From contig NZ_FLKP01000002.1 of assembly GCF_900087015.1 (NCBI RefSeq), forward strand, positions 1,860,001-1,924,000: a stretch of 64,000 bases of DNA, in the 5' to 3' direction. Under the pieces are notes generated by a model, which saw nothing but the letters and a program-made list of their open reading frames with translations, did no database searches and had not been told where the DNA came from. Both the position numbers and the translations under genes were made by a program. Position 1 is the stretch's first letter. Each line of letters opens with the position of its first letter. This document shows, in pieces, positions 1 to 64,000 of this stretch. The stretch is from Christensenella timonensis (GTDB lineage: Bacteria > Bacillota > Clostridia > Christensenellales > Christensenellaceae).

Positions 1-212
1 CTGATGCTGTCAGTACACTCGATCCCGATCTCGATCCCCTCGCAGGTCTGTCCGCACAAAAACAGGATGCACGATTCCGCAACACATGTTTTTAAATCTT
101 CAATTTCGTCAACGGTATATTCGATATTGCACGCAATACCGGAAACCGCAAGCCGGATTGCCTTGATGTATTCCCGTTTTGCGGGAAACCGCATTTCAAT
201 GATCTCAGCCAT
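1..212 (-). CDS. Anti-sigma regulatory factor, SpoIIAB/RsbW-like (partial)
   Basis: The 3' part of this gene lies outside the window; about 70 N-terminal residues are visible. They begin MAEIIEMRFPAKREYIKAIR and continue with helices containing CNIEYTVDEIEDLKTCVAES, the usual start of the GHKL ATPase fold of SpoIIAB/RsbW Ser/Thr kinases, where the EDLKTAVSEA-like helix carries the N box. Such proteins bind a sigma factor and phosphorylate a STAS antagonist. The ATG lies 2 bp after the stop of the STAS gene, so the two are cotranscribed as in spoIIAA-spoIIAB and rsbV-rsbW. The sigma factor partner would lie beyond position 1. Whether it controls sporulation or stress cannot be told. Confidence 0.8.
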   Translation of the reverse strand, partial: MAEIIEMRFPAKREYIKAIRLAVSGIACNIEYTVDEIEDLKTCVAESCILFLCGQTCEGIEIGIECTDSI

Positions 213-214
213 CT

Positions 215-529
215 TTAAGCCACCTCTATCTCAAATACTTTAGTCAGTCCCGTTACATCAAATATCTTGAATAAATATGGCTTAAGCTGCAATATCTTCA
301 TTGTCCCGCCGTATTCCTTCACCTTCTTCAAAATACTCACCAAAACGCCAAGCCCTGTGGAATCGATATACCGCAGCGCCGAACAGTCGATGCTTACGCC
401 CGACTTGTACTCCTCGATGCTTTCGTCCATGCGCATTTTGAAATCATTGACGCTGTTAAGATCAAGATCGCCGTCAAGCCCTACCTTGATCTCCCTTGCC
501 TGGTCATCATATCTTACCTGAATCTCCAA
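215..529 (-). CDS. STAS-domain anti-sigma factor antagonist (SpoIIAA/RsbV family)
   Basis: A 104-residue single STAS domain. The motif YIDSTGLGVLVSI contains the Ser normally phosphorylated by the partner kinase, which switches the protein between free and sequestered states. Dephosphorylated protein binds the anti-sigma factor and releases the sigma factor. The start is TTG at 527-529, chosen because GGAGG lies 9 nt upstream; a nearby ATG is out of frame. It is first in the operon and is followed directly by the anti-sigma factor. Confidence 0.9.
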   Translation of the reverse strand: MEIQVRYDDQAREIKVGLDGDLDLNSVNDFKMRMDESIEEYKSGVSIDCSALRYIDSTGLGVLVSILKKVKEYGGTMKILQLKPYLFKIFDVTGLTKVFEIEVA

Positions 530-571
530 CCTCTCATACCTCCATTACTGAATTGCTGTTATGATATTTCC

Positions 572-600
572 ATATTACTCCCAGTATTAAATATAAACAA
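572..600 (-). promoter_or_regulatory. Candidate sigma-A promoter for the STAS/anti-sigma operon
   Basis: On the minus strand TTGTTT and TAATAT are separated by 17 bp, about 40 bp upstream of the TTG start. Both boxes are imperfect, so this is a pattern match only. Confidence 0.4.
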
Positions 601-619
601 GACTCTTTTTCATGAAACG

Positions 620-656
620 AAAAATGCGGAGAAATTGATCTTTCCCCGCATTTTTT
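620..656 (-). terminator. Intrinsic terminator after gdhA
   Basis: Inverted repeat AAAATGCGG / CCGCATTTT with a loop of about 16 nt, followed on the minus strand by a T run. It lies 25 bp beyond the gdhA stop. Confidence 0.75.
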
Positions 657-681
657 GCATGTTTTCCCGTTTAAAAAACGC

Positions 682-2031
<1,350 letters not shown>

Positions 2032-2063
2032 TTATTTTTTGGTAAATACACCTTATGGATGAC

Positions 2064-2092
2064 ATTATATCATCATTAAAATTCAAAAACAA
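2064..2092 (-). promoter_or_regulatory. Probable sigma-A promoter of gdhA
   Basis: Minus strand: TTGTTT, 17-bp spacer, perfect TATAAT, about 50 bp upstream of the gdhA ATG. The intergenic stretch 2017-2382 is otherwise AT-rich and shows no convincing gene. Confidence 0.65.
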
Positions 2093-2211
2093 GCTATTTT
2101 TTCTTATTTTTCGACCTGAAATCAGTATTTTTTGCAATTTGGAAAATATTGTCTTTCATTTTTTCAGTGCTTTGGACTGCTGGTTGCTTTTTCTTCCATT
2201 TTTTGCTAAAA

Positions 2212-2247
2212 TAACAATATCACATTGTTATATTGGTGGGGACCAAT
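2212..2247. repeat. Two adjacent inverted repeats in the pncB-gdhA spacer
   Basis: TAACAAT-5 nt-ATTGTTA (2212-2230) is a perfect 7+7 palindrome, followed at once by ATTGGT-GGGG-ACCAAT (2232-2247), a perfect 6+6 palindrome. They lie about 130-170 bp upstream of the gdhA promoter. They could be operators or RNA hairpins; no T run follows, so they are not a terminator. Confidence 0.45.
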
Positions 2248-2297
2248 TATGCAGAGGCGGCGCTTTTTTATAAGGCGTTGCTTTTGTTTTACAAGGA

Positions 2298-2334
2298 CAA
2301 AAAAAGCCGGATATTCGCTGATGCCCGGCTTTTC
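2298..2334 (-). terminator. Intrinsic terminator after pncB
   Basis: AAAAGCCGG / CCGGCTTTT hairpin with a 14-nt loop; on the minus strand it ends in seven T. It lies 49 bp beyond the pncB stop and closes the ligase-lgt-pncB unit. Confidence 0.8.
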
Positions 2335-2382
2335 ACGTTTTCTATTCCATCCTTTGCCGCCGTCCTGCCCCGACCGCCGCCA

Positions 2383-3807
2383 TCACTTATTCAGCAGCTT
2401 TTTCTTCAGGTTATAAAGCCCGTCGGAAAGGTCCACCTTGTACAGGTGCGGACGCTTGATGCGCTTGAATTCGTCCCAGAAGGTTGCCATGTCGGCGCGC
2501 GCGTATTCCTGTATCTCCTTTAAGGAGGGCGAGGTATAGACCTGCTTGCCGTCCTCAAATACCGGCACAAACAGCTCGCGGATCGTAAAATCGGTGAGCG
2601 TCATTTTTTTCCATGTTTCCAGCGGATCAAAAATAGTCAGCGGTTTGCTTTCGTCGATCGCTTCATCCGCAAGCATGATCAGGTCGGCGATCGCCATGCC
2701 GTCTGATTTTCCATAGATACGCACGACTTTTTTGATTCCCGGATTGGTGATCTTCCAGACGTTCTCGCTGATCTTCAGCTTAGGCGTCATTTCCCCGCCG
2801 GGCGTTTCCGCCGCGCTCAGCTTATACACGCCGCCCAGCGCCGGATGGTCGTGCCCGGTGATCATCTTGGTGCCCACGCCCCACACATCGATTTTCGCCC
2901 CCTGCTGCTTTAGGTCGGCGATCGTGTATTCGTCCAGGTCGCCCGAAGCAAAAATGCGCGCCTGTGCGAAGCCCGCCGCGTCCAGCATCTTGCGCGCCTG
3001 CTTGGAAAGGTATGCGAGGTCGCCGGAATCCAGGCGGATCCCCACCGGCTCATAGCCTTTTTCCTGCAGCTCGCGGAAAGCCTGTATCGCATTGGGTACG
3101 CCGCTTTTCAACGTATCATAGGTGTCCACCAGCAGCATGCAATTCTGCGGGAACGTTTCCGCATAGGCGCGGAAGGCTGTCAGCTCGTCCGGGAAGCTCA
3201 TCACCCAGCTGTGCGCATGCGTACCTGCCGCCGTTGCGCCGAACATCTGCGCCGTCAGGACGTTTGAGGTAGAACTGCAGCCCCCGATGAGCGCCGCACG
3301 CGCACCGTATATCCCCGCATCCGGGCCTTGCGCCCGCCGCAGGCCGAACTCCAGCACGGGATCGCCCTGCGCCGCATAAACGACGCGGCTCGCCTTGGTC
3401 GCGATCAGCGTCTGGTGGTTGACGATATTTAAAAGCGCCGTTTCGATGAGCTGCGCCTCACAGATGGGGGCGCATACCCGCAGAAGCGGTTCCATGGGAA
3501 ACACGACCGTCCCTTCGGGGATCGCCATGATCTCTCCTGTGAAGCGGAAATCTTTCAAAAACTCCAGGAAATCCTCCCCGAACAGGTTTAGCGACCGCAG
3601 GTAAGAGATATCTTCTTGTGCAAAGGAGATATTGTTGATCAGCTCGATCACCTGTTCCAGTCCCGCGCATACCGCATAATTGGTTTCGTCTCCCTGGCGG
3701 CGGAAAAACAGGTCGTAGACCGCTTTATCCCTGTGCTTTCCTGCCTTGAAATAACCGTACATCATTGTAAGCTGGTAAAGATCCGTCATCATGGTCAAAT
3801 TTCTCAT
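2383..3807 (-). CDS. pncB: Nicotinate phosphoribosyltransferase
   Basis: 474 residues, typical for the family. It converts nicotinate and PRPP to nicotinate mononucleotide in NAD salvage. Recognisable parts are the N-terminal MTDLYQLTMMYGYF, the mid-protein EFGLRRAQGPDAG with the phosphate-binding neighbourhood, LLVDTYDTLKSGVPNAI, and GIRLDSGDLAYLS. An upstream in-frame start would add 30 residues unlike the family; the ATG at 3805-3807 has GAGGTG 8 nt upstream and is preferred. It is the last gene of a unit with lgt (59-bp gap) and the acyl-CoA ligase. Confidence 0.95.
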   Translation of the reverse strand: MRNLTMMTDLYQLTMMYGYFKAGKHRDKAVYDLFFRRQGDETNYAVCAGLEQVIELINNISFAQEDISYLRSLNLFGEDFLEFLKDFRFTGEIMAIPEGTVVFPMEPLLRVCAPICEAQLIETALLNIVNHQTLIATKASRVVYAAQGDPVLEFGLRRAQGPDAGIYGARAALIGGCSSTSNVLTAQMFGATAAGTHAHSWVMSFPDELTAFRAYAETFPQNCMLLVDTYDTLKSGVPNAIQAFRELQEKGYEPVGIRLDSGDLAYLSKQARKMLDAAGFAQARIFASGDLDEYTIADLKQQGAKIDVWGVGTKMITGHDHPALGGVYKLSAAETPGGEMTPKLKISENVWKITNPGIKKVVRIYGKSDGMAIADLIMLADEAIDESKPLTIFDPLETWKKMTLTDFTIRELFVPVFEDGKQVYTSPSLKEIQEYARADMATFWDEFKRIKRPHLYKVDLSDGLYNLKKKLLNK

Positions 3808-3866
3808 GGTACACACCTCATGAAGATAAAATTTAAGGGCGGAAAATCCCGCCCGGCTACATTTGT

Positions 3867-4715
3867 CTATGCTTCCTTTTTCTTGAAATCCTGGCAATAC
3901 TGCCCTTCATACAGGACATTCGGCTTATTGCGCTTCCTCATTGCAAGGATATAGACCGCACCGATCGCGATCAGGACTATGGATAAGAACTGCGAAACGG
4001 GCATGCCCGGCCACAGCTGCAGCGTGGAAATGCGGATGCCTTCGATCCAGAAACGGCCGATCCCATAGCCGATCAGGTACATGGCGAACACATTGCCGTC
4101 ATGCTTTGCACGCCGCGCATAGATGAGTAATAACGCAAGAACGCCTAAGTCCCACATGCTCTCGTAAAAGAAAGTCGCCTGCACCCATTGGTTGACGATC
4201 ATTTCCGTTCCCGTCCAGCGCTCCTGGATATACACCGCGTACGGGAAAAACTGGAGGTTGGGATCGGTGACCACATTGCCGAACGCTTCCTGGTTGACAA
4301 AATTCCCCCACCGTCCGATGGCCTGCCCTAAAATAAGCCCGGGCGCGCACACATCAAGCAAGCGTCCCAGCGGAAATTTTTTCCATTTAGAAAGGATCAG
4401 CGCGGCAACGATGCCGCCGATGATCGCACCGTAGATCGCAATGCCCCCTTGCCAGACCGCAACGATCTGCTCCGGGTGCTGGGAAAAATATTCCCATTCA
4501 AACGCCACATAATAGATGCGCGCGCCGACAATGGAAAGAGGCAGCGCCAAAATCATAAAATCGATCAATAACTCCGCGGTATAGCCCCTGCGCTTTGCTT
4601 CAAATATGGCGAGCGCCACACCCGCAACGATCCCGCAGGCGATGATGATGCCGTACCAGGCAATATTGAGCCCTTCTATGCCGAACAAATTATGTATTGC
4701 AATGTTATCAATCAT
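3867..4715 (-). CDS. lgt: Prolipoprotein diacylglyceryl transferase
   Basis: 282 residues with about seven hydrophobic membrane segments. It transfers diacylglycerol from phosphatidylglycerol to the lipobox cysteine of prolipoproteins at the membrane. The signature GRWGNFVNQEAFG, with the essential Arg, is present, as are YGAIIGG and GYGIGRFWIEGIR with the second conserved Arg. A plausible client in this window is the solute-binding lipoprotein at 8.6 kb. The gene starts 15 bp after the acyl-CoA ligase stop and precedes pncB. Confidence 0.95.
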   Translation of the reverse strand: MIDNIAIHNLFGIEGLNIAWYGIIIACGIVAGVALAIFEAKRRGYTAELLIDFMILALPLSIVGARIYYVAFEWEYFSQHPEQIVAVWQGGIAIYGAIIGGIVAALILSKWKKFPLGRLLDVCAPGLILGQAIGRWGNFVNQEAFGNVVTDPNLQFFPYAVYIQERWTGTEMIVNQWVQATFFYESMWDLGVLALLLIYARRAKHDGNVFAMYLIGYGIGRFWIEGIRISTLQLWPGMPVSQFLSIVLIAIGAVYILAMRKRNKPNVLYEGQYCQDFKKKEA

Positions 4716-4730
4716 TTTTGCTATGCCACG

Positions 4731-6395
4731 TTATGCGGTTTCGATCTTTGCCGCATCCTTCAAATCCAATTCTTCGATCGCCCACTCGCGCATTTTATAC
4801 TTTTGTATCTTGCCGCTTGCCGTCATTGGGAAGCTGTCCACAAAGCGGATATAACGCGGCGCTTTGAAACGGGAAAGGCCGTTCTTGACGAAATCGACCA
4901 TCTCTTCTTCCGTCGCCGTTTCGCCGTCTTTTAGAATGACGCAGGCAAGCACCTCTTCCCCGTAGCGCTTGTCCGGCACGCCGATCACCTGCACGTCGCG
5001 CACCTTGGGATTTGTGTATAAAAATTCCTCGATTTCGCGCGGGTAAATGTTTTCGCCGCCGCGGATGATCATATCCTTTAGGCGCCCGGTGATCTTGAAG
5101 TACCCGTCCTTGTCCATCGTACCGAGGTCGCCCGTATGCAGCCATCCGTCTTTATCGATCGCCTGCGCCGTCGCCTCCGGCATTTTATAATAGCCTTTCA
5201 TGATATTATATCCGCGGGCCACGATCTCTCCCTGCACGTCAAACGGCGCGTCCTCGCCCGTTTCCGGGTCGACGATCTTCGCCTCTACGCCCGGTATTTT
5301 CTTCCCTACCGTCGCCACGCGCACTTCGATCGGATCCGTCGTCGTCGTCATCGTGATGGCGGGAGAAGACTCCGTCTGTCCGTATGTGATGGTGATCTCG
5401 CTCATATTCATATCGGTCATCGCGCGCTTCATAAATTCGATGGGGCACGGCGAACCTGCCATGATGCCCGTACGCAGCGTGGAAAAGTCGTATTTTTCAA
5501 AATCCGGATGGTCGAGCATGGAAATGAACATCGTCGGCACGCCATGCACCGCGGTACATTTTTCCGTCTGGATCGCGTTCATGACCTTGACCGGGTTAAA
5601 GTGGTCGATCAGCACCATCGTCGCGGCATGCGTATACGAGGCCATAACGCCGAGCACGCATCCGAAGCAATGGAACAGCGGCACATTGATACACAGGATA
5701 TCGTTGGGCGTAAATTTCATGCAGTCGCCGATCGCCATCCCGTTGTTGACGAGGTTGTAGTGCGTCAGCATGACGCCCTTGGGAAACCCTGTCGTACCCG
5801 ACGTATACTGCATGTTAATCACGTCGTGGATGTCCAGTTCGCTTTTGCGCTGCGCAAGCTCTTCCGGGCTCACCTTCTCTGCGAATTCAAACAGATCGCC
5901 CCAGGCGAACATGCCCGGCTTGTCCTCTTTGTCGAGAAAGATCACATTTTTCAAACAAGGCAGCCTTTCCGACTTAAGCTCGCCCGGCTTACATTCCTTA
6001 AGTTCCGGGCACAGGCCGTAAATATGGTCGACATAATTGTTGTCCCTTACCCCCTGCATCATAATGAGCGCCTTAGTATCGCTCTGCTTTAAGAGGTACT
6101 CAAGCTCAAACTGCTTGTAATTCGTATTGACCGTGACCATGACCGCCCCCATCTTGGCGGTCGCAAACTGTGTAATGATCCATTCCGGGTAATTGCTCGC
6201 CCAGATCGAGACCTTATCGTCTTTTTCGATCCCCATGCCCATAAAGCCGCGCGCGACCCTGTCGGTCAGCTCGTCGAACTCCTTATAGGTATAGCGGATT
6301 CCCAAATATGGCGCCACCACCGCTTCATGATCCGGATAGCGCTCCGCCTGTTTTGTGAGCAAATCCCCAATCGTTATCTTCATCAATTCAGACAT
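4731..6395 (-). CDS. AMP-forming acyl-CoA synthetase (fatty/medium-chain type)
   Basis: 554 residues of the ANL superfamily. It activates a carboxylic acid with ATP to an acyl-AMP and then to the acyl-CoA. The P-loop-like motif is YTSGTTGFPKGVMLTH, followed by YGQTESSP, the hinge region GWLHTGDLGTMDKDGYF, ITGRLKDMIIRGGENIYP, and the C-terminal SGKIQKYKMREW with the catalytic lysine. The substrate cannot be read from sequence; relatives act on medium- or long-chain or branched acids. The start MSELMK is chosen because GGGAGG lies 7 nt upstream; a longer frame would include that site. It is the first gene of ligase-lgt-pncB. Confidence 0.9.
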   Translation of the reverse strand: MSELMKITIGDLLTKQAERYPDHEAVVAPYLGIRYTYKEFDELTDRVARGFMGMGIEKDDKVSIWASNYPEWIITQFATAKMGAVMVTVNTNYKQFELEYLLKQSDTKALIMMQGVRDNNYVDHIYGLCPELKECKPGELKSERLPCLKNVIFLDKEDKPGMFAWGDLFEFAEKVSPEELAQRKSELDIHDVINMQYTSGTTGFPKGVMLTHYNLVNNGMAIGDCMKFTPNDILCINVPLFHCFGCVLGVMASYTHAATMVLIDHFNPVKVMNAIQTEKCTAVHGVPTMFISMLDHPDFEKYDFSTLRTGIMAGSPCPIEFMKRAMTDMNMSEITITYGQTESSPAITMTTTTDPIEVRVATVGKKIPGVEAKIVDPETGEDAPFDVQGEIVARGYNIMKGYYKMPEATAQAIDKDGWLHTGDLGTMDKDGYFKITGRLKDMIIRGGENIYPREIEEFLYTNPKVRDVQVIGVPDKRYGEEVLACVILKDGETATEEEMVDFVKNGLSRFKAPRYIRFVDSFPMTASGKIQKYKMREWAIEELDLKDAAKIETA

Positions 6396-6436
6396 ACATC
6401 CGCCTCCCTGAAACCTATTCAAAACTTAACCAATAT

Positions 6437-6465
6437 ATTTTATCAAATAAGTGCTGTTTCCGCAA
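6437..6465 (-). promoter_or_regulatory. Candidate sigma-A promoter for ligase-lgt-pncB
   Basis: Minus strand TTGCGG, 17 bp, TAAAAT, about 42 bp upstream of the ligase ATG. Confidence 0.5.
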
Positions 6466-6481
6466 CCTGCGGCGCAAAATT

Positions 6482-7393
6482 TTAGCGCGACCTAAGGAAG
6501 GTCTGGTACGTTTCGGCAAGCCCCGTATCAAACGGCGTATATCTAAACCCAATCGCTTCGCTGATTTTGTTCCCGTCGTAGAGCTCGTCGGCATCGAGCG
6601 GGAACGGCAGAGGGATATTCTCGCGGTAAACTTCCTCCACCGTGACGTTCCTTCTCTTGAGGGGCCGGCCTGCCAAAGCCCCCAACAGCTCCGTCAGGCT
6701 TTGATACGAGACACGCTCCGGCCCGGCAAGGTTATACGTTTGCCCGTATACAGCCGGGTTCGCCGCGCACCCCATCAGGATACGCGCGATATCCTTTACA
6801 TAGACGAAGGAAAATGCACAGTGTGAATCCACAGGGAACGGGATCTCCCGATCCTTTTCCATCAATTCAAAATAATACGACTCACGCGGCGCATAGTTGA
6901 AGGGCCCGTACACAAAAGCAGGACGCAGGATAGTGTACGCTATCCCGCTTCCTGTACACACTGCCTTCAATTCTTTTTCCAGCAGCATCTTGCCGTACGC
7001 ATATTCCGCGCCGGGATATTGCCCCTGCTCTGTGATCTGCGGCGCGTCCTCCTTTTTCGGAGCGCCCGCAGACGGCGCAAACACGCTGCAGCTGCTGATG
7101 TAGATGTATTGCTTTGTCCCGACCGGCAGGCTTTGCACCGCACTGCGGACATCCCCCGGATCGTACGCGCAAAAATCAATGACCGCATCAAAGGGCACCT
7201 CGCCCGCAAGGGCATCGCGCATCCCCTGCGCATCGTGCCGGTCTGCGCGGATTTCCCTGATTTTCCCATTTTTGAGCGGAAAACGCCCGCGATTCAATAC
7301 GCACAATTCAAAATCCGTTTCACGCGCCGCCAGGATGGAAAACACGCGGCCGATAAAATAGCTTCCCCCGATCACCAATACCCTTGCACCCAT
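6482..7393 (-). CDS. NAD-dependent epimerase/dehydratase family protein (extended SDR)
   Basis: 303 residues. The Rossmann motif is atypical, VIGGSYFIGR instead of GxxGxxG, as in the subgroup close to plant CSP41 and nucleoside-diphosphate-sugar epimerases. The YxxxK catalytic pair is AYGKMLLEK, and AVIDFCAYDPGDVRS follows the cofactor-binding strands. The substrate is unknown. The ATG at 7391-7393 is favoured because AAGGAG lies 9 nt upstream; an upstream GTG would contain that site. It begins 14 bp after the HAD phosphatase, so the two are probably cotranscribed from 8099-8127, which may indicate a shared sugar-phosphate theme. Confidence 0.8.
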   Translation of the reverse strand: MGARVLVIGGSYFIGRVFSILAARETDFELCVLNRGRFPLKNGKIREIRADRHDAQGMRDALAGEVPFDAVIDFCAYDPGDVRSAVQSLPVGTKQYIYISSCSVFAPSAGAPKKEDAPQITEQGQYPGAEYAYGKMLLEKELKAVCTGSGIAYTILRPAFVYGPFNYAPRESYYFELMEKDREIPFPVDSHCAFSFVYVKDIARILMGCAANPAVYGQTYNLAGPERVSYQSLTELLGALAGRPLKRRNVTVEEVYRENIPLPFPLDADELYDGNKISEAIGFRYTPFDTGLAETYQTFLRSR

Positions 7394-7407
7394 ACGCCTT
7401 TTCTCCT

Positions 7408-8067
7408 TCACTGCAGCAGTTCTTCCAATGAACCGACCACCCTGTCCGCAAGGGACAAGTCCTGCTCGCCGGAATCCGGATTCTTAAGACCGATCGCATA
7501 CAGCCCCGCCGCTTTCGCCGCCTTTACGCCTGCGGCGGAATCCTCAATCGCAATGCCCTTATGCGGCTGTACCTCAAGCGCCTCGCAGGCGTTCAGGTAA
7601 ACGTCCGGCGCCGGTTTACCCCGCCCCGCATCCTCCGCGCTCGCGAGCGCATCGAAGTAGTCCCGGATGCCTGCGCTTTTCAAAGACAGCATGATATTCT
7701 TTTTTGACGAGGAAGAAGCGACCGCCAGCTTCCTTTTTTTTGCACTGATCATGCCAACCAGTTCCCTTACCCCCGGCAGCACCGGCGGGTTTTGCGTCGT
7801 TTCAAAATAGCGGGATATCCCGTCCACATAACGCTCGATCAGTTCTTCTACCGAATACGGTATCTGGTACCGGCGTTTGATCTCTCCCCAGCAGTCCTGT
7901 TCGCATTTTCCTACAAAATTCTCATTGTAGTCCCAGGTCTCAAGCTCGCCGCCATACGGCCTTACCATATCGTTCAGGATGTCCATATGGATCGGCTCGC
8001 TGTTGATGATCACACCGTCCAAATCAAAAATAACCGCATCGTAACCTTCTAAAAAATTGTTGCCCAT
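7408..8067 (-). CDS. HAD-family hydrolase, beta-phosphoglucomutase/phosphatase-like
   Basis: 219 residues of HAD subfamily IA. Motif I is VIFDLDGVIINSEPIH with the nucleophile Asp and the DGVI signature of the beta-phosphoglucomutase group. Motif II is AVASSSSKKN, motif III GRGKPAPDVY, motif IV IAIEDSAAG. A helical cap lies between motifs I and II. It could be a sugar phosphatase or a phosphomutase; these cannot be separated by eye. The start MGNNFLEGYD has AGGAGA 6 nt upstream; the frame extends further but without the family pattern. First gene of a two-gene unit with the epimerase. Confidence 0.85.
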   Translation of the reverse strand: MGNNFLEGYDAVIFDLDGVIINSEPIHMDILNDMVRPYGGELETWDYNENFVGKCEQDCWGEIKRRYQIPYSVEELIERYVDGISRYFETTQNPPVLPGVRELVGMISAKKRKLAVASSSSKKNIMLSLKSAGIRDYFDALASAEDAGRGKPAPDVYLNACEALEVQPHKGIAIEDSAAGVKAAKAAGLYAIGLKNPDSGEQDLSLADRVVGSLEELLQ

Positions 8068-8098
8068 TTCTTTCTCCTGTCGTAAATTTCCCTTATCC

Positions 8099-8127
8099 AG
8101 TATAGTGAATCCGCCGCATTTTTGCAA
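8099..8127 (-). promoter_or_regulatory. Sigma-A promoter for HAD-epimerase unit
   Basis: Minus strand TTGCAA, 17-bp spacer, TATACT, 32 bp upstream of the HAD ATG. It lies just past the terminator of the 6S/tRNA unit, as expected for a new transcript. Confidence 0.65.
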
Positions 8128-8129
8128 AT

Positions 8130-8162
8130 AAAAAAAGCCCATGCCATAAAGGCAAGGGCTTG
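8130..8162 (-). terminator. Intrinsic terminator of the 6S RNA/tRNA-Gln unit
   Basis: Minus strand hairpin AAGCCC-t-TGCC / GGCA-t-GGGCTT with a 5-nt loop and a run of seven T. It begins at the CCA end of the tRNA. Confidence 0.85.
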
Positions 8163-8236
8163 TGGCAGCCGAATAAGGATTCGAACCTTAAATGAACGAG
8201 TCAGAGTCGTTAGTGTTACCGTTACACCATTCGGCT
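8163..8236 (-). tRNA. tRNA-Gln (anticodon CUG)
   Basis: A 74-nt cloverleaf with encoded CCA. Acceptor AGCCGAA/TTCGGCT, D stem GTGT/ACAC, anticodon stem AACGA/TCGTT with loop CTCTGAC giving anticodon CTG, T arm TAAGG-TTCGAAT-CCTTA, discriminator G73. All stems pair fully. It lies directly downstream of the probable 6S RNA and is probably processed from the same transcript. Confidence 0.95.
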
Positions 8237-8256
8237 ATCTATAAAATATGACCCAA

Positions 8257-8435
8257 AGTGCCGTACGCTTTGAATCCTAACACCCGCCTCTCGGCAGGTG
8301 GGTATCCTGCTCCCAGCTTTAGGCTTCCTGCGCGCAGCAGACGTGCTCACCGCTGAAAAGACGCTGGATTCCCGGATTTAGAATGTGGGTTTAAAATACA
8401 AAGCATTACGCACACTTCAGGAAATCTTTTTTCCG
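8257..8435 (-). ncRNA. ssrS: Probable 6S RNA
   Basis: The stretch has no ORF but strong structure. Read on the minus strand, the 5' end GTGCGTAATGCTTTG pairs with the 3' end CAAAGCGTACGGCAC as a long closing stem, and an internal hairpin ACCCACCTGC / GCGGGTGTT precedes AGGATTCAAAGCGTACGG. This arrangement and the 3' sequence resemble 6S RNAs of Firmicutes, which mimic an open promoter and bind sigma-A RNA polymerase. A good promoter stands at the right place upstream. Ends are approximate, and the assignment rests on memory of the family consensus, not on a covariance search. Confidence 0.7.
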
Positions 8436-8441
8436 TGTATT

Positions 8442-8470
8442 ATAATATCATAGCCCCCCTTCGTTGTAAA
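8442..8470 (-). promoter_or_regulatory. Sigma-A promoter for 6S RNA/tRNA-Gln
   Basis: Minus strand TTTACA, 17-bp spacer, TATTAT; predicted transcription start near 8435, at the 5' end of the structured RNA. Confidence 0.65.
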
Positions 8471-8586
8471 CCCTCATTTGCAAACTTTCTCACTTCTTTT
8501 TTCTTTCTTGAAGACGTTCTATAAATATGTACTTTTCCTATCAGGTATGCTATTATAAAAGGAACAAAATTTTGGGGGAAATCAAA

Positions 8587-10050
8587 TTGAATAAGCTTAA
8601 ACCTTTCTTAAAGCTGATTGCCGCTTTACTGGCGGTTGTATTTCTGGCGGCGGGCTGCTCGGCGGCCGGCACTGCCTCGAAGCTCGATCCTGACAATCCT
8701 GTCACTTTGGAATTATGGCACTACTATAATGGCCCGCAGAAAATCGCTTTTGATAACCTTGTCGCCGAATTCAACGAAACAGCCGGCCTTGAAAAGGGAA
8801 TCATCGTCGAGGCATTCAGCCAAGGCAGCATCGACGAACTGCTCAACAAGGTGGTGGACGCTTCCAATAAGAAAGTAGGCGCCGACGAGATCCCTGATAT
8901 TTTCGCGGCCTATTCCGATACCGCATACGCGGTCGACCAGCTCGGGCTGGTTGCCGATCTCGACCCTTACTTCACCAAGGAAGAACTTGATGCATACTTC
9001 CCTTCTTATATAGAAGAAGGGCGGTTCGACAAGGAAAAATCCTTAAAAATCTTCCCTATCGCAAAATCTACGGAAGTGATGATGGTCAACCAGACCGACT
9101 GGGATAAATTTGCCCAGGCGACCGGCGCTACGCAAGACGACCTTTCTACCATCGAAGGCGTAACAGCAACAGCCGAAAAGTATTACGAATGGACGGACAG
9201 CTTAACCGATACGCCGGACGACGGCAAGGCGTTTTTCGGCAGGGATGCTGTCGCAAACTATATCATCAGCGGGATGAAACAGCAGGGCGTCTCCGTCTTT
9301 GACGTGGGCGACGACGGCAACGCCACCTTCAATTTGGACGAAACGGCACTGCGCAAGATCTGGGACAACTATTATGTTCCCTACATCAACGGCTATTTCG
9401 GCGCATACGGAAAATTCCGTTCGGACGACGCCAAAACCGGTGATTTGATCGCATTGATATGCTCCACCAGCGGGTCGGCCTATTTCCCGACCGAGGTCAC
9501 CATCAATGATGATGAAAGCTATCCGATCGAATGTACGGTTCTGCAGAACCCTTGTTTTGAAGGGGCCGACCGCTACAGCATCCAGCAGGGCGCGGGCATG
9601 GTCGTCACCAAATCAGACGAAAAAACCGAATACGCCGCTTCCGAATTTTTGAAATGGTTTACCGATGCCCAGCGCAACATCGACTTTTCCGTTGGTTCCG
9701 GTTACCTTCCCGTCAAAAAAGAAGCAAACAACGCGGAATTGATAAAGAAAGCGTTCTCTTCCAGCGAGGAGGAGCGCAACGCCCCGCTCGAGGCTTCCAT
9801 CCTTACTTCTATCGAAGAAGTAAACAACGACCAGCTTTATACGAGCACGGCCTTTGAAAACGGTCTTGCGGCACGTAACGCCTTGGAATACGCCCTCATA
9901 GACAAAGCGAAGGCAGACCGTGAAGCGGTCGAAACCGCGATGGTAGGCGGCATGGGACGCCAGGAAGCCGTCGCCGTTTACGATACGGATGACAATTTCA
10001 AGGCATGGCTTGATGAACTGAAACAAAAGTTAAACGACACCCAGAAATAA
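8587..10050 (+). CDS. Extracellular solute-binding lipoprotein (ABC sugar-binding family 1-like)
   Basis: 487 residues. A lipoprotein signal peptide is clear: basic n-region, hydrophobic stretch and lipobox LAAGC, so the mature protein is anchored outside the membrane. The mature part starts with VTLELWHYYNG and continues as a family-1 type substrate-binding protein. The start is TTG at 8587-8589 with a GGGGG site about 8 nt upstream; an upstream ATG would put 20 hydrophilic residues before the signal peptide. No permease or ATPase genes adjoin it. Instead, 33 bp downstream lies a membrane GGDEF-EAL protein, which suggests a sensory role rather than transport. The ligand is unknown. Confidence 0.88.
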   Translation: MNKLKPFLKLIAALLAVVFLAAGCSAAGTASKLDPDNPVTLELWHYYNGPQKIAFDNLVAEFNETAGLEKGIIVEAFSQGSIDELLNKVVDASNKKVGADEIPDIFAAYSDTAYAVDQLGLVADLDPYFTKEELDAYFPSYIEEGRFDKEKSLKIFPIAKSTEVMMVNQTDWDKFAQATGATQDDLSTIEGVTATAEKYYEWTDSLTDTPDDGKAFFGRDAVANYIISGMKQQGVSVFDVGDDGNATFNLDETALRKIWDNYYVPYINGYFGAYGKFRSDDAKTGDLIALICSTSGSAYFPTEVTINDDESYPIECTVLQNPCFEGADRYSIQQGAGMVVTKSDEKTEYAASEFLKWFTDAQRNIDFSVGSGYLPVKKEANNAELIKKAFSSSEEERNAPLEASILTSIEEVNNDQLYTSTAFENGLAARNALEYALIDKAKADREAVETAMVGGMGRQEAVAVYDTDDNFKAWLDELKQKLNDTQK

Positions 10051-10083
10051 ACCGGCAAAAGAGCGCTGGCACAAGAGGTATCT

Positions 10084-13077
10084 ATGTCCGTTAAGGTCAA
10101 AGAAAAATCTATTTTCCGGAAATTCATGATTCCCCTTTTGATCATTATGGTCATCCAGGCGCTCTTGTTTGCGTGCATCTTTTTATTCGGCGGCGCCATC
10201 CGCCACTTAAACAGCAATTCCTTTGATATCCTGGCAAGCCGTACCTTAAGCCGCAAAAACTACCTGCAAAACGAAATGGTGCAGCATTGGGCCAATCTGG
10301 ATTATTTCGCGGACACCATTACTGATAAAATCGATACGCTCCTTACGGAGAAAGGTATTTCGCCCGCGCAGCTTACGCGCGCGGACGAAACGCAGGTTTT
10401 GGGCGCGGTCACGGACGACCTTGTTTCCATGCTGCGGGAATGTGGCGTCAGCGGAACCTTTTTGATCCTCAATGGGCAGGACGGCTCCGCGACAAAATCC
10501 GGCATCTATTTTATAGATATGGATCCTGCCACCAATTCCGCAGACAATTCGGATTTGCTCATTGAGTATGCGCCTTCCTCCGTCACCAAGCAACTGGGCT
10601 TCCCCCTCAACAGTACCTGGAGCCCTGATTTTACATTGGATCCGGGCGATCCGAAAAGCGCCTACTACTACAAAGCATTCGACGCTGGAATGTATTACCC
10701 TGACGTGGACGTCAAAGACCTTGGGTACTGGAGCTTGCCCTACCGGGTTTCCCCAGATTCATCGCAGAACGTGATCTCTTATACACGGCCGCTCCGTACG
10801 AAGGACGGTACGGTGATCGGCGTACTCGGCACAAGCATTTCAACGGATTATATCGCTTCCCTGCTGCCCTACGAGGAGATCAACATGAACGGTAAAGGTT
10901 CCTACCTCCTGGGCATCGGTACTGCCGGTTCCGGAACATTGGCCAATGTTCTCACGAGCGGCCCCATGGCAAAACAGTTCATCGGCAGCGACCCCACAAC
11001 GACGCTGGTGGATAAAAGCGATTACGACGGGATATATGAGCTGGCGGAAAACGAACGCGTCACCAGCGCTGTTTACGCCAACGTGCAGCCTTTGCGCCTT
11101 TACAATACCAATACCCCTTTCGAGCAGGACCAGTGGGTACTGTCCGGCTTCATCGAGGGACGTTACCTGCTTGATTCTTCCTTCCAGGTGATTGTGATGG
11201 TGCTTATTTCGCTTGGCGCCGCCATCGTGTTCGGGCTGATCTGCATCAACGTCGTCGGGCGCAAGCTGACACGCCCCATCTCGTCTTTGGTGGGTATCAT
11301 GCGCAATTCCAGCGCACAGCTGCCCGTGGTATTTCCCAAAACGCATATCACGGAAATCGACAGCCTTGCGGATGCCGTGGAGACTTTGAACCACGACGTT
11401 TCGGAGGCCGCTTCCAAATTATCGCAGATCATACAGGCTGCCAATATTCCCATCGGCGCCTTTGAGTTTTTCCCCGCGACGAACCAGGTACTGATCACCG
11501 GGCGTTTCTTCTCCCTGTTCGGCCTTCCAGAATCCGACCTGAATTCGTATTATATGCCGGCTTCGGAGTTCAGGAAGCAAATGGATACCTTCGCGATCCA
11601 CCGTGAGCGCAATGCAGAACCCAATACCTACATTTATAAGATCGTCTTGGGGTCGGGCGATGTGCGCTGGCTCCGCTTGAAGGTGATCAATAAAGGAAGC
11701 GCCTCCCTCGGCGTGCTTTCCGATATCACGCAGGAAACGCTCGAAAAGCGCAAGATCGAATATGAACGGGATTACGACCTGCTGACCAACCTGTTGAACC
11801 GCCGCGCCTTCCACGCCTATATGCAAGACCTGTTCCGGCATGCTACCGACATCAAGACCGCGGCTTTCATGCTTTGGGATCTCGACAACCTTAAGTATGT
11901 CAACGATACCTACGGGCACGATTACGGCGACACCTATATCCGCAAGACGGCGGACGTACTGAAACAGTTCATGATGCATAACAACGCCATCGTTTCGCGT
12001 ATGTCCGGGGATGAGTTTTATATTTTCCTTTACGGATACGATAGCAAAGACGAAATACGCCGGATCATCAATACCGTCAAAACGAATATGGACACCACGC
12101 TGATCAGTCTCCCGGGATCCGCGGAATCGCGTATCCACGCCTCCGTGGGCGTAGCATGGTACCCTGACGATGCCGCCAACTATTTCGACTTGATCAAGTA
12201 TGCCGATTTTGCGATGTATACAGTCAAAAACACAGGAAAAGGCCGCGTGGCGGAATTTGACCGGGCGCTTTACAACCGCGACGCCTTTCTTCTGCACGGC
12301 AACGAGGAGCTGAACCTGATCCTCGAGCAGGAATCCGTCGATTACGCGTTCCAGCCCATCGTCAATGCGAGGAACGGCGAAATTTTTGCTTACGAAGCGC
12401 TGATGCGCCCTACTTCGCAGATGCTGGTCACGCCTGCCGACCTCCTGCGCATCGCACATTCCCAGGTGCAGCTGCACCGCGTGGAAAAGCTGACGTTGTT
12501 CAGTTCGATGCGTTCCTTTGCGAAATATCCCGATATCGCGGCCAAACGTAAGATTTTTATCAATACCCTTCCCAGCCAGATTTTGGATGAAGAAGACCTG
12601 CTCGCTTTCCGTGAAGAATTCAGCGGTTTGCTCGACCGTATCGTTTTTGAGCTGATGGAAAGCGAACACCTGAATGAATCCTTTACCGCGCAAAAGCTGC
12701 GTTATGTCAAAAAGTGGAATGCGCAGGTCGCGATCGACGATTACGGCGCAGGCTACAGTAACGATTCCGCCTTGCTGTCCATCCATCCGGATTACGTCAA
12801 GATCGATATGTCGATCATACGCAACATCGATACCGACCAGAACCGCCAGATGCTATTGGAAAACCTGCTTGCCTACCTGCACAACAGGAATATCCTCACC
12901 ATTGCCGAAGGCGTTGAAACAGCCGCGGAAATGCGGAAGCTGATCACCTATGGGATTGACTTCATGCAGGGCTTTTATCTCGGCACGCCTGAGCTTGTGC
13001 CTGCTGCGGACAGTCCGCGGGCCGAAGCTATCCGAAAATATTTCTCTGAAGAGCATCCTGGCGATCCTGTGCCATAA
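10084..13077 (+). CDS. Membrane GGDEF-EAL protein with extracellular sensor, HAMP and PAS
   Basis: 997 residues. TM1 is about 14-36, an extracytoplasmic Cache-like region about 40-365, TM2 about 368-390, HAMP about 390-440, PAS-like about 450-550, GGDEF about 558-728, EAL about 740-990. The cyclase signature is SGDEF at 641-645, a tolerated variant; no RxxD inhibitory site is seen just before it. The EAL domain keeps EALMR at 771, FINTLP, FELMESE, IDDYGAGYS, VKID, IAEGVET and the final MQGFYLG, so phosphodiesterase activity is likely. It would make or break c-di-GMP in response to an external signal. The preceding gene encodes a binding lipoprotein that may present that signal. A terminator follows. 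Confidence 0.92.
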   Translation: MSVKVKEKSIFRKFMIPLLIIMVIQALLFACIFLFGGAIRHLNSNSFDILASRTLSRKNYLQNEMVQHWANLDYFADTITDKIDTLLTEKGISPAQLTRADETQVLGAVTDDLVSMLRECGVSGTFLILNGQDGSATKSGIYFIDMDPATNSADNSDLLIEYAPSSVTKQLGFPLNSTWSPDFTLDPGDPKSAYYYKAFDAGMYYPDVDVKDLGYWSLPYRVSPDSSQNVISYTRPLRTKDGTVIGVLGTSISTDYIASLLPYEEINMNGKGSYLLGIGTAGSGTLANVLTSGPMAKQFIGSDPTTTLVDKSDYDGIYELAENERVTSAVYANVQPLRLYNTNTPFEQDQWVLSGFIEGRYLLDSSFQVIVMVLISLGAAIVFGLICINVVGRKLTRPISSLVGIMRNSSAQLPVVFPKTHITEIDSLADAVETLNHDVSEAASKLSQIIQAANIPIGAFEFFPATNQVLITGRFFSLFGLPESDLNSYYMPASEFRKQMDTFAIHRERNAEPNTYIYKIVLGSGDVRWLRLKVINKGSASLGVLSDITQETLEKRKIEYERDYDLLTNLLNRRAFHAYMQDLFRHATDIKTAAFMLWDLDNLKYVNDTYGHDYGDTYIRKTADVLKQFMMHNNAIVSRMSGDEFYIFLYGYDSKDEIRRIINTVKTNMDTTLISLPGSAESRIHASVGVAWYPDDAANYFDLIKYADFAMYTVKNTGKGRVAEFDRALYNRDAFLLHGNEELNLILEQESVDYAFQPIVNARNGEIFAYEALMRPTSQMLVTPADLLRIAHSQVQLHRVEKLTLFSSMRSFAKYPDIAAKRKIFINTLPSQILDEEDLLAFREEFSGLLDRIVFELMESEHLNESFTAQKLRYVKKWNAQVAIDDYGAGYSNDSALLSIHPDYVKIDMSIIRNIDTDQNRQMLLENLLAYLHNRNILTIAEGVETAAEMRKLITYGIDFMQGFYLGTPELVPAADSPRAEAIRKYFSEEHPGDPVP

Positions 13078-13093
13078 GCGGTAAATTGCAACG

Positions 13094-13129
13094 AAAAAGC
13101 GCGCAGCCTTTCCGGTTACGCGCTTTTTC
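13094..13129. terminator. Bidirectional intrinsic terminator
   Basis: AAAAAGCGCG / CGCGCTTTTT with a 15-nt loop between convergent genes. It serves the GGDEF-EAL gene on the plus strand and the glycyl-radical operon on the minus strand. Confidence 0.85.
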
Positions 13130-13158
13130 TTATCCCCAGATGTATTGGTTGTGATCAT

Positions 13159-14061
13159 TTATACTCCCTGCCGCTTGAGGGTAGCGTCAACAAAGCCCTT
13201 TGCACGCGGGATATCCCCTTCGTCCAAATGCTCGATGATGAGCGGGATATTCGGATGGAATTTGCCGAGCAGCTTCATATACAGATCGTAATTGAGAACC
13301 CCGAGCCCCGCCGCCGGCAGCTCAACCGCCCCGGAACCCCGGAAGCTGTGGGATTCATCCGCATCGATATCCGCGTGCTTTTCGCCCGTGTCCTGCGCAA
13401 GCTTGATATCCTTTGCGTGCGCAATCACCATCTTATCCTCCAGCGCGTTGAAAATACGCTCAAGCTGTCCATCCACGTCGTTTATATTGTCCTGGTTAAA
13501 ATAATTCGTCGGGTCGCATATCAGCTTTAAGTTAGGCATGTTCACATCTTTAAAAACACGCTGTATTTGCTCGATGGAGCCGATCACGTTGTTCACGTAA
13601 TTCTCCATGATAAACGCCGCGCCTACCTCGCGCCCGAACTTTGTCAGCTCATAGATGGCCTCGCACGCCTGCTCATACGCCTGCTCCGTCGCATTTTTGT
13701 CGTCCCATACCCAGTCGCTGTCTTTGCAGTATGTGCCTGTCTCGCTCGCCACATACGGGCTGCCGAGGTCGAGCGCACGCTCCATCATGCTTTTGATATA
13801 GTCCATATTTTTTTTACGCTGCAGCGGATCGCTATGCACAAAATTCGTGTACGCAGAGACCGCCACGACGGGCAGGTTCGCGTCGCGGAACTTATCGCGG
13901 ATCATATTTGCCTTTTCCTTGGTCAGCGTTTCTTTGGCCGCGTCGCAGTCTTTAAAGGACACATCGAGCTGCACGCATGAAAACCCGCCTGCTTTGATTT
14001 TTTTGATCGTATCGTCGATCGTTTCCGGATAATATCCTGTAAAAATGCCTGTCGCAATCAT
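13159..14061 (-). CDS. Sugar phosphate isomerase/epimerase (TIM barrel, xylose-isomerase-like)
   Basis: 300 residues of the AP-endonuclease-2-like TIM-barrel family. Likely metal ligands occur in the usual order: FIMENYVNN (Glu), LICDPTNYFNQ (Asp), VIAHAKDIK (His) and the C-terminal LIIEHLDEGD (Glu). Members epimerise or isomerise keto sugars, inosose or related polyols; the substrate is not predictable. Last gene of the glycyl-radical operon, 16 bp after the oxidoreductase. GGAGGGG stands upstream of the ATG. Its presence argues that the operon handles a sugar-like compound. Confidence 0.85.
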   Translation of the reverse strand: MIATGIFTGYYPETIDDTIKKIKAGGFSCVQLDVSFKDCDAAKETLTKEKANMIRDKFRDANLPVVAVSAYTNFVHSDPLQRKKNMDYIKSMMERALDLGSPYVASETGTYCKDSDWVWDDKNATEQAYEQACEAIYELTKFGREVGAAFIMENYVNNVIGSIEQIQRVFKDVNMPNLKLICDPTNYFNQDNINDVDGQLERIFNALEDKMVIAHAKDIKLAQDTGEKHADIDADESHSFRGSGAVELPAAGLGVLNYDLYMKLLGKFHPNIPLIIEHLDEGDIPRAKGFVDATLKRQGV

Positions 14062-14077
14062 TTGCCTTTTCCCCTCC

Positions 14078-15181
14078 TTAACCGATGATCTCGCTTAAAT
14101 AAACGGTACGTTCTTCCTCGATGGATTGATAGCACGCTTCCACACAGGCGATCGTATTCACGTTGTCTTCCGCGCTGATCTCCGGCTGCGTACCGTCTTC
14201 CACCGCGCACAGCAGGTTCGCCATCGTCCCCACGAACGCGTCCGGGAACCACTGCGTATCCCATTTCGGCTCGATCCACTCATCCGGGCAGGATTTACAC
14301 GTCAGCTTTAAGGTGCTGCCCGCAAAACCTTCGCGTTTATGCCAGCCGAATTCACCCTCCGCAAAGCCGTCAAGTCCCTCTACGCGCCAACGGATATAAT
14401 TGTCTTTCTTACAAGGCTTTTCCGGCCATGCCCACACATCGTCGAGGCTCGTAGCCATCATACCGTCCTTATATTGATAAGTAAACTGCACGATGCCGTC
14501 TGTGTGCTCAAACTTTGTACGCGGGTCTGTGCGGCATACTGCGGTGATCTTTTCCGGATCACCGAACAGGTAGCGGAAGATGTCTACATGGTGGATGCCC
14601 ATAGAAAATATCTCCAGCTTGTTATACGCGCGCAAAAAGCCCTGCCAGTCAGGGATCGCCCGCATGTCGATGGTCGCCAATACCGGCGCTCCGATCAGTT
14701 TCTGGTCTAAGATATATTTCATAGCCCGCATGGACTGGTCGTAACGCATGTTGGAATTAACCGCGATGGGTATTCCCGCGTCCTTGCCGAGGCGTACGAT
14801 CTCCCTTGCATCCGCAAGCGACATCGCGATCGGTTTTTGGCACAAAATACCTTTGATGTGTTTTTTGGTGCAGATATATCGAACCATTTCAAGCTGTACA
14901 TGCGGCGGTACGGCGATGTCGATGATCTCGATCTGCGGGTCGTCGACCATATCGTGCCAGTCCCCGTATATCTTCTCAAGGCCGTGCTCGGCGGCGACGT
15001 CCTTACTCTGCCCTAAATCCAGCGAAGTGATCGCGTACGGGTGAAAACCCGCCTTTTTGTAAGCGACAAGATGGCAGTTCTTCACGATGAAGCCCGCGCC
15101 AATGATACCGATCTTATAATCCTTTTTTTGAGGGAGCTTCGGCAGCGTCGCCTCTTCCAGCCTTTTTACCAAATCCTGCAT
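14078..15181 (-). CDS. Gfo/Idh/MocA family oxidoreductase
   Basis: 367 residues. N-terminal Rossmann motif GIIGAGFIVKNCH; the family motif with catalytic Lys is CQKPIAMSLADA; a later helix carries GIHHVDIFRYLFGD with the usual catalytic His region. These NAD(P)-dependent enzymes oxidise or reduce hydroxyl or keto groups on sugars, inositols and anhydrosugars. The start MQDLVKRLEE has GGAGG 5 nt upstream, inside the activase 3' end, so the genes are tightly coupled (1-bp gap). The substrate is unknown. Confidence 0.88.
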   Translation of the reverse strand: MQDLVKRLEEATLPKLPQKKDYKIGIIGAGFIVKNCHLVAYKKAGFHPYAITSLDLGQSKDVAAEHGLEKIYGDWHDMVDDPQIEIIDIAVPPHVQLEMVRYICTKKHIKGILCQKPIAMSLADAREIVRLGKDAGIPIAVNSNMRYDQSMRAMKYILDQKLIGAPVLATIDMRAIPDWQGFLRAYNKLEIFSMGIHHVDIFRYLFGDPEKITAVCRTDPRTKFEHTDGIVQFTYQYKDGMMATSLDDVWAWPEKPCKKDNYIRWRVEGLDGFAEGEFGWHKREGFAGSTLKLTCKSCPDEWIEPKWDTQWFPDAFVGTMANLLCAVEDGTQPEISAEDNVNTIACVEACYQSIEEERTVYLSEIIG

Positions 15182-15182
15182 A

Positions 15183-16091
15183 TTAGCCTCCTATTTGTAC
15201 CGTAAGTCCCATGTTTTCGCCCATTTCCTGATATGGCGTTAACTCTTCTTTTGAAACCATCTTGGCGTCGTCCATCGTATATTTCCAGCCGAGCTGCTCG
15301 TACTTGCGCCGTCCCAGCGTGTGGTAGGGAAGCAAATGGACTGTTTTCACGCCGCATTTTTTTACCAGTCCGAAGATCCCGCGCAGCGATTCCTCGTCAT
15401 AGTTGAAGCCCGGGATCACCGGGGCACGTGCGATGACGCGATCTGCCCCTTTTGAAACCGCGTACGCGAGGTTTTTCAGGATGAGTGGCAAGTCCCCGCC
15501 CACCGCCTGTTTCAGTTTATCCGCATCGTAATGCTTGATATCGAATAAAAAGGTATCAATGTACGGCTCCGCCTCGATAAACTTTTCCTCTGAAACATTG
15601 CCCGTCGTTTCCACCGCGGTGTTAAGTCCCGAGCGTTTCGCCTGTTTCAACAGCTCCAAAAAACCGTCGAACTGGACGAACGGCTCCCCGCCGGAAACCG
15701 TCAGGCCGCCTCCTGTCGTATCATAATAGTCCTTGTCGCGCAGCACGGTTTTTAAGATATCCCCAACATCCATACCGTCGCCCGCATACACGATCGCCCC
15801 TGCCGGGCAGTACCTGCCGCATGTCCCGCATACCACGCACCTATCGCGGTCAAAAACCGGCTTTCCTTCCTGCATCGTGACCGCGCCGTGCGGGCATACG
15901 CGCGCGCATGTGCCGCACATTGCGCATTTGTGTTCCATATAGCGGAGCTGCCGTTTCAATTTTTGTGATTCCGGGTTTGCGCACCACGGACAGAAGAGCG
16001 GGCATCCCTGCAAAAAAACAGTCGTCCGTATCCCCTGTCCGTCGTGTATCGCAAACCGTTCGATCTCTAGTGTTTTTAACTGTTGCGTCAT
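15183..16091 (-). CDS. Glycyl-radical enzyme activating protein (radical SAM)
   Basis: 302 residues. The radical SAM cluster is C30-x3-C34-x2-C37 in GCPLFCPWC. It is followed by the ferredoxin insert typical of activases of non-PFL glycyl-radical enzymes, CAMCGTCARVCPHG and CVVCGTCGRYCPAG, which would bind two more [4Fe-4S] clusters. GGEPFVQ is the usual SAM-binding motif. It abstracts a hydrogen from the glycine of its partner, here certainly the gene 6 bp upstream. The insert argues against a simple pyruvate formate-lyase activase. Confidence 0.95.
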   Translation of the reverse strand: MTQQLKTLEIERFAIHDGQGIRTTVFLQGCPLFCPWCANPESQKLKRQLRYMEHKCAMCGTCARVCPHGAVTMQEGKPVFDRDRCVVCGTCGRYCPAGAIVYAGDGMDVGDILKTVLRDKDYYDTTGGGLTVSGGEPFVQFDGFLELLKQAKRSGLNTAVETTGNVSEEKFIEAEPYIDTFLFDIKHYDADKLKQAVGGDLPLILKNLAYAVSKGADRVIARAPVIPGFNYDEESLRGIFGLVKKCGVKTVHLLPYHTLGRRKYEQLGWKYTMDDAKMVSKEELTPYQEMGENMGLTVQIGG

Positions 16092-16097
16092 GTTTTG

Positions 16098-18389
16098 TTA
16101 TGCTTCCTTATCGTCGTAAAGTACCCTGCTCATCAGTTCCTGCTGGATATCCGGTTCGAGGTCTACGAACACCGCCGAGAACCCGCTCACGCGCACGATG
16201 AGGTTTTGGTGGTTCTCCGGATGCGCGACCGCATCCTCAAGGTCTCCCTTGTTTACCACCGTGACCATCAGGTGGCAGCCGCCCTTTTTAAAATACGTCT
16301 TGAACAGCGCCTTGATCATCTCCCTGTTCTCATTGAACATAGACGGGGAGAATTTGATGTTCTGTACCGAACCGCCGTGGTATTTGGCTTCAAACTTCGC
16401 CAGCGAGTTGAGCATCGCCGTGGGGCCGTTGGTATTGGCGCCGCCCTGCGGGTTGTTGGCCGGGTTCATGTACTGCCCGCTGTAACGCCCGTCAAGGGAA
16501 GCCGCCGTCTTTCTGCCCCATTCCGTATTGAGCTGGTTGTTGGAGATCACGATCAGGAAATACTGCATCCCTGCCGCGATTCCCCTGTCGCGCACGCCCT
16601 GCGAGACAAAATGGTACAGGTCAAGCGCCATGCCGTCCGCGGTATCGAGGTCGTTGCCGTATTTGTCGCATTCCCAGCAATCCTTGCGTATCTGGCCGTA
16701 GCCCTCGAAATTTTTAAGCGCCGCCTCGTTCAGCTCCTTGAGCGTATACTTTTTCGTATCGTATACGAGGTGCTTGATAGCCCACAGCGCGTCCGACGTG
16801 TTGATGTTGCCGTATGTCTCGTTCGTACCGCCGAGGTAGCGTACCCCTCCGTCTAAAAGCGCCTTACCGCGCGCAATGCAGTCGTCCGTCAAAATGCTGG
16901 TGAACAGGAACGATACCTGCTCGTTCATCAGCTTGTACGAATATACCTGCGCGTCGACCGCAAGGTCGAAGTAGTAATTGAGCAGCTCCTTATAGTTATC
17001 GTACAGGTCGTCAAACGTCTTAAACTCGCTCAAAGGTTTGATCTTCACCGGGCCGCATTTTTTCTGCCCGTCCATTGGGTCTACGCCCTCGTTTAGGGTG
17101 ATCGTCAGCAGCTTTAAAAGGTTCATGCACACATTGGGCGTGCCCGTGCTCTGTCCCTGGATGACGAACTCCGTACAGCCGAACGGCACATACTGCTCCG
17201 CAGCCTTCTCGTCTATGCGCATACCGTACATAACGGCAGGCACATTCACATCGTCGTTGTAAAGCGTCGGATAGGTAGCGCCCGCTCCCAGCGCGTCCAG
17301 CGCTTCATCCCAGATCTGGTCGGACATATCCTCCGTGATGCGCAGCGTGAACTGCGGCTCCACATAACGGCAGTTTTTTGCCACTTTCATCGCGATGTGC
17401 AAAAATACATCCGCCGCCTGTGGGTTGCGCCGTCCGCGGCCGCCCACAATGATACGCCCGTTGACCGTCGTCCGGCGGTTTTCGATCATCGTCCATAAGG
17501 ATTTTACATATTCATAAGCTTCATCCTCGGTGATCAGCCCCGTCTTGAGGTCATGCTGCAAAAACGGCCCCATATAGTCGTCCAGGCGGCCGTAGTTGAT
17601 TACGCCCGCCAGCAGCGCATACAGCCAGAAAAGCTGCAATGCCTGGTGGAACGTTTCCGGCTTGTCGGTTTTCACCTTTTCCAGGCTGTCCCAGATGGTC
17701 TGAAGCTCTTTTTTACGCTTCGCGTCCGCGCCTTTCATATGGCGCCACGCCATATTCTGCAAATGCTCCGCGCATGTCACGAACAGGTCGAGGCACGCAA
17801 GCGCCGCCGTATAAAAGTGGTTGTCCGGCGATCCTTTCATCTTCTCCTGTATTTCTTTTCTCAGGCCGCCGATCCCAAGATCGATCAGCTTCTGGTAATC
17901 GAGCATCATACCCGACAGGCGCGCCGTCGCGATCATCGGATAGTTGACGTCGATAAAACGCCCGATGGTATCTTCGGTCAGTACGTCCTTGCAGTAAAGC
18001 GTTTTTACGTCGTGATCGAGCCAGTAATCGTACAGGGCGTCCACACGCTTTTTCAGGCTTTCATCCGCAAGCTCCTCTTTAAAAGCAAGCAGCTTGCTAA
18101 ATACGCAATAGTGCCCTACCCCGCCCAGCGATGTGACGCAGCCAAAACCAATGGGCAAAAAGTCGATCCGCCCGATGATCTTATCCTCCGGTTCTATTTC
18201 GCGAAACAGCGTCGGATAAAGTACTTTCAGGCATTCCACTTCGCGCGTTTCTTTCGCCTGCCCCGTGAACGCCTGATGCGCTGCCGTATACTGTTCCATG
18301 ATCTCTAGTTGTTTTTCAAGTGGTTTTTCGCAGGGAAGTTTTTTACTCACTTCCACATTCTGCGCGCCGTTCACGTCAAATTTTGCCAT
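16098..18389 (-). CDS. Glycyl-radical enzyme of unassigned substrate (dehydratase/lyase type)
   Basis: 763 residues. The C-terminal glycyl-radical loop is RVSGFSAVF with Gly736. The catalytic cysteine is Cys405 in VPFGCTEFVIQG; it is followed by Glu407, giving the CxE pattern of dehydratases and C-O lyases, and lacks the Cys-Cys pair of pyruvate formate-lyase. The length is close to E. coli PflD and below choline or glycerol lyases. The start MAKFDVNG is chosen because AGGAG lies 9 nt upstream; an earlier TTG would include that site. The operon holds a nanE-like epimerase, a Gfo/Idh/MocA oxidoreductase and a TIM-barrel isomerase, so a sugar, polyol or anhydrosugar phosphate is a reasonable guess. 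No microcompartment genes are seen. Confidence 0.92.
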   Translation of the reverse strand: MAKFDVNGAQNVEVSKKLPCEKPLEKQLEIMEQYTAAHQAFTGQAKETREVECLKVLYPTLFREIEPEDKIIGRIDFLPIGFGCVTSLGGVGHYCVFSKLLAFKEELADESLKKRVDALYDYWLDHDVKTLYCKDVLTEDTIGRFIDVNYPMIATARLSGMMLDYQKLIDLGIGGLRKEIQEKMKGSPDNHFYTAALACLDLFVTCAEHLQNMAWRHMKGADAKRKKELQTIWDSLEKVKTDKPETFHQALQLFWLYALLAGVINYGRLDDYMGPFLQHDLKTGLITEDEAYEYVKSLWTMIENRRTTVNGRIIVGGRGRRNPQAADVFLHIAMKVAKNCRYVEPQFTLRITEDMSDQIWDEALDALGAGATYPTLYNDDVNVPAVMYGMRIDEKAAEQYVPFGCTEFVIQGQSTGTPNVCMNLLKLLTITLNEGVDPMDGQKKCGPVKIKPLSEFKTFDDLYDNYKELLNYYFDLAVDAQVYSYKLMNEQVSFLFTSILTDDCIARGKALLDGGVRYLGGTNETYGNINTSDALWAIKHLVYDTKKYTLKELNEAALKNFEGYGQIRKDCWECDKYGNDLDTADGMALDLYHFVSQGVRDRGIAAGMQYFLIVISNNQLNTEWGRKTAASLDGRYSGQYMNPANNPQGGANTNGPTAMLNSLAKFEAKYHGGSVQNIKFSPSMFNENREMIKALFKTYFKKGGCHLMVTVVNKGDLEDAVAHPENHQNLIVRVSGFSAVFVDLEPDIQQELMSRVLYDDKEA

Positions 18390-18429
18390 GCTAATCGCTC
18401 CTTCCAAGTTACGCTCACTCAGTTCGCTT

Positions 18430-18457
18430 CGCGGGTGAAAATTACATTTCCCCCGCG
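18430..18457 (-). other. Intercistronic hairpin between nanE-like gene and glycyl-radical gene
   Basis: The 158-bp spacer holds CGCGGG-g-GAAA paired with TTTTC-a-CCCGCG around a short loop, without a T run. It may protect or process the downstream mRNA so that the radical enzyme is made in excess over the epimerase. Inference from structure only. Confidence 0.45.
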
Positions 18458-18547
18458 CGCCCCTTTTGCTTAAGGATGTTTCCCTTCGGCTTCCACTTCA
18501 CGAAACAGATTCATTCCTGACGAACGTAACATATGTATCTTCGTACC

Positions 18548-19297
18548 TTAGTGCTTTTTGCGTTCCGCCTCGCGCCAGTTGTCCTGGTAGCCGCCCAGCA
18601 AGTCTACAAAGCGTTTTGCGGTCAGGTGCGGCCGTGTGATTGCGCTGCCCACCACAACGGCGTGCGCGCCCAGATAAATACATTTCATTGCATCTTCCGG
18701 CGTATAGATGTGGCCTTCCATCACCATGTACGCTTCATCGCCCATTTCGCGGCACATACGCGCAAACTCGCGCAGGTCGGGCAGCTCGATGTGCTTTGTT
18801 TCCTTCGTGTATCCGTAAAGCGTCGGCCCTACGATATCTGCGCCGTTATCGATCGCGCGCCTCGCCTCTTCGTAGTTGGAGACGTCCGCAAAGAGCATCG
18901 CTTCGGGGATCTCCTTTTTAACGATAGGCAAAAGCTCGTACGCCGGTTTCCCCAGATGGTTGATCTGGTTCGTACAGTCCATGGCGATGATCTCCGCGCC
19001 CGCTTCCCATACCTGCACCGCAGCTTCCAGTGTCGGCGTGATGAACACGTCCGTATTGTCGTGCCAGATCTTGTATAAACCGATCATCGGCAGATCCACT
19101 TTATCCTTGATGGAACGGATCTGCTCCGGGGTGTTGGCACGGATACCCACCGCGCCTGCCCATTTAGCGGCTTCCGCCATCTTTACGACCATCTCTTCCG
19201 AATAGATCGGGTCGTCTTTTTGCACCTGGCAGGACACGATCAGTCCGTTTTTAAATGATTCCAATATTGCTTTTTTTCTTGCGTCAGTTGTTTTCAT
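18548..19297 (-). CDS. nanE: N-acetylmannosamine-6-phosphate 2-epimerase-like protein
   Basis: 249 residues, TIM barrel of the NanE family. NanE-like elements are NGLIVSCQVQKDDPIY near the N-terminus, GAVGIRANTPEQIRSIK, IIAMDCTNQ, FADVSNYEEARRA and the phosphate-binding GAHAVVVGSAITRP. NanE converts ManNAc-6-P to GlcNAc-6-P. No other sialic-acid genes are nearby, so here it may act on another hexosamine or hexose phosphate linked to the glycyl-radical operon that it heads. The start MKTTDARKK has GGAG 8 nt upstream. Confidence 0.82.
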   Translation of the reverse strand: MKTTDARKKAILESFKNGLIVSCQVQKDDPIYSEEMVVKMAEAAKWAGAVGIRANTPEQIRSIKDKVDLPMIGLYKIWHDNTDVFITPTLEAAVQVWEAGAEIIAMDCTNQINHLGKPAYELLPIVKKEIPEAMLFADVSNYEEARRAIDNGADIVGPTLYGYTKETKHIELPDLREFARMCREMGDEAYMVMEGHIYTPEDAMKCIYLGAHAVVVGSAITRPHLTAKRFVDLLGGYQDNWREAERKKH

Positions 19298-19353
19298 CTT
19301 CACTTCTCCACATGTTTTTTTTATCAAAATTATGATAGCTTATTTCTATATTT

Positions 19354-19382
19354 AGTATATACCTACCCTATGACAATTGCAA
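19354..19382 (-). promoter_or_regulatory. Sigma-A promoter of the nanE-like/glycyl-radical operon
   Basis: Minus strand TTGCAA, 17-bp spacer, TATACT, 57 bp upstream of the ATG. A tandem 10-bp repeat stands just upstream of the -35 box. Confidence 0.65.
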
Positions 19383-19386
19383 TCTG

Positions 19387-19406
19387 TTTTTATCATTTTT
19401 TATCAT
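19387..19406. repeat. Tandem 10-bp repeat upstream of the glycyl-radical operon promoter
   Basis: TTTTTATCAT occurs twice with no gap, one helical turn apart, 5 bp upstream of the -35 box. Similar helix-phased ATCAA repeats precede the ROK-deoR unit at 24261, so a shared regulator such as the DeoR protein is possible. Confidence 0.45.
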
Positions 19407-19482
19407 TTATTTACAAAAATTTTGTGCACATTTGCTTGTATAATCATCTTTTCACTTATCATTTCCGATCATCCCAGTAATC

Positions 19483-19516
19483 AAAAAAGACTCTCCACAA
19501 GTGGAAAATCTTTTTC
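19483..19516 (-). terminator. Intrinsic terminator of the permuted C1 peptidase gene
   Basis: Minus strand AAAGATTTTCC / GGAGAGTCTTT with G-U pairs and a 6-nt loop, followed by six T, 18 bp past the stop codon. Confidence 0.7.
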
Positions 19517-19534
19517 TCACAGCCATATGCCGCT

Positions 19535-22372
19535 TTATCTTCTTTTGTATTGCAGCCATCCTGCCGCCAGCGCGATGCACAATCCTGCATTGCCCGCCAA
19601 CAAAGCAAGAGGTATAAGGCTCCTCGTATCCCGCGTCAGCGGGGCTTTGGGACGCGCCTTGCCGCCTTCCTCCCCGCCGTCGCCGCCTGTTTCCTGCGAG
19701 GACGCCGGTTCTTCCTTTTCCCTGACCTCAAAGACGATGTCAGCCGTTTTGGTTCCGTCGGCAGCACTGACCGCCGTTGCCCTGACCGTCCCTTTATGGC
19801 GGGCAGCGAACAGTACGACGCTTTGGCCGCTCTCGCTCACCCTGTTTTTGAGCTCCACCGCGCCGAGGTCTCCTGAAAACTGCCAGTATACCTTGCCGCC
19901 ATTGCCTGACGGCTGCTGCACAGTGGCTGCCGCCACCGCGTTTCCACCGGCCTCAATGCCTGTCGTTTGTGCATGCGCGGCAATGGATATGCCTGTATCG
20001 AACCCGGATCCCGCTTTCAGCAGCACGCTTTCGCTGCTCCCCATTGTTGCAAACGTCCAACAGGTCGGCGGATTCCCTTGGCTTTTTACGGACGTGACCG
20101 CACCGATGTTCCGCAAATCAAACGCCGCAGGCAAAAAAGCAGGCACAGCGCCATCTTCACCGGCAAACGCCCCATTTTGTATTTCCGGCAAAGACATCGT
20201 TTGCATGGTATCCGCCTGCACTCCCGCAGCATCCCCGCCCGTTTCCTCCGTCACGATCGCATCGTCCCCCGCCGCTTCGTCGCAGGCATAAACTTTGATG
20301 CAATTATTGGCGGAAAGCTCTTGTGAAATATCCTGCCATTCCCCGCCGTCTATGCGCAGGAAGCTTTGTCCCGCCTTAGCCGTCGCGCGGGAGGCATAAC
20401 CTGCCGCGGGCCTTTCCAGGGCGGCCGTCACCTGTTTCCCGTCGATGTTTTTCTGCCTTACCGTCACGGAAAATTCCGTCCCCTTTTCCAGCCTGATCCC
20501 TTCCCGCACATCCACCGTATAGTACCCTGCATGCTGATGGACGCCGCTTGCCGCAGGAATCTCTTCCCCGTTGATCCCGATCCAAATATCGTATTCCTGC
20601 TCCATGCCCAATGCGTAAAACGATACGGACTTGAGCGTCTGGCCGGAAGATGCCGTAAAGACATTTTTCGCCCACATTTCGCCGCCCCCAAACGGGGCTT
20701 CCCCATCAATGAACCCGGTATAGCCGTATGGATCGTGCATGTACAACACGTTGACATCCTGTCTGCGCGGCTCTGCCTTCATCACGGCCGCCGGATTATT
20801 CGAAAAATATCCGCTGCAATAGGAGATATAGAAATACCCCTCCTTCCCCCTTGTTTCGCCGTAGCTGTTTTTCGCGAGGAATGCGCCGTCGTATTCAGGA
20901 ACATATTCCTCTCCGCCTACCTGTACCGCAAATTGCTCTTTGGGGATGCTGTCGTCCCAGCCCACGATCGTGACCGCATGCCCCGAACCGTCCGTAAGCT
21001 CCGGCGGATGGTAAAAATATGTTTTGTTTTCCCTGTAATATTCCTCTTCTTCCATGATGCCGCAGTAAAGCGCGCCATATGTATAGATCGCATTTTTATA
21101 ATAGCTATTGTCAAGGGCGTCCATGCGCTGCGGCAGCAGGAGCATGTCCTTGAGGCGGTACGCCGCTATGCCCGTATGGTAAAAGGAATCCGACCGGTCA
21201 ACGATATCATCCTCGGTGTAATAGAGTACATAGGGATCCTGCTGTTCCGTCAGGTAGCCATCCCAGCGCGAGAGGCAGGCCGCCGACGTATAGGCAGCCG
21301 CAGGGCTCAAGATGTCCCCGCGCCGGCCCCGGTCAAAGGCAAATCGTGAATCCGGGTGAAATGCAGCATTCACCAGGTTATATTCGGAAAAATCATAACG
21401 ATCGCTTTCCAAAGCCGATATACTTAATCCATACTCTGCCTTGGAATACGAATGGTCTCCGCTTTTTACCATTACATAATAGGTTCCCGGTGCCAGGTAA
21501 CGCACAATCCTGACATCGGTGCTGTCCATGACAACGTCAATCTTATTCCAATCTCCGTCAAAAAGCCGCAGCTCATACTTATAAAAGAAGCTTTCATCCT
21601 GCGGCTGTGTGAGCACGAGCTGCGTTCGCCCCCCCTGCGGCAAAGCAAAAGAATAATAATCCAGGTCGCTTCCATTCGATATCGTCGCGCGGATATTTGC
21701 AGGAATCGTGATTGGCGCCGCCTCTTTCAGCGTATCGTTTGGTTCGTATGCATCGACGCCGTCCGTACCATACCAGGCCTGCGCTATTTCACCATCCTGG
21801 TAGCCTGCCGCCTTTGCAAATGCGTTGACCTCCATACCATCTGCAATCGTTATAGCATCCGTATACAGCGTTCCCGCGGTAAAGGGATCGGCGCCGTCCG
21901 TGGTATACCATATTTGTGAACCCGGAGTCGTGCAGGCGAGCCCTATCTGGGTACCGTCCGTATAAAAGCCGCTGTCCGGAGCAAAGGTTACCGGCGCGCA
22001 TAATACCTGCGTAAACTGTTGTTCTGTAATATTTCCCGCTTCCGTATCAAGGTATGCGCGCGCTTTCAAAAGAAAACCACCCGCAGTATGCGCCTGCGCG
22101 ATATCCCCCGCTAAAAGCGGCGTATCGGGGTCATATATCTCGCTTGTTTCCGTTGGGTCGGCGCCGTCCAGCGTATATCGAACAACAGCGCCCGGCGTCG
22201 GACATATCAGGTAGATTTCCGTATCGTCATAAAGTGTCCAGGAAGAGGCAGATATTTCTACTTCTTCTACCGTGTTTGGCTGGGCAAATCCCACGCCGCC
22301 GCCCAGCAGCAGGCAACATACGGCCAGCAGGGCCGCCAGACGCATTATTTTGCTTTGCCTTGTTTTGCTCAT
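19535..22372 (-). CDS. Membrane-anchored surface C1 (papain-family) peptidase with permuted catalytic motifs
   Basis: 945 residues. Signal peptide about 1-30; two chitobiase-type beta domains about 38-120 and 125-200, each with YT-DGADP; PPC-like domain about 205-318; papain C-terminal half about 326-545 with catalytic His465 (GHAVTIVGWDD) and Asn502 (FLAKNSYG); lectin-like domain about 570-697; linker; papain N-terminal segment FDLRNIGAVTSVKSQG with Gln765 and the nucleophile Cys771 in TCWTFATMGSSES; Ig-like domain about 795-885; acidic linker; C-terminal TM about 918-938 with KRR. In all C1 peptidases I know the order is Gln-Cys-His-Asn; here it is His-Asn-Gln-Cys. No second Cys motif precedes His465. 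A cell-surface or exported protease role is likely. Own promoter and terminator. Confidence 0.85.
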   Translation of the reverse strand: MSKTRQSKIMRLAALLAVCCLLLGGGVGFAQPNTVEEVEISASSWTLYDDTEIYLICPTPGAVVRYTLDGADPTETSEIYDPDTPLLAGDIAQAHTAGGFLLKARAYLDTEAGNITEQQFTQVLCAPVTFAPDSGFYTDGTQIGLACTTPGSQIWYTTDGADPFTAGTLYTDAITIADGMEVNAFAKAAGYQDGEIAQAWYGTDGVDAYEPNDTLKEAAPITIPANIRATISNGSDLDYYSFALPQGGRTQLVLTQPQDESFFYKYELRLFDGDWNKIDVVMDSTDVRIVRYLAPGTYYVMVKSGDHSYSKAEYGLSISALESDRYDFSEYNLVNAAFHPDSRFAFDRGRRGDILSPAAAYTSAACLSRWDGYLTEQQDPYVLYYTEDDIVDRSDSFYHTGIAAYRLKDMLLLPQRMDALDNSYYKNAIYTYGALYCGIMEEEEYYRENKTYFYHPPELTDGSGHAVTIVGWDDSIPKEQFAVQVGGEEYVPEYDGAFLAKNSYGETRGKEGYFYISYCSGYFSNNPAAVMKAEPRRQDVNVLYMHDPYGYTGFIDGEAPFGGGEMWAKNVFTASSGQTLKSVSFYALGMEQEYDIWIGINGEEIPAASGVHQHAGYYTVDVREGIRLEKGTEFSVTVRQKNIDGKQVTAALERPAAGYASRATAKAGQSFLRIDGGEWQDISQELSANNCIKVYACDEAAGDDAIVTEETGGDAAGVQADTMQTMSLPEIQNGAFAGEDGAVPAFLPAAFDLRNIGAVTSVKSQGNPPTCWTFATMGSSESVLLKAGSGFDTGISIAAHAQTTGIEAGGNAVAAATVQQPSGNGGKVYWQFSGDLGAVELKNRVSESGQSVVLFAARHKGTVRATAVSAADGTKTADIVFEVREKEEPASSQETGGDGGEEGGKARPKAPLTRDTRSLIPLALLAGNAGLCIALAAGWLQYKRR

Positions 22373-22403
22373 TTACCTTTTCCTTTCGGGTTTCCCTGTA
22401 CCC

Positions 22404-22433
22404 ATTATACGGCAGCCTGAGGATCTGTGTCCA
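22404..22433 (-). promoter_or_regulatory. Candidate sigma-A promoter of the C1 peptidase gene
   Basis: Minus strand TGGACA, 18-bp spacer, perfect TATAAT, 32 bp before the ATG and directly after the deoR terminator. Confidence 0.55.
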
Positions 22434-22463
22434 CAAAAAAGCAGGATGCCTCACGGCTCCTGC
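22434..22463 (-). terminator. Intrinsic terminator after deoR
   Basis: Minus strand GCAGGA-GCC / GGC-a-TCCTGC with a 4-nt loop and six T, just past the deoR stop. Confidence 0.85.
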
Positions 22464-22474
22464 CCTGTCACGCT

Positions 22475-23218
22475 TTATACGAACACAATATTATCCGGCA
22501 TCTCGCCTTCCGGCGGGCTGCCATTGCACACCACCGTGGAAAAATCCGCGACTTCCGCAAACTTCAGGAACCCGCGCACCTGCAGCTTGCTGTCGTCCAT
22601 CAGCAGCACGCAGCGGTCTGTATTTTCAAGGGCGATCCGCTTCATCAGCATACTTTCCGTCTCCGTCGTATAAACGACCCCCTGCTGTGCGTCGATCCCC
22701 GTACAGCCGATGAATGAAAGGCTGAAATGGAACTGCTTCAACACGTCCTGCGCGATCGGGCCGACCGTCATGCTGTAGTAAGGCAGGAATTTCCCTCCCA
22801 CAACGATGATTTCGGCTGCCGGGTTAGTTACCTTGCGCAGGATCAGTTCGTTGCATGTAACCAACCGGATCCGCTTATTCACCAGGTTTTCTGCCAGAGG
22901 TACCATGCTCGTTCCCGCATCGACAAAAACGCAGTCCCCGTCCTCCACGAGGCCGGCGGCGTATTTTGCCACCCGGCGTTTTTCATCCATGTTGATGGAT
23001 ATTCTTTCCTTCATTGTGAGCTCTGCGTCCTCAAGCACCTCTTCCAGTGCCGCGCCGCCCTGCACACGCCTCAATTTTCCTTCCTTTTCCAGCTTCTCAA
23101 AATCCCGGCGCACGGTGATTTCTGAAATGGAAAGCTCCTTGGCGATCTCTTTTAAGTTGATGATCCCCTTTTCATTCAAGCAATTCATGATGTACAATTT
23201 ACGTTCAGAAGCAATCAT
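22475..23218 (-). CDS. DeoR/GlpR-family transcriptional regulator
   Basis: 247 residues. N-terminal winged helix of the DeoR type: INLKEIAKELSISEITVRRD, then EGKLRRVQGGA. The C-terminal DeoRC sugar-phosphate sensor has DAGTSMVPLAENL and IIVVGGKF, then SLSFIGCTGID. Such repressors are released by a phosphorylated sugar. It lies 30 bp after the ROK kinase gene and is probably cotranscribed, so it may control that unit and, given similar helix-phased repeats, the nanE-like/glycyl-radical operon. Confidence 0.92.
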   Translation of the reverse strand: MIASERKLYIMNCLNEKGIINLKEIAKELSISEITVRRDFEKLEKEGKLRRVQGGAALEEVLEDAELTMKERISINMDEKRRVAKYAAGLVEDGDCVFVDAGTSMVPLAENLVNKRIRLVTCNELILRKVTNPAAEIIVVGGKFLPYYSMTVGPIAQDVLKQFHFSLSFIGCTGIDAQQGVVYTTETESMLMKRIALENTDRCVLLMDDSKLQVRGFLKFAEVADFSTVVCNGSPPEGEMPDNIVFV

Positions 23219-23248
23219 TTTCTTATCCTTCTCCCCACCTGCAGCTCT

Positions 23249-24208
23249 TTATTCCATGCATTCTTCGAGCAGCGCCGCGCCGATAATTCCCGCGTCGTTC
23301 CCCAGTGTCGCGGCGACCGCTTTGGGCGCGCCCACATCCGCTGCGCCAAAGACATAATCCTGCAGCTTTTCATTAAGCGGATCCAAAAGAAACTCCCGCT
23401 GGTTGCAGATGCCGCCTCCCACGATCACAATTTCGGGGCGCAGCACGGTGACCAGGTTTCCGATACCGACCGCAACATACGAAATATATTGGTCTACGAC
23501 GCAGCGCGCGGCCTTATCTCCCTGTTTTGCCGATTCAAAAGCCGTGCGGCCATCTACCTCGCCCCCGTGGTCTTTGGAAAATTTGTGCATGAGGGATTCC
23601 GGATGTTCCTGCATGGCCATTTTTGTCTGGTTGATGAGCCCCGTTGCGCTGCCGTAAGATTCCAGGCAGCCTTTTTTGCCGCACGTACACCGCACGCCGC
23701 CGTATACGATGACAGTATGGCCCGGCTCGAAACCTGCGCCATCAGCGCCTTTGAATATCTTTCCGTTCAGGATCATACCGCCGCCCACGCCCGTTCCAAG
23801 CGTTACCATCAGCGCGTTTTTATACCCTTTGGCCGCTCCCGCGAGCGCTTCGCCCAGCGCCGCGCAATCTGCGTCGTTACACACAAACGCAGGCCGGTCG
23901 ATATGCTTTTTGATCTCCTCTATGAGGGGCACATTGCGCCAGTTCATATTATTTGCAAATACCAAAAGGCCCGTTTTGGGATTGATATAGCTGGGGCTCC
24001 CCACACCGAGCGAGGTAAACGACGAAAGCGGCAAGCCCGCTTTTTCCGCCACTTCCTTTGCCGCGCGCCCTATGTCTGCGACGATCTCTTCAAAAGAACG
24101 GTGCGCGCCAGTCGGAATACTGTGCCGGGCAATGATATTGTAATTTTCGTCAACCACGCCCGCCGCGATATTTGTGCCGCCGAGGTCGATCCCCAAATAA
24201 TATTTCAT
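23249..24208 (-). CDS. ROK-family sugar kinase (glucokinase-like)
   Basis: 319 residues. ATP-binding DLGGTNIAAGVV at the N-terminus, catalytic CNDADCAALGEA, second glycine-rich motif TLGTGVGGGMI, then EPGH with the zinc and sugar-binding His, and the ROK zinc motif CTCGKKGCLE. It phosphorylates a hexose or N-acetylhexosamine at C6. Glucose is the default guess; ManNAc is also possible because a NanE-like epimerase is encoded 4 kb away. Cotranscribed with deoR. Confidence 0.92.
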   Translation of the reverse strand: MKYYLGIDLGGTNIAAGVVDENYNIIARHSIPTGAHRSFEEIVADIGRAAKEVAEKAGLPLSSFTSLGVGSPSYINPKTGLLVFANNMNWRNVPLIEEIKKHIDRPAFVCNDADCAALGEALAGAAKGYKNALMVTLGTGVGGGMILNGKIFKGADGAGFEPGHTVIVYGGVRCTCGKKGCLESYGSATGLINQTKMAMQEHPESLMHKFSKDHGGEVDGRTAFESAKQGDKAARCVVDQYISYVAVGIGNLVTVLRPEIVIVGGGICNQREFLLDPLNEKLQDYVFGAADVGAPKAVAATLGNDAGIIGAALLEECME

Positions 24209-24260
24209 TCAGCTCTCCCCAAAATCATGTGAAATTCTATAGTATGATTTTACAATAATT

Positions 24261-24298
24261 ATCAAAAAAAATCAAGCGCGATCAAATCGTAACATCAA
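24261..24298. repeat. Helix-phased ATCAA repeats upstream of ROK-deoR
   Basis: ATCAA begins at 24261, 24271 and 24281, exactly 10 bp apart, and again at 24294. They overlap or lie just upstream of weak minus-strand promoter boxes (TTGATT, 17 bp, TAAAAT). This arrangement suits a DeoR-type operator and autoregulation. Confidence 0.45.
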
Positions 24299-24311
24299 AA
24301 CGCTACATGCG

Positions 24312-25271
24312 CTATACCGTCGTCTTAATGAGCGCGCACTCGCCCATGACCGTGACCTTCCCGCTGCTTGCCGGAACAAACAGGCTGTCGCCCGCCAAAA
24401 AGTCGATCCTGTCATCCCCGCAGGCCGCTGTGCCTGCGCCTTCAAGGATCACCAGCGATACAAAGCTTTCTTCTCCCGCATGAACTACTACCTGTCCCGT
24501 ACTTGTAATGAGCTCTGTCGTGAAATACGGGCAGCTTGCAAGCGCCGTATGCGCCGCGCCGCACCCATCCATCCATTTTTTTCCTGACACGCTTCTCTCC
24601 GAGGGCTGCAAATTACTCACGGCAAGCGCTTTATCGATGTGCAGCTCACGCAGGTTCCCCTGCTTATCGCGCCGCCCGAAATCGTATACGCGGTAGGTGG
24701 AATTTGAATTCTGCTGGATCTCGCAGATCATGATGCCCGCGCCGATGGCGTGTACCGTCCCGGCCGGGATAAAAAACACATCGCCCTTTTTGACAGGCAC
24801 GCGCTTAAGCAGACCGCACAGCGTATCATCTTCGATCGCCTTTCCGAACTCTTCTTTGGTGATTTCGTGCGCAACGCCAAAGTATAGATATGCGCCGATC
24901 TCACAATCCAGGATGTACCACATTTCCGTCTTGCCGTATTCGCGCTCGACACGCAGCGCATATTCGTCGCTGGGATGCACCTGTATGGAAAGGGACTGCT
25001 TTGCATCGATGAATTTGATCAGTACCGGGAAGTCCTCAAATTCCTGCGCGTTTGTTCCCCACGCAGGCTTCCCTATTCCGGCAAGGTATTCCGAAAACGT
25101 ACAGCCCGCATATTTCCCCGTCACCACTGTGCTCTGGCCGTCCGGATGCGTGGACAATTCCCAGCTTTCCGCAAGCGGCCGCAGGTTCGTTTGCTTGTTA
25201 TATTTTGTTTTCAGCTTTTCCCCGCCCCAAAGATAGTCCTTAAAGGCCGGGCTTAACTTTACGATACCCAT
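24312..25271 (-). CDS. manA: Mannose-6-phosphate isomerase, class I
   Basis: 319 residues, the short bacterial form. It interconverts mannose-6-P and fructose-6-P. Zinc-site motifs are SIQVHPSDEYA, EMWYILDCE and PAGTVHAIGAG, and the late motif ICEIQQNSNSTYRVYDFGR is diagnostic. The ATG lies 3 bp after the dut stop, and AGGAT stands immediately upstream. The gap of 103 bp to the ROK gene holds the phased repeats. Confidence 0.95.
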   Translation of the reverse strand: MGIVKLSPAFKDYLWGGEKLKTKYNKQTNLRPLAESWELSTHPDGQSTVVTGKYAGCTFSEYLAGIGKPAWGTNAQEFEDFPVLIKFIDAKQSLSIQVHPSDEYALRVEREYGKTEMWYILDCEIGAYLYFGVAHEITKEEFGKAIEDDTLCGLLKRVPVKKGDVFFIPAGTVHAIGAGIMICEIQQNSNSTYRVYDFGRRDKQGNLRELHIDKALAVSNLQPSERSVSGKKWMDGCGAAHTALASCPYFTTELITSTGQVVVHAGEESFVSLVILEGAGTAACGDDRIDFLAGDSLFVPASSGKVTVMGECALIKTTV

Positions 25272-25274
25272 ATC

Positions 25275-25718
25275 CTATTTCCCCGTGGAGCCGAACCCGC
25301 CGCCTGCACGCCGCGTTTCTTCCAGCTCTTCCACTTCGCAAAAATCGACTGCCAGCACCGGCGTGACCACAAGCTGCGCGATCCGCTCGCCGGGGGCGAC
25401 CATCTGCGCCTCCTGCGAATGGTTATGAAGGGATACCAGCACCTCGCCGCGGTAATCGCTGTCCACAACGCCTACCTTGTTTGCCGGGGCAAGGCCGCGC
25501 TTTGTCGCAATGCCGCTGCGCGCGTAAATGAGGCCCGCATAGCCGGCCGGTATCTCGAGCGCGATGCCCGTGGGGATGAGCCGCGTATCGCCCGGCTTTA
25601 AAATCATATCCTCTTCTACACATGCATAAAGATCCGCTCCCGCGGAAAATTCCGAGCCATAGGTGGGGATGATGGCTTCTCTTTTCAACTTTTTGATGTT
25701 TACCCTTTTCTTTTCCAT
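25275..25718 (-). CDS. dut: dUTP diphosphatase
   Basis: 147 residues, trimeric dUTPase. All five motifs are present: EFSAGADLYA, YARSGIATKRG, GVVDSDYRGEV, GERIAQLVV and the C-terminal GGFGSTGK. It hydrolyses dUTP to dUMP and pyrophosphate. A plausible promoter (TTGTTT, 18 bp, TACAAT on the minus strand, about 25750-25785) precedes it. Cotranscribed with manA. Confidence 0.96.
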   Translation of the reverse strand: MEKKRVNIKKLKREAIIPTYGSEFSAGADLYACVEEDMILKPGDTRLIPTGIALEIPAGYAGLIYARSGIATKRGLAPANKVGVVDSDYRGEVLVSLHNHSQEAQMVAPGERIAQLVVTPVLAVDFCEVEELEETRRAGGGFGSTGK

Positions 25719-25779
25719 ATCCTGGCTCCCATACTGGATTATTTTTTACATCATAGATTGTAGCATATGCACAGAATCA

Positions 25780-25812
25780 AAAACAACCCTTCACTTAAGA
25801 AGGGTTGTTTTG
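25780..25812 (-). terminator. Intrinsic terminator of the mdh-fum-hdr-flx-frd operon
   Basis: AAAACAACCCTTC / GAAGGGTTGTTTT, 13-bp perfect stem with a 6-nt loop, 9 bp past the frdA stop. Confidence 0.85.
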
Positions 25813-25820
25813 CTTATCCT

Positions 25821-27434
25821 TTATTCCGTCTGGCGTTTCTCCCTGCCGTGCGTGTACGTCGGAAGCAGCAGCGGAGATACTTTATCGCTCACGATGCCCG
25901 CCTGCTCCATCTCCTTTGCATACGCGTCGACGTGCGACAAGGTCAGCCCTCCGACATGGACGGACTTTGCTTTCTCCGCCGCATGGATGCCCGCGTTCCT
26001 GCCGAATACGATCACGTCAAGCAGCGAGTTCCCCATCAGGCGGTTCCTGCCGTGGATGCCCCCTACGGCCTCCCCCGCGACAAACAGGTTTTCGACCTGG
26101 CTCTGCCCGTCCACCGTGATACGGATGCCGCCGTTCTGGTAATGCAGCGTCGGATAAATGAGGATCGGTACCTTGCGCATGTCGATATCGTATTTCATAT
26201 ACATGCGCAGCATGGCGGGCAGCCGTTTTTCCAGCGTCCCCTCGCCATGGATGATATCGATCATCGGCGTATCCAGCCACACGCCATATCCCTCGGGCGT
26301 TTCTACGCCCTTGTGCCGTTCATTGCACTCCCGGATGATGGAGGCGGCCGCCACGTCGCGCGTCTCCAGCGGATGCATGAACGCTTCCCCTTCGGAGTTT
26401 ATCAGCATTGCGCCCATAGAACGGACTTTTTCCGTCACCAGCGCACCGAAGATCTGTTCGGGGAAAGCGACGCCTGTAGGATGGTATTGCAGCGTATCCG
26501 CATACAGCAGCGGAGCGCCCGCGCGGTAGGCGAGAATCAGGCCGTCCGCCGTCGCGCCATAATGGTTGGATGTCGGAAAGCCCTGATAATGCAGCCTGCC
26601 TGCGCCTCCTGTTGCAATAATCACCGTCTTCGCGCGCGCGATCATGTATTCGCCCGTCTCCATATTCATCAGCACCGCGCCCGCAGCCCTGCCGTTTTCA
26701 TCAAGGAGCAGCTCGATCGCCGCCGTAAAATCTACGATTGGGATCTGGCGGTTCATCACCTCGTCGCGCAGCACGCGCATGATCTCCGCGCCCGAATAGT
26801 CGCGCGCGGCGTGCATCCGTTTGCGGGACGTACCGCCGCCGTGGGTAGTGATCATCGTACCGTCCGCTTCCTTGTCGAACATCACGCCCAGCTCATTCAG
26901 CCATTTGACCGCGCCCGGTCCTTCCGTGACCAGCTTTTTTAAAAGCTCGGGCTTGTTTGCATAGTGCCCGCCGCCAAGCGCGTCCAGATAATGGATCGCC
27001 GGGGAATCGTTCGGCTTGTCCGCCGCCTGGATACCGCCCTCTGCCATCATCGTATTCGCATCGCCCATCCGCAGCTTGGTCACGACCATGACGTTCGCGC
27101 CGGCCTTATGCGCCTCGACCGCCGCTGACGCACCCGCGCCGCCGCCGCCGATGATGAGCACATCCACGTCGTACTCCACCCGTTCAAGATCAAGGTCTAA
27201 ACCTTTGACCCTGCTGTTTGCCTGCAGCAGCGCCGCCAGCTCTTTCGGTACCTTGTCCCCTTGATTCGGCCCGATCCTAAGCGCCTCAAAGCTGTCCTCC
27301 CGGTAATCCGGGTGGAACTGCTTTAATAGCGCTTCTTTTTCGTCGGCGGTCATTCTTCTTGGTTCCACGCCGATCCTTGCCTGTCTCGTCTCCTCCACCT
27401 TTTCGATGGACGCAAGCATTTCTGGTGTAAACAT
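25821..27434 (-). CDS. frdA: Fumarate reductase-type flavoprotein subunit
   Basis: 537 residues. After an unusual N-terminal extension of about 85 residues comes the FAD motif IIGGGGAGASAA (96-102), then MAEGGIQAA, HYQNGGIRI, and the late NRLMGNSLLDVIVFGR. It should transfer electrons from its FAD to fumarate, giving succinate. The position of the FAD-linking His of membrane Frd/Sdh is Asn127 here (DANTMMAEGG), so FAD is probably not covalently bound, as in L-aspartate oxidase and some soluble reductases. No membrane anchor gene is present. Last gene of the long operon; the iron-sulfur subunit lies 15 bp upstream. Another dicarboxylate or enoate acceptor cannot be excluded. Confidence 0.88.
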   Translation of the reverse strand: MFTPEMLASIEKVEETRQARIGVEPRRMTADEKEALLKQFHPDYREDSFEALRIGPNQGDKVPKELAALLQANSRVKGLDLDLERVEYDVDVLIIGGGGAGASAAVEAHKAGANVMVVTKLRMGDANTMMAEGGIQAADKPNDSPAIHYLDALGGGHYANKPELLKKLVTEGPGAVKWLNELGVMFDKEADGTMITTHGGGTSRKRMHAARDYSGAEIMRVLRDEVMNRQIPIVDFTAAIELLLDENGRAAGAVLMNMETGEYMIARAKTVIIATGGAGRLHYQGFPTSNHYGATADGLILAYRAGAPLLYADTLQYHPTGVAFPEQIFGALVTEKVRSMGAMLINSEGEAFMHPLETRDVAAASIIRECNERHKGVETPEGYGVWLDTPMIDIIHGEGTLEKRLPAMLRMYMKYDIDMRKVPILIYPTLHYQNGGIRITVDGQSQVENLFVAGEAVGGIHGRNRLMGNSLLDVIVFGRNAGIHAAEKAKSVHVGGLTLSHVDAYAKEMEQAGIVSDKVSPLLLPTYTHGREKRQTE

Positions 27435-27449
27435 ACTAACCCCGCCTCC

Positions 27450-28124
27450 TTATTGTTCGATCTGCCTGTGGTTGTAAAGCTCTTTCAGCTCCTCGATGGG
27501 TTTGTTTGCCACATCCTCTAAGAGCTTGATAAAATCACCGTGTTCGATTTCCTTGACGCGCTCGGTCAGGTGCTTTGATTCGGGCGCCAGGTATTTCCCC
27601 GTCAGCCGGCGCGCGAGAAGCGCCACCTGCGGATGGGAAATTTCGGCCGGGCAACGCGCGGAGCATACGCCGCACATCACGCAGTCAAAGGATTTCTCGG
27701 CACATTTTTCATATTCGCCGCGCTGTGCATGCGCGATATACTGCATGACCTTCAATTCCTGCGTGCACGCCTTGGTGCATGCGTTACAGCCGATACAGCT
27801 GTAAATCTCCGGATAGAGCTGCATCATGATCTGCTCTGTCGGTTTCGTCTGCTCCATATCATAAACCGGCTTCACGATCGGGAAAAACGGCAGCATCGCA
27901 ACATACATGTTATCTTCCACCGTTGTCTGGCACGCCAGGCAGAACTTCAAGGTGTTATCGCCCTTGATGCGGTAGATCGTCGCACACGCGCCGCAAAAAC
28001 CGTTGCGGCAGCCACACCCGCGCACAAGCTGGTATCCCGCATATTCCATTGCCCCCATGATGGTAAGGCCTGACGGGACGCTGTATTTTTTGCCCATCAG
28101 AAAGACATTTACCATTTCTTCCAT
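27450..28124 (-). CDS. frdB: Fumarate reductase-type iron-sulfur subunit
   Basis: 224 residues. An N-terminal plant-type [2Fe-2S] domain with GCGCRNGFCGAC and a later CLAC is followed by two cubane motifs, CIGCNACTKAC and CVMCGVCSARCP. It links an electron donor to FrdA. It lacks the C-terminal CCG (HdrB) domain that archaeal thiol:fumarate reductase TfrB has; a separate HdrB is encoded in the same operon. The start MEEMVNVF follows GGAG by 10 nt; the open frame runs 27 codons further upstream into flxA. Confidence 0.88.
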   Translation of the reverse strand: MEEMVNVFLMGKKYSVPSGLTIMGAMEYAGYQLVRGCGCRNGFCGACATIYRIKGDNTLKFCLACQTTVEDNMYVAMLPFFPIVKPVYDMEQTKPTEQIMMQLYPEIYSCIGCNACTKACTQELKVMQYIAHAQRGEYEKCAEKSFDCVMCGVCSARCPAEISHPQVALLARRLTGKYLAPESKHLTERVKEIEHGDFIKLLEDVANKPIEELKELYNHRQIEQ

Positions 28125-28140
28125 TACCCTGTCTCTCCTC

Positions 28141-28989
28141 TCAATATTCATCCGGCAGTTCCGAAAGCTCGTCGCAACGGAATACCGGGCCGTCTTTGCA
28201 CACATATTTGGAACCGATGTTGCAGCGTCCGCATTTGCCCACGCCGCACTTCATGCGCAGCTCCATCGTCGTATATACCTGCTTTTTATCGAACCCCAGC
28301 TCTTCTAAGGCCTGCAGCGTGAACTTGATCATGATGGGCGGCCCGCACACGAGCGCCGTCCTGTCCGTCTGAAAGCCAAGCTCCTTGACATAGTTTGGAA
28401 CAAAACCGACATGTCCGTCCCACTTGCCTTCCTCCTGGTCGATCGTCAGGTGTACTTGCACATCCTTTGCATTGCTCCACTCGTTTTTAATTTCATTGAA
28501 ATCCACCAGGTCTTCCATGGAGCGCGACCCATAGACGATGTCGATCTTGCCATACTTCTCACGGTAGTGCAGCACGTAATTGATCACCGAACGAAGCGGG
28601 GCAAGGCCGATGCCGCCTGCGATGAAGAGCAGGTCTTTGCCCACAAGTTCCGTTTCTACCGGAAACGCATTGCCGTACGGCCCGCGGATCGTGATCTGCT
28701 GTCCGACGTCCATCTGGTGCAGCCAGTCCGTCAGGCAGCCGCACTTTTTGATGCTGAATTCCATGAATTCCGTGTTTGTGGGCGACGAGGTAATGGAAAA
28801 CATCGCCTCCCCCACGCCGGGAATGGAAAGCATCGCGCACTGCCCCGGCATATGCGCAAAGCATACGCCGCCGCTCCTCCCCTGCGCGCGGAACGTCTTG
28901 ACGTCCGGCGTATCCTTCCTGATGTCCGTGATGACGCCGATGTCCGGGATGAGCGTATCCTTCCTGTCTATATCTAGATTACTTGCCAT
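28141..28989 (-). CDS. flxA: FlxA: FAD/NAD(P)-binding oxidoreductase subunit
   Basis: 282 residues of the ferredoxin-NADP reductase family. FAD-binding barrel with MFSITSSPT, then the nucleotide-binding start FIAGGIGLAPLRSVI and CGPPIMIKFT. A C-terminal cluster motif CGVGKCGRCNIG (plus a later CKDG) is typical of the AsrB/HydG/FlxA group. It would take hydride from NADH and pass electrons to the Fe-S subunits. It overlaps flxB by 11 bp, indicating translational coupling. Confidence 0.9.
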   Translation of the reverse strand: MASNLDIDRKDTLIPDIGVITDIRKDTPDVKTFRAQGRSGGVCFAHMPGQCAMLSIPGVGEAMFSITSSPTNTEFMEFSIKKCGCLTDWLHQMDVGQQITIRGPYGNAFPVETELVGKDLLFIAGGIGLAPLRSVINYVLHYREKYGKIDIVYGSRSMEDLVDFNEIKNEWSNAKDVQVHLTIDQEEGKWDGHVGFVPNYVKELGFQTDRTALVCGPPIMIKFTLQALEELGFDKKQVYTTMELRMKCGVGKCGRCNIGSKYVCKDGPVFRCDELSELPDEY

Positions 28990-30013
28990 CTTCTGTTTCT
29001 CCCAAAGCTTTTATTACCTTTACGATGTTCATGGAAATCGGGCATTTGGAAACACACCGCCCACAGCCCACGCACGAATATTCCCCGCCGTTGTTTGCCG
29101 GGAAATAGACCAGCTTATGCATAAAGCGCTGTCTAAAGCGTTCAAGCTGCGTCTTGCGCGGATTCCCATGCGCCATCCGCGTAAAATCGGAATACATACA
29201 CGAATCCCAGCAGCGGTAGCGCTTTATGCCGTGTCCCGTATCAAAATCGCGGATATCGTAACACTGGCAGGTCGGGCATACGAAAGTACACGTCCCGCAG
29301 CCGATGCACGCGCGGTAAAGCTCTTCCCATTTTGGCGAGTCAAACAGCCTGCCCGTCGCGTCCCCGTCAAAGCCCTTGAGGCTCAAATCCTTTAACGGCA
29401 ATTGATCCAGTATCTCTTTGGCCTTCGCGACAGCCCCGTCAATTTCGCTGTCCTCTGCATCTTCAAAAAGCGATTCTACCTGCGCTGTCAGTTCCTCACC
29501 CTTTTGCGTTAACGGCTTCCAGTACAGGGTGTCGCCCGTGATCCACGTCGCAACATCTCCGTTTGCCTGCGTCGCGTCAATGCCGAACGCACCGCAAAAG
29601 CACGTTTCCTCCGGCTCACTGCACGCAAGCCCTACCACCACGCCGTTTTCACGCCGGGCCTTGTAGTAGGTATCCACCGGCTCTGCAAGGAACACCATAT
29701 CCAGTATATCGAGGCTCTTATTGTCGCACGGCCGCACGCCGAACACCACGAACGGCGTATCCGGCTCCTCCGGCGGCAGCACTTCGATGTTTTTATCCTG
29801 CATCTTGAAAGCCACGAGGTCTTCGCTCTGCGGAAAAAACATATCCTTAGGCGATTTCACCGTATTGAGCACATTCAGTTTTACCTTCGCATCCTTCGTC
29901 CAGCGTTCGTAATTCGTCTTTCCCGCCTTGAAAACGGGCAGGTACAATTCCTTTTTCTCGTCGATTGCGGAAAAAAGCTCGCCAATACGGCTCATAGGCA
30001 ATTTTTTCATCAT
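28979..30013 (-). CDS. flxB: FlxB: 4Fe-4S dicluster electron-transfer subunit (AsrA-like)
   Basis: 344 residues, similar to the beta subunit of sulfhydrogenase and AsrA. N-terminal part with VFGVRPCDNKSLDILD and an internal CSEPEETCFCGAFG; C-terminal ferredoxin motifs CIGCGTCTFVCPTC and CVGCGRCVSKCP. It carries electrons within the Flx module. The ATG overlaps the flxC stop (ATGA). Confidence 0.88.
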   Translation of the reverse strand: MMKKLPMSRIGELFSAIDEKKELYLPVFKAGKTNYERWTKDAKVKLNVLNTVKSPKDMFFPQSEDLVAFKMQDKNIEVLPPEEPDTPFVVFGVRPCDNKSLDILDMVFLAEPVDTYYKARRENGVVVGLACSEPEETCFCGAFGIDATQANGDVATWITGDTLYWKPLTQKGEELTAQVESLFEDAEDSEIDGAVAKAKEILDQLPLKDLSLKGFDGDATGRLFDSPKWEELYRACIGCGTCTFVCPTCQCYDIRDFDTGHGIKRYRCWDSCMYSDFTRMAHGNPRKTQLERFRQRFMHKLVYFPANNGGEYSCVGCGRCVSKCPISMNIVKVIKALGETEDGK

Positions 30014-31023
30014 TTCCCGCCTCCTTTATGCGCGCCCGGCTCAATATCGTCCTGCCGGTACTGAACCAACGGCCACGGCGATTCGTCGTCGCTGCCCGCC
30101 TGGTATTCGCCGTAAAAATCGTTGATATCCTTGATGAATTTACGGTTCAAAAGGTGCAGCGGGATCCCCTGCGGGCACACACGGCTGCATTCGCCGCAGT
30201 CCGTACAGCGCGCCGCCACGTGGTATGCGCGTATGATATGGAACATGTTTTCTTCAAACGTATCCACGTTCGCCTTGCTGCTGATGCCCGAATCGTCGTT
30301 GTCAAACACGCACTTTAAGCACGAGCACGCGGGGCACGCGTTGCGGCAGGCGTTGCAGCGGATACACTTGGAAAGCTCGCTGCGCCAGAACGCAAAGCGC
30401 TCGTCTGGGGTCATGTTTTCGAGGCGTTTCACCATGCCGAAACGGTCGTAAGCACGTTCGGGGAGCGGTTGTTCGTCCTCCACGACTTCGTCGAACACGA
30501 CGCACTTCTTGCTCTTGCAGGCCATGCACTTTTCCAGCAGCACATCTTGCGTCCTGCACGTTTTGTCGCCGTAAACGGTCGATACCTGCAATTCGCTGTA
30601 ATCGTCCTCTTCGTCTTCCACGCCCTTGATGTGGATGTGTTCCTTCACGCCGGTGATCCCTTTGATCCCCTTGGCGTGCATCTTATCCTTATCCGCCATG
30701 CCATGGCACGGGATACCCAGCACATAGATCTTGGAGCGGTCAATCCGGTGCTCCTTTACGAGCTGGTTGAAGCTGTAGGTATCGCACGGCTTTAAGGGAA
30801 CCATGATGTTCCCGTCCTTCTTGCTTTCCGCAATCAGGTATTTGCTCAGGTTTGCGCCGCAAAAGCTGTTGTATACGAGGCCTGAAAGGTCGCCGCCGTA
30901 AAATACGGCGGGCGTATTGTCATATCCGTACTCGCCCTTTTTCCAGCCGACCACGCGGTCAACGATGCCCTCTTCAAGCAGCCGCTTCGCCCTGTCTTTT
31001 ATGATCTTCTCTATTCCTTGCAT
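30010..31023 (-). CDS. flxC: FlxC: 4Fe-4S electron-transfer subunit (F420H2 dehydrogenase beta-like)
   Basis: 337 residues. N-terminal region like coenzyme F420 hydrogenase/dehydrogenase beta subunits (KPCDTYSF, LGIPCHGMAD, CMACKSKKC), C-terminal ferredoxin motifs CIRCNACRNACPAC and CTDCGECSRVCPQG. The true start is MQGIEKIIKD at 31021-31023, where GGAGG lies 7 nt upstream; the frame is open for another 124 codons but those overlap flxD and are not family-like. It overlaps flxD by 13 bp. Confidence 0.88.
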   Translation of the reverse strand: MQGIEKIIKDRAKRLLEEGIVDRVVGWKKGEYGYDNTPAVFYGGDLSGLVYNSFCGANLSKYLIAESKKDGNIMVPLKPCDTYSFNQLVKEHRIDRSKIYVLGIPCHGMADKDKMHAKGIKGITGVKEHIHIKGVEDEEDDYSELQVSTVYGDKTCRTQDVLLEKCMACKSKKCVVFDEVVEDEQPLPERAYDRFGMVKRLENMTPDERFAFWRSELSKCIRCNACRNACPACSCLKCVFDNDDSGISSKANVDTFEENMFHIIRAYHVAARCTDCGECSRVCPQGIPLHLLNRKFIKDINDFYGEYQAGSDDESPWPLVQYRQDDIEPGAHKGGGK

Positions 31024-31463
31024 CTCAAATCCTCCAGCCTCTTGTTCTCGCCCAGCTCGTGGATCGTCTTTGCAAAATCGTTCATCACCTGCGCGAACTT
31101 CTGTCCTTCCGCAGCGGAAACCCATTCCACGCGCGTCCGTCCCTTTTCGATACCCAGATAATCCAGCATGCTGAACAGCAGGGCGAGCCTGCGCCGCGCG
31201 TAGTAGTTCCCCGTGGAATAGTGGCAGTCGCCCGGGTGGCAGCCGTTGATGATCACGCCATCCGCCCCGCGCTGGAACGCGCGCAGTACAAACATCGGGT
31301 TCACACGGCAAGAGCACGGCACGCGGATGATCTTCACGTCCGCCGGATAGGAAAGCCTGCTCGTTCCCGCGAGATCCGCCCCCGCATAACTGCACCAGTT
31401 ACAGCAGAAAGCGACGATCAGCGGCTTGAATTCGCTGTTTTTTGCTTCATTCAGTTCTTGCAT
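31011..31463 (-). CDS. flxD: FlxD: hydrogenase iron-sulfur subunit, MvhD-like
   Basis: 150 residues of the MvhD/FlxD family. The [2Fe-2S]-type cysteines are in AFCCNWCSYAGADLAG, VPCSCRVNP and INGCHPGDCHY, in the standard order. MvhD-type subunits contact HdrA and deliver electrons to its bifurcating flavin. The start MQELNEAKNS has GGAGGTGG upstream and lies inside the hdrA 3' end (13-bp overlap), tying the Flx and Hdr halves together. Confidence 0.92.
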   Translation of the reverse strand: MQELNEAKNSEFKPLIVAFCCNWCSYAGADLAGTSRLSYPADVKIIRVPCSCRVNPMFVLRAFQRGADGVIINGCHPGDCHYSTGNYYARRRLALLFSMLDYLGIEKGRTRVEWVSAAEGQKFAQVMNDFAKTIHELGENKRLEDLRCKE

Positions 31464-33439
31464 ATCGCATCCACCTCCGCCATAATCTGCCTGTTTGTAA
31501 ATCCTTTCAGGTCCATCGCACCCGAAGGACATGTGACCGTACATGCGCCGCAGCCCTGGCATACCGCCTCGTTGACCTGCGCCAAACGGCGCACCTCACG
31601 CACGCCGTGGTCGTTCACTTCTTTTTCGATATAATCGATCGCACCGTACGGACAGACGTTTGCACACGCGCTGCACCCGTTGCACAGCAGCTCGTCGCTG
31701 AGGGCAACGCATGGGTTACAGCTCAATTTATCCTTGGCAAGCAGGCCGATCACCTTGGCCGCGGCAGCGCCTGCCTGCGCGACCGTTTCCGGGATATCCT
31801 TCGGCCCCTGGCATACGCCGGAGAGGTATACGCCCGCCGTCGGGCTTTCCACCGGGCGCAGCTTAGGATGCGCTTCCGTAAAGAAATCGTTGGTATCCAT
31901 GCTCGCTGTGAGCATCGTCGCTAAGCTGCGCGCCGTCTTGTCCGGCTCGATGGCCGCGGCCAATACAACGAGATCCGCGTCGATCGTGACCTGCGTGTTG
32001 CTGATCAGGTCGGAGCCCTGTACCATCAGCTTGCCGTCCTGCTCCGCGACCTTGCCGACCATTCCCTTGATATAGTTCACATCATATTGCTCTACCGCAC
32101 GGCGCTGGAATTCGTCAAAGTTCTTGCCCGGCGTACGCACGTCGATATTAAATACCGTCACCTGCGTATCCGGATATTTTTCCCGCGTGAGCATCGCGTG
32201 CTTCGCGGTATACATGCAACATATCTTCGAGCAGTACGTCTTGCCGCAGCTTGACGTATCGCGCGAACCTACGCACTGGATGAACACGATCTTTTTGGGG
32301 TGCTTGCCGTCGGACGGACGCAGCAGCACGCCTTTGGTCGGCCCTGCCGCATTGGTCAGGCGTTCAAACTCCAGCGATGTGACCACGTCCGGGTTCTGCG
32401 AATAGCCATATTCGTCGAACTTTTCCAGTGAAATCGGATTGAAGCCCGTCGCCGCAATAATCGCGCCGTATTCGCGCGTCACGATTTCGTCCTGCTGGTC
32501 AAAATCGATCGCCTTCGCGCTGCACACCTTTTCGCACAGCCCGCATTTCCCTGTCTTATAGTGGATGCACGCGTCGTGGTCGATCACCGGTACATTGGGG
32601 ATTGCCTGTGCAAAGGGGATATAGATCGCGCCGCGGCAAGAAAGCCCCATGTTGAATTCGCTCTTGGCTTTTCTCGACGGGCATTTTTCCGTACAAAGCC
32701 CGCAGCCCGTACAAAGGTCGCTGTTTACGTTGCGCGCCTTTTTGCGGATATCCACCTTAAAGTTTCCCACAAAGCCGGAAACCTTCTCCACTTCGCTGTA
32801 TGTATAGATATTGATCTTTTCATGCGCGGCAGCGTCCACCATTTTTGGCGTCAAGATACACGCCGCACAGTCGAGCGTGGGGAACGTCTTATCGAGCTGC
32901 GCCATCTTGCCGCCGATCGTCGGGGATTTCTCCACGATATCCACTTCATACCCCGCATCCGCGATATCGAGCGCTGTCTGAATGCCGGCGATGCCGCCGC
33001 CAATGACCAGCGCGCGCTTTACGACCGGGCTTTCGCCCGCCGTCAGCGGCGCGTTCAAATTGAGCTTTGCGACCGCCGCTTTTGCGAGGATAATGGCTTT
33101 CTCCGTACCCTCTGCCTTGTCTTTATGGATCCACGAGCACTGCTCACGGATGTTTGCGATCTCTACCATGTACGGGTTGATCCCCGCTGCGACCGCCGTC
33201 TTGCGGAACGTCGCTTCGTGCATCCTCGGCGAACACGAACAGACCACGATGCCCGTCAAATGGTGTTCCCTGACCGCTTCCTTGATCTTCGACTGCCCGC
33301 CTTCCGAGCACATGTATTGATAGTCTGCCGTATATACGACGCCCGGCTCGCTTTTCAAAGCCTGCGCGACCGCTTCGACGTCGACCGTCGCCGCGATATT
33401 GCTGCCGCACCAGCAGACAAATACTCCTATTCTCTGCAA
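31451..33439 (-). CDS. hdrA: HdrA: heterodisulfide reductase-like bifurcating flavoprotein
   Basis: 662 residues. N-terminal Fe-S region with VCWCGSN and VVCSCSPRMHE, FAD motif VIGGGIAGIQTALDIAD, the HdrA-specific TLDCAACILTPKM cluster site, ferredoxin motifs CTGCGLCTEKCPS and CGLCEKVCS, an inserted region with CVGSRD and CSKICC, and a C-terminal diferredoxin CNGCSACANVCPYG / CQGCGACTVTCPSG. HdrA flavins split electron pairs between a high- and a low-potential acceptor. The start is TTG at 33437-33439; no in-frame ATG stands upstream. Soluble complex with HdrBC and FlxABCD. Confidence 0.94.
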   Translation of the reverse strand: MQRIGVFVCWCGSNIAATVDVEAVAQALKSEPGVVYTADYQYMCSEGGQSKIKEAVREHHLTGIVVCSCSPRMHEATFRKTAVAAGINPYMVEIANIREQCSWIHKDKAEGTEKAIILAKAAVAKLNLNAPLTAGESPVVKRALVIGGGIAGIQTALDIADAGYEVDIVEKSPTIGGKMAQLDKTFPTLDCAACILTPKMVDAAAHEKINIYTYSEVEKVSGFVGNFKVDIRKKARNVNSDLCTGCGLCTEKCPSRKAKSEFNMGLSCRGAIYIPFAQAIPNVPVIDHDACIHYKTGKCGLCEKVCSAKAIDFDQQDEIVTREYGAIIAATGFNPISLEKFDEYGYSQNPDVVTSLEFERLTNAAGPTKGVLLRPSDGKHPKKIVFIQCVGSRDTSSCGKTYCSKICCMYTAKHAMLTREKYPDTQVTVFNIDVRTPGKNFDEFQRRAVEQYDVNYIKGMVGKVAEQDGKLMVQGSDLISNTQVTIDADLVVLAAAIEPDKTARSLATMLTASMDTNDFFTEAHPKLRPVESPTAGVYLSGVCQGPKDIPETVAQAGAAAAKVIGLLAKDKLSCNPCVALSDELLCNGCSACANVCPYGAIDYIEKEVNDHGVREVRRLAQVNEAVCQGCGACTVTCPSGAMDLKGFTNRQIMAEVDAICKN

Positions 33440-33460
33440 GAAAATCTCATTCCCTTCCTG

Positions 33461-33853
33461 TTATTTGTTGTATTTCCTAAGCGCACTGGTGATTGCCTGC
33501 TGCGGCATATCTTCATCCAGTATTTCCGGTATTTCCGTGACCTTGAGGTGGTTTTCGCCCTGCGAACGGATCTTCAGCAGGCGTACCGCCTCGATCAGCT
33601 TTGCCGGCTCCACGCTGCGCGGGCAACGCTCTATGCAGGCAAAGCAGGACAGGCACCTAAAAATGGACTCCGAATTCATCAGCTCTTCGATGCGCCCCTT
33701 GCGCACCATGGATACAAACTGGTGCGGATGGTATTCCATTTCGTCGTATGCAGGACAGGTGCCCGAGCATTTCCCGCACGTCATACACTTCCTGGGGTCA
33801 ACACCGCTCATGCGCAATACCTGCTCGCGCATATCTTCACTGCTCATGTTCAC
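33461..33853 (-). CDS. hdrC: HdrC: heterodisulfide reductase-like ferredoxin subunit
   Basis: 130 residues with two [4Fe-4S] motifs, CMTCGKCSGTCPAY and CLSCFACIERCPRS, the normal HdrC layout. It connects HdrA to HdrB. The start may be GTG at 33851-33853, which overlaps the hdrB stop by 3 bp and has GGGGG 9 nt upstream, or ATG two codons later. Confidence 0.92.
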   Translation of the reverse strand: MNMSSEDMREQVLRMSGVDPRKCMTCGKCSGTCPAYDEMEYHPHQFVSMVRKGRIEELMNSESIFRCLSCFACIERCPRSVEPAKLIEAVRLLKIRSQGENHLKVTEIPEILDEDMPQQAITSALRKYNK

Positions 33854-34650
33854 TTCGCGCCGCCCCCTTCCGATGTGCCGAGCGCCTCTGCCAGAAGCTC
33901 CGTAAAATAATGCACCGAAACCGTATACCCTGCGCTGTTCTGATCAAGGTTGTAGCGGCACAGCGGACATGCCGTCACGATCATTTCGGCACCCTTGGCC
34001 TGCGCAGAAGAAAGGATGTTATTGCACATCTTTTTGGATGCGTCCTTATCCTCGATCACCACATAACCGCCGCAGCATTCGTTGCGGTAAGCATAAATGA
34101 CAGGCTCCGCGCCGATCGCCCGGATAAAGTCTTCGATGATGGACGGGTTTTCCGGATCGTCAAACTGCATCTCGTCATTGGGGCGCAGCAGCAGGCAGCC
34201 ATAATAAGCGCCGATCTTCTTACCCGTAAGCGGATTCTTCACTTTTTTTCGCAATTCACCAAAGCCGATGCGGTCGCGAAGCATCTCCAGGTAATGGAGC
34301 ACCGTCGCCTCTCCCGCGTAGTCTTCCTCAAGCTTCAGGTAATTGTTGACCTTCATGCGGATATCGTCATTTGTACGCATATCGTTGTTCACGCGTTTCA
34401 ACACATGGTGGCAAGCGCTGCAAAGCGTAACGAGCTCCTGCTTCAAGCCTTTTGCGCTATCAAGAGCGCGTACGGCCGAAAGCTTGGTCGCGATCTCGTC
34501 CTTTGCCATGGGGTATACTGCGCCGCAGCACTGCCATTCGGGCAGCTCTATAAGCTCCACGCCTAACGCCTGTGCGGATTTGCGTGCATATTCATCCAGC
34601 TCTTTTGCCTTTGTCTTCAGCGTACAGCCCGGATAATAACTAAAAACCAT
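33850..34650 (-). CDS. hdrB: HdrB: CCG-domain heterodisulfide reductase-like subunit
   Basis: 266 residues with two CCG domains: WQCCGAVYP with a later CSACH, and NECCGGYVV with ACPLC. These bind the non-cubane [4Fe-4S] clusters that reduce disulfides or hand electrons to a partner. Start MVFSYYPGC has GAGGAG upstream; the frame extends 19 codons into the fumC region without family similarity. In archaeal thiol:fumarate reductase the same domain is fused to the Fe-S subunit, which makes the link with frdBA suggestive. Confidence 0.92.
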   Translation of the reverse strand: MVFSYYPGCTLKTKAKELDEYARKSAQALGVELIELPEWQCCGAVYPMAKDEIATKLSAVRALDSAKGLKQELVTLCSACHHVLKRVNNDMRTNDDIRMKVNNYLKLEEDYAGEATVLHYLEMLRDRIGFGELRKKVKNPLTGKKIGAYYGCLLLRPNDEMQFDDPENPSIIEDFIRAIGAEPVIYAYRNECCGGYVVIEDKDASKKMCNNILSSAQAKGAEMIVTACPLCRYNLDQNSAGYTVSVHYFTELLAEALGTSEGGGAK

Positions 34651-34672
34651 ATTGTTTCCTTCTCCTCTTTTG

Positions 34673-36037
34673 TCAAACCATCTCTTCCGGATGGAACACT
34701 TCGTCAAATTTTTCAGCGGTCAAAAAGCCCAGTGCGACACACGCTTCCTTTAGGGAGATGTTCTCCTTATGCGCTTTTTTGACCGTCTTGGCGGCGTTGT
34801 CATAGCCGATATACGGATTCAATGCCGTTACCAGCATCAGGGAATTGTGCAGGTTATGTTTCATCTTTTCCCTGTCCGCCTTGATGCCCGACGCACAGTG
34901 GTCGTTGAACGAACGCAGTCCGTCGGATAAAAGCCTTACCGACTGCAGGAAATTGTAGATGCATACCGGCATGAACACGTTCAGTTCAAAATTCCCCTGT
35001 GATGCCGCCATGCCTACCGCCACGTCGTTTGCCATCACCTGTACGGCGACCATCGTCATGGACTCACACTGGGTGGGGTTGACCTTGCCCGGCATGATCG
35101 AGCTGCCCGGTTCGTTTTCGGGGATGAATATTTCCCCTAAGCCGCAGCGCGGCCCGCTTGCCAGCCAGCGTACGTCGTTGGCGATCTTCATCATGTTTGC
35201 CGCCAGCGCCTTTAGTGCGCCGTGCGCAAACACGAGGTCGTCCTTGGAGGTCAGCGCATGGAATTTATTTGCCGCCGTTACGAATTCCTTGCCCGTCAGC
35301 TTTCCCACCTGCTTTGCGATCTCTTCCGCAAAACCCTTGGGGGCGTTCAGGCCCGTACCGACCGCCGTGCCGCCGAGCGCGAGCTCTTTAAGGCCCGGCA
35401 GCGCCGCCTTCAGCATTTCCTTCGTTTTTTCGATCATATTGCGCCAGCCGCTGATCTCCTGCGAGAAGGCGATGGGCGTCGCGTCCTGCAAATGGGTACG
35501 CCCGCTCTTTACGATTCCTTCGTTTTCTTTTTCCAGCCGCTTGAATGTCTCGATCAGGCGATCCATTTCCGGCATCAGTTTATCTTCGATGTTCAGCACC
35601 GCAGCAATGTGCATTGCCGTGGGGAACGTATCGTTGGAGCTCTGCGACATGTTGACGTCGTCATTGGGATGCAGCAGCTTTTCCCCCGCGATCTCGTTGC
35701 CGCGGTTTGCGATCACTTCGTTCGCGTTCATATTGGACTGCGTACCGCTGCCCGTCTGCCATACCACCAGCGGGAAATGGCCATTCAGTTTGCCGGCCGT
35801 TACTTCGTCGCATGCCTGCTCGATCGCTTGGCGCTTTTGCTCGCTCAGCTTGCCCAAATTGAAATTGGCGATCGCCGCAGCCTTTTTCAAGATGCCGAAT
35901 GCATGGGTGATCTCCCTCGGCATGACCTCGTCACCGATCTCAAAATTTTGCAGACTTCTCTGTGTCTGAGCCGCCCAATAACGGTCGGCTCTTACCTGCA
36001 TCTCGCCCATCGAATCACATTCAATACGATATTCCAT
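34673..36037 (-). CDS. fumC: Fumarate hydratase, class II
   Basis: 454 residues, normal for class II fumarase. [16 protein letters not shown] and the superfamily signature [15 protein letters not shown] with the catalytic loop Ser are complete; [14 protein letters not shown] is also typical. It interconverts malate and fumarate without Fe-S clusters. It stands between mdh (25 bp) and hdrB (22 bp) in one operon, so it should supply fumarate to FrdAB. GGGAGG precedes the ATG. Confidence 0.95.
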
Positions 36038-36062
36038 TGCCCTTGCCTCCCAAAACTTTATT

Positions 36063-37010
36063 TTATAAATTGACCTGGCTGATTACGTTTTTCAATACAT
36101 CCGCGCTGTGGCGCAGCTTTTCCACTTCCCCGTCCGTAAGCGGCGGGAGCACGTTTCCGCATACGCCGTCCGGCCCTACAAGGAAGGGGATAGACAGGCA
36201 CACGTCATTAATTCCGTATTCCCCATGCATCATGGAGGAAACCGTGATCGCCGTGTTCACACTGCCGAAAAGGCATTCCACGATCGTGCATACCGAGATT
36301 GCGATCGCATAGAACGTCGCTCCCTTGCGGCCAATGATCTTTGCCCCGGATGTTTTGATATAGCGTTCGATCTCTTCCGTATCGATATCGGGCTGGAGCA
36401 TATCCTTGCAGTTGAAACGCTTTTTATAGTCAAGGAAATTGACGCTCCCGACCTGCGCGATAGACCATGGCACAAACGAGCTGTCGCCATGTTCCCCCAG
36501 CACATACGCATGTACATTCTTCTGGCTTAAGGAAAGGTATTCCGCGATCCTCGTGCGCAGGCGCGCCGTATCGAGTATCGTACCCGAGCCGATAATCTGG
36601 CGTTCCGGCAACCCGGACACCTTGCAGAACGTATAAGTCAATACGTCTACCGGATTGCTCACCAAAATGTAGATCGCATCCGGCGCGTGCTTGACGATCT
36701 CCGGTGTGATCTGCTTGATGATATCGACATTCGTCTGCGCCAGGTCTATGCGCGACTGTCCCGCCGTGCGCGGCAGGCCGGAGGTGATGATTACAACATC
36801 CGATCCCTCCGCGTCCTCGTATGTCCCCGCATAAATCTTCATCGGGGAACAAAAAGGCGTACCCTGGCGAACGTCCATCGCCTCGCCCAGTGCTTTTTCC
36901 GTGTTCACATCGATCATCACCACTTCAGAGGCAAGTCCTGTCACCGCCATCGTGTATGTGATCGTCGACCCGACGCTGCCCGCGCCGATGATCGTTACCT
37001 TCCTGCTCAT
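36063..37010 (-). CDS. Malate dehydrogenase-like enzyme on a lactate dehydrogenase scaffold
   Basis: 315 residues of the LDH/MDH superfamily with LDH-like overall sequence. NAD motif [11 protein letters not shown] and Asp34 ending strand 2 (MIDVN) favour NAD. Catalytic residues are Asp147 and Arg150 (ILDTARLR), His174 (GEHGD) and substrate Arg87. At the specificity position, Gln102 in LDH, this protein has Arg81 ([11 protein letters not shown]), the residue that binds the second carboxylate of oxaloacetate. With fumC next in the operon, malate dehydrogenase is the better call. The start MSRKVTII is chosen; an upstream frame of 42 codons has no family match. GGGGG lies 12 nt upstream. Confidence 0.85.
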
Positions 37011-37163
37011 TGTATTAAAAATCCCCCTTATACATAAAAAGCAGGCATTCCATGCCGCCAGCAGGCTTTGCTGGTCGTATCCGGCATGTACGCCTTTTTT
37101 TACTTCCTTCTTCTGTTTTGGTAAGCACAATTCCAAGCATAATCGTTATGCGCAGCCCCACCC

Positions 37164-37226
37164 TTACCACAGGTGGAAAACTGCCTGTCCTATCCGCCTG
37201 CGGGCGGCATCCTTAAGCTCCTTCAT
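37164..37226 (-). CDS. Possible 20-residue leader peptide in the mdh operon leader
   Basis: ATG with a very strong site GAGGAG 9 nt upstream encodes MKELKDAARRRIGQAVFHLW and stops. It lies in a leader of about 290 nt between the promoter and mdh. A small hairpin GCATAA-tcg-TTATGC follows at 37137-37151. No codon enrichment suggests classic attenuation. It may be a real microprotein, a leader peptide or chance. Confidence 0.35.
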   Translation of the reverse strand: MKELKDAARRRIGQAVFHLW

Positions 37227-37296
37227 TCCAAATTTCTCCTCTTGTTTTCTATTATTTGTCTTTTTTTTCACACATACTGCGTAATAAAAAACTAGA

Positions 37297-37314
37297 TTGT
37301 GTATATTTTAACAA
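37297..37314. promoter_or_regulatory. Candidate Rex (NADH/NAD sensor) operator
   Basis: TTGTGTATATTTTAACAA matches the clostridial Rex consensus TTGTTAA-N4-TTAACAA at 12 of 14 defined positions. It overlaps the -10 box of the mdh operon promoter, the position expected for repression that is lifted at high NADH. Confidence 0.6.
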
Positions 37315-37333
37315 ATCATCCGTGTTTTGTAAA
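37305..37333 (-). promoter_or_regulatory. Sigma-A promoter of the mdh-fum-hdr-flx-frd operon
   Basis: Minus strand TTTACA, 17-bp spacer, TAAAAT; start near 37298. A near-palindrome CTTTCACATATGTAAAG at 37393-37409 stands farther upstream. The rest of 37227-37472 is AT-rich without a gene. Confidence 0.6.
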
Positions 37334-37472
37334 TAGATATCTACATAATCATGTAAAATAGACGTGAATTTTAACCAAATTATTGTTTATTCTTTCACAT
37401 ATGTAAAGTTTGATATGTTTTTCACTTACTTTTGCAGTATGGCCCAGGCTTTTTGCCTCCGGGATTTCCGCC

Positions 37473-38045
37473 TTATGGCAGCGCTGTGCCCAGCAGGTAA
37501 ATCCCCACGCCTGCCGCGCCGCAAAGAAGCATGACGAGCATGGGATTCATCTTGAATTTACGCAATAGGAATAAAGACGCGGCAAAAAGGATGGCCGTCA
37601 TCAGGTCGATATCAAGGGCCGTTGGCTGGGCGGTTCCCGTGAGCGCGATCAAGAGGATGGTGCACGCCGAAGAAGCGATCAGCCCTACCGAGCAGGCGCG
37701 CAAGCCGCTTAACACATCGGTCACCCCGTCGATCCCGCTGTATTTGCGGAACAGGTAATAAAGGGTGGACGACAAGAGCACGCCCGCCAAGATACAGCCC
37801 AAGGTCGCAGCCAGCGCCCCCGGGAAACCGGCGATACGCGTTCCCACGAACGTGGCCGTGTTGACGGCTATGGGGCCGGGCGTCATCTGTGAGATGGTCA
37901 GGATATCCGTCAGCTCTTGGAAGGTGATCCATTGCTGCGCGTCCACGATGTATTGCTGGATCAGCGGTATCGTCGCATAACCGCCGCCAAAGCTGAAAAG
38001 GCCCACCTGCAGGAAATTTGCAAAGAGGTTAAACAACAGTTCCAT
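37473..38045 (-). CDS. Chromate transporter half-protein (CHR family)
   Basis: 190 residues, one CHR domain with about six membrane segments. The family motif is seen in GLFSFGGGYATIPLIQQYIV and SQMTPGPIAVNTATFVG. Two half-size CHR proteins form the transporter in Firmicutes. It overlaps the preceding half by 17 bp. No clear terminator follows. The physiological ion is uncertain; chromate export is only the family name. Confidence 0.88.
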   Translation of the reverse strand: MELLFNLFANFLQVGLFSFGGGYATIPLIQQYIVDAQQWITFQELTDILTISQMTPGPIAVNTATFVGTRIAGFPGALAATLGCILAGVLLSSTLYYLFRKYSGIDGVTDVLSGLRACSVGLIASSACTILLIALTGTAQPTALDIDLMTAILFAASLFLLRKFKMNPMLVMLLCGAAGVGIYLLGTALP

Positions 38046-38601
38046 TCCCCGCCCTCCTCTTGAGCCAGCCCGCGGCGAACGCCACCGCAGCGCTCCCCAG
38101 GATCACGGCGATCACATTGACCTGCAGGAAGAAAACCAGCACAAAGGACAATGGCAGCAGGCAGGAAAGCACCGGCTGTTTTTCCTTGAATACCGCACGG
38201 CCCATATCGATCACCACGTCGACCACCAGCGCGCATACGCCCGCTTCCATTCCCTTGAGCGCCGCCGCCACGACCAGATTATCGCGGAAAGCCGCATAAA
38301 AAACAGATACCGCCGTCAGGATGATGAGCGGCGGGATCACCGCTGCGATACAACCGATGAAAGCGCCCTTTTTCCCCGCGGTAGAAAAGCCCGTCACGGT
38401 TGCAAGGTTGACGGCGATCGCCCCCGGCGAGGACTGTGCCACCGCCGCCAGGTTCATGAGCTCTTCTTCCCCAAACAACTGCTTTTTTTCCACAAAATAT
38501 TTCCGTATCATCGGCACGACCACGTAGCCGCCGCCAAAGGTAAATGCACTGATGAACAGGTTGATGCCAAACAGCCACCACAGCGATATCTTTTTTTCCA
38601 T
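38029..38601 (-). CDS. Chromate transporter half-protein (CHR family)
   Basis: 190 residues, paired with the following half. Motifs FGGGYVVVPMIRKYFV and AQSSPGAIAVNLATVTGF match the other half, showing an old duplication. The start MEKKISLWW has GGAGG a few nt upstream; a longer frame contains that site. The pair is divergent from a LysR regulator. Confidence 0.88.
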   Translation of the reverse strand: MEKKISLWWLFGINLFISAFTFGGGYVVVPMIRKYFVEKKQLFGEEELMNLAAVAQSSPGAIAVNLATVTGFSTAGKKGAFIGCIAAVIPPLIILTAVSVFYAAFRDNLVVAAALKGMEAGVCALVVDVVIDMGRAVFKEKQPVLSCLLPLSFVLVFFLQVNVIAVILGSAAVAFAAGWLKRRAGNGTVV

Positions 38602-38658
38602 AGCTTCCCTCCGCATTCATTCTAACAATTGTATATCCATAAATAAAATGTTATTATT

Positions 38659-38676
38659 TTATTATATCTATAATAA
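38659..38676. promoter_or_regulatory. Perfect palindrome between chrA halves and lysR
   Basis: TTATTATATCTATAATAA is an 8-2-8 palindrome in the divergent promoter region, 32 bp before the lysR ATG. LysR proteins bind such T-N11-A dyads; this is the likely operator for autoregulation and for the transporter. Confidence 0.5.
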
Positions 38677-38707
38677 ATTAGTAATGTATCAGGAAGGGAA
38701 ACAAATC

Positions 38708-39583
38708 ATGAATTTGCGTCATCTAAGCGTGTTTTGTACGGTATGCAAGGAAATGAGCTTTACCAAGGCAGCGCAAAGCCTTTATATGACCCAGCCCGCC
38801 GTTTCACATGTGATCGCAGAGCTGGAACGCGAAACAGGCTGCGTCCTTTTTGACCGCGTCGCGCGCGGGATATCCTTAACGGGCGCAGGCAGGGCCTTTT
38901 ACGGCAAAGCATCGGCGATCGTGGAATTATACGAAGACCTCGAGCGAAGCAGCGGCAGCCTCGAATTCGCTTCCCCCATCCGCATCGGCTCCAGTATCAC
39001 CATTGCAAACTTCCTGCTGCCGGGTATCATGCGCGAATTTCAAAAAGAATTTAGCAATACCCCTGTGCGCATCGAGGTCGATACCGCGCGGCACAACACG
39101 GAAAAGCTTCTTCGCGGCGATATCGACGCCGCCCTGATCGAGGGCGCGATCTCTGATAACCGCCTTGCGGAGCATCCTTTTTCCGCCTTTGATATCGTGG
39201 CGGTATGCGCGCCGGATTATCCGCTTCCCGCTCCCCTGACGCCGCAATCCCTCGCCAACGCGGAGCTGCTGCTGCGCGAAAAAGGAAGCTCCGTGCGCGA
39301 TGTTTTCGACAGCGCGCTCATGCTGCACGGCCTTGTCTGCGACCCAAAATGGACAAGCGTGGATTCCCAGGCCCTGATCCGTGCGGCGCAAAACGGCTTT
39401 GGCATCGCTATCCTGCCCGCCCTCCTGGTGCAAAGCGAGCTTACGGGCGGCAGCCTGGTACAGGCAGGCATACGGGACATGCATTTGCAGAACACCAACT
39501 ATACGGTATACCACCGCGAAAAGCACCTCTCGCCTCCCCTGCGCGGATTTTTAGGCATCGCGGAGCAAAGCGCGCGCACCTGA
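38708..39583 (+). CDS. LysR-family transcriptional regulator
   Basis: 291 residues. N-terminal winged helix MNLRHLSVFCTVCKE, then SFTKAAQSLYMTQPAVSHVI and a periplasmic-binding-like effector domain with IRIGSSITIANFLLPGIM. The start is the ATG at 38708 with AGGAAGGG upstream; the open frame reaches 52 codons farther but crosses the operator. Divergent from the CHR transporter halves, which it probably controls. Confidence 0.92.
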   Translation: MNLRHLSVFCTVCKEMSFTKAAQSLYMTQPAVSHVIAELERETGCVLFDRVARGISLTGAGRAFYGKASAIVELYEDLERSSGSLEFASPIRIGSSITIANFLLPGIMREFQKEFSNTPVRIEVDTARHNTEKLLRGDIDAALIEGAISDNRLAEHPFSAFDIVAVCAPDYPLPAPLTPQSLANAELLLREKGSSVRDVFDSALMLHGLVCDPKWTSVDSQALIRAAQNGFGIAILPALLVQSELTGGSLVQAGIRDMHLQNTNYTVYHREKHLSPPLRGFLGIAEQSART

Positions 39584-39596
39584 GGAAACGGTACAT

Positions 39597-39628
39597 AAAA
39601 AAGGGCATCGGCTCCCGATGCCCTTTTC
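39597..39628. terminator. Bidirectional terminator between lysR and etfA
   Basis: AAAAGGGCATCGG / CCGATGCCCTTTT with a 3-nt loop between convergent genes. Confidence 0.85.
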
Positions 39629-39642
39629 GTTTCAATATGCCT

Positions 39643-40668
39643 TTACGCGTCTTTTCTCTCTGCGATCGCACGCTTCACCTGCTCGGTGAACAGCGGCAGT
39701 ATCTTTGTCACATCGCCTACCACGCCGAAGTCAGCCACCTCAAAGATGGGCGCTGTCTCGTCCTTGTTGATCGCGATGATCACTTCGGAATCCTCCATGC
39801 CCGCCAGGTGCTGGATCGCGCCGGAAATGCCGCATGCAATGTATAAATCCGGACGTACCGTCTTGCCTGTCTGGCCGACCTGCCTGTCCTTTTCCACCCA
39901 GCCCGCGTCCACGCACGCGCGCGACGAACTCACCGTCGTGCCGCCGCCAAACGCTTCCGCCAGATCCTCGAGCAGCTTGAAGTTTTCCGGGCAGCCCATC
40001 CCGCGGCCGCCCGAAACGAGGATCTTCGCGTCCTGGATATCCATCTTGTCGCTCACCTTTTTGATGATGTCGAGAATCTCCACGTTCACGCTCTCTTTGG
40101 GAACGTTCACCGGATAATTTTCCACCTTGGCCTGGGACTCGATGGGAGAAATACGCTGCATCACGCCCGGGCGCACCGTTGCCATCTGCGGACGGTAATC
40201 CGGGCAGATGATGGTCGCCATGATGTTCCCGCCGAACGCAGGACGCGTCATACGCAGGTTTTTTGTTTCCGGATCGATCTCAAGCCCCGTACAGTCCGCC
40301 GTGAGGCCGGTATGTACACGCGCGGATACGCGCGGCGCCAGATCCCTGCCGATCGCCGTTGCGCCGTAAAGTACGATCTCCGGCTTTTTGGCCTTGATAA
40401 TTTCCGTCAGAACATGCGCGTAAGGCTCTGTCATATAGACCTTGAGCGCGGGATCGTCCGCTAAGATCACGTTGTCCGCGCCGTAACGCCCCAGCTTTTC
40501 CGCCATCGCGCCGATGTCCGAGCCCAGTACGACAGCCGTCACTTCCGTGCCTAAGTCCGCCGCAAGCTCTTTTCCCTTGCCGACCAGCTCCAGGGAAACG
40601 CTTGTCAGCTTGTTATCTTCCTGTTGTGCGAATACGAATACGCCCTTATAATCCTGTATATTCATCAT
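39643..40668 (-). CDS. etfA: Electron transfer flavoprotein alpha subunit
   Basis: 341 residues. C-terminal FAD domain with VSGGRGMG, SRACVDAGW, QVGQTGKTVRPDLYIACG and ISGAIQHLAG, all normal for EtfA. With EtfB and acyl-CoA dehydrogenase it can split NADH electrons between crotonyl-CoA and ferredoxin. Two adjacent ATG codons (40668, 40665) are possible starts; a still earlier TTG overlaps the etfB stop and is less likely. Last gene of sucD-rpoN-acd-etfB-etfA. Confidence 0.95.
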   Translation of the reverse strand: MMNIQDYKGVFVFAQQEDNKLTSVSLELVGKGKELAADLGTEVTAVVLGSDIGAMAEKLGRYGADNVILADDPALKVYMTEPYAHVLTEIIKAKKPEIVLYGATAIGRDLAPRVSARVHTGLTADCTGLEIDPETKNLRMTRPAFGGNIMATIICPDYRPQMATVRPGVMQRISPIESQAKVENYPVNVPKESVNVEILDIIKKVSDKMDIQDAKILVSGGRGMGCPENFKLLEDLAEAFGGGTTVSSSRACVDAGWVEKDRQVGQTGKTVRPDLYIACGISGAIQHLAGMEDSEVIIAINKDETAPIFEVADFGVVGDVTKILPLFTEQVKRAIAERKDA

Positions 40669-40682
40669 ATCACCACTTTCCG

Positions 40683-41465
40683 TCAAATAATGAACTTGCT
40701 GCGGAGTTTTTCCATCAGGAATTCAACCGATTCCGCTGCATCCGTATTCACAACCGTACCCGCAGCCTTCAGCGGCTTGGTGAACGATTTGAACACGTGC
40801 GTCGGGGAACCCTTGAGCCCGATATTGCTCCTGTCAACGTCAAGGTCTTCCAGCGTCCAGATCTTGACTTCCTGCTCACGGTACGCGTCAAATACGCCCT
40901 TGGGCGTCATGTAACGCGGCTCGTTGAGCTCCGCAAGCGCGGTTAAAAGGCACGGCATTTTTGCTTTCAGGATATGATACCTGTCCTCATACTGGCGCTT
41001 CACGACAACGCTGTCGCCCTCGACCTTGATCTCCTCCGCATAGCTGATATTGACCAGTTTCAGATGCTCCGCAATCTGCGGGCCGACCTGCGCCGTGTCC
41101 CCGTCGATCGCCTGGCGGCCTGTGATGATCAGGTCAAAGGGCAGTTTCTTGATGGCCGACGCAAGCGTGGACGACGTCGCCCATGTATCCGCACCGCCAA
41201 ACGCCCTGTCCGTAACCAGGATCGCCTCGTCTGCGCCCATCGCGAGCGCTTCCCTAAGGGCGAGATCCGCCTGCGGCGGCCCCATAGAGATCACGCTTAC
41301 CTTAGCGCCCATGGAATCCTTCAGGCGCAGCGCGGCCTCAAGGCCCGCCTTGTCGTCAGGGTTGATAATGGACGGCACACCCTCGCGGATGAGCGTCCCA
41401 GTATTCGGGTCCAGCTTTACTTCATTCGTATCCGGAACCTGTTTGATGCAAACAACGATATTCAA
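40683..41465 (-). CDS. etfB: Electron transfer flavoprotein beta subunit
   Basis: 260 residues. Family motifs IVVCIKQVPDTNEV at the N-terminus and the signature GRQAIDGDTAQVGPQIAEHL are clear. The start is TTG at 41463-41465 with GGGGG about 9 nt upstream; earlier in-frame codons read through an unrelated sequence. In bifurcating Etfs this subunit holds the NADH-contacting FAD. Confidence 0.94.
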   Translation of the reverse strand: MNIVVCIKQVPDTNEVKLDPNTGTLIREGVPSIINPDDKAGLEAALRLKDSMGAKVSVISMGPPQADLALREALAMGADEAILVTDRAFGGADTWATSSTLASAIKKLPFDLIITGRQAIDGDTAQVGPQIAEHLKLVNISYAEEIKVEGDSVVVKRQYEDRYHILKAKMPCLLTALAELNEPRYMTPKGVFDAYREQEVKIWTLEDLDVDRSNIGLKGSPTHVFKSFTKPLKAAGTVVNTDAAESVEFLMEKLRSKFII

Positions 41466-41484
41466 TGTGTTTTCCCCCTTCCGT

Positions 41485-42624
41485 TTACTTGAGCGCCGCG
41501 CCGGAAATAACCATGCGCTGCACTTCGCTGGTTCCCTCGTAGATCTCTGTGATCTTCGCATCGCGCATCATGCGCTCCAGCGGGTAATCCCTTGTATATC
41601 CGTAGCCGCCCAAAAGCTGTACGCACTTGGTCGTTACTTCCATTGCCGTTTCCGCCGCCACCAGCTTTGCCATCGCGGATTCCACAGAGAAACGCTCCTG
41701 CGTATCCTTGGCGATCGCCGCACGGTAAACGAGCAGCTGCGCCGCCTCGACCTTCGCTTTTAAGTCGGCGATCACGAATTGCGTGTTCTGGAATTTGGAG
41801 AGCGGGCGTCCAAACTGCTTTCTTTCCTTGACATAGACGATCGCTTCATTAAGAGCGCCTTCCGCAATGCCCAGCGCCTGTGCGGCAATACCGATACGGC
41901 CGCCGTCCAGCGTGTTCATCGCGACCTTGAAGCCCTGCCCTTCTTTTCCCAGCAGGTTTTCCTTGGGGACGATGCAGTTTTCCATGATCAGCTCTGCCGT
42001 GGCGCTGCCGCGGATGCCCATCTTGCGCTCTTTTTTCCCGACCGAGAAGCCCGGGAAATCTTTTTCCACGATGAACGCGGAAATACCGTGGTTGCCTTTG
42101 GATTTGTCTGTCATCGCAAAAATAATGTAGATATCCGCGTACCCGGCGTTGGTGATAAATATCTTATTGCCGTTGAGTACATAGTGGTCGCCTTCCAGCA
42201 CAGCCTTGGTCTGCTGGCCGGACGCATCCGTGCCCGCACCCGCTTCCGTAAGGCCGAATGCCCCCAGCTTTTCCCCCTTCGCAAGCGGAACCAGATATTT
42301 TTGCTTCTGCTCCTCGCTGCCGAATTGCTTGATGGGATTGGAGCCCAGCGACGTATGCGCCGACACGATAACTCCCGTCGTCGCGCATGCCTTGGAAAGC
42401 TCTTCCACGCACATCACGTACGCAAGCGTATCGCAGCCCTGTCCACCATATTCCTTGGGGAAGGGTATGCCCAAAAAGCCATACTTTTTCAACTTTTCAA
42501 CCGTTTCGACCGGGAAACGTTCCTCTTCGTCCAGTTCCTCCGCGAGCGGTTTCACTTCGTTTTCTGCAAAATCGCGGAAAAGCGTTTGCAGCATCTGGTG
42601 TTCTTTGCTTAATGTGAAATCCAT
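41485..42624 (-). CDS. Short-chain (butyryl-) acyl-CoA dehydrogenase
   Basis: 379 residues, the size of butyryl-CoA dehydrogenase. The catalytic base is Glu363 in ITEIYEGTSEVQR. FAD and substrate motifs AFGLTEAGAGTD and FITNAGYADIYI are present, and QLLGGYGYTRDYPLERMMRD is typical. It reduces crotonyl-CoA to butyryl-CoA with EtfAB. It is the final enzyme of the 4-hydroxybutyrate route encoded in the window. The gene follows rpoN by 25 bp and precedes etfB by 19 bp. Confidence 0.93.
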   Translation of the reverse strand: MDFTLSKEHQMLQTLFRDFAENEVKPLAEELDEEERFPVETVEKLKKYGFLGIPFPKEYGGQGCDTLAYVMCVEELSKACATTGVIVSAHTSLGSNPIKQFGSEEQKQKYLVPLAKGEKLGAFGLTEAGAGTDASGQQTKAVLEGDHYVLNGNKIFITNAGYADIYIIFAMTDKSKGNHGISAFIVEKDFPGFSVGKKERKMGIRGSATAELIMENCIVPKENLLGKEGQGFKVAMNTLDGGRIGIAAQALGIAEGALNEAIVYVKERKQFGRPLSKFQNTQFVIADLKAKVEAAQLLVYRAAIAKDTQERFSVESAMAKLVAAETAMEVTTKCVQLLGGYGYTRDYPLERMMRDAKITEIYEGTSEVQRMVISGAALK

Positions 42625-42649
42625 ATCTCTCTCCTAAATATAGCGTTTT

Positions 42650-43951
42650 TTACAATATCTTCACTCGGTGGTAAACCGATTCGATGCCCATCTTCATCCG
42701 GTATTTTGCAACGGTGCGCCGCGCAATGCCGATCCCCTTTTCGCCCAGCCGCTTCGCCAGCTCCACATCGGAAAGCGATACGTCGTCCGCGAGCATTTCG
42801 CGGATCAGGCGGCAGATGTGGTCGCTGCTCACCGTTTTGTTTTCCAAGGGAAAGCCCCTTGCAAAGAAATACTTGAGCGGGTATACGCCACTTTCGCACA
42901 TCAGGTACTTCCCCGCCGCGGCCCGGCTCACCGTGGATACGTTCAGCCCTAAAACCTGCGCAATGTCGCAAAGGCGCATCGGCTTTAGGGGTTCACCCCG
43001 CAGGAAAAAGCTTTCCTGTGCCGAAACGACCGCTTCCGCGACCCGCCGCACCGTCGTCTTCCACAGTTCAAGCGAGCTTAGCATGCGGTTCGCTTCTTTA
43101 TACCGTTCCCGTAAATATTCCCTGGTCTCCTCGTCCGCCTCTTCCAGCCTCCGGTATTCCGGGTTGAGCGACAGCTTTGGGAGCCTTTCCTCCTTCAGCT
43201 CGACGGCCAGCCTGCCTTCTTTGCATACCACGCCGATCTCCGGCCAGACATATTGCAGCGGTTCCCCGTCGTCCATACTGTTTATGGACGGATGCAGGGA
43301 ACGCACCGTTTCACAATACTTTTGACATGCTTCCTCCGATATCCGGAGGATACGCGCGATCTCTTTTATTTTCCCCTGTGCCAACCTGCGCATATGATGG
43401 CGGACGATCTCGTAAGGATAACGCTCCTTGACCCCCCTGCGCGCAAGCTGCAATACCAGGCATTCCTGTGTATTGCGCGCACCGACCCCCGCAGGTTCCA
43501 GTGCCTGTACGGTTGCCAGCGCTTCTTGTGCCTGCTTGTGGGATATCTGTAAAAAATCCGCCAGTTCCCTCAGGCTCTCCGTGAAGTAACCTTTGGAATC
43601 GAGGCTTTCGATCACCGCCAGCGCGGCCTGTTTTTCCCGCCGTCCAAGCTTTCCTGTCCCGAGCTGCCTTTTCAGGTCGTCTTTTAACGACGTCCTGCCG
43701 GCAATGTCCCGCCCTGGCGCTTCCCTCGAATCCATACCGACCGCGCGTCCGCCCCGCGCCAGGCGGAATAGTTCGCCCGCCAGCGGCTGCCGTGCTTCCG
43801 CAAGCTCCAGCACAGGGTTTTCCGTCGCCCTTTGCTTCAGATAGTCGTTCAATTCCAGCGCATTCATTTTCAGCAAAAAAAGCGCCTGCTGCAGCTGCTG
43901 GCCCAAAACCTGGGCCTGTACCTGTTTTTGTTCGATCCCTATCTGAACCAT
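42650..43951 (-). CDS. rpoN: RNA polymerase sigma-54 factor
   Basis: 433 residues. N-terminal region I is glutamine-rich (LGQQLQQALFLLKMNALEL) and contacts the activator; the core-binding domain has NTQECLVLQL; the DNA-binding part has VSTVSRAAAGKYL and the RpoN box ARRTVAKYR at 410-418. It directs polymerase to -24/-12 promoters that need an AAA+ activator. Both such a promoter (61890) and an activator gene (62188) occur in the window. The gene sits between sucD and acd, not in its usual setting, 19 bp downstream of a large hairpin. Confidence 0.96.
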   Translation of the reverse strand: MVQIGIEQKQVQAQVLGQQLQQALFLLKMNALELNDYLKQRATENPVLELAEARQPLAGELFRLARGGRAVGMDSREAPGRDIAGRTSLKDDLKRQLGTGKLGRREKQAALAVIESLDSKGYFTESLRELADFLQISHKQAQEALATVQALEPAGVGARNTQECLVLQLARRGVKERYPYEIVRHHMRRLAQGKIKEIARILRISEEACQKYCETVRSLHPSINSMDDGEPLQYVWPEIGVVCKEGRLAVELKEERLPKLSLNPEYRRLEEADEETREYLRERYKEANRMLSSLELWKTTVRRVAEAVVSAQESFFLRGEPLKPMRLCDIAQVLGLNVSTVSRAAAGKYLMCESGVYPLKYFFARGFPLENKTVSSDHICRLIREMLADDVSLSDVELAKRLGEKGIGIARRTVAKYRMKMGIESVYHRVKIL

Positions 43952-43969
43952 ATCGTCCTGCTTTTCGAT

Positions 43970-44010
43970 AAACCTGCGATGGAGCCAAAGATCGGCTCCA
44001 TCGCAGGTTT
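43970..44010 (-). terminator. 17-bp perfect hairpin between sucD and rpoN
   Basis: AAACCTGCGATGGAGCC and its exact complement are separated by 7 nt. On the minus strand only three T follow. It stands just past sucD and just before the rpoN ribosome site, so it may end most sucD transcripts or act as an attenuator or RNA-processing signal that sets the rpoN-acd-etf level. Confidence 0.6.
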
Positions 44011-44021
44011 ACTGTTTGTGG

Positions 44022-45380
44022 TTACGCCCAGATTTCCTCGTCCGTCGGGATCTTTTTGTCCTTGTTGTAAAGGCCGATCTGCGAAACGTTGATCAGGTGC
44101 GTGTAGTTTAAGTTTTCCGAAATACTGTTGTTTCCCCAGCTTCCGCACCCAAGCGTCGTCGTCGGGGAGAAACCGTTCGTGAGCGCGCCGCCCGCCGTTG
44201 TGGAGGAAGGCTGGTTCACGACGATACGGCTGACCGGCATATGCTCGCCGACCATGCGTACATGCTCCATGTCGCCAGAGTGGATCGAGCAGGTATGTCC
44301 CTTTCCTTCGTAATCCAGGTTCTCATAAGCGATATCCATCGCCTCTTCAAAGGTATCGTACGGGATCGCGATCATAAACGGGCACATTTTCTCTTTGCAC
44401 AGCAGGTCTTTCCTGCCCACGCCGCGCGCCTTCAAAACGACTACCTTCGTTCCCTCCGGTACGCTGACGCCCGCAATGCCCGCAATCTTCTGTACGCTCT
44501 GCCCTACTACATCCTTGGAAATCACACCGCCGGGGAAGATCGTCTGTGCAAATTTCTCGACTTCGGAAGGATCGTCGATATAATAAGCGCCGTTCTTTTC
44601 AAACGCCTTGACCACTTTTTCATATTCGTCTTTGGGAACGATGATGCTCTGTTCGCCCGAACAGATGATGCCATTATCGAACTTGCGGCCGTCGATGATC
44701 ATGCGGGCCGCTTCATCATAGTCGATGCCGCGGTCAATGATGACCTGTACGTTGCCGGGGCCAACACCCAGCGCCGGTTTGCCGCTCGAATAAGCGGATT
44801 TCACCATGCCCGCGCCGCCTGTCGCCACGACCACGTCCGCCGTCTTCATGACTTCCTGCGTCATGTCGAGCGACGGGTTTTCGATCGTCTGTACGAGGTC
44901 TTCCGGCAGGCCAAGCTTTTTGAGCTCCGCACGGAACAAGTCCACAACGTATTTATTGAGGTTGCTGGTACGCGGATGCGGCGCAATAACGATCGCGTTT
45001 TTCCCCTTCAGGGCAAACATCGCGTTGCACATCGGCGTTACCACCGGGTTCGTGACCGGGGTGACCGCGCCTACGACGCCTTTCGGCTTTGCGACCTTGA
45101 TGATACCCGTTTCTTTGTTTTCATCGATGATGCCATAGGATTTTTTGCCTTTCAGGCTGTTCCAGATACATTTGGATTTCCCTTTGCACTTGGCAACCTT
45201 GTCCTCGTAAACGCCCATGCCGGACTCTTCGACCGCCATTTTCGCGAGCTCCTCCGCACGGTCATAAACGACCTGGCCGATCGCCTTTACCGCTGCGTCC
45301 ACCTGTTCCTGGCTGGCATTTTTCTCATATTCTGCCTGCGCGATCCGCGCTTTTTCAAAAATTTCCGCCACATTTGCCAT
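44022..45380 (-). CDS. sucD: CoA-acylating aldehyde dehydrogenase, probably succinate-semialdehyde dehydrogenase
   Basis: 452 residues of the acylating aldehyde dehydrogenase group. Catalytic Cys240 is in FDNGIICSGEQS; NAD-binding ATGGAGMVKSAY and GVGPGNVQV follow the family. The N- and C-terminal parts match SucD enzymes of 4-hydroxybutyrate pathways more than AdhE or propionaldehyde dehydrogenases. It would reduce succinyl-CoA to succinate semialdehyde. Because cat1, 4hbD, abfT and abfD are also in the window, SucD is the best call; butyraldehyde or acetaldehyde activity is an alternative. Own promoter at 45448-45475. Confidence 0.85.
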   Translation of the reverse strand: MANVAEIFEKARIAQAEYEKNASQEQVDAAVKAIGQVVYDRAEELAKMAVEESGMGVYEDKVAKCKGKSKCIWNSLKGKKSYGIIDENKETGIIKVAKPKGVVGAVTPVTNPVVTPMCNAMFALKGKNAIVIAPHPRTSNLNKYVVDLFRAELKKLGLPEDLVQTIENPSLDMTQEVMKTADVVVATGGAGMVKSAYSSGKPALGVGPGNVQVIIDRGIDYDEAARMIIDGRKFDNGIICSGEQSIIVPKDEYEKVVKAFEKNGAYYIDDPSEVEKFAQTIFPGGVISKDVVGQSVQKIAGIAGVSVPEGTKVVVLKARGVGRKDLLCKEKMCPFMIAIPYDTFEEAMDIAYENLDYEGKGHTCSIHSGDMEHVRMVGEHMPVSRIVVNQPSSTTAGGALTNGFSPTTTLGCGSWGNNSISENLNYTHLINVSQIGLYNKDKKIPTDEEIWA

Positions 45381-45447
45381 TTTTGTTCCATCCTCCTAAA
45401 ATAAAATATATTAAAATGATATTTTTTTCACAAGTTTATCGTGTCTT

Positions 45448-45475
45448 ATTATAGTAGTTTTTGAAAAAATTGCAA
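45448..45475 (-). promoter_or_regulatory. Sigma-A promoter of sucD
   Basis: Minus strand TTGCAA, 16-bp spacer, perfect TATAAT, 67 bp before the ATG. No sigma-54 or Rex-like site was seen here. Confidence 0.65.
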
Positions 45476-45542
45476 TGTTATGTAACTAAAAAAATTGAAA
45501 AGGAACTTTTTTGCCTTAACCATGGGGTTCTATTTCAAAAAA

Positions 45543-45567
45543 TAAAGCATTTGCTAAAAATGCTTCT
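45543..45567 (-). terminator. Intrinsic terminator after the FIST gene
   Basis: AAGCATTT / AAATGCTT with a 5-nt loop; on the minus strand it is followed by TATTTTTTG. Confidence 0.65.
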
Positions 45568-45585
45568 TTCGCTGTATGGCGATCG

Positions 45586-46779
45586 CTAGAGGGCGCAAAA
45601 AACGATCGATCCGTTGTGCAGCCGGTTTCTTGCTTTTCCATCTTCAACAGAGATGGGGCACAATTCCCCAAAACTGTAAAAGCCGCTCAATTGGTATTGA
45701 CCGGGAACCATTTCCCGTATGAGTTTTCCTTCGATGTCATAGTATGGATTCAAAATAAAATGGCGTGCCGCGCATGTAATGCACAGGATCACCGAATACT
45801 CGGCTCCGGACTTTGCAATTTTGGCAAACAGTTCATCGAGCCCTTTTTTGACCGTTTCCGCAATGGTTGCCTTGTGCAGGTTCGCCAGCGTCACCTTCGC
45901 CCCTTCCGGCACACTCGCAAAGGCAATCCCGCTGCCGTCTTCCCAGTCGATGCTTTCAATGATACGGACATAAGGCAGCCCGGTTTCCGCCTTTCCTTCC
46001 CCTGTTTCTATCAGCAAGGGATATTGCTGGAAAAATGCCCTGCTCTCTTTTTTATTGAATTCACGTATGTCCATTCCATAGCTCTTGACATATGCGGCAA
46101 ACGGTTTCCCATCCACTTCATAGATCGTTGTCCCCTCCGCCCTGGTAATCGTTCCTTTAGGTCCGGATAACGTTTCTACCACATTCGCCATGGAAAAAAC
46201 AGGTTTTATATTTCCTGAAATCAGCAGCGTGATCGCGCTGTTTGCACAATAACGCCCATTAAAGGCCATCGACTTTCCAGGCTTTCCATGGTTGGTGGGC
46301 ACGCCGCCGATCATCGGCAGGTCGTCCGCCATTTTGGATAACTCGTCAAGATAGTGGTCAAAAATGATTTCCGTCCTGCAAGGCAGCAGGCAATATATGA
46401 GCGCGGGCTTTCGTGTTGCCTTGTCCTTGGCATTGCGGTATGATCCATAGATGCTGTTTACGAAATTTTGATCCGTAAGCCCTTGCGTAATATCTGCGTG
46501 GAATTCGCAATCGTCCGCAGTCAGCAGCGTCAATGCCGCCGCCATATCCAAATACCCGCTTTCGTTGCTTAGCGTGCCTATCGTCGAACAGCCAAGGATA
46601 TCAACATGCAACGCTGCCTGCAACCGCCCGCACAGCTCCGCCCCCTCCATTTCATAATCATAAAACAGGATCCCCACGGTATTTTTCAGCAAAGGCGCTT
46701 GTGCTTCGATTTTCCCCAGCAATTCCCTTACGGCACAGTCCAGATCGATCTCATCAGTGGTTGCATAAATTGATTTCAT
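45586..46779 (-). CDS. FIST-domain signalling protein
   Basis: 397 residues with FIST_N and FIST_C. The N-terminal half contains VGILFYDYEMEGAEL, DILGCSTIGTLSN and DDLPMIGGVPT; the C-terminal half contains SVILCITCAARHFIL, GFYSFGELCPI and the terminal NGSIVFCAL, all typical. FIST domains are thought to bind small ligands such as amino acids and usually feed sensor kinases. This one is a separate soluble protein 26 bp downstream of a hybrid histidine kinase, its likely partner. Confidence 0.88.
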   Translation of the reverse strand: MKSIYATTDEIDLDCAVRELLGKIEAQAPLLKNTVGILFYDYEMEGAELCGRLQAALHVDILGCSTIGTLSNESGYLDMAAALTLLTADDCEFHADITQGLTDQNFVNSIYGSYRNAKDKATRKPALIYCLLPCRTEIIFDHYLDELSKMADDLPMIGGVPTNHGKPGKSMAFNGRYCANSAITLLISGNIKPVFSMANVVETLSGPKGTITRAEGTTIYEVDGKPFAAYVKSYGMDIREFNKKESRAFFQQYPLLIETGEGKAETGLPYVRIIESIDWEDGSGIAFASVPEGAKVTLANLHKATIAETVKKGLDELFAKIAKSGAEYSVILCITCAARHFILNPYYDIEGKLIREMVPGQYQLSGFYSFGELCPISVEDGKARNRLHNGSIVFCAL

Positions 46780-46805
46780 AACGCGTTCCGTTCTCTTCTT
46801 TTTGT

Positions 46806-48881
46806 TTAAATGATTTTGCCGCCCGGCAGGAATGTACGCAGTATGTGGTTCAGTTCCTTTATTTCCAGCGGTTTGCCCATATATCCGTCCATCCCTTTTT
46901 GCTCGAACGGCTCTTTGATATCTTCCGCCGTATTTGCCGTTAATGCAATAATAGGCACGTCCGCATACCAGCCTCCCAGGTTCCTGATCCGCATGGTCGT
47001 CTCACAGCCGTCCATATCCGGCATCATATGATCCATAAAAATAATATCATACCGCTTCTTTCGCACGAGCTCCAAAGCTTCCGCCCCGCTTAGCGCAGTA
47101 TCGGCGCACATCCCGTATTGCCTCAGGATCTCTTGCGTGATCAGGCAATTCACCTCGATATCGTCCACAACAAGGGCGGAAACATCCCGTACCCTCATTT
47201 GCCGGAATGTGTCCTCTTCCCACCGTGTATGTCCCTTTTTGACTTTACCGTGATTAATTACATGTACCACGTCTGAAATGAGGAGCGGCTCTAGCAGGAT
47301 ATTGCTTTGATCCGTTTCACCCGCGTGGATATGGAACGTTTTTTTGACGATGACCTGTTTGGCGCCCGCGTCCGGAATTTTGTATGGGCAGTATTTATAT
47401 TCTCTTTCCCAAAAGAACATGTGCGTATACCTATGTTCTTTCATATGCCGTACCAACCCTTCCCCCGTCCTTACAAGGTCGCACCGTACCTGTATTTGAT
47501 TCAGGGTATTTGCCAGCATTTGCGCCGAAGTACTATTTCCAAAGACCAAGGCGCGTTTTGTTTGCGGCTCCTTTACGCGTACAATGGGCGTTTCATCCGC
47601 TATCTCCTGTTGCAGCGTAAATTCAAACGTGCTTCCTTTGCGGTAGGTACTGGAGACGGAAATAGCCCCGTTCATTTTTTGTGCGATCCCCTTACTGATC
47701 GCAAGCCCCAAGCCCGTTCCCTGTATTCCCCTGTTCTTGATTATGTCCAGTTGCGTAAAAGCTTCAAACAGATAGGGCATTTCCTCTTTTTTGATGCCGA
47801 TCCCTGTATCCTGCACGGTAAATACCAGTTTTACCGCTTGCCTTTTTCTGGTTTGTCCTACGCGAAGTATGACATGTCCCCTCCTCGTGTATTTTACTGC
47901 GTTGGACAGGAGATTGATCAGTACTTGTTTGATGCGCAGGTCGTTGCCCATGAGCACACGGGGAAGCTGCGGGTCTATCTCTACCATAAATTCCAAATCT
48001 TTTTCCGCTGCTTTTAAAGCAATCAGGTTGATCACTTCGCTTAACATGTCGATCACACGGTACGGCTGCGAAACCGTTTCCAGTTTCTGGACATCGATTT
48101 TAGAAAAGTCCAGGATATCGTTTATGATATTCATCAGGGATTCCGAAGCCATCAGCAGGTTCCTTAAGTGTTCTTTCCTGTTGTCGTCTTTTTCCGATGC
48201 GTTCAGGAGATGCCCGATCGAAATAATGGCATTCATCGGCGTCCTGATTTCATGGCTCATATTGGCCAAAAAAATCGACTTCGAGCGTGCCGCGGCTTCC
48301 GCAGCTTCCTTTGCAAGGACTACTTCCGTGATATCCTGTACCATCAGTACCAGCCCCTGTACATTTCCTTCTTTGTCGATCGCCGGCGACAAAGTGGTCG
48401 ATACGTGTACCGTATCGCCTCCCGGCAAATTGATCTTATCGCTGAAACGCGAAGAAACCGTATGGCTAAGCGCATTATGGATTTGCAGCATGATCCGGTT
48501 GACCCATTCCTTGTCCGGGATCAGCCTCAAGATCGTTTGGGCGGACATTCGTTTCAACTTCTGGGGATCGGAAAGCTTCATCCGTTTCATGATCAGCCTG
48601 TCCGTTCCCAAAACATAATTCATATCCTGATCCAAAACGGCAAGAATATGCGGAAAGGCATCCAGCAGAAGCTGGTTGTATGTATATTGCCTTTCTTTTT
48701 CAGCCATATCGAAATCCCGCAGCCGAAGGGTATTCTCATACATAGTATTGATACTGTATATATCGTTTTTCAGCCTGTTTACCCGGCGCCGCAATTTTTC
48801 CTGATCCAGCCTGCTTCTCTTCAGCTCCTGTTTTAGTTCCAGAAGCTGCTCCATCAATTCCTCCCTGGTTTGGACGGTCAT
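46806..48881 (-). CDS. Cytoplasmic hybrid sensor histidine kinase
   Basis: 691 residues without membrane segments. N-terminal coiled coil about 5-60 (charged heptads), PAS about 75-195, HisKA with the phospho-acceptor His in ANMSHEIRTPMNAI, HATPase with NLLSNAVKYTR, DTGIGIKKEE and GTGLGLAISKG, a degenerate middle domain, and a C-terminal receiver with phospho-acceptor Asp in IIFMDHMMPDMDG and the conserved Lys in YMGKPLEI. The start MTVQTREEL follows GGAG by 10 nt. The output is not encoded here; the FIST protein downstream probably provides the input. Confidence 0.92.
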   Translation of the reverse strand: MTVQTREELMEQLLELKQELKRSRLDQEKLRRRVNRLKNDIYSINTMYENTLRLRDFDMAEKERQYTYNQLLLDAFPHILAVLDQDMNYVLGTDRLIMKRMKLSDPQKLKRMSAQTILRLIPDKEWVNRIMLQIHNALSHTVSSRFSDKINLPGGDTVHVSTTLSPAIDKEGNVQGLVLMVQDITEVVLAKEAAEAAARSKSIFLANMSHEIRTPMNAIISIGHLLNASEKDDNRKEHLRNLLMASESLMNIINDILDFSKIDVQKLETVSQPYRVIDMLSEVINLIALKAAEKDLEFMVEIDPQLPRVLMGNDLRIKQVLINLLSNAVKYTRRGHVILRVGQTRKRQAVKLVFTVQDTGIGIKKEEMPYLFEAFTQLDIIKNRGIQGTGLGLAISKGIAQKMNGAISVSSTYRKGSTFEFTLQQEIADETPIVRVKEPQTKRALVFGNSTSAQMLANTLNQIQVRCDLVRTGEGLVRHMKEHRYTHMFFWEREYKYCPYKIPDAGAKQVIVKKTFHIHAGETDQSNILLEPLLISDVVHVINHGKVKKGHTRWEEDTFRQMRVRDVSALVVDDIEVNCLITQEILRQYGMCADTALSGAEALELVRKKRYDIIFMDHMMPDMDGCETTMRIRNLGGWYADVPIIALTANTAEDIKEPFEQKGMDGYMGKPLEIKELNHILRTFLPGGKII

Positions 48882-49140
48882 ATCCCGCACTCTCCTTTGG
48901 TCGCCGCTATATCCTGTCTTTGCCGGGCGCCTTGCTTTTCGGAAGTGTTTTCCATTTCCGGTATACTTGTGATTGGAAGTTCATGCCAATATGATATTAT
49001 TTGTTTAAACCTTCTTCATATCTGCTATCTATATGATAACGAATAAGGGTTCGATTTCCTGCCCACATTTTAATAGTCTGTAGCTATTCAATGGATTGTA
49101 CTGAATTTTGGAGTATACTTTTTTATAAAGGAGCGTACCA

Positions 49141-50577
49141 ATGTTTGGAATTTCTAATATGATATTGCTCAAAAACAATATTCTGGATATATTGGAGCAT
49201 ACCGACGGATATTTATCCACCACAGAGCTTACCCGGCAAATCGGTTCTGCCAGCCTCGCCACGGTAAAAAAGGCATGTACCCGGTTAAAAGCGACCATTG
49301 ATTCCGTCTATACGCAAAAGGAAGTTACTTTGGACGTCAACAGGCATTATGGGATTCGGTTGTCCAGGCATACTGTGACGGTGCAGGATATTATGCAGCA
49401 TATTTTCTCAACCGATTTGGCATATCAAATATTATGGACTGTTTTGCTGGAACGGGAGTGCTCAACAACGGATTTTTGCAATTTACATTATATCAGCGAA
49501 TCACAGCTGCGAAGGAAGGTCCGCACCATCAATTCCTTTTTGGCGAATTACGATCTTAAGATCTCCCTTTACAGCAAAATCAAGATCAACGGGAAGGAAC
49601 GGAAAATAAGGGCGTTTCACTTCATATTCCTGCTCTTTTTCCATCGGCAGCTATCAAAGATCCCATATCTGAAAAATGATTCCTCCTACCTCGCAAAAGC
49701 CGAAAAGGTTGCCCGGTATTTAATGCTCGGAACCGGCAATAACCAAACGGGAATACTCGGCCTTTGGATTTTTGTTATCCAAAACGCAATCGAGAAAAAC
49801 AAAACGCTCGTATTGTCCACGCTGGAAGAAAACATCCTGAAAAATGTTGAGATCAAGGACATCCCCGATTGTTTATCCGGCTGGTCTTATCTGGATTGGA
49901 TTTACCTTGTATTTTCGGTCTATTCCTCTGATTTTTATAAATTGGATTTATCCGTTCATATGAACAACGTGCACCAAACGATACGGCCCGGCAATACCCT
50001 TATTTGGATCGAGTTGTTTGAAAAATATTTTACCAAACTGGATAAGCGGCAAATACAGTTTATCTATGAAAAATTCTTTAAATTTTTTATTTCAGAGACT
50101 TTGTTCGTTCCCGACGAGGCTATTATATCGGTATTTAGGGGCGTTGATTTCGGTACGCTCCAAAATCAATACCCCAAATATTTGGATATTTATGAATCGT
50201 TCTGGAAGGAATATTGCAGCCGCGCGGATAAATTCACTTCCGAATTTTTTAAAATAGATAGCTTGATGACTTGCATATATCTTGCCCCCTTTTGCCATTA
50301 TTTCCCTGAAATAAATGTTTTTATTGTTTCAGATATGACGGCGATGTATACAAAGTATATCGAGGAATATATCAAAACCCATTTTTCCAACCGATATATG
50401 TTGCATTTTATCGATTCCATCGACAAAGCCGATGTCATTATCGGTACGATCGATTTATCGGATCATGATTGGAATAAAACTCCCTTATTTGTAAAGATTA
50501 ATTTGAGGATATCCCTGCATGACCTTGCGAACATAGAAAAAGCCATCAAGGCGCATCTGTCGAATAAAAAGCAATAG
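49141..50577 (+). CDS. Mga-like helix-turn-helix regulator
   Basis: 478 residues. N-terminal HTH with STTELTRQIGSASLATVKKAC and a second HTH with STTDFCNLHYISESQLRRKV, followed by a long helical region like the PRD-related domains of Mga and AtxA; the C-terminal VFIVSDMTAMYTKYI resembles an EIIB-like fold. The gene is visibly more AT-rich than its neighbours, which fits acquisition. The convergent surface-protein gene next to it is a reasonable target, since Mga-type proteins control surface genes. The 250-bp region upstream is AT-rich; TGGATT, 16 bp, TATACT may be its promoter. Confidence 0.7.
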   Translation: MFGISNMILLKNNILDILEHTDGYLSTTELTRQIGSASLATVKKACTRLKATIDSVYTQKEVTLDVNRHYGIRLSRHTVTVQDIMQHIFSTDLAYQILWTVLLERECSTTDFCNLHYISESQLRRKVRTINSFLANYDLKISLYSKIKINGKERKIRAFHFIFLLFFHRQLSKIPYLKNDSSYLAKAEKVARYLMLGTGNNQTGILGLWIFVIQNAIEKNKTLVLSTLEENILKNVEIKDIPDCLSGWSYLDWIYLVFSVYSSDFYKLDLSVHMNNVHQTIRPGNTLIWIELFEKYFTKLDKRQIQFIYEKFFKFFISETLFVPDEAIISVFRGVDFGTLQNQYPKYLDIYESFWKEYCSRADKFTSEFFKIDSLMTCIYLAPFCHYFPEINVFIVSDMTAMYTKYIEEYIKTHFSNRYMLHFIDSIDKADVIIGTIDLSDHDWNKTPLFVKINLRISLHDLANIEKAIKAHLSNKKQ

Positions 50578-50578
50578 A

Positions 50579-50608
50579 AAAACCGGCGCTATCAGCAGCG
50601 CCGGTTTT
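50579..50608. terminator. Bidirectional terminator between Mga-like and surface-protein genes
   Basis: AAAACCGGCGCT / AGCGCCGGTTTT with a 6-nt loop between convergent genes. Confidence 0.85.
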
Positions 50609-50633
50609 CGTATGTTGTTCGATCCTTTGTCCG

Positions 50634-53309
50634 TTACTTTCTTTTCTGCTGGTATTTCATTCTAACCAACAATCCCGCAAGGATCGCAGTCCCTGCAATC
50701 GCGATCCACACATAAGTCCACAGGTCAGCCGCGTCCCCTGTTTTCGGCGTGTCCGTTGCGGAGGTCGCCGACGACCCTGCAACGGCGTTCCACCTGGCAT
50801 ACAAGGTCATATTTCCATTTACGACGCCAGATGCAAAATCCCATTTCTGTGTTGCCGCTTCATCCGTGAACCATCCATCAAACGTATAGCCCTCACGCGT
50901 AGGATCTGCCGGCGCATTGATCGTGCTGCCAGCGGGAATATTCGTGATCGGCGCGACCGCACTGCCACCGCGCGAATCAAACGTTACCGTGTAAGTCACC
51001 ACCGGGGCAGGATTTTCCAGCCACCCCGCATACAGCGTCATATTGCCGTTGACTGCCGTTGTAAAATCCCACGGCTGCGTTGCCGCCGCATCCATGAACC
51101 ATCCGGTGAACGTATACCCTTCCCTTACCGGGTCGGACGGCCGCGCCACCGCATCACCGGCGGTCACCAGGGCAGGCCCTATTGCGCTGCCTCCCTGTGT
51201 GTCAAAGGTCACCACATACTCGATCGCGATCCCTACATAGTTGATATCAAAGTTGTTGTATGCGTAGGTAAAAGGCTGGGTCAGTTGCGTTGTAAATACC
51301 TTCGTCGCATACAGCGCCTTGTCCTCTTCTTTGATCAGGTAAGCGCGCGAAGCGCTGTTGCCTGCAAACACCGCGCCGGAATTGACCGTGATATTGGCAA
51401 GGGTTCCATAGATCCCGCCGCCGTCCACCAACGCTGTATTACCGGTGATAAAGCCCCGGTTGAAGTCAATATCCCCAAACGTGCTTATCCCGCCGCCGTT
51501 TGCCGCCGTATTGCCGCTGATCGTTCCATTGTTGATCTCTATCCAGTCGTCCGCGTAGATCCCGCCGCCGTTGCCATCCGCGGTATTGCCGCTGACCAGC
51601 CCGCTTTCTACCGTAATCCTGACTACAAACAGCCCGCCGCCGTCCACCAGCGCTGTGTTACCGGAGATCGTGCTCCCCATTACATAGGCGATCGGCCCAT
51701 AGAAGCCGCCGCCGTCCTGCCGCGCCGTATTATCGCTGATCGTGCCTCCCCGCAGGAATGCGTTCGGGGCCGCTGTATAGATCCCGCCGCCGTTCGCGCC
51801 GGCCGTGTTACCACTGACCGTGCCGTCTTGGAGGCTGAAATTACTTGCCGCATAAATCCCGCCGCCATGGCCGGACGTTGCGGTGTTCCCTGTCAGGGCT
51901 CCGCCCGATACGACGATACCGCCATACGCGTAGATGCCGCCGCCATTGTCTGCGGCCGTATTCCCGTTGATTTCCGTGCCCACATAATCCGTAGCACCGT
52001 TCACATAAAGTCCGCCGCCTGTTGTAGCCTTGTTGGCCGAAATCACACCGGCGTTCAACTGCGCCTCGCCGGATACGTCCGCACCGCCGCCGGTCGCCGC
52101 CGTATTGCCATGGATCGTGCCGCCGTTGATTTCAAAATCCTGTTCCGTATGGATGCCGCCGCCGTTATCGCCGGCTGTGTTGCCGCTGATCTCTCCATCT
52201 TCCAGCGTAGCACTGACCGCAAATAATCCGCCGCCTGTTTCTACCGCTTGATTGCCAGTTATCGTGCCTCCCAGGATATGAACAGTTGCTCCGTAAAATC
52301 CCGCGCCGTCGGTCGCCGTGTTGTTGCTGACCGTGCCGCCGCGCAAGAACGCGTTTGGCGCAGGCGTGTAGGTTCCGCCGCCTTTATCCGCATTGTTTGC
52401 GTTGATCGTCCCGCTTACCAGGGTGAAAGTGCCGGCCGAATAGATGCCGCCGCCATTGCCTGTCGCTGTATTCGAGCTGATGGCGCCGCCTGCTACATAA
52501 ACAGCCCCGTTTCCATAAGCGCCGCCGCCATTGCCCGCTGTTGCCTTATTCCCCGTCAGGGTCGAACCATTCAAAGTGATGCCGCCCGCCGCGTAGACGC
52601 CCCCGCCTTGCGCAGCCTGGCAATTTTTGAGCACCGCTCCATTCAGCGTAACCGCTCCCAGCGCGTTGATCCCGCCGCCGTCCGCGGGTGCGTTACCCAC
52701 AAGCTCCACACCCTCGAATGTCAGCGCAACGCCCGCCGCGGCGTCGATATGGCGGATGTTTCCCCCAACAGTTAATTGAACCGTACCTCCCGTTGAGCGG
52801 AACGTCAGGTTTTTATCTACCGTCAGGGGCGTTCCCGTAAGCTCGATATTGCCCGATATCTCTACCACTCCGCCGGGAGCGGCGTTTGCGATGTCGCTGC
52901 GCAGCGTTGCTTCGTCGCCTGCCGCCAAAGGAGCGGCCAAAAGCTCTTCCTCTGCCGGGAGTTCCTCCTGTGCCGGCATAACCATGCCGTTACTTTCGGC
53001 CGGGGGTTCCTGTGCCGGTTTCGCAGGCTGCCCGGGAACCTCTGCAGATGCGGAGGGTTCAGCTTCTTCCTTGCTCCCGCCTGCTTCACTTTCAGGAACA
53101 CCCGCTTCCGGCTTTTCATCGTCCTGCAGCGCATTTTCACCAGGTACTTCCGTTTCTATATCGTTCCCATCCGGTATTATCTCTGGATTTGAAAAAACAT
53201 CCGTCGCTAAAGCCTGGCTGTCGCTCTCATTTGTTGTATATATCTCCTGGGCAGAAGCGAAGCTGAATACTCCGACGACTAAAGCCACAGTGAGTAAAAT
53301 ACTGATCAT
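50634..53309 (-). CDS. Beta-helix surface protein with InlB-type repeats and sortase-like signal
   Basis: 891 residues. Signal peptide core ISILLTVALVVGVFSFASA, an acidic Pro/Glu-rich linker to about 125, then a right-handed parallel beta-helix (about 130-640) made of many repeats of the form GNTA-NGGGIY. Two InlB_B repeats (YTVTFDSRGGSA ... GYTFDGWF) follow, then TPKTGD at 854-858, a hydrophobic segment and KRK, a LPxTG-like anchor. It is probably wall-linked and may bind glycans or host surface. The given ATG has no basic n-region and a poor ribosome site; a better ATG 14 bp upstream is out of frame by one base within an A7 run. Confidence 0.85.
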   Translation of the reverse strand: MISILLTVALVVGVFSFASAQEIYTTNESDSQALATDVFSNPEIIPDGNDIETEVPGENALQDDEKPEAGVPESEAGGSKEEAEPSASAEVPGQPAKPAQEPPAESNGMVMPAQEELPAEEELLAAPLAAGDEATLRSDIANAAPGGVVEISGNIELTGTPLTVDKNLTFRSTGGTVQLTVGGNIRHIDAAAGVALTFEGVELVGNAPADGGGINALGAVTLNGAVLKNCQAAQGGGVYAAGGITLNGSTLTGNKATAGNGGGAYGNGAVYVAGGAISSNTATGNGGGIYSAGTFTLVSGTINANNADKGGGTYTPAPNAFLRGGTVSNNTATDGAGFYGATVHILGGTITGNQAVETGGGLFAVSATLEDGEISGNTAGDNGGGIHTEQDFEINGGTIHGNTAATGGGADVSGEAQLNAGVISANKATTGGGLYVNGATDYVGTEINGNTAADNGGGIYAYGGIVVSGGALTGNTATSGHGGGIYAASNFSLQDGTVSGNTAGANGGGIYTAAPNAFLRGGTISDNTARQDGGGFYGPIAYVMGSTISGNTALVDGGGLFVVRITVESGLVSGNTADGNGGGIYADDWIEINNGTISGNTAANGGGISTFGDIDFNRGFITGNTALVDGGGIYGTLANITVNSGAVFAGNSASRAYLIKEEDKALYATKVFTTQLTQPFTYAYNNFDINYVGIAIEYVVTFDTQGGSAIGPALVTAGDAVARPSDPVREGYTFTGWFMDAAATQPWDFTTAVNGNMTLYAGWLENPAPVVTYTVTFDSRGGSAVAPITNIPAGSTINAPADPTREGYTFDGWFTDEAATQKWDFASGVVNGNMTLYARWNAVAGSSATSATDTPKTGDAADLWTYVWIAIAGTAILAGLLVRMKYQQKRK

Positions 53310-53402
53310 TCTCTTTTTTTCATGACTTCTCCTTTATTTTTTGGCTTCTTTATTTTTAAATATTTTATTTGCTAATAAGCCTTATATACTTATAAACATT
53401 AT

Positions 53403-54818
53403 TTACTCTTTTTTGCGTCCTCTTTTTGTAAGTCTGTTGTTTTCCTTTTTGTTGCCGCAGGTTTTTCCCATATGGATCAGGGCGGCGATCAAGAGCGCGG
53501 CTAAAATGAGGCAGCCCCAGAATTTAGCGGTATCCATCGCTGCGATAAGAGATTGCGAATGCACTACGTTTTCCGTCAGCGTGAAGAACGCGCCCGTCGG
53601 CAGCTGGTAGGATTGGAATATGGCCAGGATCAGTGCGGCAATGACAAACTGGTATGTGATACTGCCGATGTCCTGCAGCGAATATTTGCTCACCAGCCGC
53701 CTTTCATACGGAATCGCCTCCGTTTCATAAAACTTCCTGTCCAGCCAGGAGCTCGTCCCGCTGAAGAAAAAGCTGACCAGGAAAACGCTGGCCGGAAAAA
53801 GGAAAGGGGTCATCATGAGCGTCAGGCTGGCGCACAGCCCCACAACCTGCACCACGATGGGCGGGGTGTTTTTGAACAACCGCTGTACCTTCCCGGAAAA
53901 TGCCATCGCTGCCCCCATCCCCAGTACGAAGGGGATATATACCTGCGCTGTCGCCGCATTGATCCCGTAAAGCGCGCCGATGTAAAACGACCCGAAGATG
54001 AACAGGAAGTTTCCGCACATCCCGTTTGCCAGCGATATGATATTGAGCCACAACGGCAGCTTCGCCCGTTTCCTTTTCAGGAAAACAATGAGGATCGCGA
54101 TCCAAAAAGCGACGGAAAAACAGATGGCGACCAGGTCGAGCCGCTTTGCGTCCATCGTCCTGCGCGCAATGCGCAAGGCTGCCAGCAAAGCAAAGAAGAT
54201 GATAAAGACCGCCGCACCTTTCAGCGAAACGGTGGTATCCCTGAGGTGTACAAACTTGAATTGGTATTCCGGGTCACGGGAAGTCGAATAAATCGCCATG
54301 GCAAACAGCACCAGGTACAGCAGCATCACAGCAAACGTCTGTATTTTGCCCGGCAGCGCCATCAGCGCCAGCAGGAATACCACCACAAATGCGAGCGGCA
54401 ACATCTTGCCCTTCTTCTTTTCCGCCGGGCCGCCCGCAGCTTTCTCTTCGCGCTTATGGAAATTCAGCGTCGTAAAGACCGGCTTAATAAAGGCGGTCGC
54501 AAGCCCCATCAGGATCGCGGAAAGGATGAAAAGCGGAAAATACAGCGTACCAAGCATGCCGAACAGCGCTCCTGCAAGCCCCAGCACGAATGAAAACATC
54601 AGTATGGAATAGCTTCCCGCACCGGTTTTGATGCTGTGCAGCAAAAATACTCCCGTCATACGCAGCGTATAAAATATCACCAACGGAAGTATGCTCTCCA
54701 GGTTTGTCCCGTCGACCAGCCGCAGGAACAACAAATAGGGAATGGCGATCAGGGAACTATTGAGCAGGAACGACGACGCTCCGGTTACCGTTTGGAAAAA
54801 AGACCGTATTTTTGCCAT
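53403..54818 (-). CDS. Multi-pass membrane protein, MFS-like
   Basis: 471 residues with about 12 hydrophobic segments, for example GAALFG-type and FVVVFLLALMALPG stretches, and a basic C-terminal tail NKKENNRLTKRGRKKE. The layout resembles major facilitator proteins, but no diagnostic motif is clear. The start MAKIRSFFQ has GGAAGG upstream. No neighbour suggests a substrate. It could be a transporter for the surface-protein locus or unrelated. Confidence 0.6.
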   Translation of the reverse strand: MAKIRSFFQTVTGASSFLLNSSLIAIPYLLFLRLVDGTNLESILPLVIFYTLRMTGVFLLHSIKTGAGSYSILMFSFVLGLAGALFGMLGTLYFPLFILSAILMGLATAFIKPVFTTLNFHKREEKAAGGPAEKKKGKMLPLAFVVVFLLALMALPGKIQTFAVMLLYLVLFAMAIYSTSRDPEYQFKFVHLRDTTVSLKGAAVFIIFFALLAALRIARRTMDAKRLDLVAICFSVAFWIAILIVFLKRKRAKLPLWLNIISLANGMCGNFLFIFGSFYIGALYGINAATAQVYIPFVLGMGAAMAFSGKVQRLFKNTPPIVVQVVGLCASLTLMMTPFLFPASVFLVSFFFSGTSSWLDRKFYETEAIPYERRLVSKYSLQDIGSITYQFVIAALILAIFQSYQLPTGAFFTLTENVVHSQSLIAAMDTAKFWGCLILAALLIAALIHMGKTCGNKKENNRLTKRGRKKE

Positions 54819-54969
54819 AACATTTTCCTTCCCGCTTGAATATGAGCCATTACTAAACACATCGGCATACTTTCTAACCTCCGGCGCAAATTATTTTCCA
54901 TGCGTTTTGTAACTAAAAAAAGCCCGCCGCCGATAACGATGCTTTCTTAGTTAGTTAAGGTATTCTAAA

Positions 54970-54985
54970 GGGCATATCGCGTGCA
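54970..54985 (+). promoter_or_regulatory. Possible sigma-54 promoter of cat1
   Basis: GGGCATATCGCGTGCA has GG and GC 10 bp apart and matches TGGCACG-N4-TTGCA at 8 of 12 positions, 74 bp before the ATG. A TATAAT at 55004-55009 with a poor -35 box is a competing sigma-A candidate. The rest of the 240-bp divergent region shows no gene. Confidence 0.3.
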
Positions 54986-55058
54986 AACTTTTTTCTTTCA
55001 GTGTATAATGTATATTTGTAAAAGTTACGGATACCTGTTTTAACAATGGAGGGGCAGT

Positions 55059-56525
55059 ATGAACGAGAGAATCAAGTGTGAAAAATATCTTAGCAAGGTA
55101 ATGAGCGCGCAGGACGCTGCCAAGCTCATCTATCCGGGTGCGACGATCGGCATGAGCGGCTTTACACCCGCCGGGCACGCCAAAGCCGTCCCGCTTGCGA
55201 TCGCAAAACGCGTCGAGGAAACGGGCGAAAAGCTTAACCTTACCGTCATGACGGGCGCTTCCGTAGGTGACGAGATCGACGGCGCGCTGGTACGGGCGGG
55301 CGCCATGAAACGCCGTACCCCCTACCAGACGAATTCAACGGTGCGCAACGCGATCAACGCGGGCGAGGTGGACTATTTCGACGTACATCTGAGCCAGATG
55401 GCCGTATGGGCAAAAAACGGCTTTTTCGGTGAGATCGATTTTGCCATCGTGGAGATCGTCGGCATTGACGAGGAAGGCCACCTGATCCCTTCGACGTCCA
55501 TCGGTATGGCCAACACCTATATCGATTGTGCAAAGCATGTTATTTTGGAAATCAACACTTCGCAGCCGGAGTCCTTGAAGGGCATCCATGACGTATATAC
55601 GGTGGAGCGCGTACCAAATTCCCAGCCGATCCCCATCGTCCATCCGGAAGACCGTATCGGTACGGAATATTATCCCTGCGATTTCGATAAGATCGCGGCG
55701 ATCGTGTTCACGGATATCCCCGACCACGGCCGCGCCGTGCCGCCTGTGGACGAAACATCCCAGAAGATCGCGGACAATATCATCGAGATCATCACCAAAG
55801 AAACGCAGGCCGGGCGGCTGAGCGTGCCGCTTCCCCCGCTGCAATCAGGCGTGGGCGGCGTGGCAAACGCGGTGCTCGCCGGGCTTAAAAAATCCGATTT
55901 CACCGACCTGAAGGTCTATTCGGAAGTGTTGCAGGACGCGGTTTTTGACCTGATCGACGCAGGCAAGATCGCCTTTGCCTCCGGTACTTCGCTCACAGTC
56001 TCTCCCGATTTTGAGGAACAGTACCACGCGAATTTTGAAAATTACCGCGGGAAGATCATGCTCCGCCCGCAGGAGATCAGCAACCATCCCGAAGTGATCC
56101 GCCGCCTTGGTATTATCGCTATGAACACGGCCATCGAGGTGGATATTTACGGCAACACAAATTCTTCGCACATCAACGGCACGCGTATCATGAACGGGAT
56201 CGGCGGCAGCGGCGACTTTGCCCAGAATGCCGGGCTTTCCATCTTCATGACGCCGTCCACCGCGAAAAACGGCGCGCTGTCGTGTATCGTTCCCTTCGTG
56301 ACGCACGTAGACCATACCGAGCACGATATACATTTCCTGGTGACGGAATACGGGTATGCCGACCTGCGGTGCCTAACGCCCCGCCAGCGTGCGCACGCGA
56401 TCATCGAAAACTGCGCCCATCCGGACTTCCGCCCCATGCTGCGCGAATATGTAAATCGCAGCTGCAAAGAGTGCGCGGCCCAGCAAACGCCGCACATTTT
56501 AAAAGACGTATTCAAGGATAAATAA
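55059..56525 (+). CDS. cat1: Succinyl-CoA:acetate/butyrate-type CoA transferase
   Basis: 488 residues of the acetyl-CoA hydrolase/transferase family. The catalytic Glu is in KVYSEVLQDAVFDL; GMSGFTPAGHAKAVP near the N-terminus and GGSGDFAQNAGLS and HDIHFLVTEYGYADLRC near the C-terminus are typical of Cat1 and AarC. It would move CoA between succinate and another acyl-CoA, making succinyl-CoA for SucD. It is on the opposite strand from the abf genes and ends at a shared terminator. GGAGGGG precedes the ATG. Confidence 0.88.
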   Translation: MNERIKCEKYLSKVMSAQDAAKLIYPGATIGMSGFTPAGHAKAVPLAIAKRVEETGEKLNLTVMTGASVGDEIDGALVRAGAMKRRTPYQTNSTVRNAINAGEVDYFDVHLSQMAVWAKNGFFGEIDFAIVEIVGIDEEGHLIPSTSIGMANTYIDCAKHVILEINTSQPESLKGIHDVYTVERVPNSQPIPIVHPEDRIGTEYYPCDFDKIAAIVFTDIPDHGRAVPPVDETSQKIADNIIEIITKETQAGRLSVPLPPLQSGVGGVANAVLAGLKKSDFTDLKVYSEVLQDAVFDLIDAGKIAFASGTSLTVSPDFEEQYHANFENYRGKIMLRPQEISNHPEVIRRLGIIAMNTAIEVDIYGNTNSSHINGTRIMNGIGGSGDFAQNAGLSIFMTPSTAKNGALSCIVPFVTHVDHTEHDIHFLVTEYGYADLRCLTPRQRAHAIIENCAHPDFRPMLREYVNRSCKECAAQQTPHILKDVFKDK

Positions 56526-56535
56526 GCAAAACAAA

Positions 56536-56564
56536 AACCGGCGCCCATGGGCGCCGGTTTTTTT
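56536..56564. terminator. Bidirectional terminator between cat1 and the abf operon
   Basis: AACCGGCGCCC / GGGCGCCGGTT, 11-bp stem with a 2-nt centre (in practice a 4- to 6-nt loop), flanked by A and T runs on both sides. Confidence 0.9.
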
Positions 56565-56569
56565 ATTCC

Positions 56570-57250
56570 CTATGCGAACAACCCCGGATTATACTGGTAA
56601 AGCGAGCATGGCCGCCCTCCCGTACTGTAATTCATTTTCTGGGTCAGTTCGTTGTTCTCGTGCAGGTATTGCAGGTATCTTTGTACCGTGATGCGTGAAA
56701 GCTTGACCGTCCCTACGATGTCCTCGCAGGAAAAACGCGCTTTGGGACTTGCGTTGAACACCGCGCGGATCATGTTGAGCGTTTTTCGCTGCAATCCCTT
56801 TGGCAGCGTAAGACCGCCGCAGCCCCCGTACAGGTAATTGTCCACGACCTTTTGTGAAAGCGGCCCGCTTTTGCCGCGCAGGGCCGCCCGGTGCAAAAAG
56901 CGTTCGACCGCCTGGTTGAAACGATCCGTATCCAGCGGATCGACCAAGCAATCAAGGACGCCGAGCCTAAGCACCGCCTTGAGCGTTTCACAATCGCCCC
57001 TCGCGATATAGGCGATCATTTCCGTACGCACGCCGCAAAGACGGATCTGGCGCATTAGGGAAAGGCCCGCCGCCGGATCCGTGCACGCGTCCACAACGAG
57101 CAGGTCTACCGGGTCGCTCAACAGCTCCCCGGCGTCCATTCCTTCATAAAGCGGCAGTATCCGTATCGCAAACCGGCCGTCGCCCACGTTTGCATCCGCA
57201 TAGCGCCCAAACCGGCCGAATTCACTTTTCAGCACCGTCATCCGATACAT
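56570..57250 (-). CDS. CitB-type response regulator with degenerate receiver
   Basis: 226 residues. The C-terminal part matches CitB/DcuR-type regulators: LPKGLQRKTLNMI, an HTH with TVKLSRITVQRYLQYLHE and GGRPCSLYQY. The receiver keeps an Asp in LLVVDACTDP but lacks the acidic pair at the N-terminus, and the conserved Lys-Pro is replaced by Asp-Pro (DCLVDPLD). It is thus probably a phosphorylation-independent regulator. Start MYRMTVLK with GGGAGAGGG upstream. It is the last gene of the abf operon, 17 bp after 4hbD, and may give feedback on the pathway. Confidence 0.8.
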   Translation of the reverse strand: MYRMTVLKSEFGRFGRYADANVGDGRFAIRILPLYEGMDAGELLSDPVDLLVVDACTDPAAGLSLMRQIRLCGVRTEMIAYIARGDCETLKAVLRLGVLDCLVDPLDTDRFNQAVERFLHRAALRGKSGPLSQKVVDNYLYGGCGGLTLPKGLQRKTLNMIRAVFNASPKARFSCEDIVGTVKLSRITVQRYLQYLHENNELTQKMNYSTGGRPCSLYQYNPGLFA

Positions 57251-57267
57251 ATCAAACCCTCTCCCAA

Positions 57268-58380
57268 TCAATAGAGCCTGCTGTAAATCTCGTATACCTT
57301 ATCCCTTGAAAGCTCGACATAGTTATTCGCCATCAGCCGCCCCTGCTTTTCCATGACGTTGTCCGTGAACGTATCGAGTTCTTCCTGCTTCACGCCATAT
57401 TCATGCAGCGGCTTGCACTGGATGATCTGGTTTAAGAGCTTCTCCATTTCGTCGTAAACCACATCTTCGCCGCAGCCGAGGATATCCGCGATAAATTTGT
57501 TTAATTTTTTGATCTTCCCGTTGGGATCGATCTCCATATATGCCTTGAATATGCCGATCAGCAAAGCGTAATTCGCTTCCCCGTGCGGGACATGGTAGGT
57601 ACCGCCCAGCGGATAGCTCATCGCGTGCACGGCAGCGCAGCCTGCGTTGCCAAAGGCGATGCCCGCATAGTTGCTGGCGATCAGGAAGTCTTTCAAGAGC
57701 GGAATGCGCGCCTCCTGTCCGTTTTTCGCGATCTCCTGGTATCCTTTGAGGATCATTTCGATCGCCTTGTAGCCAAACATCTCCGTGTACGGCGTCGCTT
57801 TGGGCGAAAGGCTGGACTCAAGCGCATGGATGAGCGCATCGATCGAACTTGTCGCAAAGAACTTGAAGGGCAGCCCCTTCAAAAGCTCCGGGATGAGCAC
57901 CGCGCTGTCCGCGTACATCTCGTCCACCGCAAGACCGAGTTTTGTGTGGCGGCTTTTGAGTTCGAGGATCGCGATGTTCGTGACCTCGCTGCCCGTACCG
58001 CATGTCGTCGGCACCAGGATCAATTCTTTATCCTTGGCGATTTCTACTTTCCTGTCGTAAAGGTCGAGGATCGGGCTCACGTTTTTCAGCGCGAATATCT
58101 TGGAGATATCGATGATCGTGCCGCCGCCGATCGCAATGATCCGCTTATAGTCGCCCTTCATATCGGCATACATCGCTTCCGCCATTTCGTCGGACGGTTC
58201 GCCCGCACCGTACTTTTCCTGGTACAGCACGTCGGCCTTTACGCCCAAATCCGTGAAATAGGGATTGTAGATATATTCGTTTGTGATGATAAGGTCTCCC
58301 TCACCGATCCCAAATTCCTCGCAGAATTCCTTGCAGGTATCAAACGAGAAAATTTCCGGTTTAATTGCCAGTTCTTTCAT
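57268..58380 (-). CDS. 4hbD: 4-hydroxybutyrate dehydrogenase (iron-containing alcohol dehydrogenase family)
   Basis: 370 residues of family III alcohol dehydrogenases. NAD motif IAIGGGTIIDISK, PTTCGTGSEVT, and metal ligands in SIDALIHALES, GCAAVHAMSYPLGG and HVPHGEAN. It reduces succinate semialdehyde to 4-hydroxybutyrate. The specific name rests on similarity to 4HbD and on its place 15 bp after abfT. Confidence 0.9.
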   Translation of the reverse strand: MKELAIKPEIFSFDTCKEFCEEFGIGEGDLIITNEYIYNPYFTDLGVKADVLYQEKYGAGEPSDEMAEAMYADMKGDYKRIIAIGGGTIIDISKIFALKNVSPILDLYDRKVEIAKDKELILVPTTCGTGSEVTNIAILELKSRHTKLGLAVDEMYADSAVLIPELLKGLPFKFFATSSIDALIHALESSLSPKATPYTEMFGYKAIEMILKGYQEIAKNGQEARIPLLKDFLIASNYAGIAFGNAGCAAVHAMSYPLGGTYHVPHGEANYALLIGIFKAYMEIDPNGKIKKLNKFIADILGCGEDVVYDEMEKLLNQIIQCKPLHEYGVKQEELDTFTDNVMEKQGRLMANNYVELSRDKVYEIYSRLY

Positions 58381-58395
58381 AATTTTTTCCCTTCC

Positions 58396-59706
58396 TTAGT
58401 CCTGGTCCTCATATTTACAGCAAAACTTCTTCTCGAAAAACTCGATGAGCTGTGGACGGAAATCCGGATGCGCGATCCGAATAAGGCGCACTGCGCGCTC
58501 ACGCAGCGTGATGCCCCGCAGGTCGGCAACGCCGTATTCCGTGACGACAAACTGTACGTCATAGCGCGAAGTGGTCACTGCCGCGCCTTCATCGATGATG
58601 CTGACAATCTTGGAAACCTTGCCCTTGGCCGCCGTCGAAGGCATTGCCATGATGCTCCTGCCGTTTTTGCTCATCGCTGCGCCGCGTACAAAATCCACCT
58701 GCCCGCCGACACCGCTGATCTGCTTATGCCCAACGGAGGTCGAGACCACCTGCCCCATCAAATCTACCTGCACGCAGGAATTGATGGATACCATGTTATC
58801 GTTCTGCGCGATCACCAGCGGGTCGTTGACATAATCCACCGGGTAGATACCTACCGCCGGGTTGTCGTTAAGGTAATCGTAAAGCCTGCGCGTGCCCATG
58901 GCAAAAGTCAGGATGCTCTTGCCGGTATGCAGCGTTTTCTTCTTGTTTGTGATAACGCCCGCTTCCACCAGCTCCACCACGCCGTCCGAGATCATCTCGC
59001 TGTGGATACCGAGATCCTTTTTGTCCTTCAGGAACAAAAGCACTGCGTCCGGGATCGCGCCGATTCCCAGCTGCAGGCAGTCTCCGTCGTTGATGAGCGA
59101 CGCGCAATTCCGGCCGATCTCGCGTTCCACATCCGTGATCTTCGGGTTGGGCAGCTCAAGTACCGGTTCGTCAAACTCCACGAAATCAGAAATTTCGGAA
59201 ACGTGCACGAAGGAATCCCCGTGGATACGCGGCATGTACTTATTGACCTGCGCGATCACGACCGGCGCCTGCTTGACCGCTTCCATCGTATAGTCCACGG
59301 AAATACCCAGGCTCACATAACCGTGCCTATCCGGCGGCGTCACCGTCACCAGCGCCACGTCGGGCTTACAGCCCCCGCGAAGAAGCTCCGGTTCCTTTGA
59401 AAAATAAACGGGCGTGATGTCCGCGCGCCCTTCCGCGCAGGCCGCACGCGTCGTCCCGCCAAGGAAAAAGGCGTTGTGACGAAAATGCTTTTCCATGCCC
59501 GGCGCGCAATAAGCGGATTTGCCCATCGAAACCATGTGGATGATCTCCACATTTTCATAAGCATCCGCATTCGCTACCATCGCGTCCGTCACATGCACCG
59601 GCTCACCCGTCGCATGCGCGATCACGACGCGGTCGCCGGATTTGATCTTTTTCACCGCCTGCTCCGCGCTCGTAACTCTCGACTGATATATTTCCTTCCA
59701 ATCCAT
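58396..59706 (-). CDS. abfT: 4-hydroxybutyrate CoA-transferase
   Basis: 436 residues. The CoA-transferase catalytic Glu is in LGIHSEMISDG; the oxyanion/CoA loop is GIGAIPDAVL; GVGGQVDFVRGAAMS and YGVADLRGITLRER are typical. It makes 4-hydroxybutyryl-CoA with acetyl-CoA or butyryl-CoA as donor. It stands between the CGGC protein gene and 4hbD. Confidence 0.93.
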   Translation of the reverse strand: MDWKEIYQSRVTSAEQAVKKIKSGDRVVIAHATGEPVHVTDAMVANADAYENVEIIHMVSMGKSAYCAPGMEKHFRHNAFFLGGTTRAACAEGRADITPVYFSKEPELLRGGCKPDVALVTVTPPDRHGYVSLGISVDYTMEAVKQAPVVIAQVNKYMPRIHGDSFVHVSEISDFVEFDEPVLELPNPKITDVEREIGRNCASLINDGDCLQLGIGAIPDAVLLFLKDKKDLGIHSEMISDGVVELVEAGVITNKKKTLHTGKSILTFAMGTRRLYDYLNDNPAVGIYPVDYVNDPLVIAQNDNMVSINSCVQVDLMGQVVSTSVGHKQISGVGGQVDFVRGAAMSKNGRSIMAMPSTAAKGKVSKIVSIIDEGAAVTTSRYDVQFVVTEYGVADLRGITLRERAVRLIRIAHPDFRPQLIEFFEKKFCCKYEDQD

Positions 59707-59728
59707 CGGCTGTATCTCCCCTCATCGT

Positions 59729-60013
59729 TCAATCAGTTTTTTGGTTTATTTCCTTATCAATCCGGTCAAGCTCCCCTTTCAGGGGGGCATAACCGCTTTC
59801 TTCCGTCAGGATCATTTTGCCGTAGCGGCCTTCGATCGTATCGTGCAGGGCGCATGCGCTCGTGCATCCGCAGATAATGACCGCAAAATCAATCTCTCCC
59901 GTTCCGGCCGTAACGATACGGCTTTCCGGGAAATCCCTCTTTAAATTCCGCGCGATTTCCGTACGTTCGTAACGCTGGTTGCAGCCTCCGCAATATTTGA
60001 TCCCTATCGTCAT
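59729..60013 (-). CDS. Small CGGC-motif protein of unknown function in the abf operon
   Basis: 94 residues. The N-terminal IKYCGGCNQRYERTEIA has Cys8 and Cys11, and CGCTSACALH adds three more cysteines. The pattern suits a thioredoxin-like or metal/Fe-S-binding fold, but I do not recognise a named function. The ATG overlaps the nifU-like stop (ATGA), and the gene lies between nifU-like and abfT, so a role in cluster supply or redox protection of AbfD is a fair inference. Confidence 0.75.
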   Translation of the reverse strand: MTIGIKYCGGCNQRYERTEIARNLKRDFPESRIVTAGTGEIDFAVIICGCTSACALHDTIEGRYGKMILTEESGYAPLKGELDRIDKEINQKTD

Positions 60014-60318
60014 TGCTTTTCCCGCTGCGCCCTTCTCTGTGCTAAAATACTGCGCGCCAGGTCAAGGGTCTCATCGCTGACGCCCGTCACAAGTACCACG
60101 TCCGTTACTTCAGGAATTTCTTCCCTGACCGCCTCCGCGACAGTCGATTCCAAGGTCAGGGAAGCAGAGGGGCAGTTGCTGCATTTGCCCAAAAACCGCA
60201 CTTTAAGCACGCCATCCTCGAAATCGACGACTTCGATATCGCCCTGGTGCTCGCCCAGGGTCGGGCGCACACGCTCATGTAATACCCGTTCGATTTTTTT
60301 AAGCAATTCCTGCTGCAT
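60010..60318 (-). CDS. NifU-like C-terminal-domain Fe-S scaffold protein
   Basis: 102 residues, a stand-alone NifU domain. The two ligand cysteines are in RFLGKCSNCPSASLTLE. Such proteins hold and hand over [4Fe-4S] clusters. It is 30 bp downstream of abfD, whose product needs a [4Fe-4S] cluster, so a dedicated cluster donor is likely. Confidence 0.9.
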   Translation of the reverse strand: MQQELLKKIERVLHERVRPTLGEHQGDIEVVDFEDGVLKVRFLGKCSNCPSASLTLESTVAEAVREEIPEVTDVVLVTGVSDETLDLARSILAQRRAQREKQ

Positions 60319-60348
60319 CCCCCTGCCCGTCCTTTCCCTTATCTCTCT

Positions 60349-61797
60349 TTACTCTTTGATATGCGCGATCGTTTTAGCCAGTTCCTTCTTCATTGCGAGG
60401 TTGCCCTGGCGCGCGATCATGATGCGCTGTGCCTGCGGGCTGCCCGCGCCGTGCATGGATTCCGTACGGTAACCGACGGCTGCCGTGCCCAAGGCCAGGT
60501 TTTCGATCAAACGCAGGATGCGCAGGCGGTTTTCCGTCGAAACGCTGTCTACGCCCTTTAAGTACTTCTCAACATATTTGCCCAGCTTCGGGTCGCGGAA
60601 ATCCTTTTCGGAAGGAGCCGTAACCATGATGCCTCCGGCGATGTCCTCCGCAAGGCGCACGATCTCGTACGGGAAACGCGTTACGTTCTGCTTGCATACG
60701 TTTGCCAGCAGAAGGTCGATCATATAGTTGCCCGACTCCGTCTGGCTGCCCTCCGCCGAGCAGGCGATGCCGCATGCGTACAGCGTTTCGTTCAGGTGCG
60801 TCATTTCAATGAGCTTATCTTTGATGTGCGAAGCCTTGGCAGCGCCGTTATAGTCGGCAGCAACCGCAGCCGCACCGATCAGCACGTCGCCCACGCCGAC
60901 CTTGCAGCCGCCATAGCTCTGGCGGTGATAGCCTGCAAAACGCTCTACCAGCATACCGGCGAATTCCGTTTCCCCATTGAGGAAGATACGGTCGTTGGGT
61001 ACGAACACATCGTCAAAGATCGTCAGCGCTTCCACGCCGCCGAATTCTGCGTTTCCTACATCCAGCTCGCTTCCTTCCAGCTTACGCGTATCGCACGACT
61101 GGCGTCCGATGATCATGAACAGGCCGGGGGCGTCCAGCGGAACCGCGAAGGAGACCGCGTAGTCCTTGTCCTCTTCGCGCATCGCGACCGTCGGCATGAC
61201 GATCACTTCGTGCGAGTTGAGCATACCCGTCTGGTGTGCCTTTGCACCGCGTACGACGATCCCATCCGGCCGCCTTTCCACCACGCGCAGGTACATATCC
61301 GGATCTGCCTGTGCGTGCGGCGCTAAGGAACGGTCGCCTTTGGGGTCTGTCATCGCGCCGTCGATCGTCAGGTCGTTATCCTGGCAATACTTCATGAATT
61401 TAACAAAATTCTCATGGTAATTCGTGCCGCAAGCCTTGTCCGTTTCATAGGTCGTGCTGTATACGGCGTTGAACGCGTCCATACCAACGCAGCGTTGGAA
61501 GCAGGCGGCTGTTTTCTGTCCGAGCAGCCTCTGCATTTTTACTTTTTTGATCAGGTCGTCCGTATTCCTGTGGATGTTCGTGAAGCGGTTGATCTTACGC
61601 CCGTCTTCCAGCGTCACCGTCATCAGGTCTTCATATTCCGGCATCTGCGCCAGGTCATATGTCATGCGTACCGAATTGAGCGAAGGACGGAGGATCGGAT
61701 CGTCAACGGGGCTATCGATCTTTTTCCCAAACATGTAAACTTCCATATTGATTTTGCGAATACTTTCAATGTATTCTTCGCCAGTCATAAGTGCCAT
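60349..61797 (-). CDS. abfD: 4-hydroxybutyryl-CoA dehydratase / vinylacetyl-CoA isomerase
   Basis: 482 residues, family length. The unusual [4Fe-4S] cluster ligands are all present: Cys99 and Cys103 in AACFQRCVGMD, His291 and Cys298 in GYHRQSYGGCKVG, matching Cys99, Cys103, His292 and Cys299 of the Clostridium aminobutyricum enzyme. It also binds FAD. It dehydrates 4-hydroxybutyryl-CoA to crotonyl-CoA by a ketyl-radical route and is oxygen-sensitive. First gene of the abf operon, behind a near-perfect sigma-54 promoter. A 23-nt perfect hairpin lies in its leader. Confidence 0.96.
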   Translation of the reverse strand: MALMTGEEYIESIRKINMEVYMFGKKIDSPVDDPILRPSLNSVRMTYDLAQMPEYEDLMTVTLEDGRKINRFTNIHRNTDDLIKKVKMQRLLGQKTAACFQRCVGMDAFNAVYSTTYETDKACGTNYHENFVKFMKYCQDNDLTIDGAMTDPKGDRSLAPHAQADPDMYLRVVERRPDGIVVRGAKAHQTGMLNSHEVIVMPTVAMREEDKDYAVSFAVPLDAPGLFMIIGRQSCDTRKLEGSELDVGNAEFGGVEALTIFDDVFVPNDRIFLNGETEFAGMLVERFAGYHRQSYGGCKVGVGDVLIGAAAVAADYNGAAKASHIKDKLIEMTHLNETLYACGIACSAEGSQTESGNYMIDLLLANVCKQNVTRFPYEIVRLAEDIAGGIMVTAPSEKDFRDPKLGKYVEKYLKGVDSVSTENRLRILRLIENLALGTAAVGYRTESMHGAGSPQAQRIMIARQGNLAMKKELAKTIAHIKE

Positions 61798-61834
61798 AAT
61801 TCTGTTTCCTTTCTATTTTCGGATCGATTTTGTT

Positions 61835-61857
61835 GGCCGTCCGGAACCCGGACGGCC
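61835..61857 (-). other. Perfect 10-bp hairpin in the abfD leader
   Basis: GGCCGTCCGG-3 nt-CCGGACGGCC, 38 bp before the ATG. No T run follows, so it is not a terminator; it may stabilise the mRNA or gate translation. Confidence 0.55.
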
Positions 61858-61889
61858 CCTGTTCCTAAAACCTCTTCACTATTATTATA

Positions 61890-61906
61890 TGCAAAAACCG
61901 TGCCAA
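61890..61906 (-). promoter_or_regulatory. Sigma-54 promoter of the abf operon
   Basis: Minus strand TTGGCACGGTTTTTGCA matches the -24/-12 consensus TTGGCACG-N4-TTGCA at every fixed position. Predicted start near 61878; leader of about 80 nt. The adjacent gene encodes an AAA+ activator, and rpoN is in the same window. Confidence 0.88.
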
Positions 61907-62057
61907 GCTATGTTAAATATATCACAATTCCGAAAAAAATGCACTTTTTTTCCACATTTCGCCCCTTTTATTAAAAAAACATACCCTAAAACAGATTTTT
62001 TTTCCCAACAGGCAAAGAAATCCCTTCCACTTTGCCCATCCGGTACAAAAAAGCAGC

Positions 62058-62148
62058 AAAAAAAGCACGATTTGTTTTATTTTTGCAACAATCCGCGCTG
62101 TTATTTTTAAATGTTTTACGTTTTATATAGAAATCACCGTGCTTTTTT
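62058..62148 (-). terminator. Possible long-loop terminator after the sigma-54 activator gene
   Basis: Arms AAAAAAGCACG (62059-62069) and CGTGCTTTTTT (62138-62148) are perfect complements but 68 nt apart. The minus-strand product would end in a T run. The wide loop makes this uncertain. The spacer 61907-62187 is otherwise AT-rich without a gene. Confidence 0.35.
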
Positions 62149-62164
62149 GATGTGCCGGGCTTAT

Positions 62165-62200
62165 GCGTTTCATTTTCGCAACGCGTTTCATTCCTGCAAC
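62165..62200. repeat. Tandem 18-bp repeats, candidate activator-binding site
   Basis: GCGTTTCATTTTCGCAAC and GCGTTTCATTCCTGCAAC lie head to tail, 15 of 18 bases identical. The second copy overlaps the last codons and stop of the activator gene. They are about 260-310 bp upstream of the sigma-54 promoter, a usual distance for an enhancer. Confidence 0.5.
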
Positions 62201-63621
62201 AGCATATGTTTCTGCCGGTACTTTTTCCGTTTGCGTACAAAGGTCGCCGCATCCATATTCAGGCTTTTGGCCGCGTCGCGTACGTTTCCCCAGCGCTGGT
62301 AGGCATGGTTGATGTAATCGAGCTCCATACGCTCTACCAGCGATTTCAGGTCGATGCCCTCCCCGCTCGACAAGAGCTGCGCTTCGGCCGACGCCACATG
62401 CAAAAACAGGCTGCCCACCGTGATCTCGTCCGTACTGCTCATGATCATCGCCCGTTCCACGACGTTTTTAAGCTCGCGCACATTGCCCGGCCAGCGATAC
62501 TCCACGAGCACGTCCTCGGCGGCCGGCGTCAGGTATTTGCGCATACCGTATTTATGGTTCAGCTCCTCCAAAAAGCGGTAAGCAAGGGGCAGGATATCCC
62601 CCGGGCGCTCCCGCAGCGGCGGGATGGTCACAGGGAAAACGTTGAGGCGGTAAAAAAGATCCGCACGGAACGTCTTTTCCTTGAGCATCTCTTCCAAATT
62701 CCTGTTGGTCGCGGCGATGACGCGCACGTCTACCTTGACCGGCTTATTCGAGCCGATACGCTCGATCTCTCCTTCCTGCAGCACACGCAACAGCTTCACC
62801 TGCATATCAGGCGGCAGCTCGCCGATCTCGTCTAAAAAGATCGTCCCATTATCCGCTACCTCAAAAAGGCCCATCTTCCCTTCCTTGTTGGCCCCTGTAA
62901 AAGCGCCGCGCTCATAGCCGAAAAGCTCGCTTTCGATAAGGGTCGCCGGGATCGCCCCGCAATTCACCTTGATAAAGCGCTCCTTGGCGCGGTTGCTTTC
63001 CTTATAAATATAAGAAGCGATCCGATCCTTGCCGACGCCCGTTTCCCCCGTCAGCAGTACGGTCGTATCCAGCTTGCAAACGCGGTCTATCATCTTCATC
63101 ATAGAGATCATGGCGTGGTCCCGCACGATGAGCTCGCTGTCTCCCAAAAGCTCCCTGCGCATGGCCTCCAGCTCGGAAACGTTCGCTTCGTTTTCCCGCA
63201 GGCGCAGGCGCAGCTCATGCAGCTCTGTGATATCGCGCACGTTCGTCATGACCATGACGACCTCGCCCGTTTCGTCCAAGGTCGGCGTACTGGTGATGAC
63301 CGCACGCTTGCCCGTCTGGAATTCCTGCTCCAGCGTCACGCTTTTCCGCGTGCGGATCGCTTCCAGCGTCCCCGACTGGTTGATGATATCGTGCGACACC
63401 AGGTCGCGCATATTTTTTCCGATCACCTGCTCGCGCTTCAGTCCTGAAATGATCTCGTAGGACGTATTGACCATCAGCGTATTGGCGCTGCCGTCCGTGA
63501 TATAGATGCCGTCGTAAGATGCCTCAATCACCACTTCAAGGACGCCGCGCGCTTTGTCAAGATCGCTTAACAGGTTATTGGGGCCGCCATTTTCGTAGTA
63601 GGCAGGTTCCCTCGTTTTCAT
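62188..63621 (-). CDS. Sigma-54-dependent transcriptional activator (PAS-AAA+-Fis)
   Basis: 477 residues. PAS sensor about 25-140, AAA+ domain about 165-400 with Walker A GETGVGKD (192-199), the sigma-54 contact loop GAFTGA (239-244), Walker B GTIFLDEIGELP and the R-finger region; C-terminal Fis-type HTH with RWGNVRDAAKSLNMDAATF. It opens sigma-54 promoters after a signal is bound by PAS, perhaps a pathway acid or CoA ester. It lies directly upstream of the abf operon, its obvious target. The start has GGAGG upstream; 15 bp after the response-regulator stop. Confidence 0.95.
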   Translation of the reverse strand: MKTREPAYYENGGPNNLLSDLDKARGVLEVVIEASYDGIYITDGSANTLMVNTSYEIISGLKREQVIGKNMRDLVSHDIINQSGTLEAIRTRKSVTLEQEFQTGKRAVITSTPTLDETGEVVMVMTNVRDITELHELRLRLRENEANVSELEAMRRELLGDSELIVRDHAMISMMKMIDRVCKLDTTVLLTGETGVGKDRIASYIYKESNRAKERFIKVNCGAIPATLIESELFGYERGAFTGANKEGKMGLFEVADNGTIFLDEIGELPPDMQVKLLRVLQEGEIERIGSNKPVKVDVRVIAATNRNLEEMLKEKTFRADLFYRLNVFPVTIPPLRERPGDILPLAYRFLEELNHKYGMRKYLTPAAEDVLVEYRWPGNVRELKNVVERAMIMSSTDEITVGSLFLHVASAEAQLLSSGEGIDLKSLVERMELDYINHAYQRWGNVRDAAKSLNMDAATFVRKRKKYRQKHMLLQE

Positions 63622-63636
63622 CCTTTTTCCTCCCGG

Positions 63637-64000
63637 TCACGGCAGGCGGTACCGCACGCGCGGATGCCCGCCCGTATGGTAATCGATGTCCGCAACGACG
63701 CGTCCCGCGTCCGCCAGCCGCTTTAAATAACGCCGCACCGTTACAACCGAACTTGTAAGCTGTCCGGCAAGCTCTTTCACGGTGACGTCCTGCCCCGGCC
63801 TATCTTCCATATATTCCAAGATCCTTTGTTCCATACCGCCCGTGCCTTTGGGGCATCCGGTTTCTGCTCCCAGTGCCGCGTGCAGTAAATGATCCACCGT
63901 TTCCTGGTCCACGGAACGCAGCCCGCGCACCGTTTGCTCGTGGTCGGTATAGCGCCCGAGCGCCTCCTTTAAGCGTTCGCAGGAAAACGGCTTGACCAGA
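63637..64000 (-). CDS. CitB/DcuR-type response regulator (partial)
   Basis: The 5' part is beyond the window; 120 C-terminal residues are seen. They begin with LVKPFSCERLKEALGRY, the end of a receiver with its conserved Lys-Pro-Phe, then a linker and an HTH with VKELAGQLTSSVVTVRRYLKRL and GGHPRVRYRL. This is the layout of regulators of citrate, malate or fumarate use. A sensor kinase may precede it outside the window. It is cotranscribed with the sigma-54 activator. Confidence 0.8.
   Translation of the reverse strand, partial: LVKPFSCERLKEALGRYTDHEQTVRGLRSVDQETVDHLLHAALGAETGCPKGTGGMEQRILEYMEDRPGQDVTVKELAGQLTSSVVTVRRYLKRLADAGRVVADIDYHTGGHPRVRYRLP

Follow-up and report, generated by a model that had tools for sequence, protein, structure and literature searches.

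Locus and domain organization

The window, a stretch of 64,000 nucleotides from Christensenella timonensis, carries on its minus strand one open frame (19535-22372) that encodes a protein of 945 amino acids. The gene is present once in this genome, a second weak match being confined to a CHB stretch. Its features are collected in Table 1, from the N-terminus to the C-terminus of the protein.

Table 1. Features of the 945-residue protein and their positions in the window
Feature	Residues	Position	Strand	Basis or remark
N-terminal signal peptide-like stretch	1-30	22283..22372	(-)	Hydrophobicity judged by eye
Two CHB_HEX_C_1 / Fn3_assoc domains	about 40-200	21773..22255	(-)	PF13290 and PF13287 (Pfam), each matched twice
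PPC-like domain	237-304	21461..21664	(-)	Pfam PF04151, 25.2 bits, just under the cut-off of 25.9
C1 domain, second part (front), from DFSEYNL	327-517	20822..21394	(-)	Peptidase_C1 profile 82-203 at 371-517; Cwp84 match
His465 codon	465	20978-20980	(-)	Inside the front C1 part
Asn502 codon	502	20867-20869	(-)	Inside the front C1 part
Lectin-like domain	543-696	20285..20746	(-)	Pfam PF18560, 110.4 bits; Cwp84 fold match, Z 28.7
Linker from lectin domain to Cys segment	697-746	20135..20284	(-)	Mostly low model confidence; dN/dS 0.19-0.28 between congeners
C1 domain, first part (back): FDLR strand, Gln765, Cys771		20003..20134	(-)	Peptidase_C1 profile 1-44; model helix 771-789; invariant columns; dN/dS 0.00-0.08
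Oxyanion Gln765 codon	765	20078-20080	(-)	Inside the back C1 part
Catalytic Cys771 codon, start of its helix	771	20060-20062	(-)	Inside the back C1 part
Domain behind the Cys helix, Ig-like by position	797-880	19733..19984	(-)	Matches the same region of several relatives
C-terminal hydrophobic segment and KRR tail	915-945	19538..19630	(-)	Sequence

The CHB_HEX_C_1 / Fn3_assoc region is matched best at residues 132-196, and its outer limits are our own estimate. The PF18560 lectin-like domain lies directly behind the part of the C1 domain that bears His465 and Asn502, as it does in the C1-lectin proteins of the Cwp84 type. An earlier reading of the same DNA, made from the letters alone (the sequence-only reading), had placed an Ig-like domain behind the Cys helix. 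The corresponding region does recur in the relatives, four of which (L038, L041, L035 and L211) carry Big_2, but the Pfam search gave no match at residues ~797-880 of the C. timonensis protein, and the label Ig-like is therefore owed to resemblance with the relatives. L211 additionally carries choline-binding repeats. Three of four congeners terminate in TGD followed by a hydrophobic stretch and a basic tail, an arrangement that we take to resemble a sortase signal; at the same place the C. timonensis protein has TRD. A search of the protein against NCBIfam returned a single weak and unrelated match (DUF499_antiphage, with 14.7 bits where the cut-off is 1200).

Reversed order of the papain domain

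In papain the catalytic residues follow one another as Gln-Cys-His-Asn, whereas the chain order here is His-Asn-lectin-Gln-Cys. The His/Asn half of the C1 domain occupies residues 327-517, and the FDLR...QG...CWTF segment (the Cys segment) residues 747-790. Pfam Peptidase_C1 matches the protein with 47.6 bits (cut-off 20.7), split into two stretches. The profile search of the genome locates profile positions 81-203 at 20822-21265 of the window and positions 1-44 at 20006-20134; as the coding strand is the minus strand, the start of the profile comes behind its end. In a search of the PDB, residues 353-686 match Cwp84 (E 6.1e-19), and residues 746-790 match cathepsins S, K and L at their N-terminal ends. 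The catalytic set is complete (Gln765, Cys771, His465, Asn502), but its order in the chain departs from the Gln-Cys-His-Asn required for MEROPS C1A / Peptidase_C1, and for this reason the protein is termed a permuted variant and not an ordinary C1A member.

The sequence-only reading had proposed that a classical C1A domain is circularly permuted here, and the profile order, the relatives and the catalytic residues all support this. The residue numbers that it gave (DFSE 327, His465, Asn502, Gln765, Cys771) are correct, and the position of His and Asn ahead of the Cys segment is borne out by the two reversed Peptidase_C1 pieces. It had seen no other Cys motif ahead of His465, and the seven cysteines that precede this residue (19, 20, 57, 125, 147, 366 and 437) indeed lie outside any CWxF. 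Its suggestion that the ends of the fold are bridged through the lectin-like domain holds for that domain, to which a linker of about 50 residues has to be added. The permuted NlpC/P60 relatives (LRAT, YaeF/YiiX) are not among the six Pfam families matched at E up to 1.

Homologues of the same order, which the sequence-only reading had named as a check, do exist. After removal of duplicates the permuted order is found in 16 distinct genes from 15 genomes, the C. timonensis gene included, and since these genes share the order and keep the catalytic residues, the reversal is not due to chance. Canonical C1-lectin proteins (Methanosarcina and Methanobrevibacter among L037-L110, and a Lachnospiraceae sample) have the same His/Asn and lectin body and the same FDLR...QG...CW segment. 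In these proteins, by contrast, the Cys match (18.5 bits or more) stands ahead of the body in all 143 distinct regions. The Cys segment was undetected in six distinct regions. In one comparison of the relatives, neither a CHB nor a PPC segment is matched in front of the body in the canonical rows, unlike in the C. timonensis protein.

Predicted structure

The AlphaFold2 model of residues 321-800, calculated from an alignment of 109 rows, reaches a pLDDT of 86.3 and a pTM of 0.88. Of these rows 11 are permuted proteins; the canonical ones, taken from 77 usable regions, had been cut into 46 bodies and 52 Cys segments. An earlier model from six permuted rows was poor (pLDDT 41.6); since the good model mixes in cut canonical rows and the six-row model failed, any docking of the Cys segment in it leans on the conservation of each half and on the papain folds that AlphaFold2 has learned. 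Nearly the whole model is confident, with pLDDT under 50 at residues 711-739 of the linker. Cys771 is the first residue of helix 771-789, and strand 750-752 may pair with the body or with a short linker strand (707-709).

Compared by VIA, the model aligns with Cwp84 (4d59) at Z 28.7 and rmsd 2.6 over 346 aligned positions, where model residues 2-379 fall on residues 133-497 of the chain, all behind Cys116 of Cwp84. The alignment with cathepsin S (6yyp) has Z 9.6 and rmsd 3.2 over 172 positions. A cathepsin-like fold is found in this way for the part that lies behind the Cys helix in the known enzymes, and the Cys segment falls outside these sequence-ordered alignments. For the lectin part, Foldseek and VIA also return beta-sandwich proteins.

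If a detached Cys segment is assumed to carry an error of 20 Å, with a d0 of 7.8 Å, pTM would hardly exceed 0.80 for an unplaced segment, and the observed 0.88 would fit a docked one. Because the model is confident over nearly everything but the linker, a detached Cys segment appears unlikely. The FDLR strand and the Cys helix would fold back on the His/Asn body, restoring the Gln-Cys-His-Asn site. Alternatively, the site could be put together from two molecules, one supplying the Cys segment that completes the His/Asn body of its neighbour, in swapped dimers or in a wall assembly. The long flexible linker would permit this, and the sequence as such would be the same in both cases. However, the single chain is modelled with confidence, and about 50 residues of linker should be long enough for one chain, so that a site shared between molecules seems improbable next to one formed within a single chain.

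Conservation and selection

Gln, Cys and His are retained in 16 of the 16 permuted genes and Asn in 15, L211 having Asp instead. In the mixed alignment of 109 rows, His and Asn are present in 57/57 and Gln and Cys in 63/63 of the filled rows, the canonical rows having been picked by profile score. Selection was estimated as dN/dS (Nei-Gojobori) for four of the six possible pairs of four Christensenella congeners, the C. timonensis gene entering no pair. The His/Asn part gives values of 0.047-0.057, the lectin domain 0.049-0.081 (three pairs where defined) and the Cys segment 0.00-0.08, a rough figure for a segment of 44 codons; in one of three comparable pairs the Cys segment lies above the lectin domain (0.084 vs 0.049). 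The linker is at 0.19-0.28. The two distant halves of the active site are thus constrained to the same order of strength.

These figures bear on the idea that the papain domain is a dead relic, kept as a binding module in a protein whose lectin-like and flanking domains do the work. Such a fate is conceivable in a large multidomain surface protein, and the Asp of L211 would suit it. It is nevertheless quite improbable given that Gln, Cys and His persist in every permuted gene and that the Cys segment shows dN/dS values of the same range as the His/Asn part and the lectin domain do.

Distribution of the permuted order

Within the family of C. timonensis, six of the 18 genomes searched contain the permuted gene, namely five of six in the genus Christensenella (including C. 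timonensis) and G012, in which the copy is partial, stops at the contig end and has an inverted fragment. Two of the genomes with the gene, G001 and G003, are single contigs. Further permuted genes are carried by Claveliimonas bilis (Lachnospiraceae; its record is titled a complete genome), two Lachnospiraceae MAGs, an uncultured Firmicutes genome (two copies) and a Eubacteriales MAG, and by G998, G914, G1014 and G843 from the family of Claveliimonas bilis. The sequence-only reading had allowed for a misassembly, and this, or a recent rearrangement at the locus by which a normal gene was disrupted, would explain such an order in one genome and could be fed by the truncated copy of G012, but the same order in 15 independent genomes, the one-contig G001 and G003 and Claveliimonas bilis among them, refutes the misassembly, and with long intact frames under strong purifying selection between congeners the chance of either is negligible.

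The frequency of the permuted order was gauged in several samples of genomes. A profile of the lectin domain plus the Cys segment matches 16 of 398 genomes in an even sample of the phylum, where the C. timonensis match is the only one to span both parts, and 42 of 396 genomes at the level of the order, where the same six Christensenellaceae genomes span both. In the family of Claveliimonas bilis it matches 189 of 397 genomes, at least five of which are permuted, and in the genus of that species two of 11, one of them permuted. The plain Peptidase_C1 profile matches 30 of 299 genomes of the phylum; 15 of these contain one or more full-length matches in normal order, and 14 match in part. Of the order as read in those 15 and in C. 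timonensis, the reversed two-piece form is found in C. timonensis only. Five of the six Christensenella genomes have a Peptidase_C1 match, and the permuted gene is the sole such gene found in each.

Phylogeny

The trees were built from the region of His/Asn and lectin alone, so the domain order itself plays no part in them. The wider tree includes 112 of 165 distinct regions, made up of 95 of the 143 canonical ones (thinned by similarity or length), all 16 permuted ones and one of the six without a Cys segment. Its permuted group comprises the 16 rows and L176, a locus that stops four bases past the match, so that its order cannot be read. Two changes are needed in this tree, because L209 and L210 join the long-branched canonical L129. 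The second tree also omits L129 (flagged long) as well as L083 and L076 (judged long or odd), a choice made after the first tree. Here the 17 rows (16 permuted and L176) stand on one side of a branch with an SH-aLRT of 92, under the star threshold of 95. From these sequences, a single origin of the permuted order is likely.

In both trees the body of the permuted proteins groups among canonical lectin-bearing C1 proteins. That placement, together with the match of both halves to C1A structures in register, leaves hardly any room for a new and merely C1-like family with a CWxF motif acquired by convergence, even though the split Peptidase_C1 pieces are weak singly (25-28 bits in this genome).

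Origin of the permutation

Of the 77 canonical regions in the set L037-L110, 44 have a body match that opens with a DFSE-like motif, and in those 44 a distance of 4-9 residues separates the motif from the point where the Cys-segment match ends. Sequence comparison indicates that this short loop, between the Cys helix and the DFSE stretch, is the one that the permuted proteins open. The new ends would lie in it, and the old ends would be joined by the lectin-like domain and the linker. The permutation probably arose by tandem duplication or by fusion, after which the second copy would have kept only its propeptide and Cys segment and the first copy would have lost both.

For the propeptide a profile was prepared from 35 canonical proteins, an NPxF- and PxP-like motif having served to select them. 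The linker of L041 scores 19.0 bits, against 6.6 for the best of 320 shuffled linkers. Those of L173, L175, L170 and L171, all in the L041 subclade, score 3.9-5.0 bits, singly no better than the best shuffles; 3.9 bits are reached by 5/16 real and 8/320 shuffled linkers. The other 11 of 16 linkers score 0.1 bits or less with this profile, the C. timonensis linker being at -1.3 bits. Of the 16 linkers examined for a propeptide origin, one (L041) thus bears a clear trace. The pattern would fit the proposed duplication or fusion, with a propeptide that may have been worn down in the Christensenella branch. According to the portions of PMC4089489 available, the propeptide of Cwp84 winds around the lectin-like domain and reaches into the active-site groove, a path that makes it plausible for a chain to lead from the lectin domain by way of the propeptide to the Cys segment.

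Proposed function

The C. timonensis protein very probably works as a C1A peptidase of the Cwp84 type with a circularly permuted catalytic domain, in which the lectin domain and a probable former propeptide form the bridge. The signal-like N-terminus and the hydrophobic C-terminus suggest that it would be secreted and attached to the surface, where it would likely process proteins, either on the cell itself or in the surrounding gut. During export the Cys helix would reach the outside late, so that catalysis would start only after nearly full export.

A doubtful extension makes the permutation a control device. The bridge, as a former propeptide, would hold the enzyme inactive and would be cut after export, leaving a two-chain enzyme in which the C-terminal anchor fixes the Cys chain to the surface, while nothing but the fold retains the His/Asn-lectin chain. 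Activity would then be confined to places where the anchor is. We consider this scheme unlikely.

Relation to known enzymes

Cwp84 of Clostridioides difficile (PDB 4ci7, 4d59) shares with the permuted peptidase the C1A protease and the lectin-like domain, as well as Gln, Cys and His. Its propeptide and Cys116 are placed ahead of His262 in the available part of PMC4089489, whereas the Cys segment of C. timonensis lies behind the lectin domain. In the LRAT-like and YaeF/YiiX-like proteins (PMC3142127, in excerpt) and in PPPDE (PMC10318531, in excerpt) the Cys helix likewise lies behind the His part, and LupA is called a circular permutation in the same portion of PMC10318531. All of them belong to other branches of the superfamily than C1A, and the cathepsins are placed there among the groups retaining canonical structures (PMC10318531, same portion). 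The sequence-only reading had known permutations from NlpC/P60 relatives and not from C1A, in agreement with these pages of PMC10318531, which also name permuted PPPDE and LupA; the permutation of papain-like folds in general is therefore older knowledge. The string 'permut' does not occur in PMC10380794, which deals with the papain family. Among the matches listed in a search of the open-access literature (titles and abstract openings, with subscription papers and preprints outside its scope), none concerned a permuted C1A enzyme.

Papain is a textbook enzyme, and its family now includes a rotated order that is no sequencing error but is passed on within a small set of related genes. A natural and conserved permutation of C1A indicates that supply of the Cys helix from the C-terminal side is feasible, and it offers a test case for new topologies via duplication and fusion. 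Searches that expect Cys before His may miss or misread such enzymes of gut bacteria. The Claveliimonas bilis genome holds both the permuted and the normal order, which makes a direct comparison possible.

Permuted and canonical gene copies

Claveliimonas bilis (G795) has a canonical C1-lectin gene in the same genome as a permuted one, at a distance of about 34 kb (loci L174 and L177/L179). The uncultured Firmicutes contig L035 contains two permuted genes side by side, whose limits are those of stop-to-stop frames and therefore overlap. Among the six Christensenella genomes, G002 is the only one without a Peptidase_C1 match at E ≤0.001. In G012, another Christensenellaceae genome, an inverted fragment (L003/L031) lies at the contig end, opposite the truncated permuted gene, and shows 70% identity to residues 352-388 of the window protein. 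This fragment is probably a fold-back assembly artefact.

Variation among relatives

The frame of L036 reaches a stop codon soon after the Cys motif (SLESCMMK, then stop) and the genome-search match continues past one TAA, so that either the Cys helix is the true end of the gene or a stop interrupts it. In L211 (G843) the catalytic Asn is replaced by Asp (CKDSYG), and the C-terminus bears choline-binding repeats. N-terminal extensions are present in L038 and L212 (G998). The former includes an HELQH stretch, which resembles a metallopeptidase motif, and the Pfam matches of L038 at E ≤0.01 include no metallopeptidase; the YHTNDIHG of the latter resembles a 5'-nucleotidase motif.

Neighbourhood and C-terminal anchor

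NanE, DeoR and ROK genes are located close to the glycyl radical enzyme cluster of the window, and no connection of this cluster with the peptidase gene is seen. The C-terminal hydrophobic segment of the peptidase is preceded by TGD, a sorting-like motif, in three of the four congeners. At this position the window protein has TRD and the fourth congener has TND, which suggests a possibly degenerate anchor signal.

Coordinates of the features discussed
Feature	Location	Remark
C-terminal hydrophobic segment, window protein	19538-19630	motif position before segment
Glycyl radical enzyme (PFL-like, Gly_radical), radical SAM protein and GFO/IDH/MocA oxidoreductase	window 14078-18407	adjoining
Permuted genes, L035	297-4289 and 4231-8349	
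Frame, L036	3148-7428	
Relative with N-terminal extension, L038	3613-8175	
Inverted fragment, G012	C38:47171-47284	contig end
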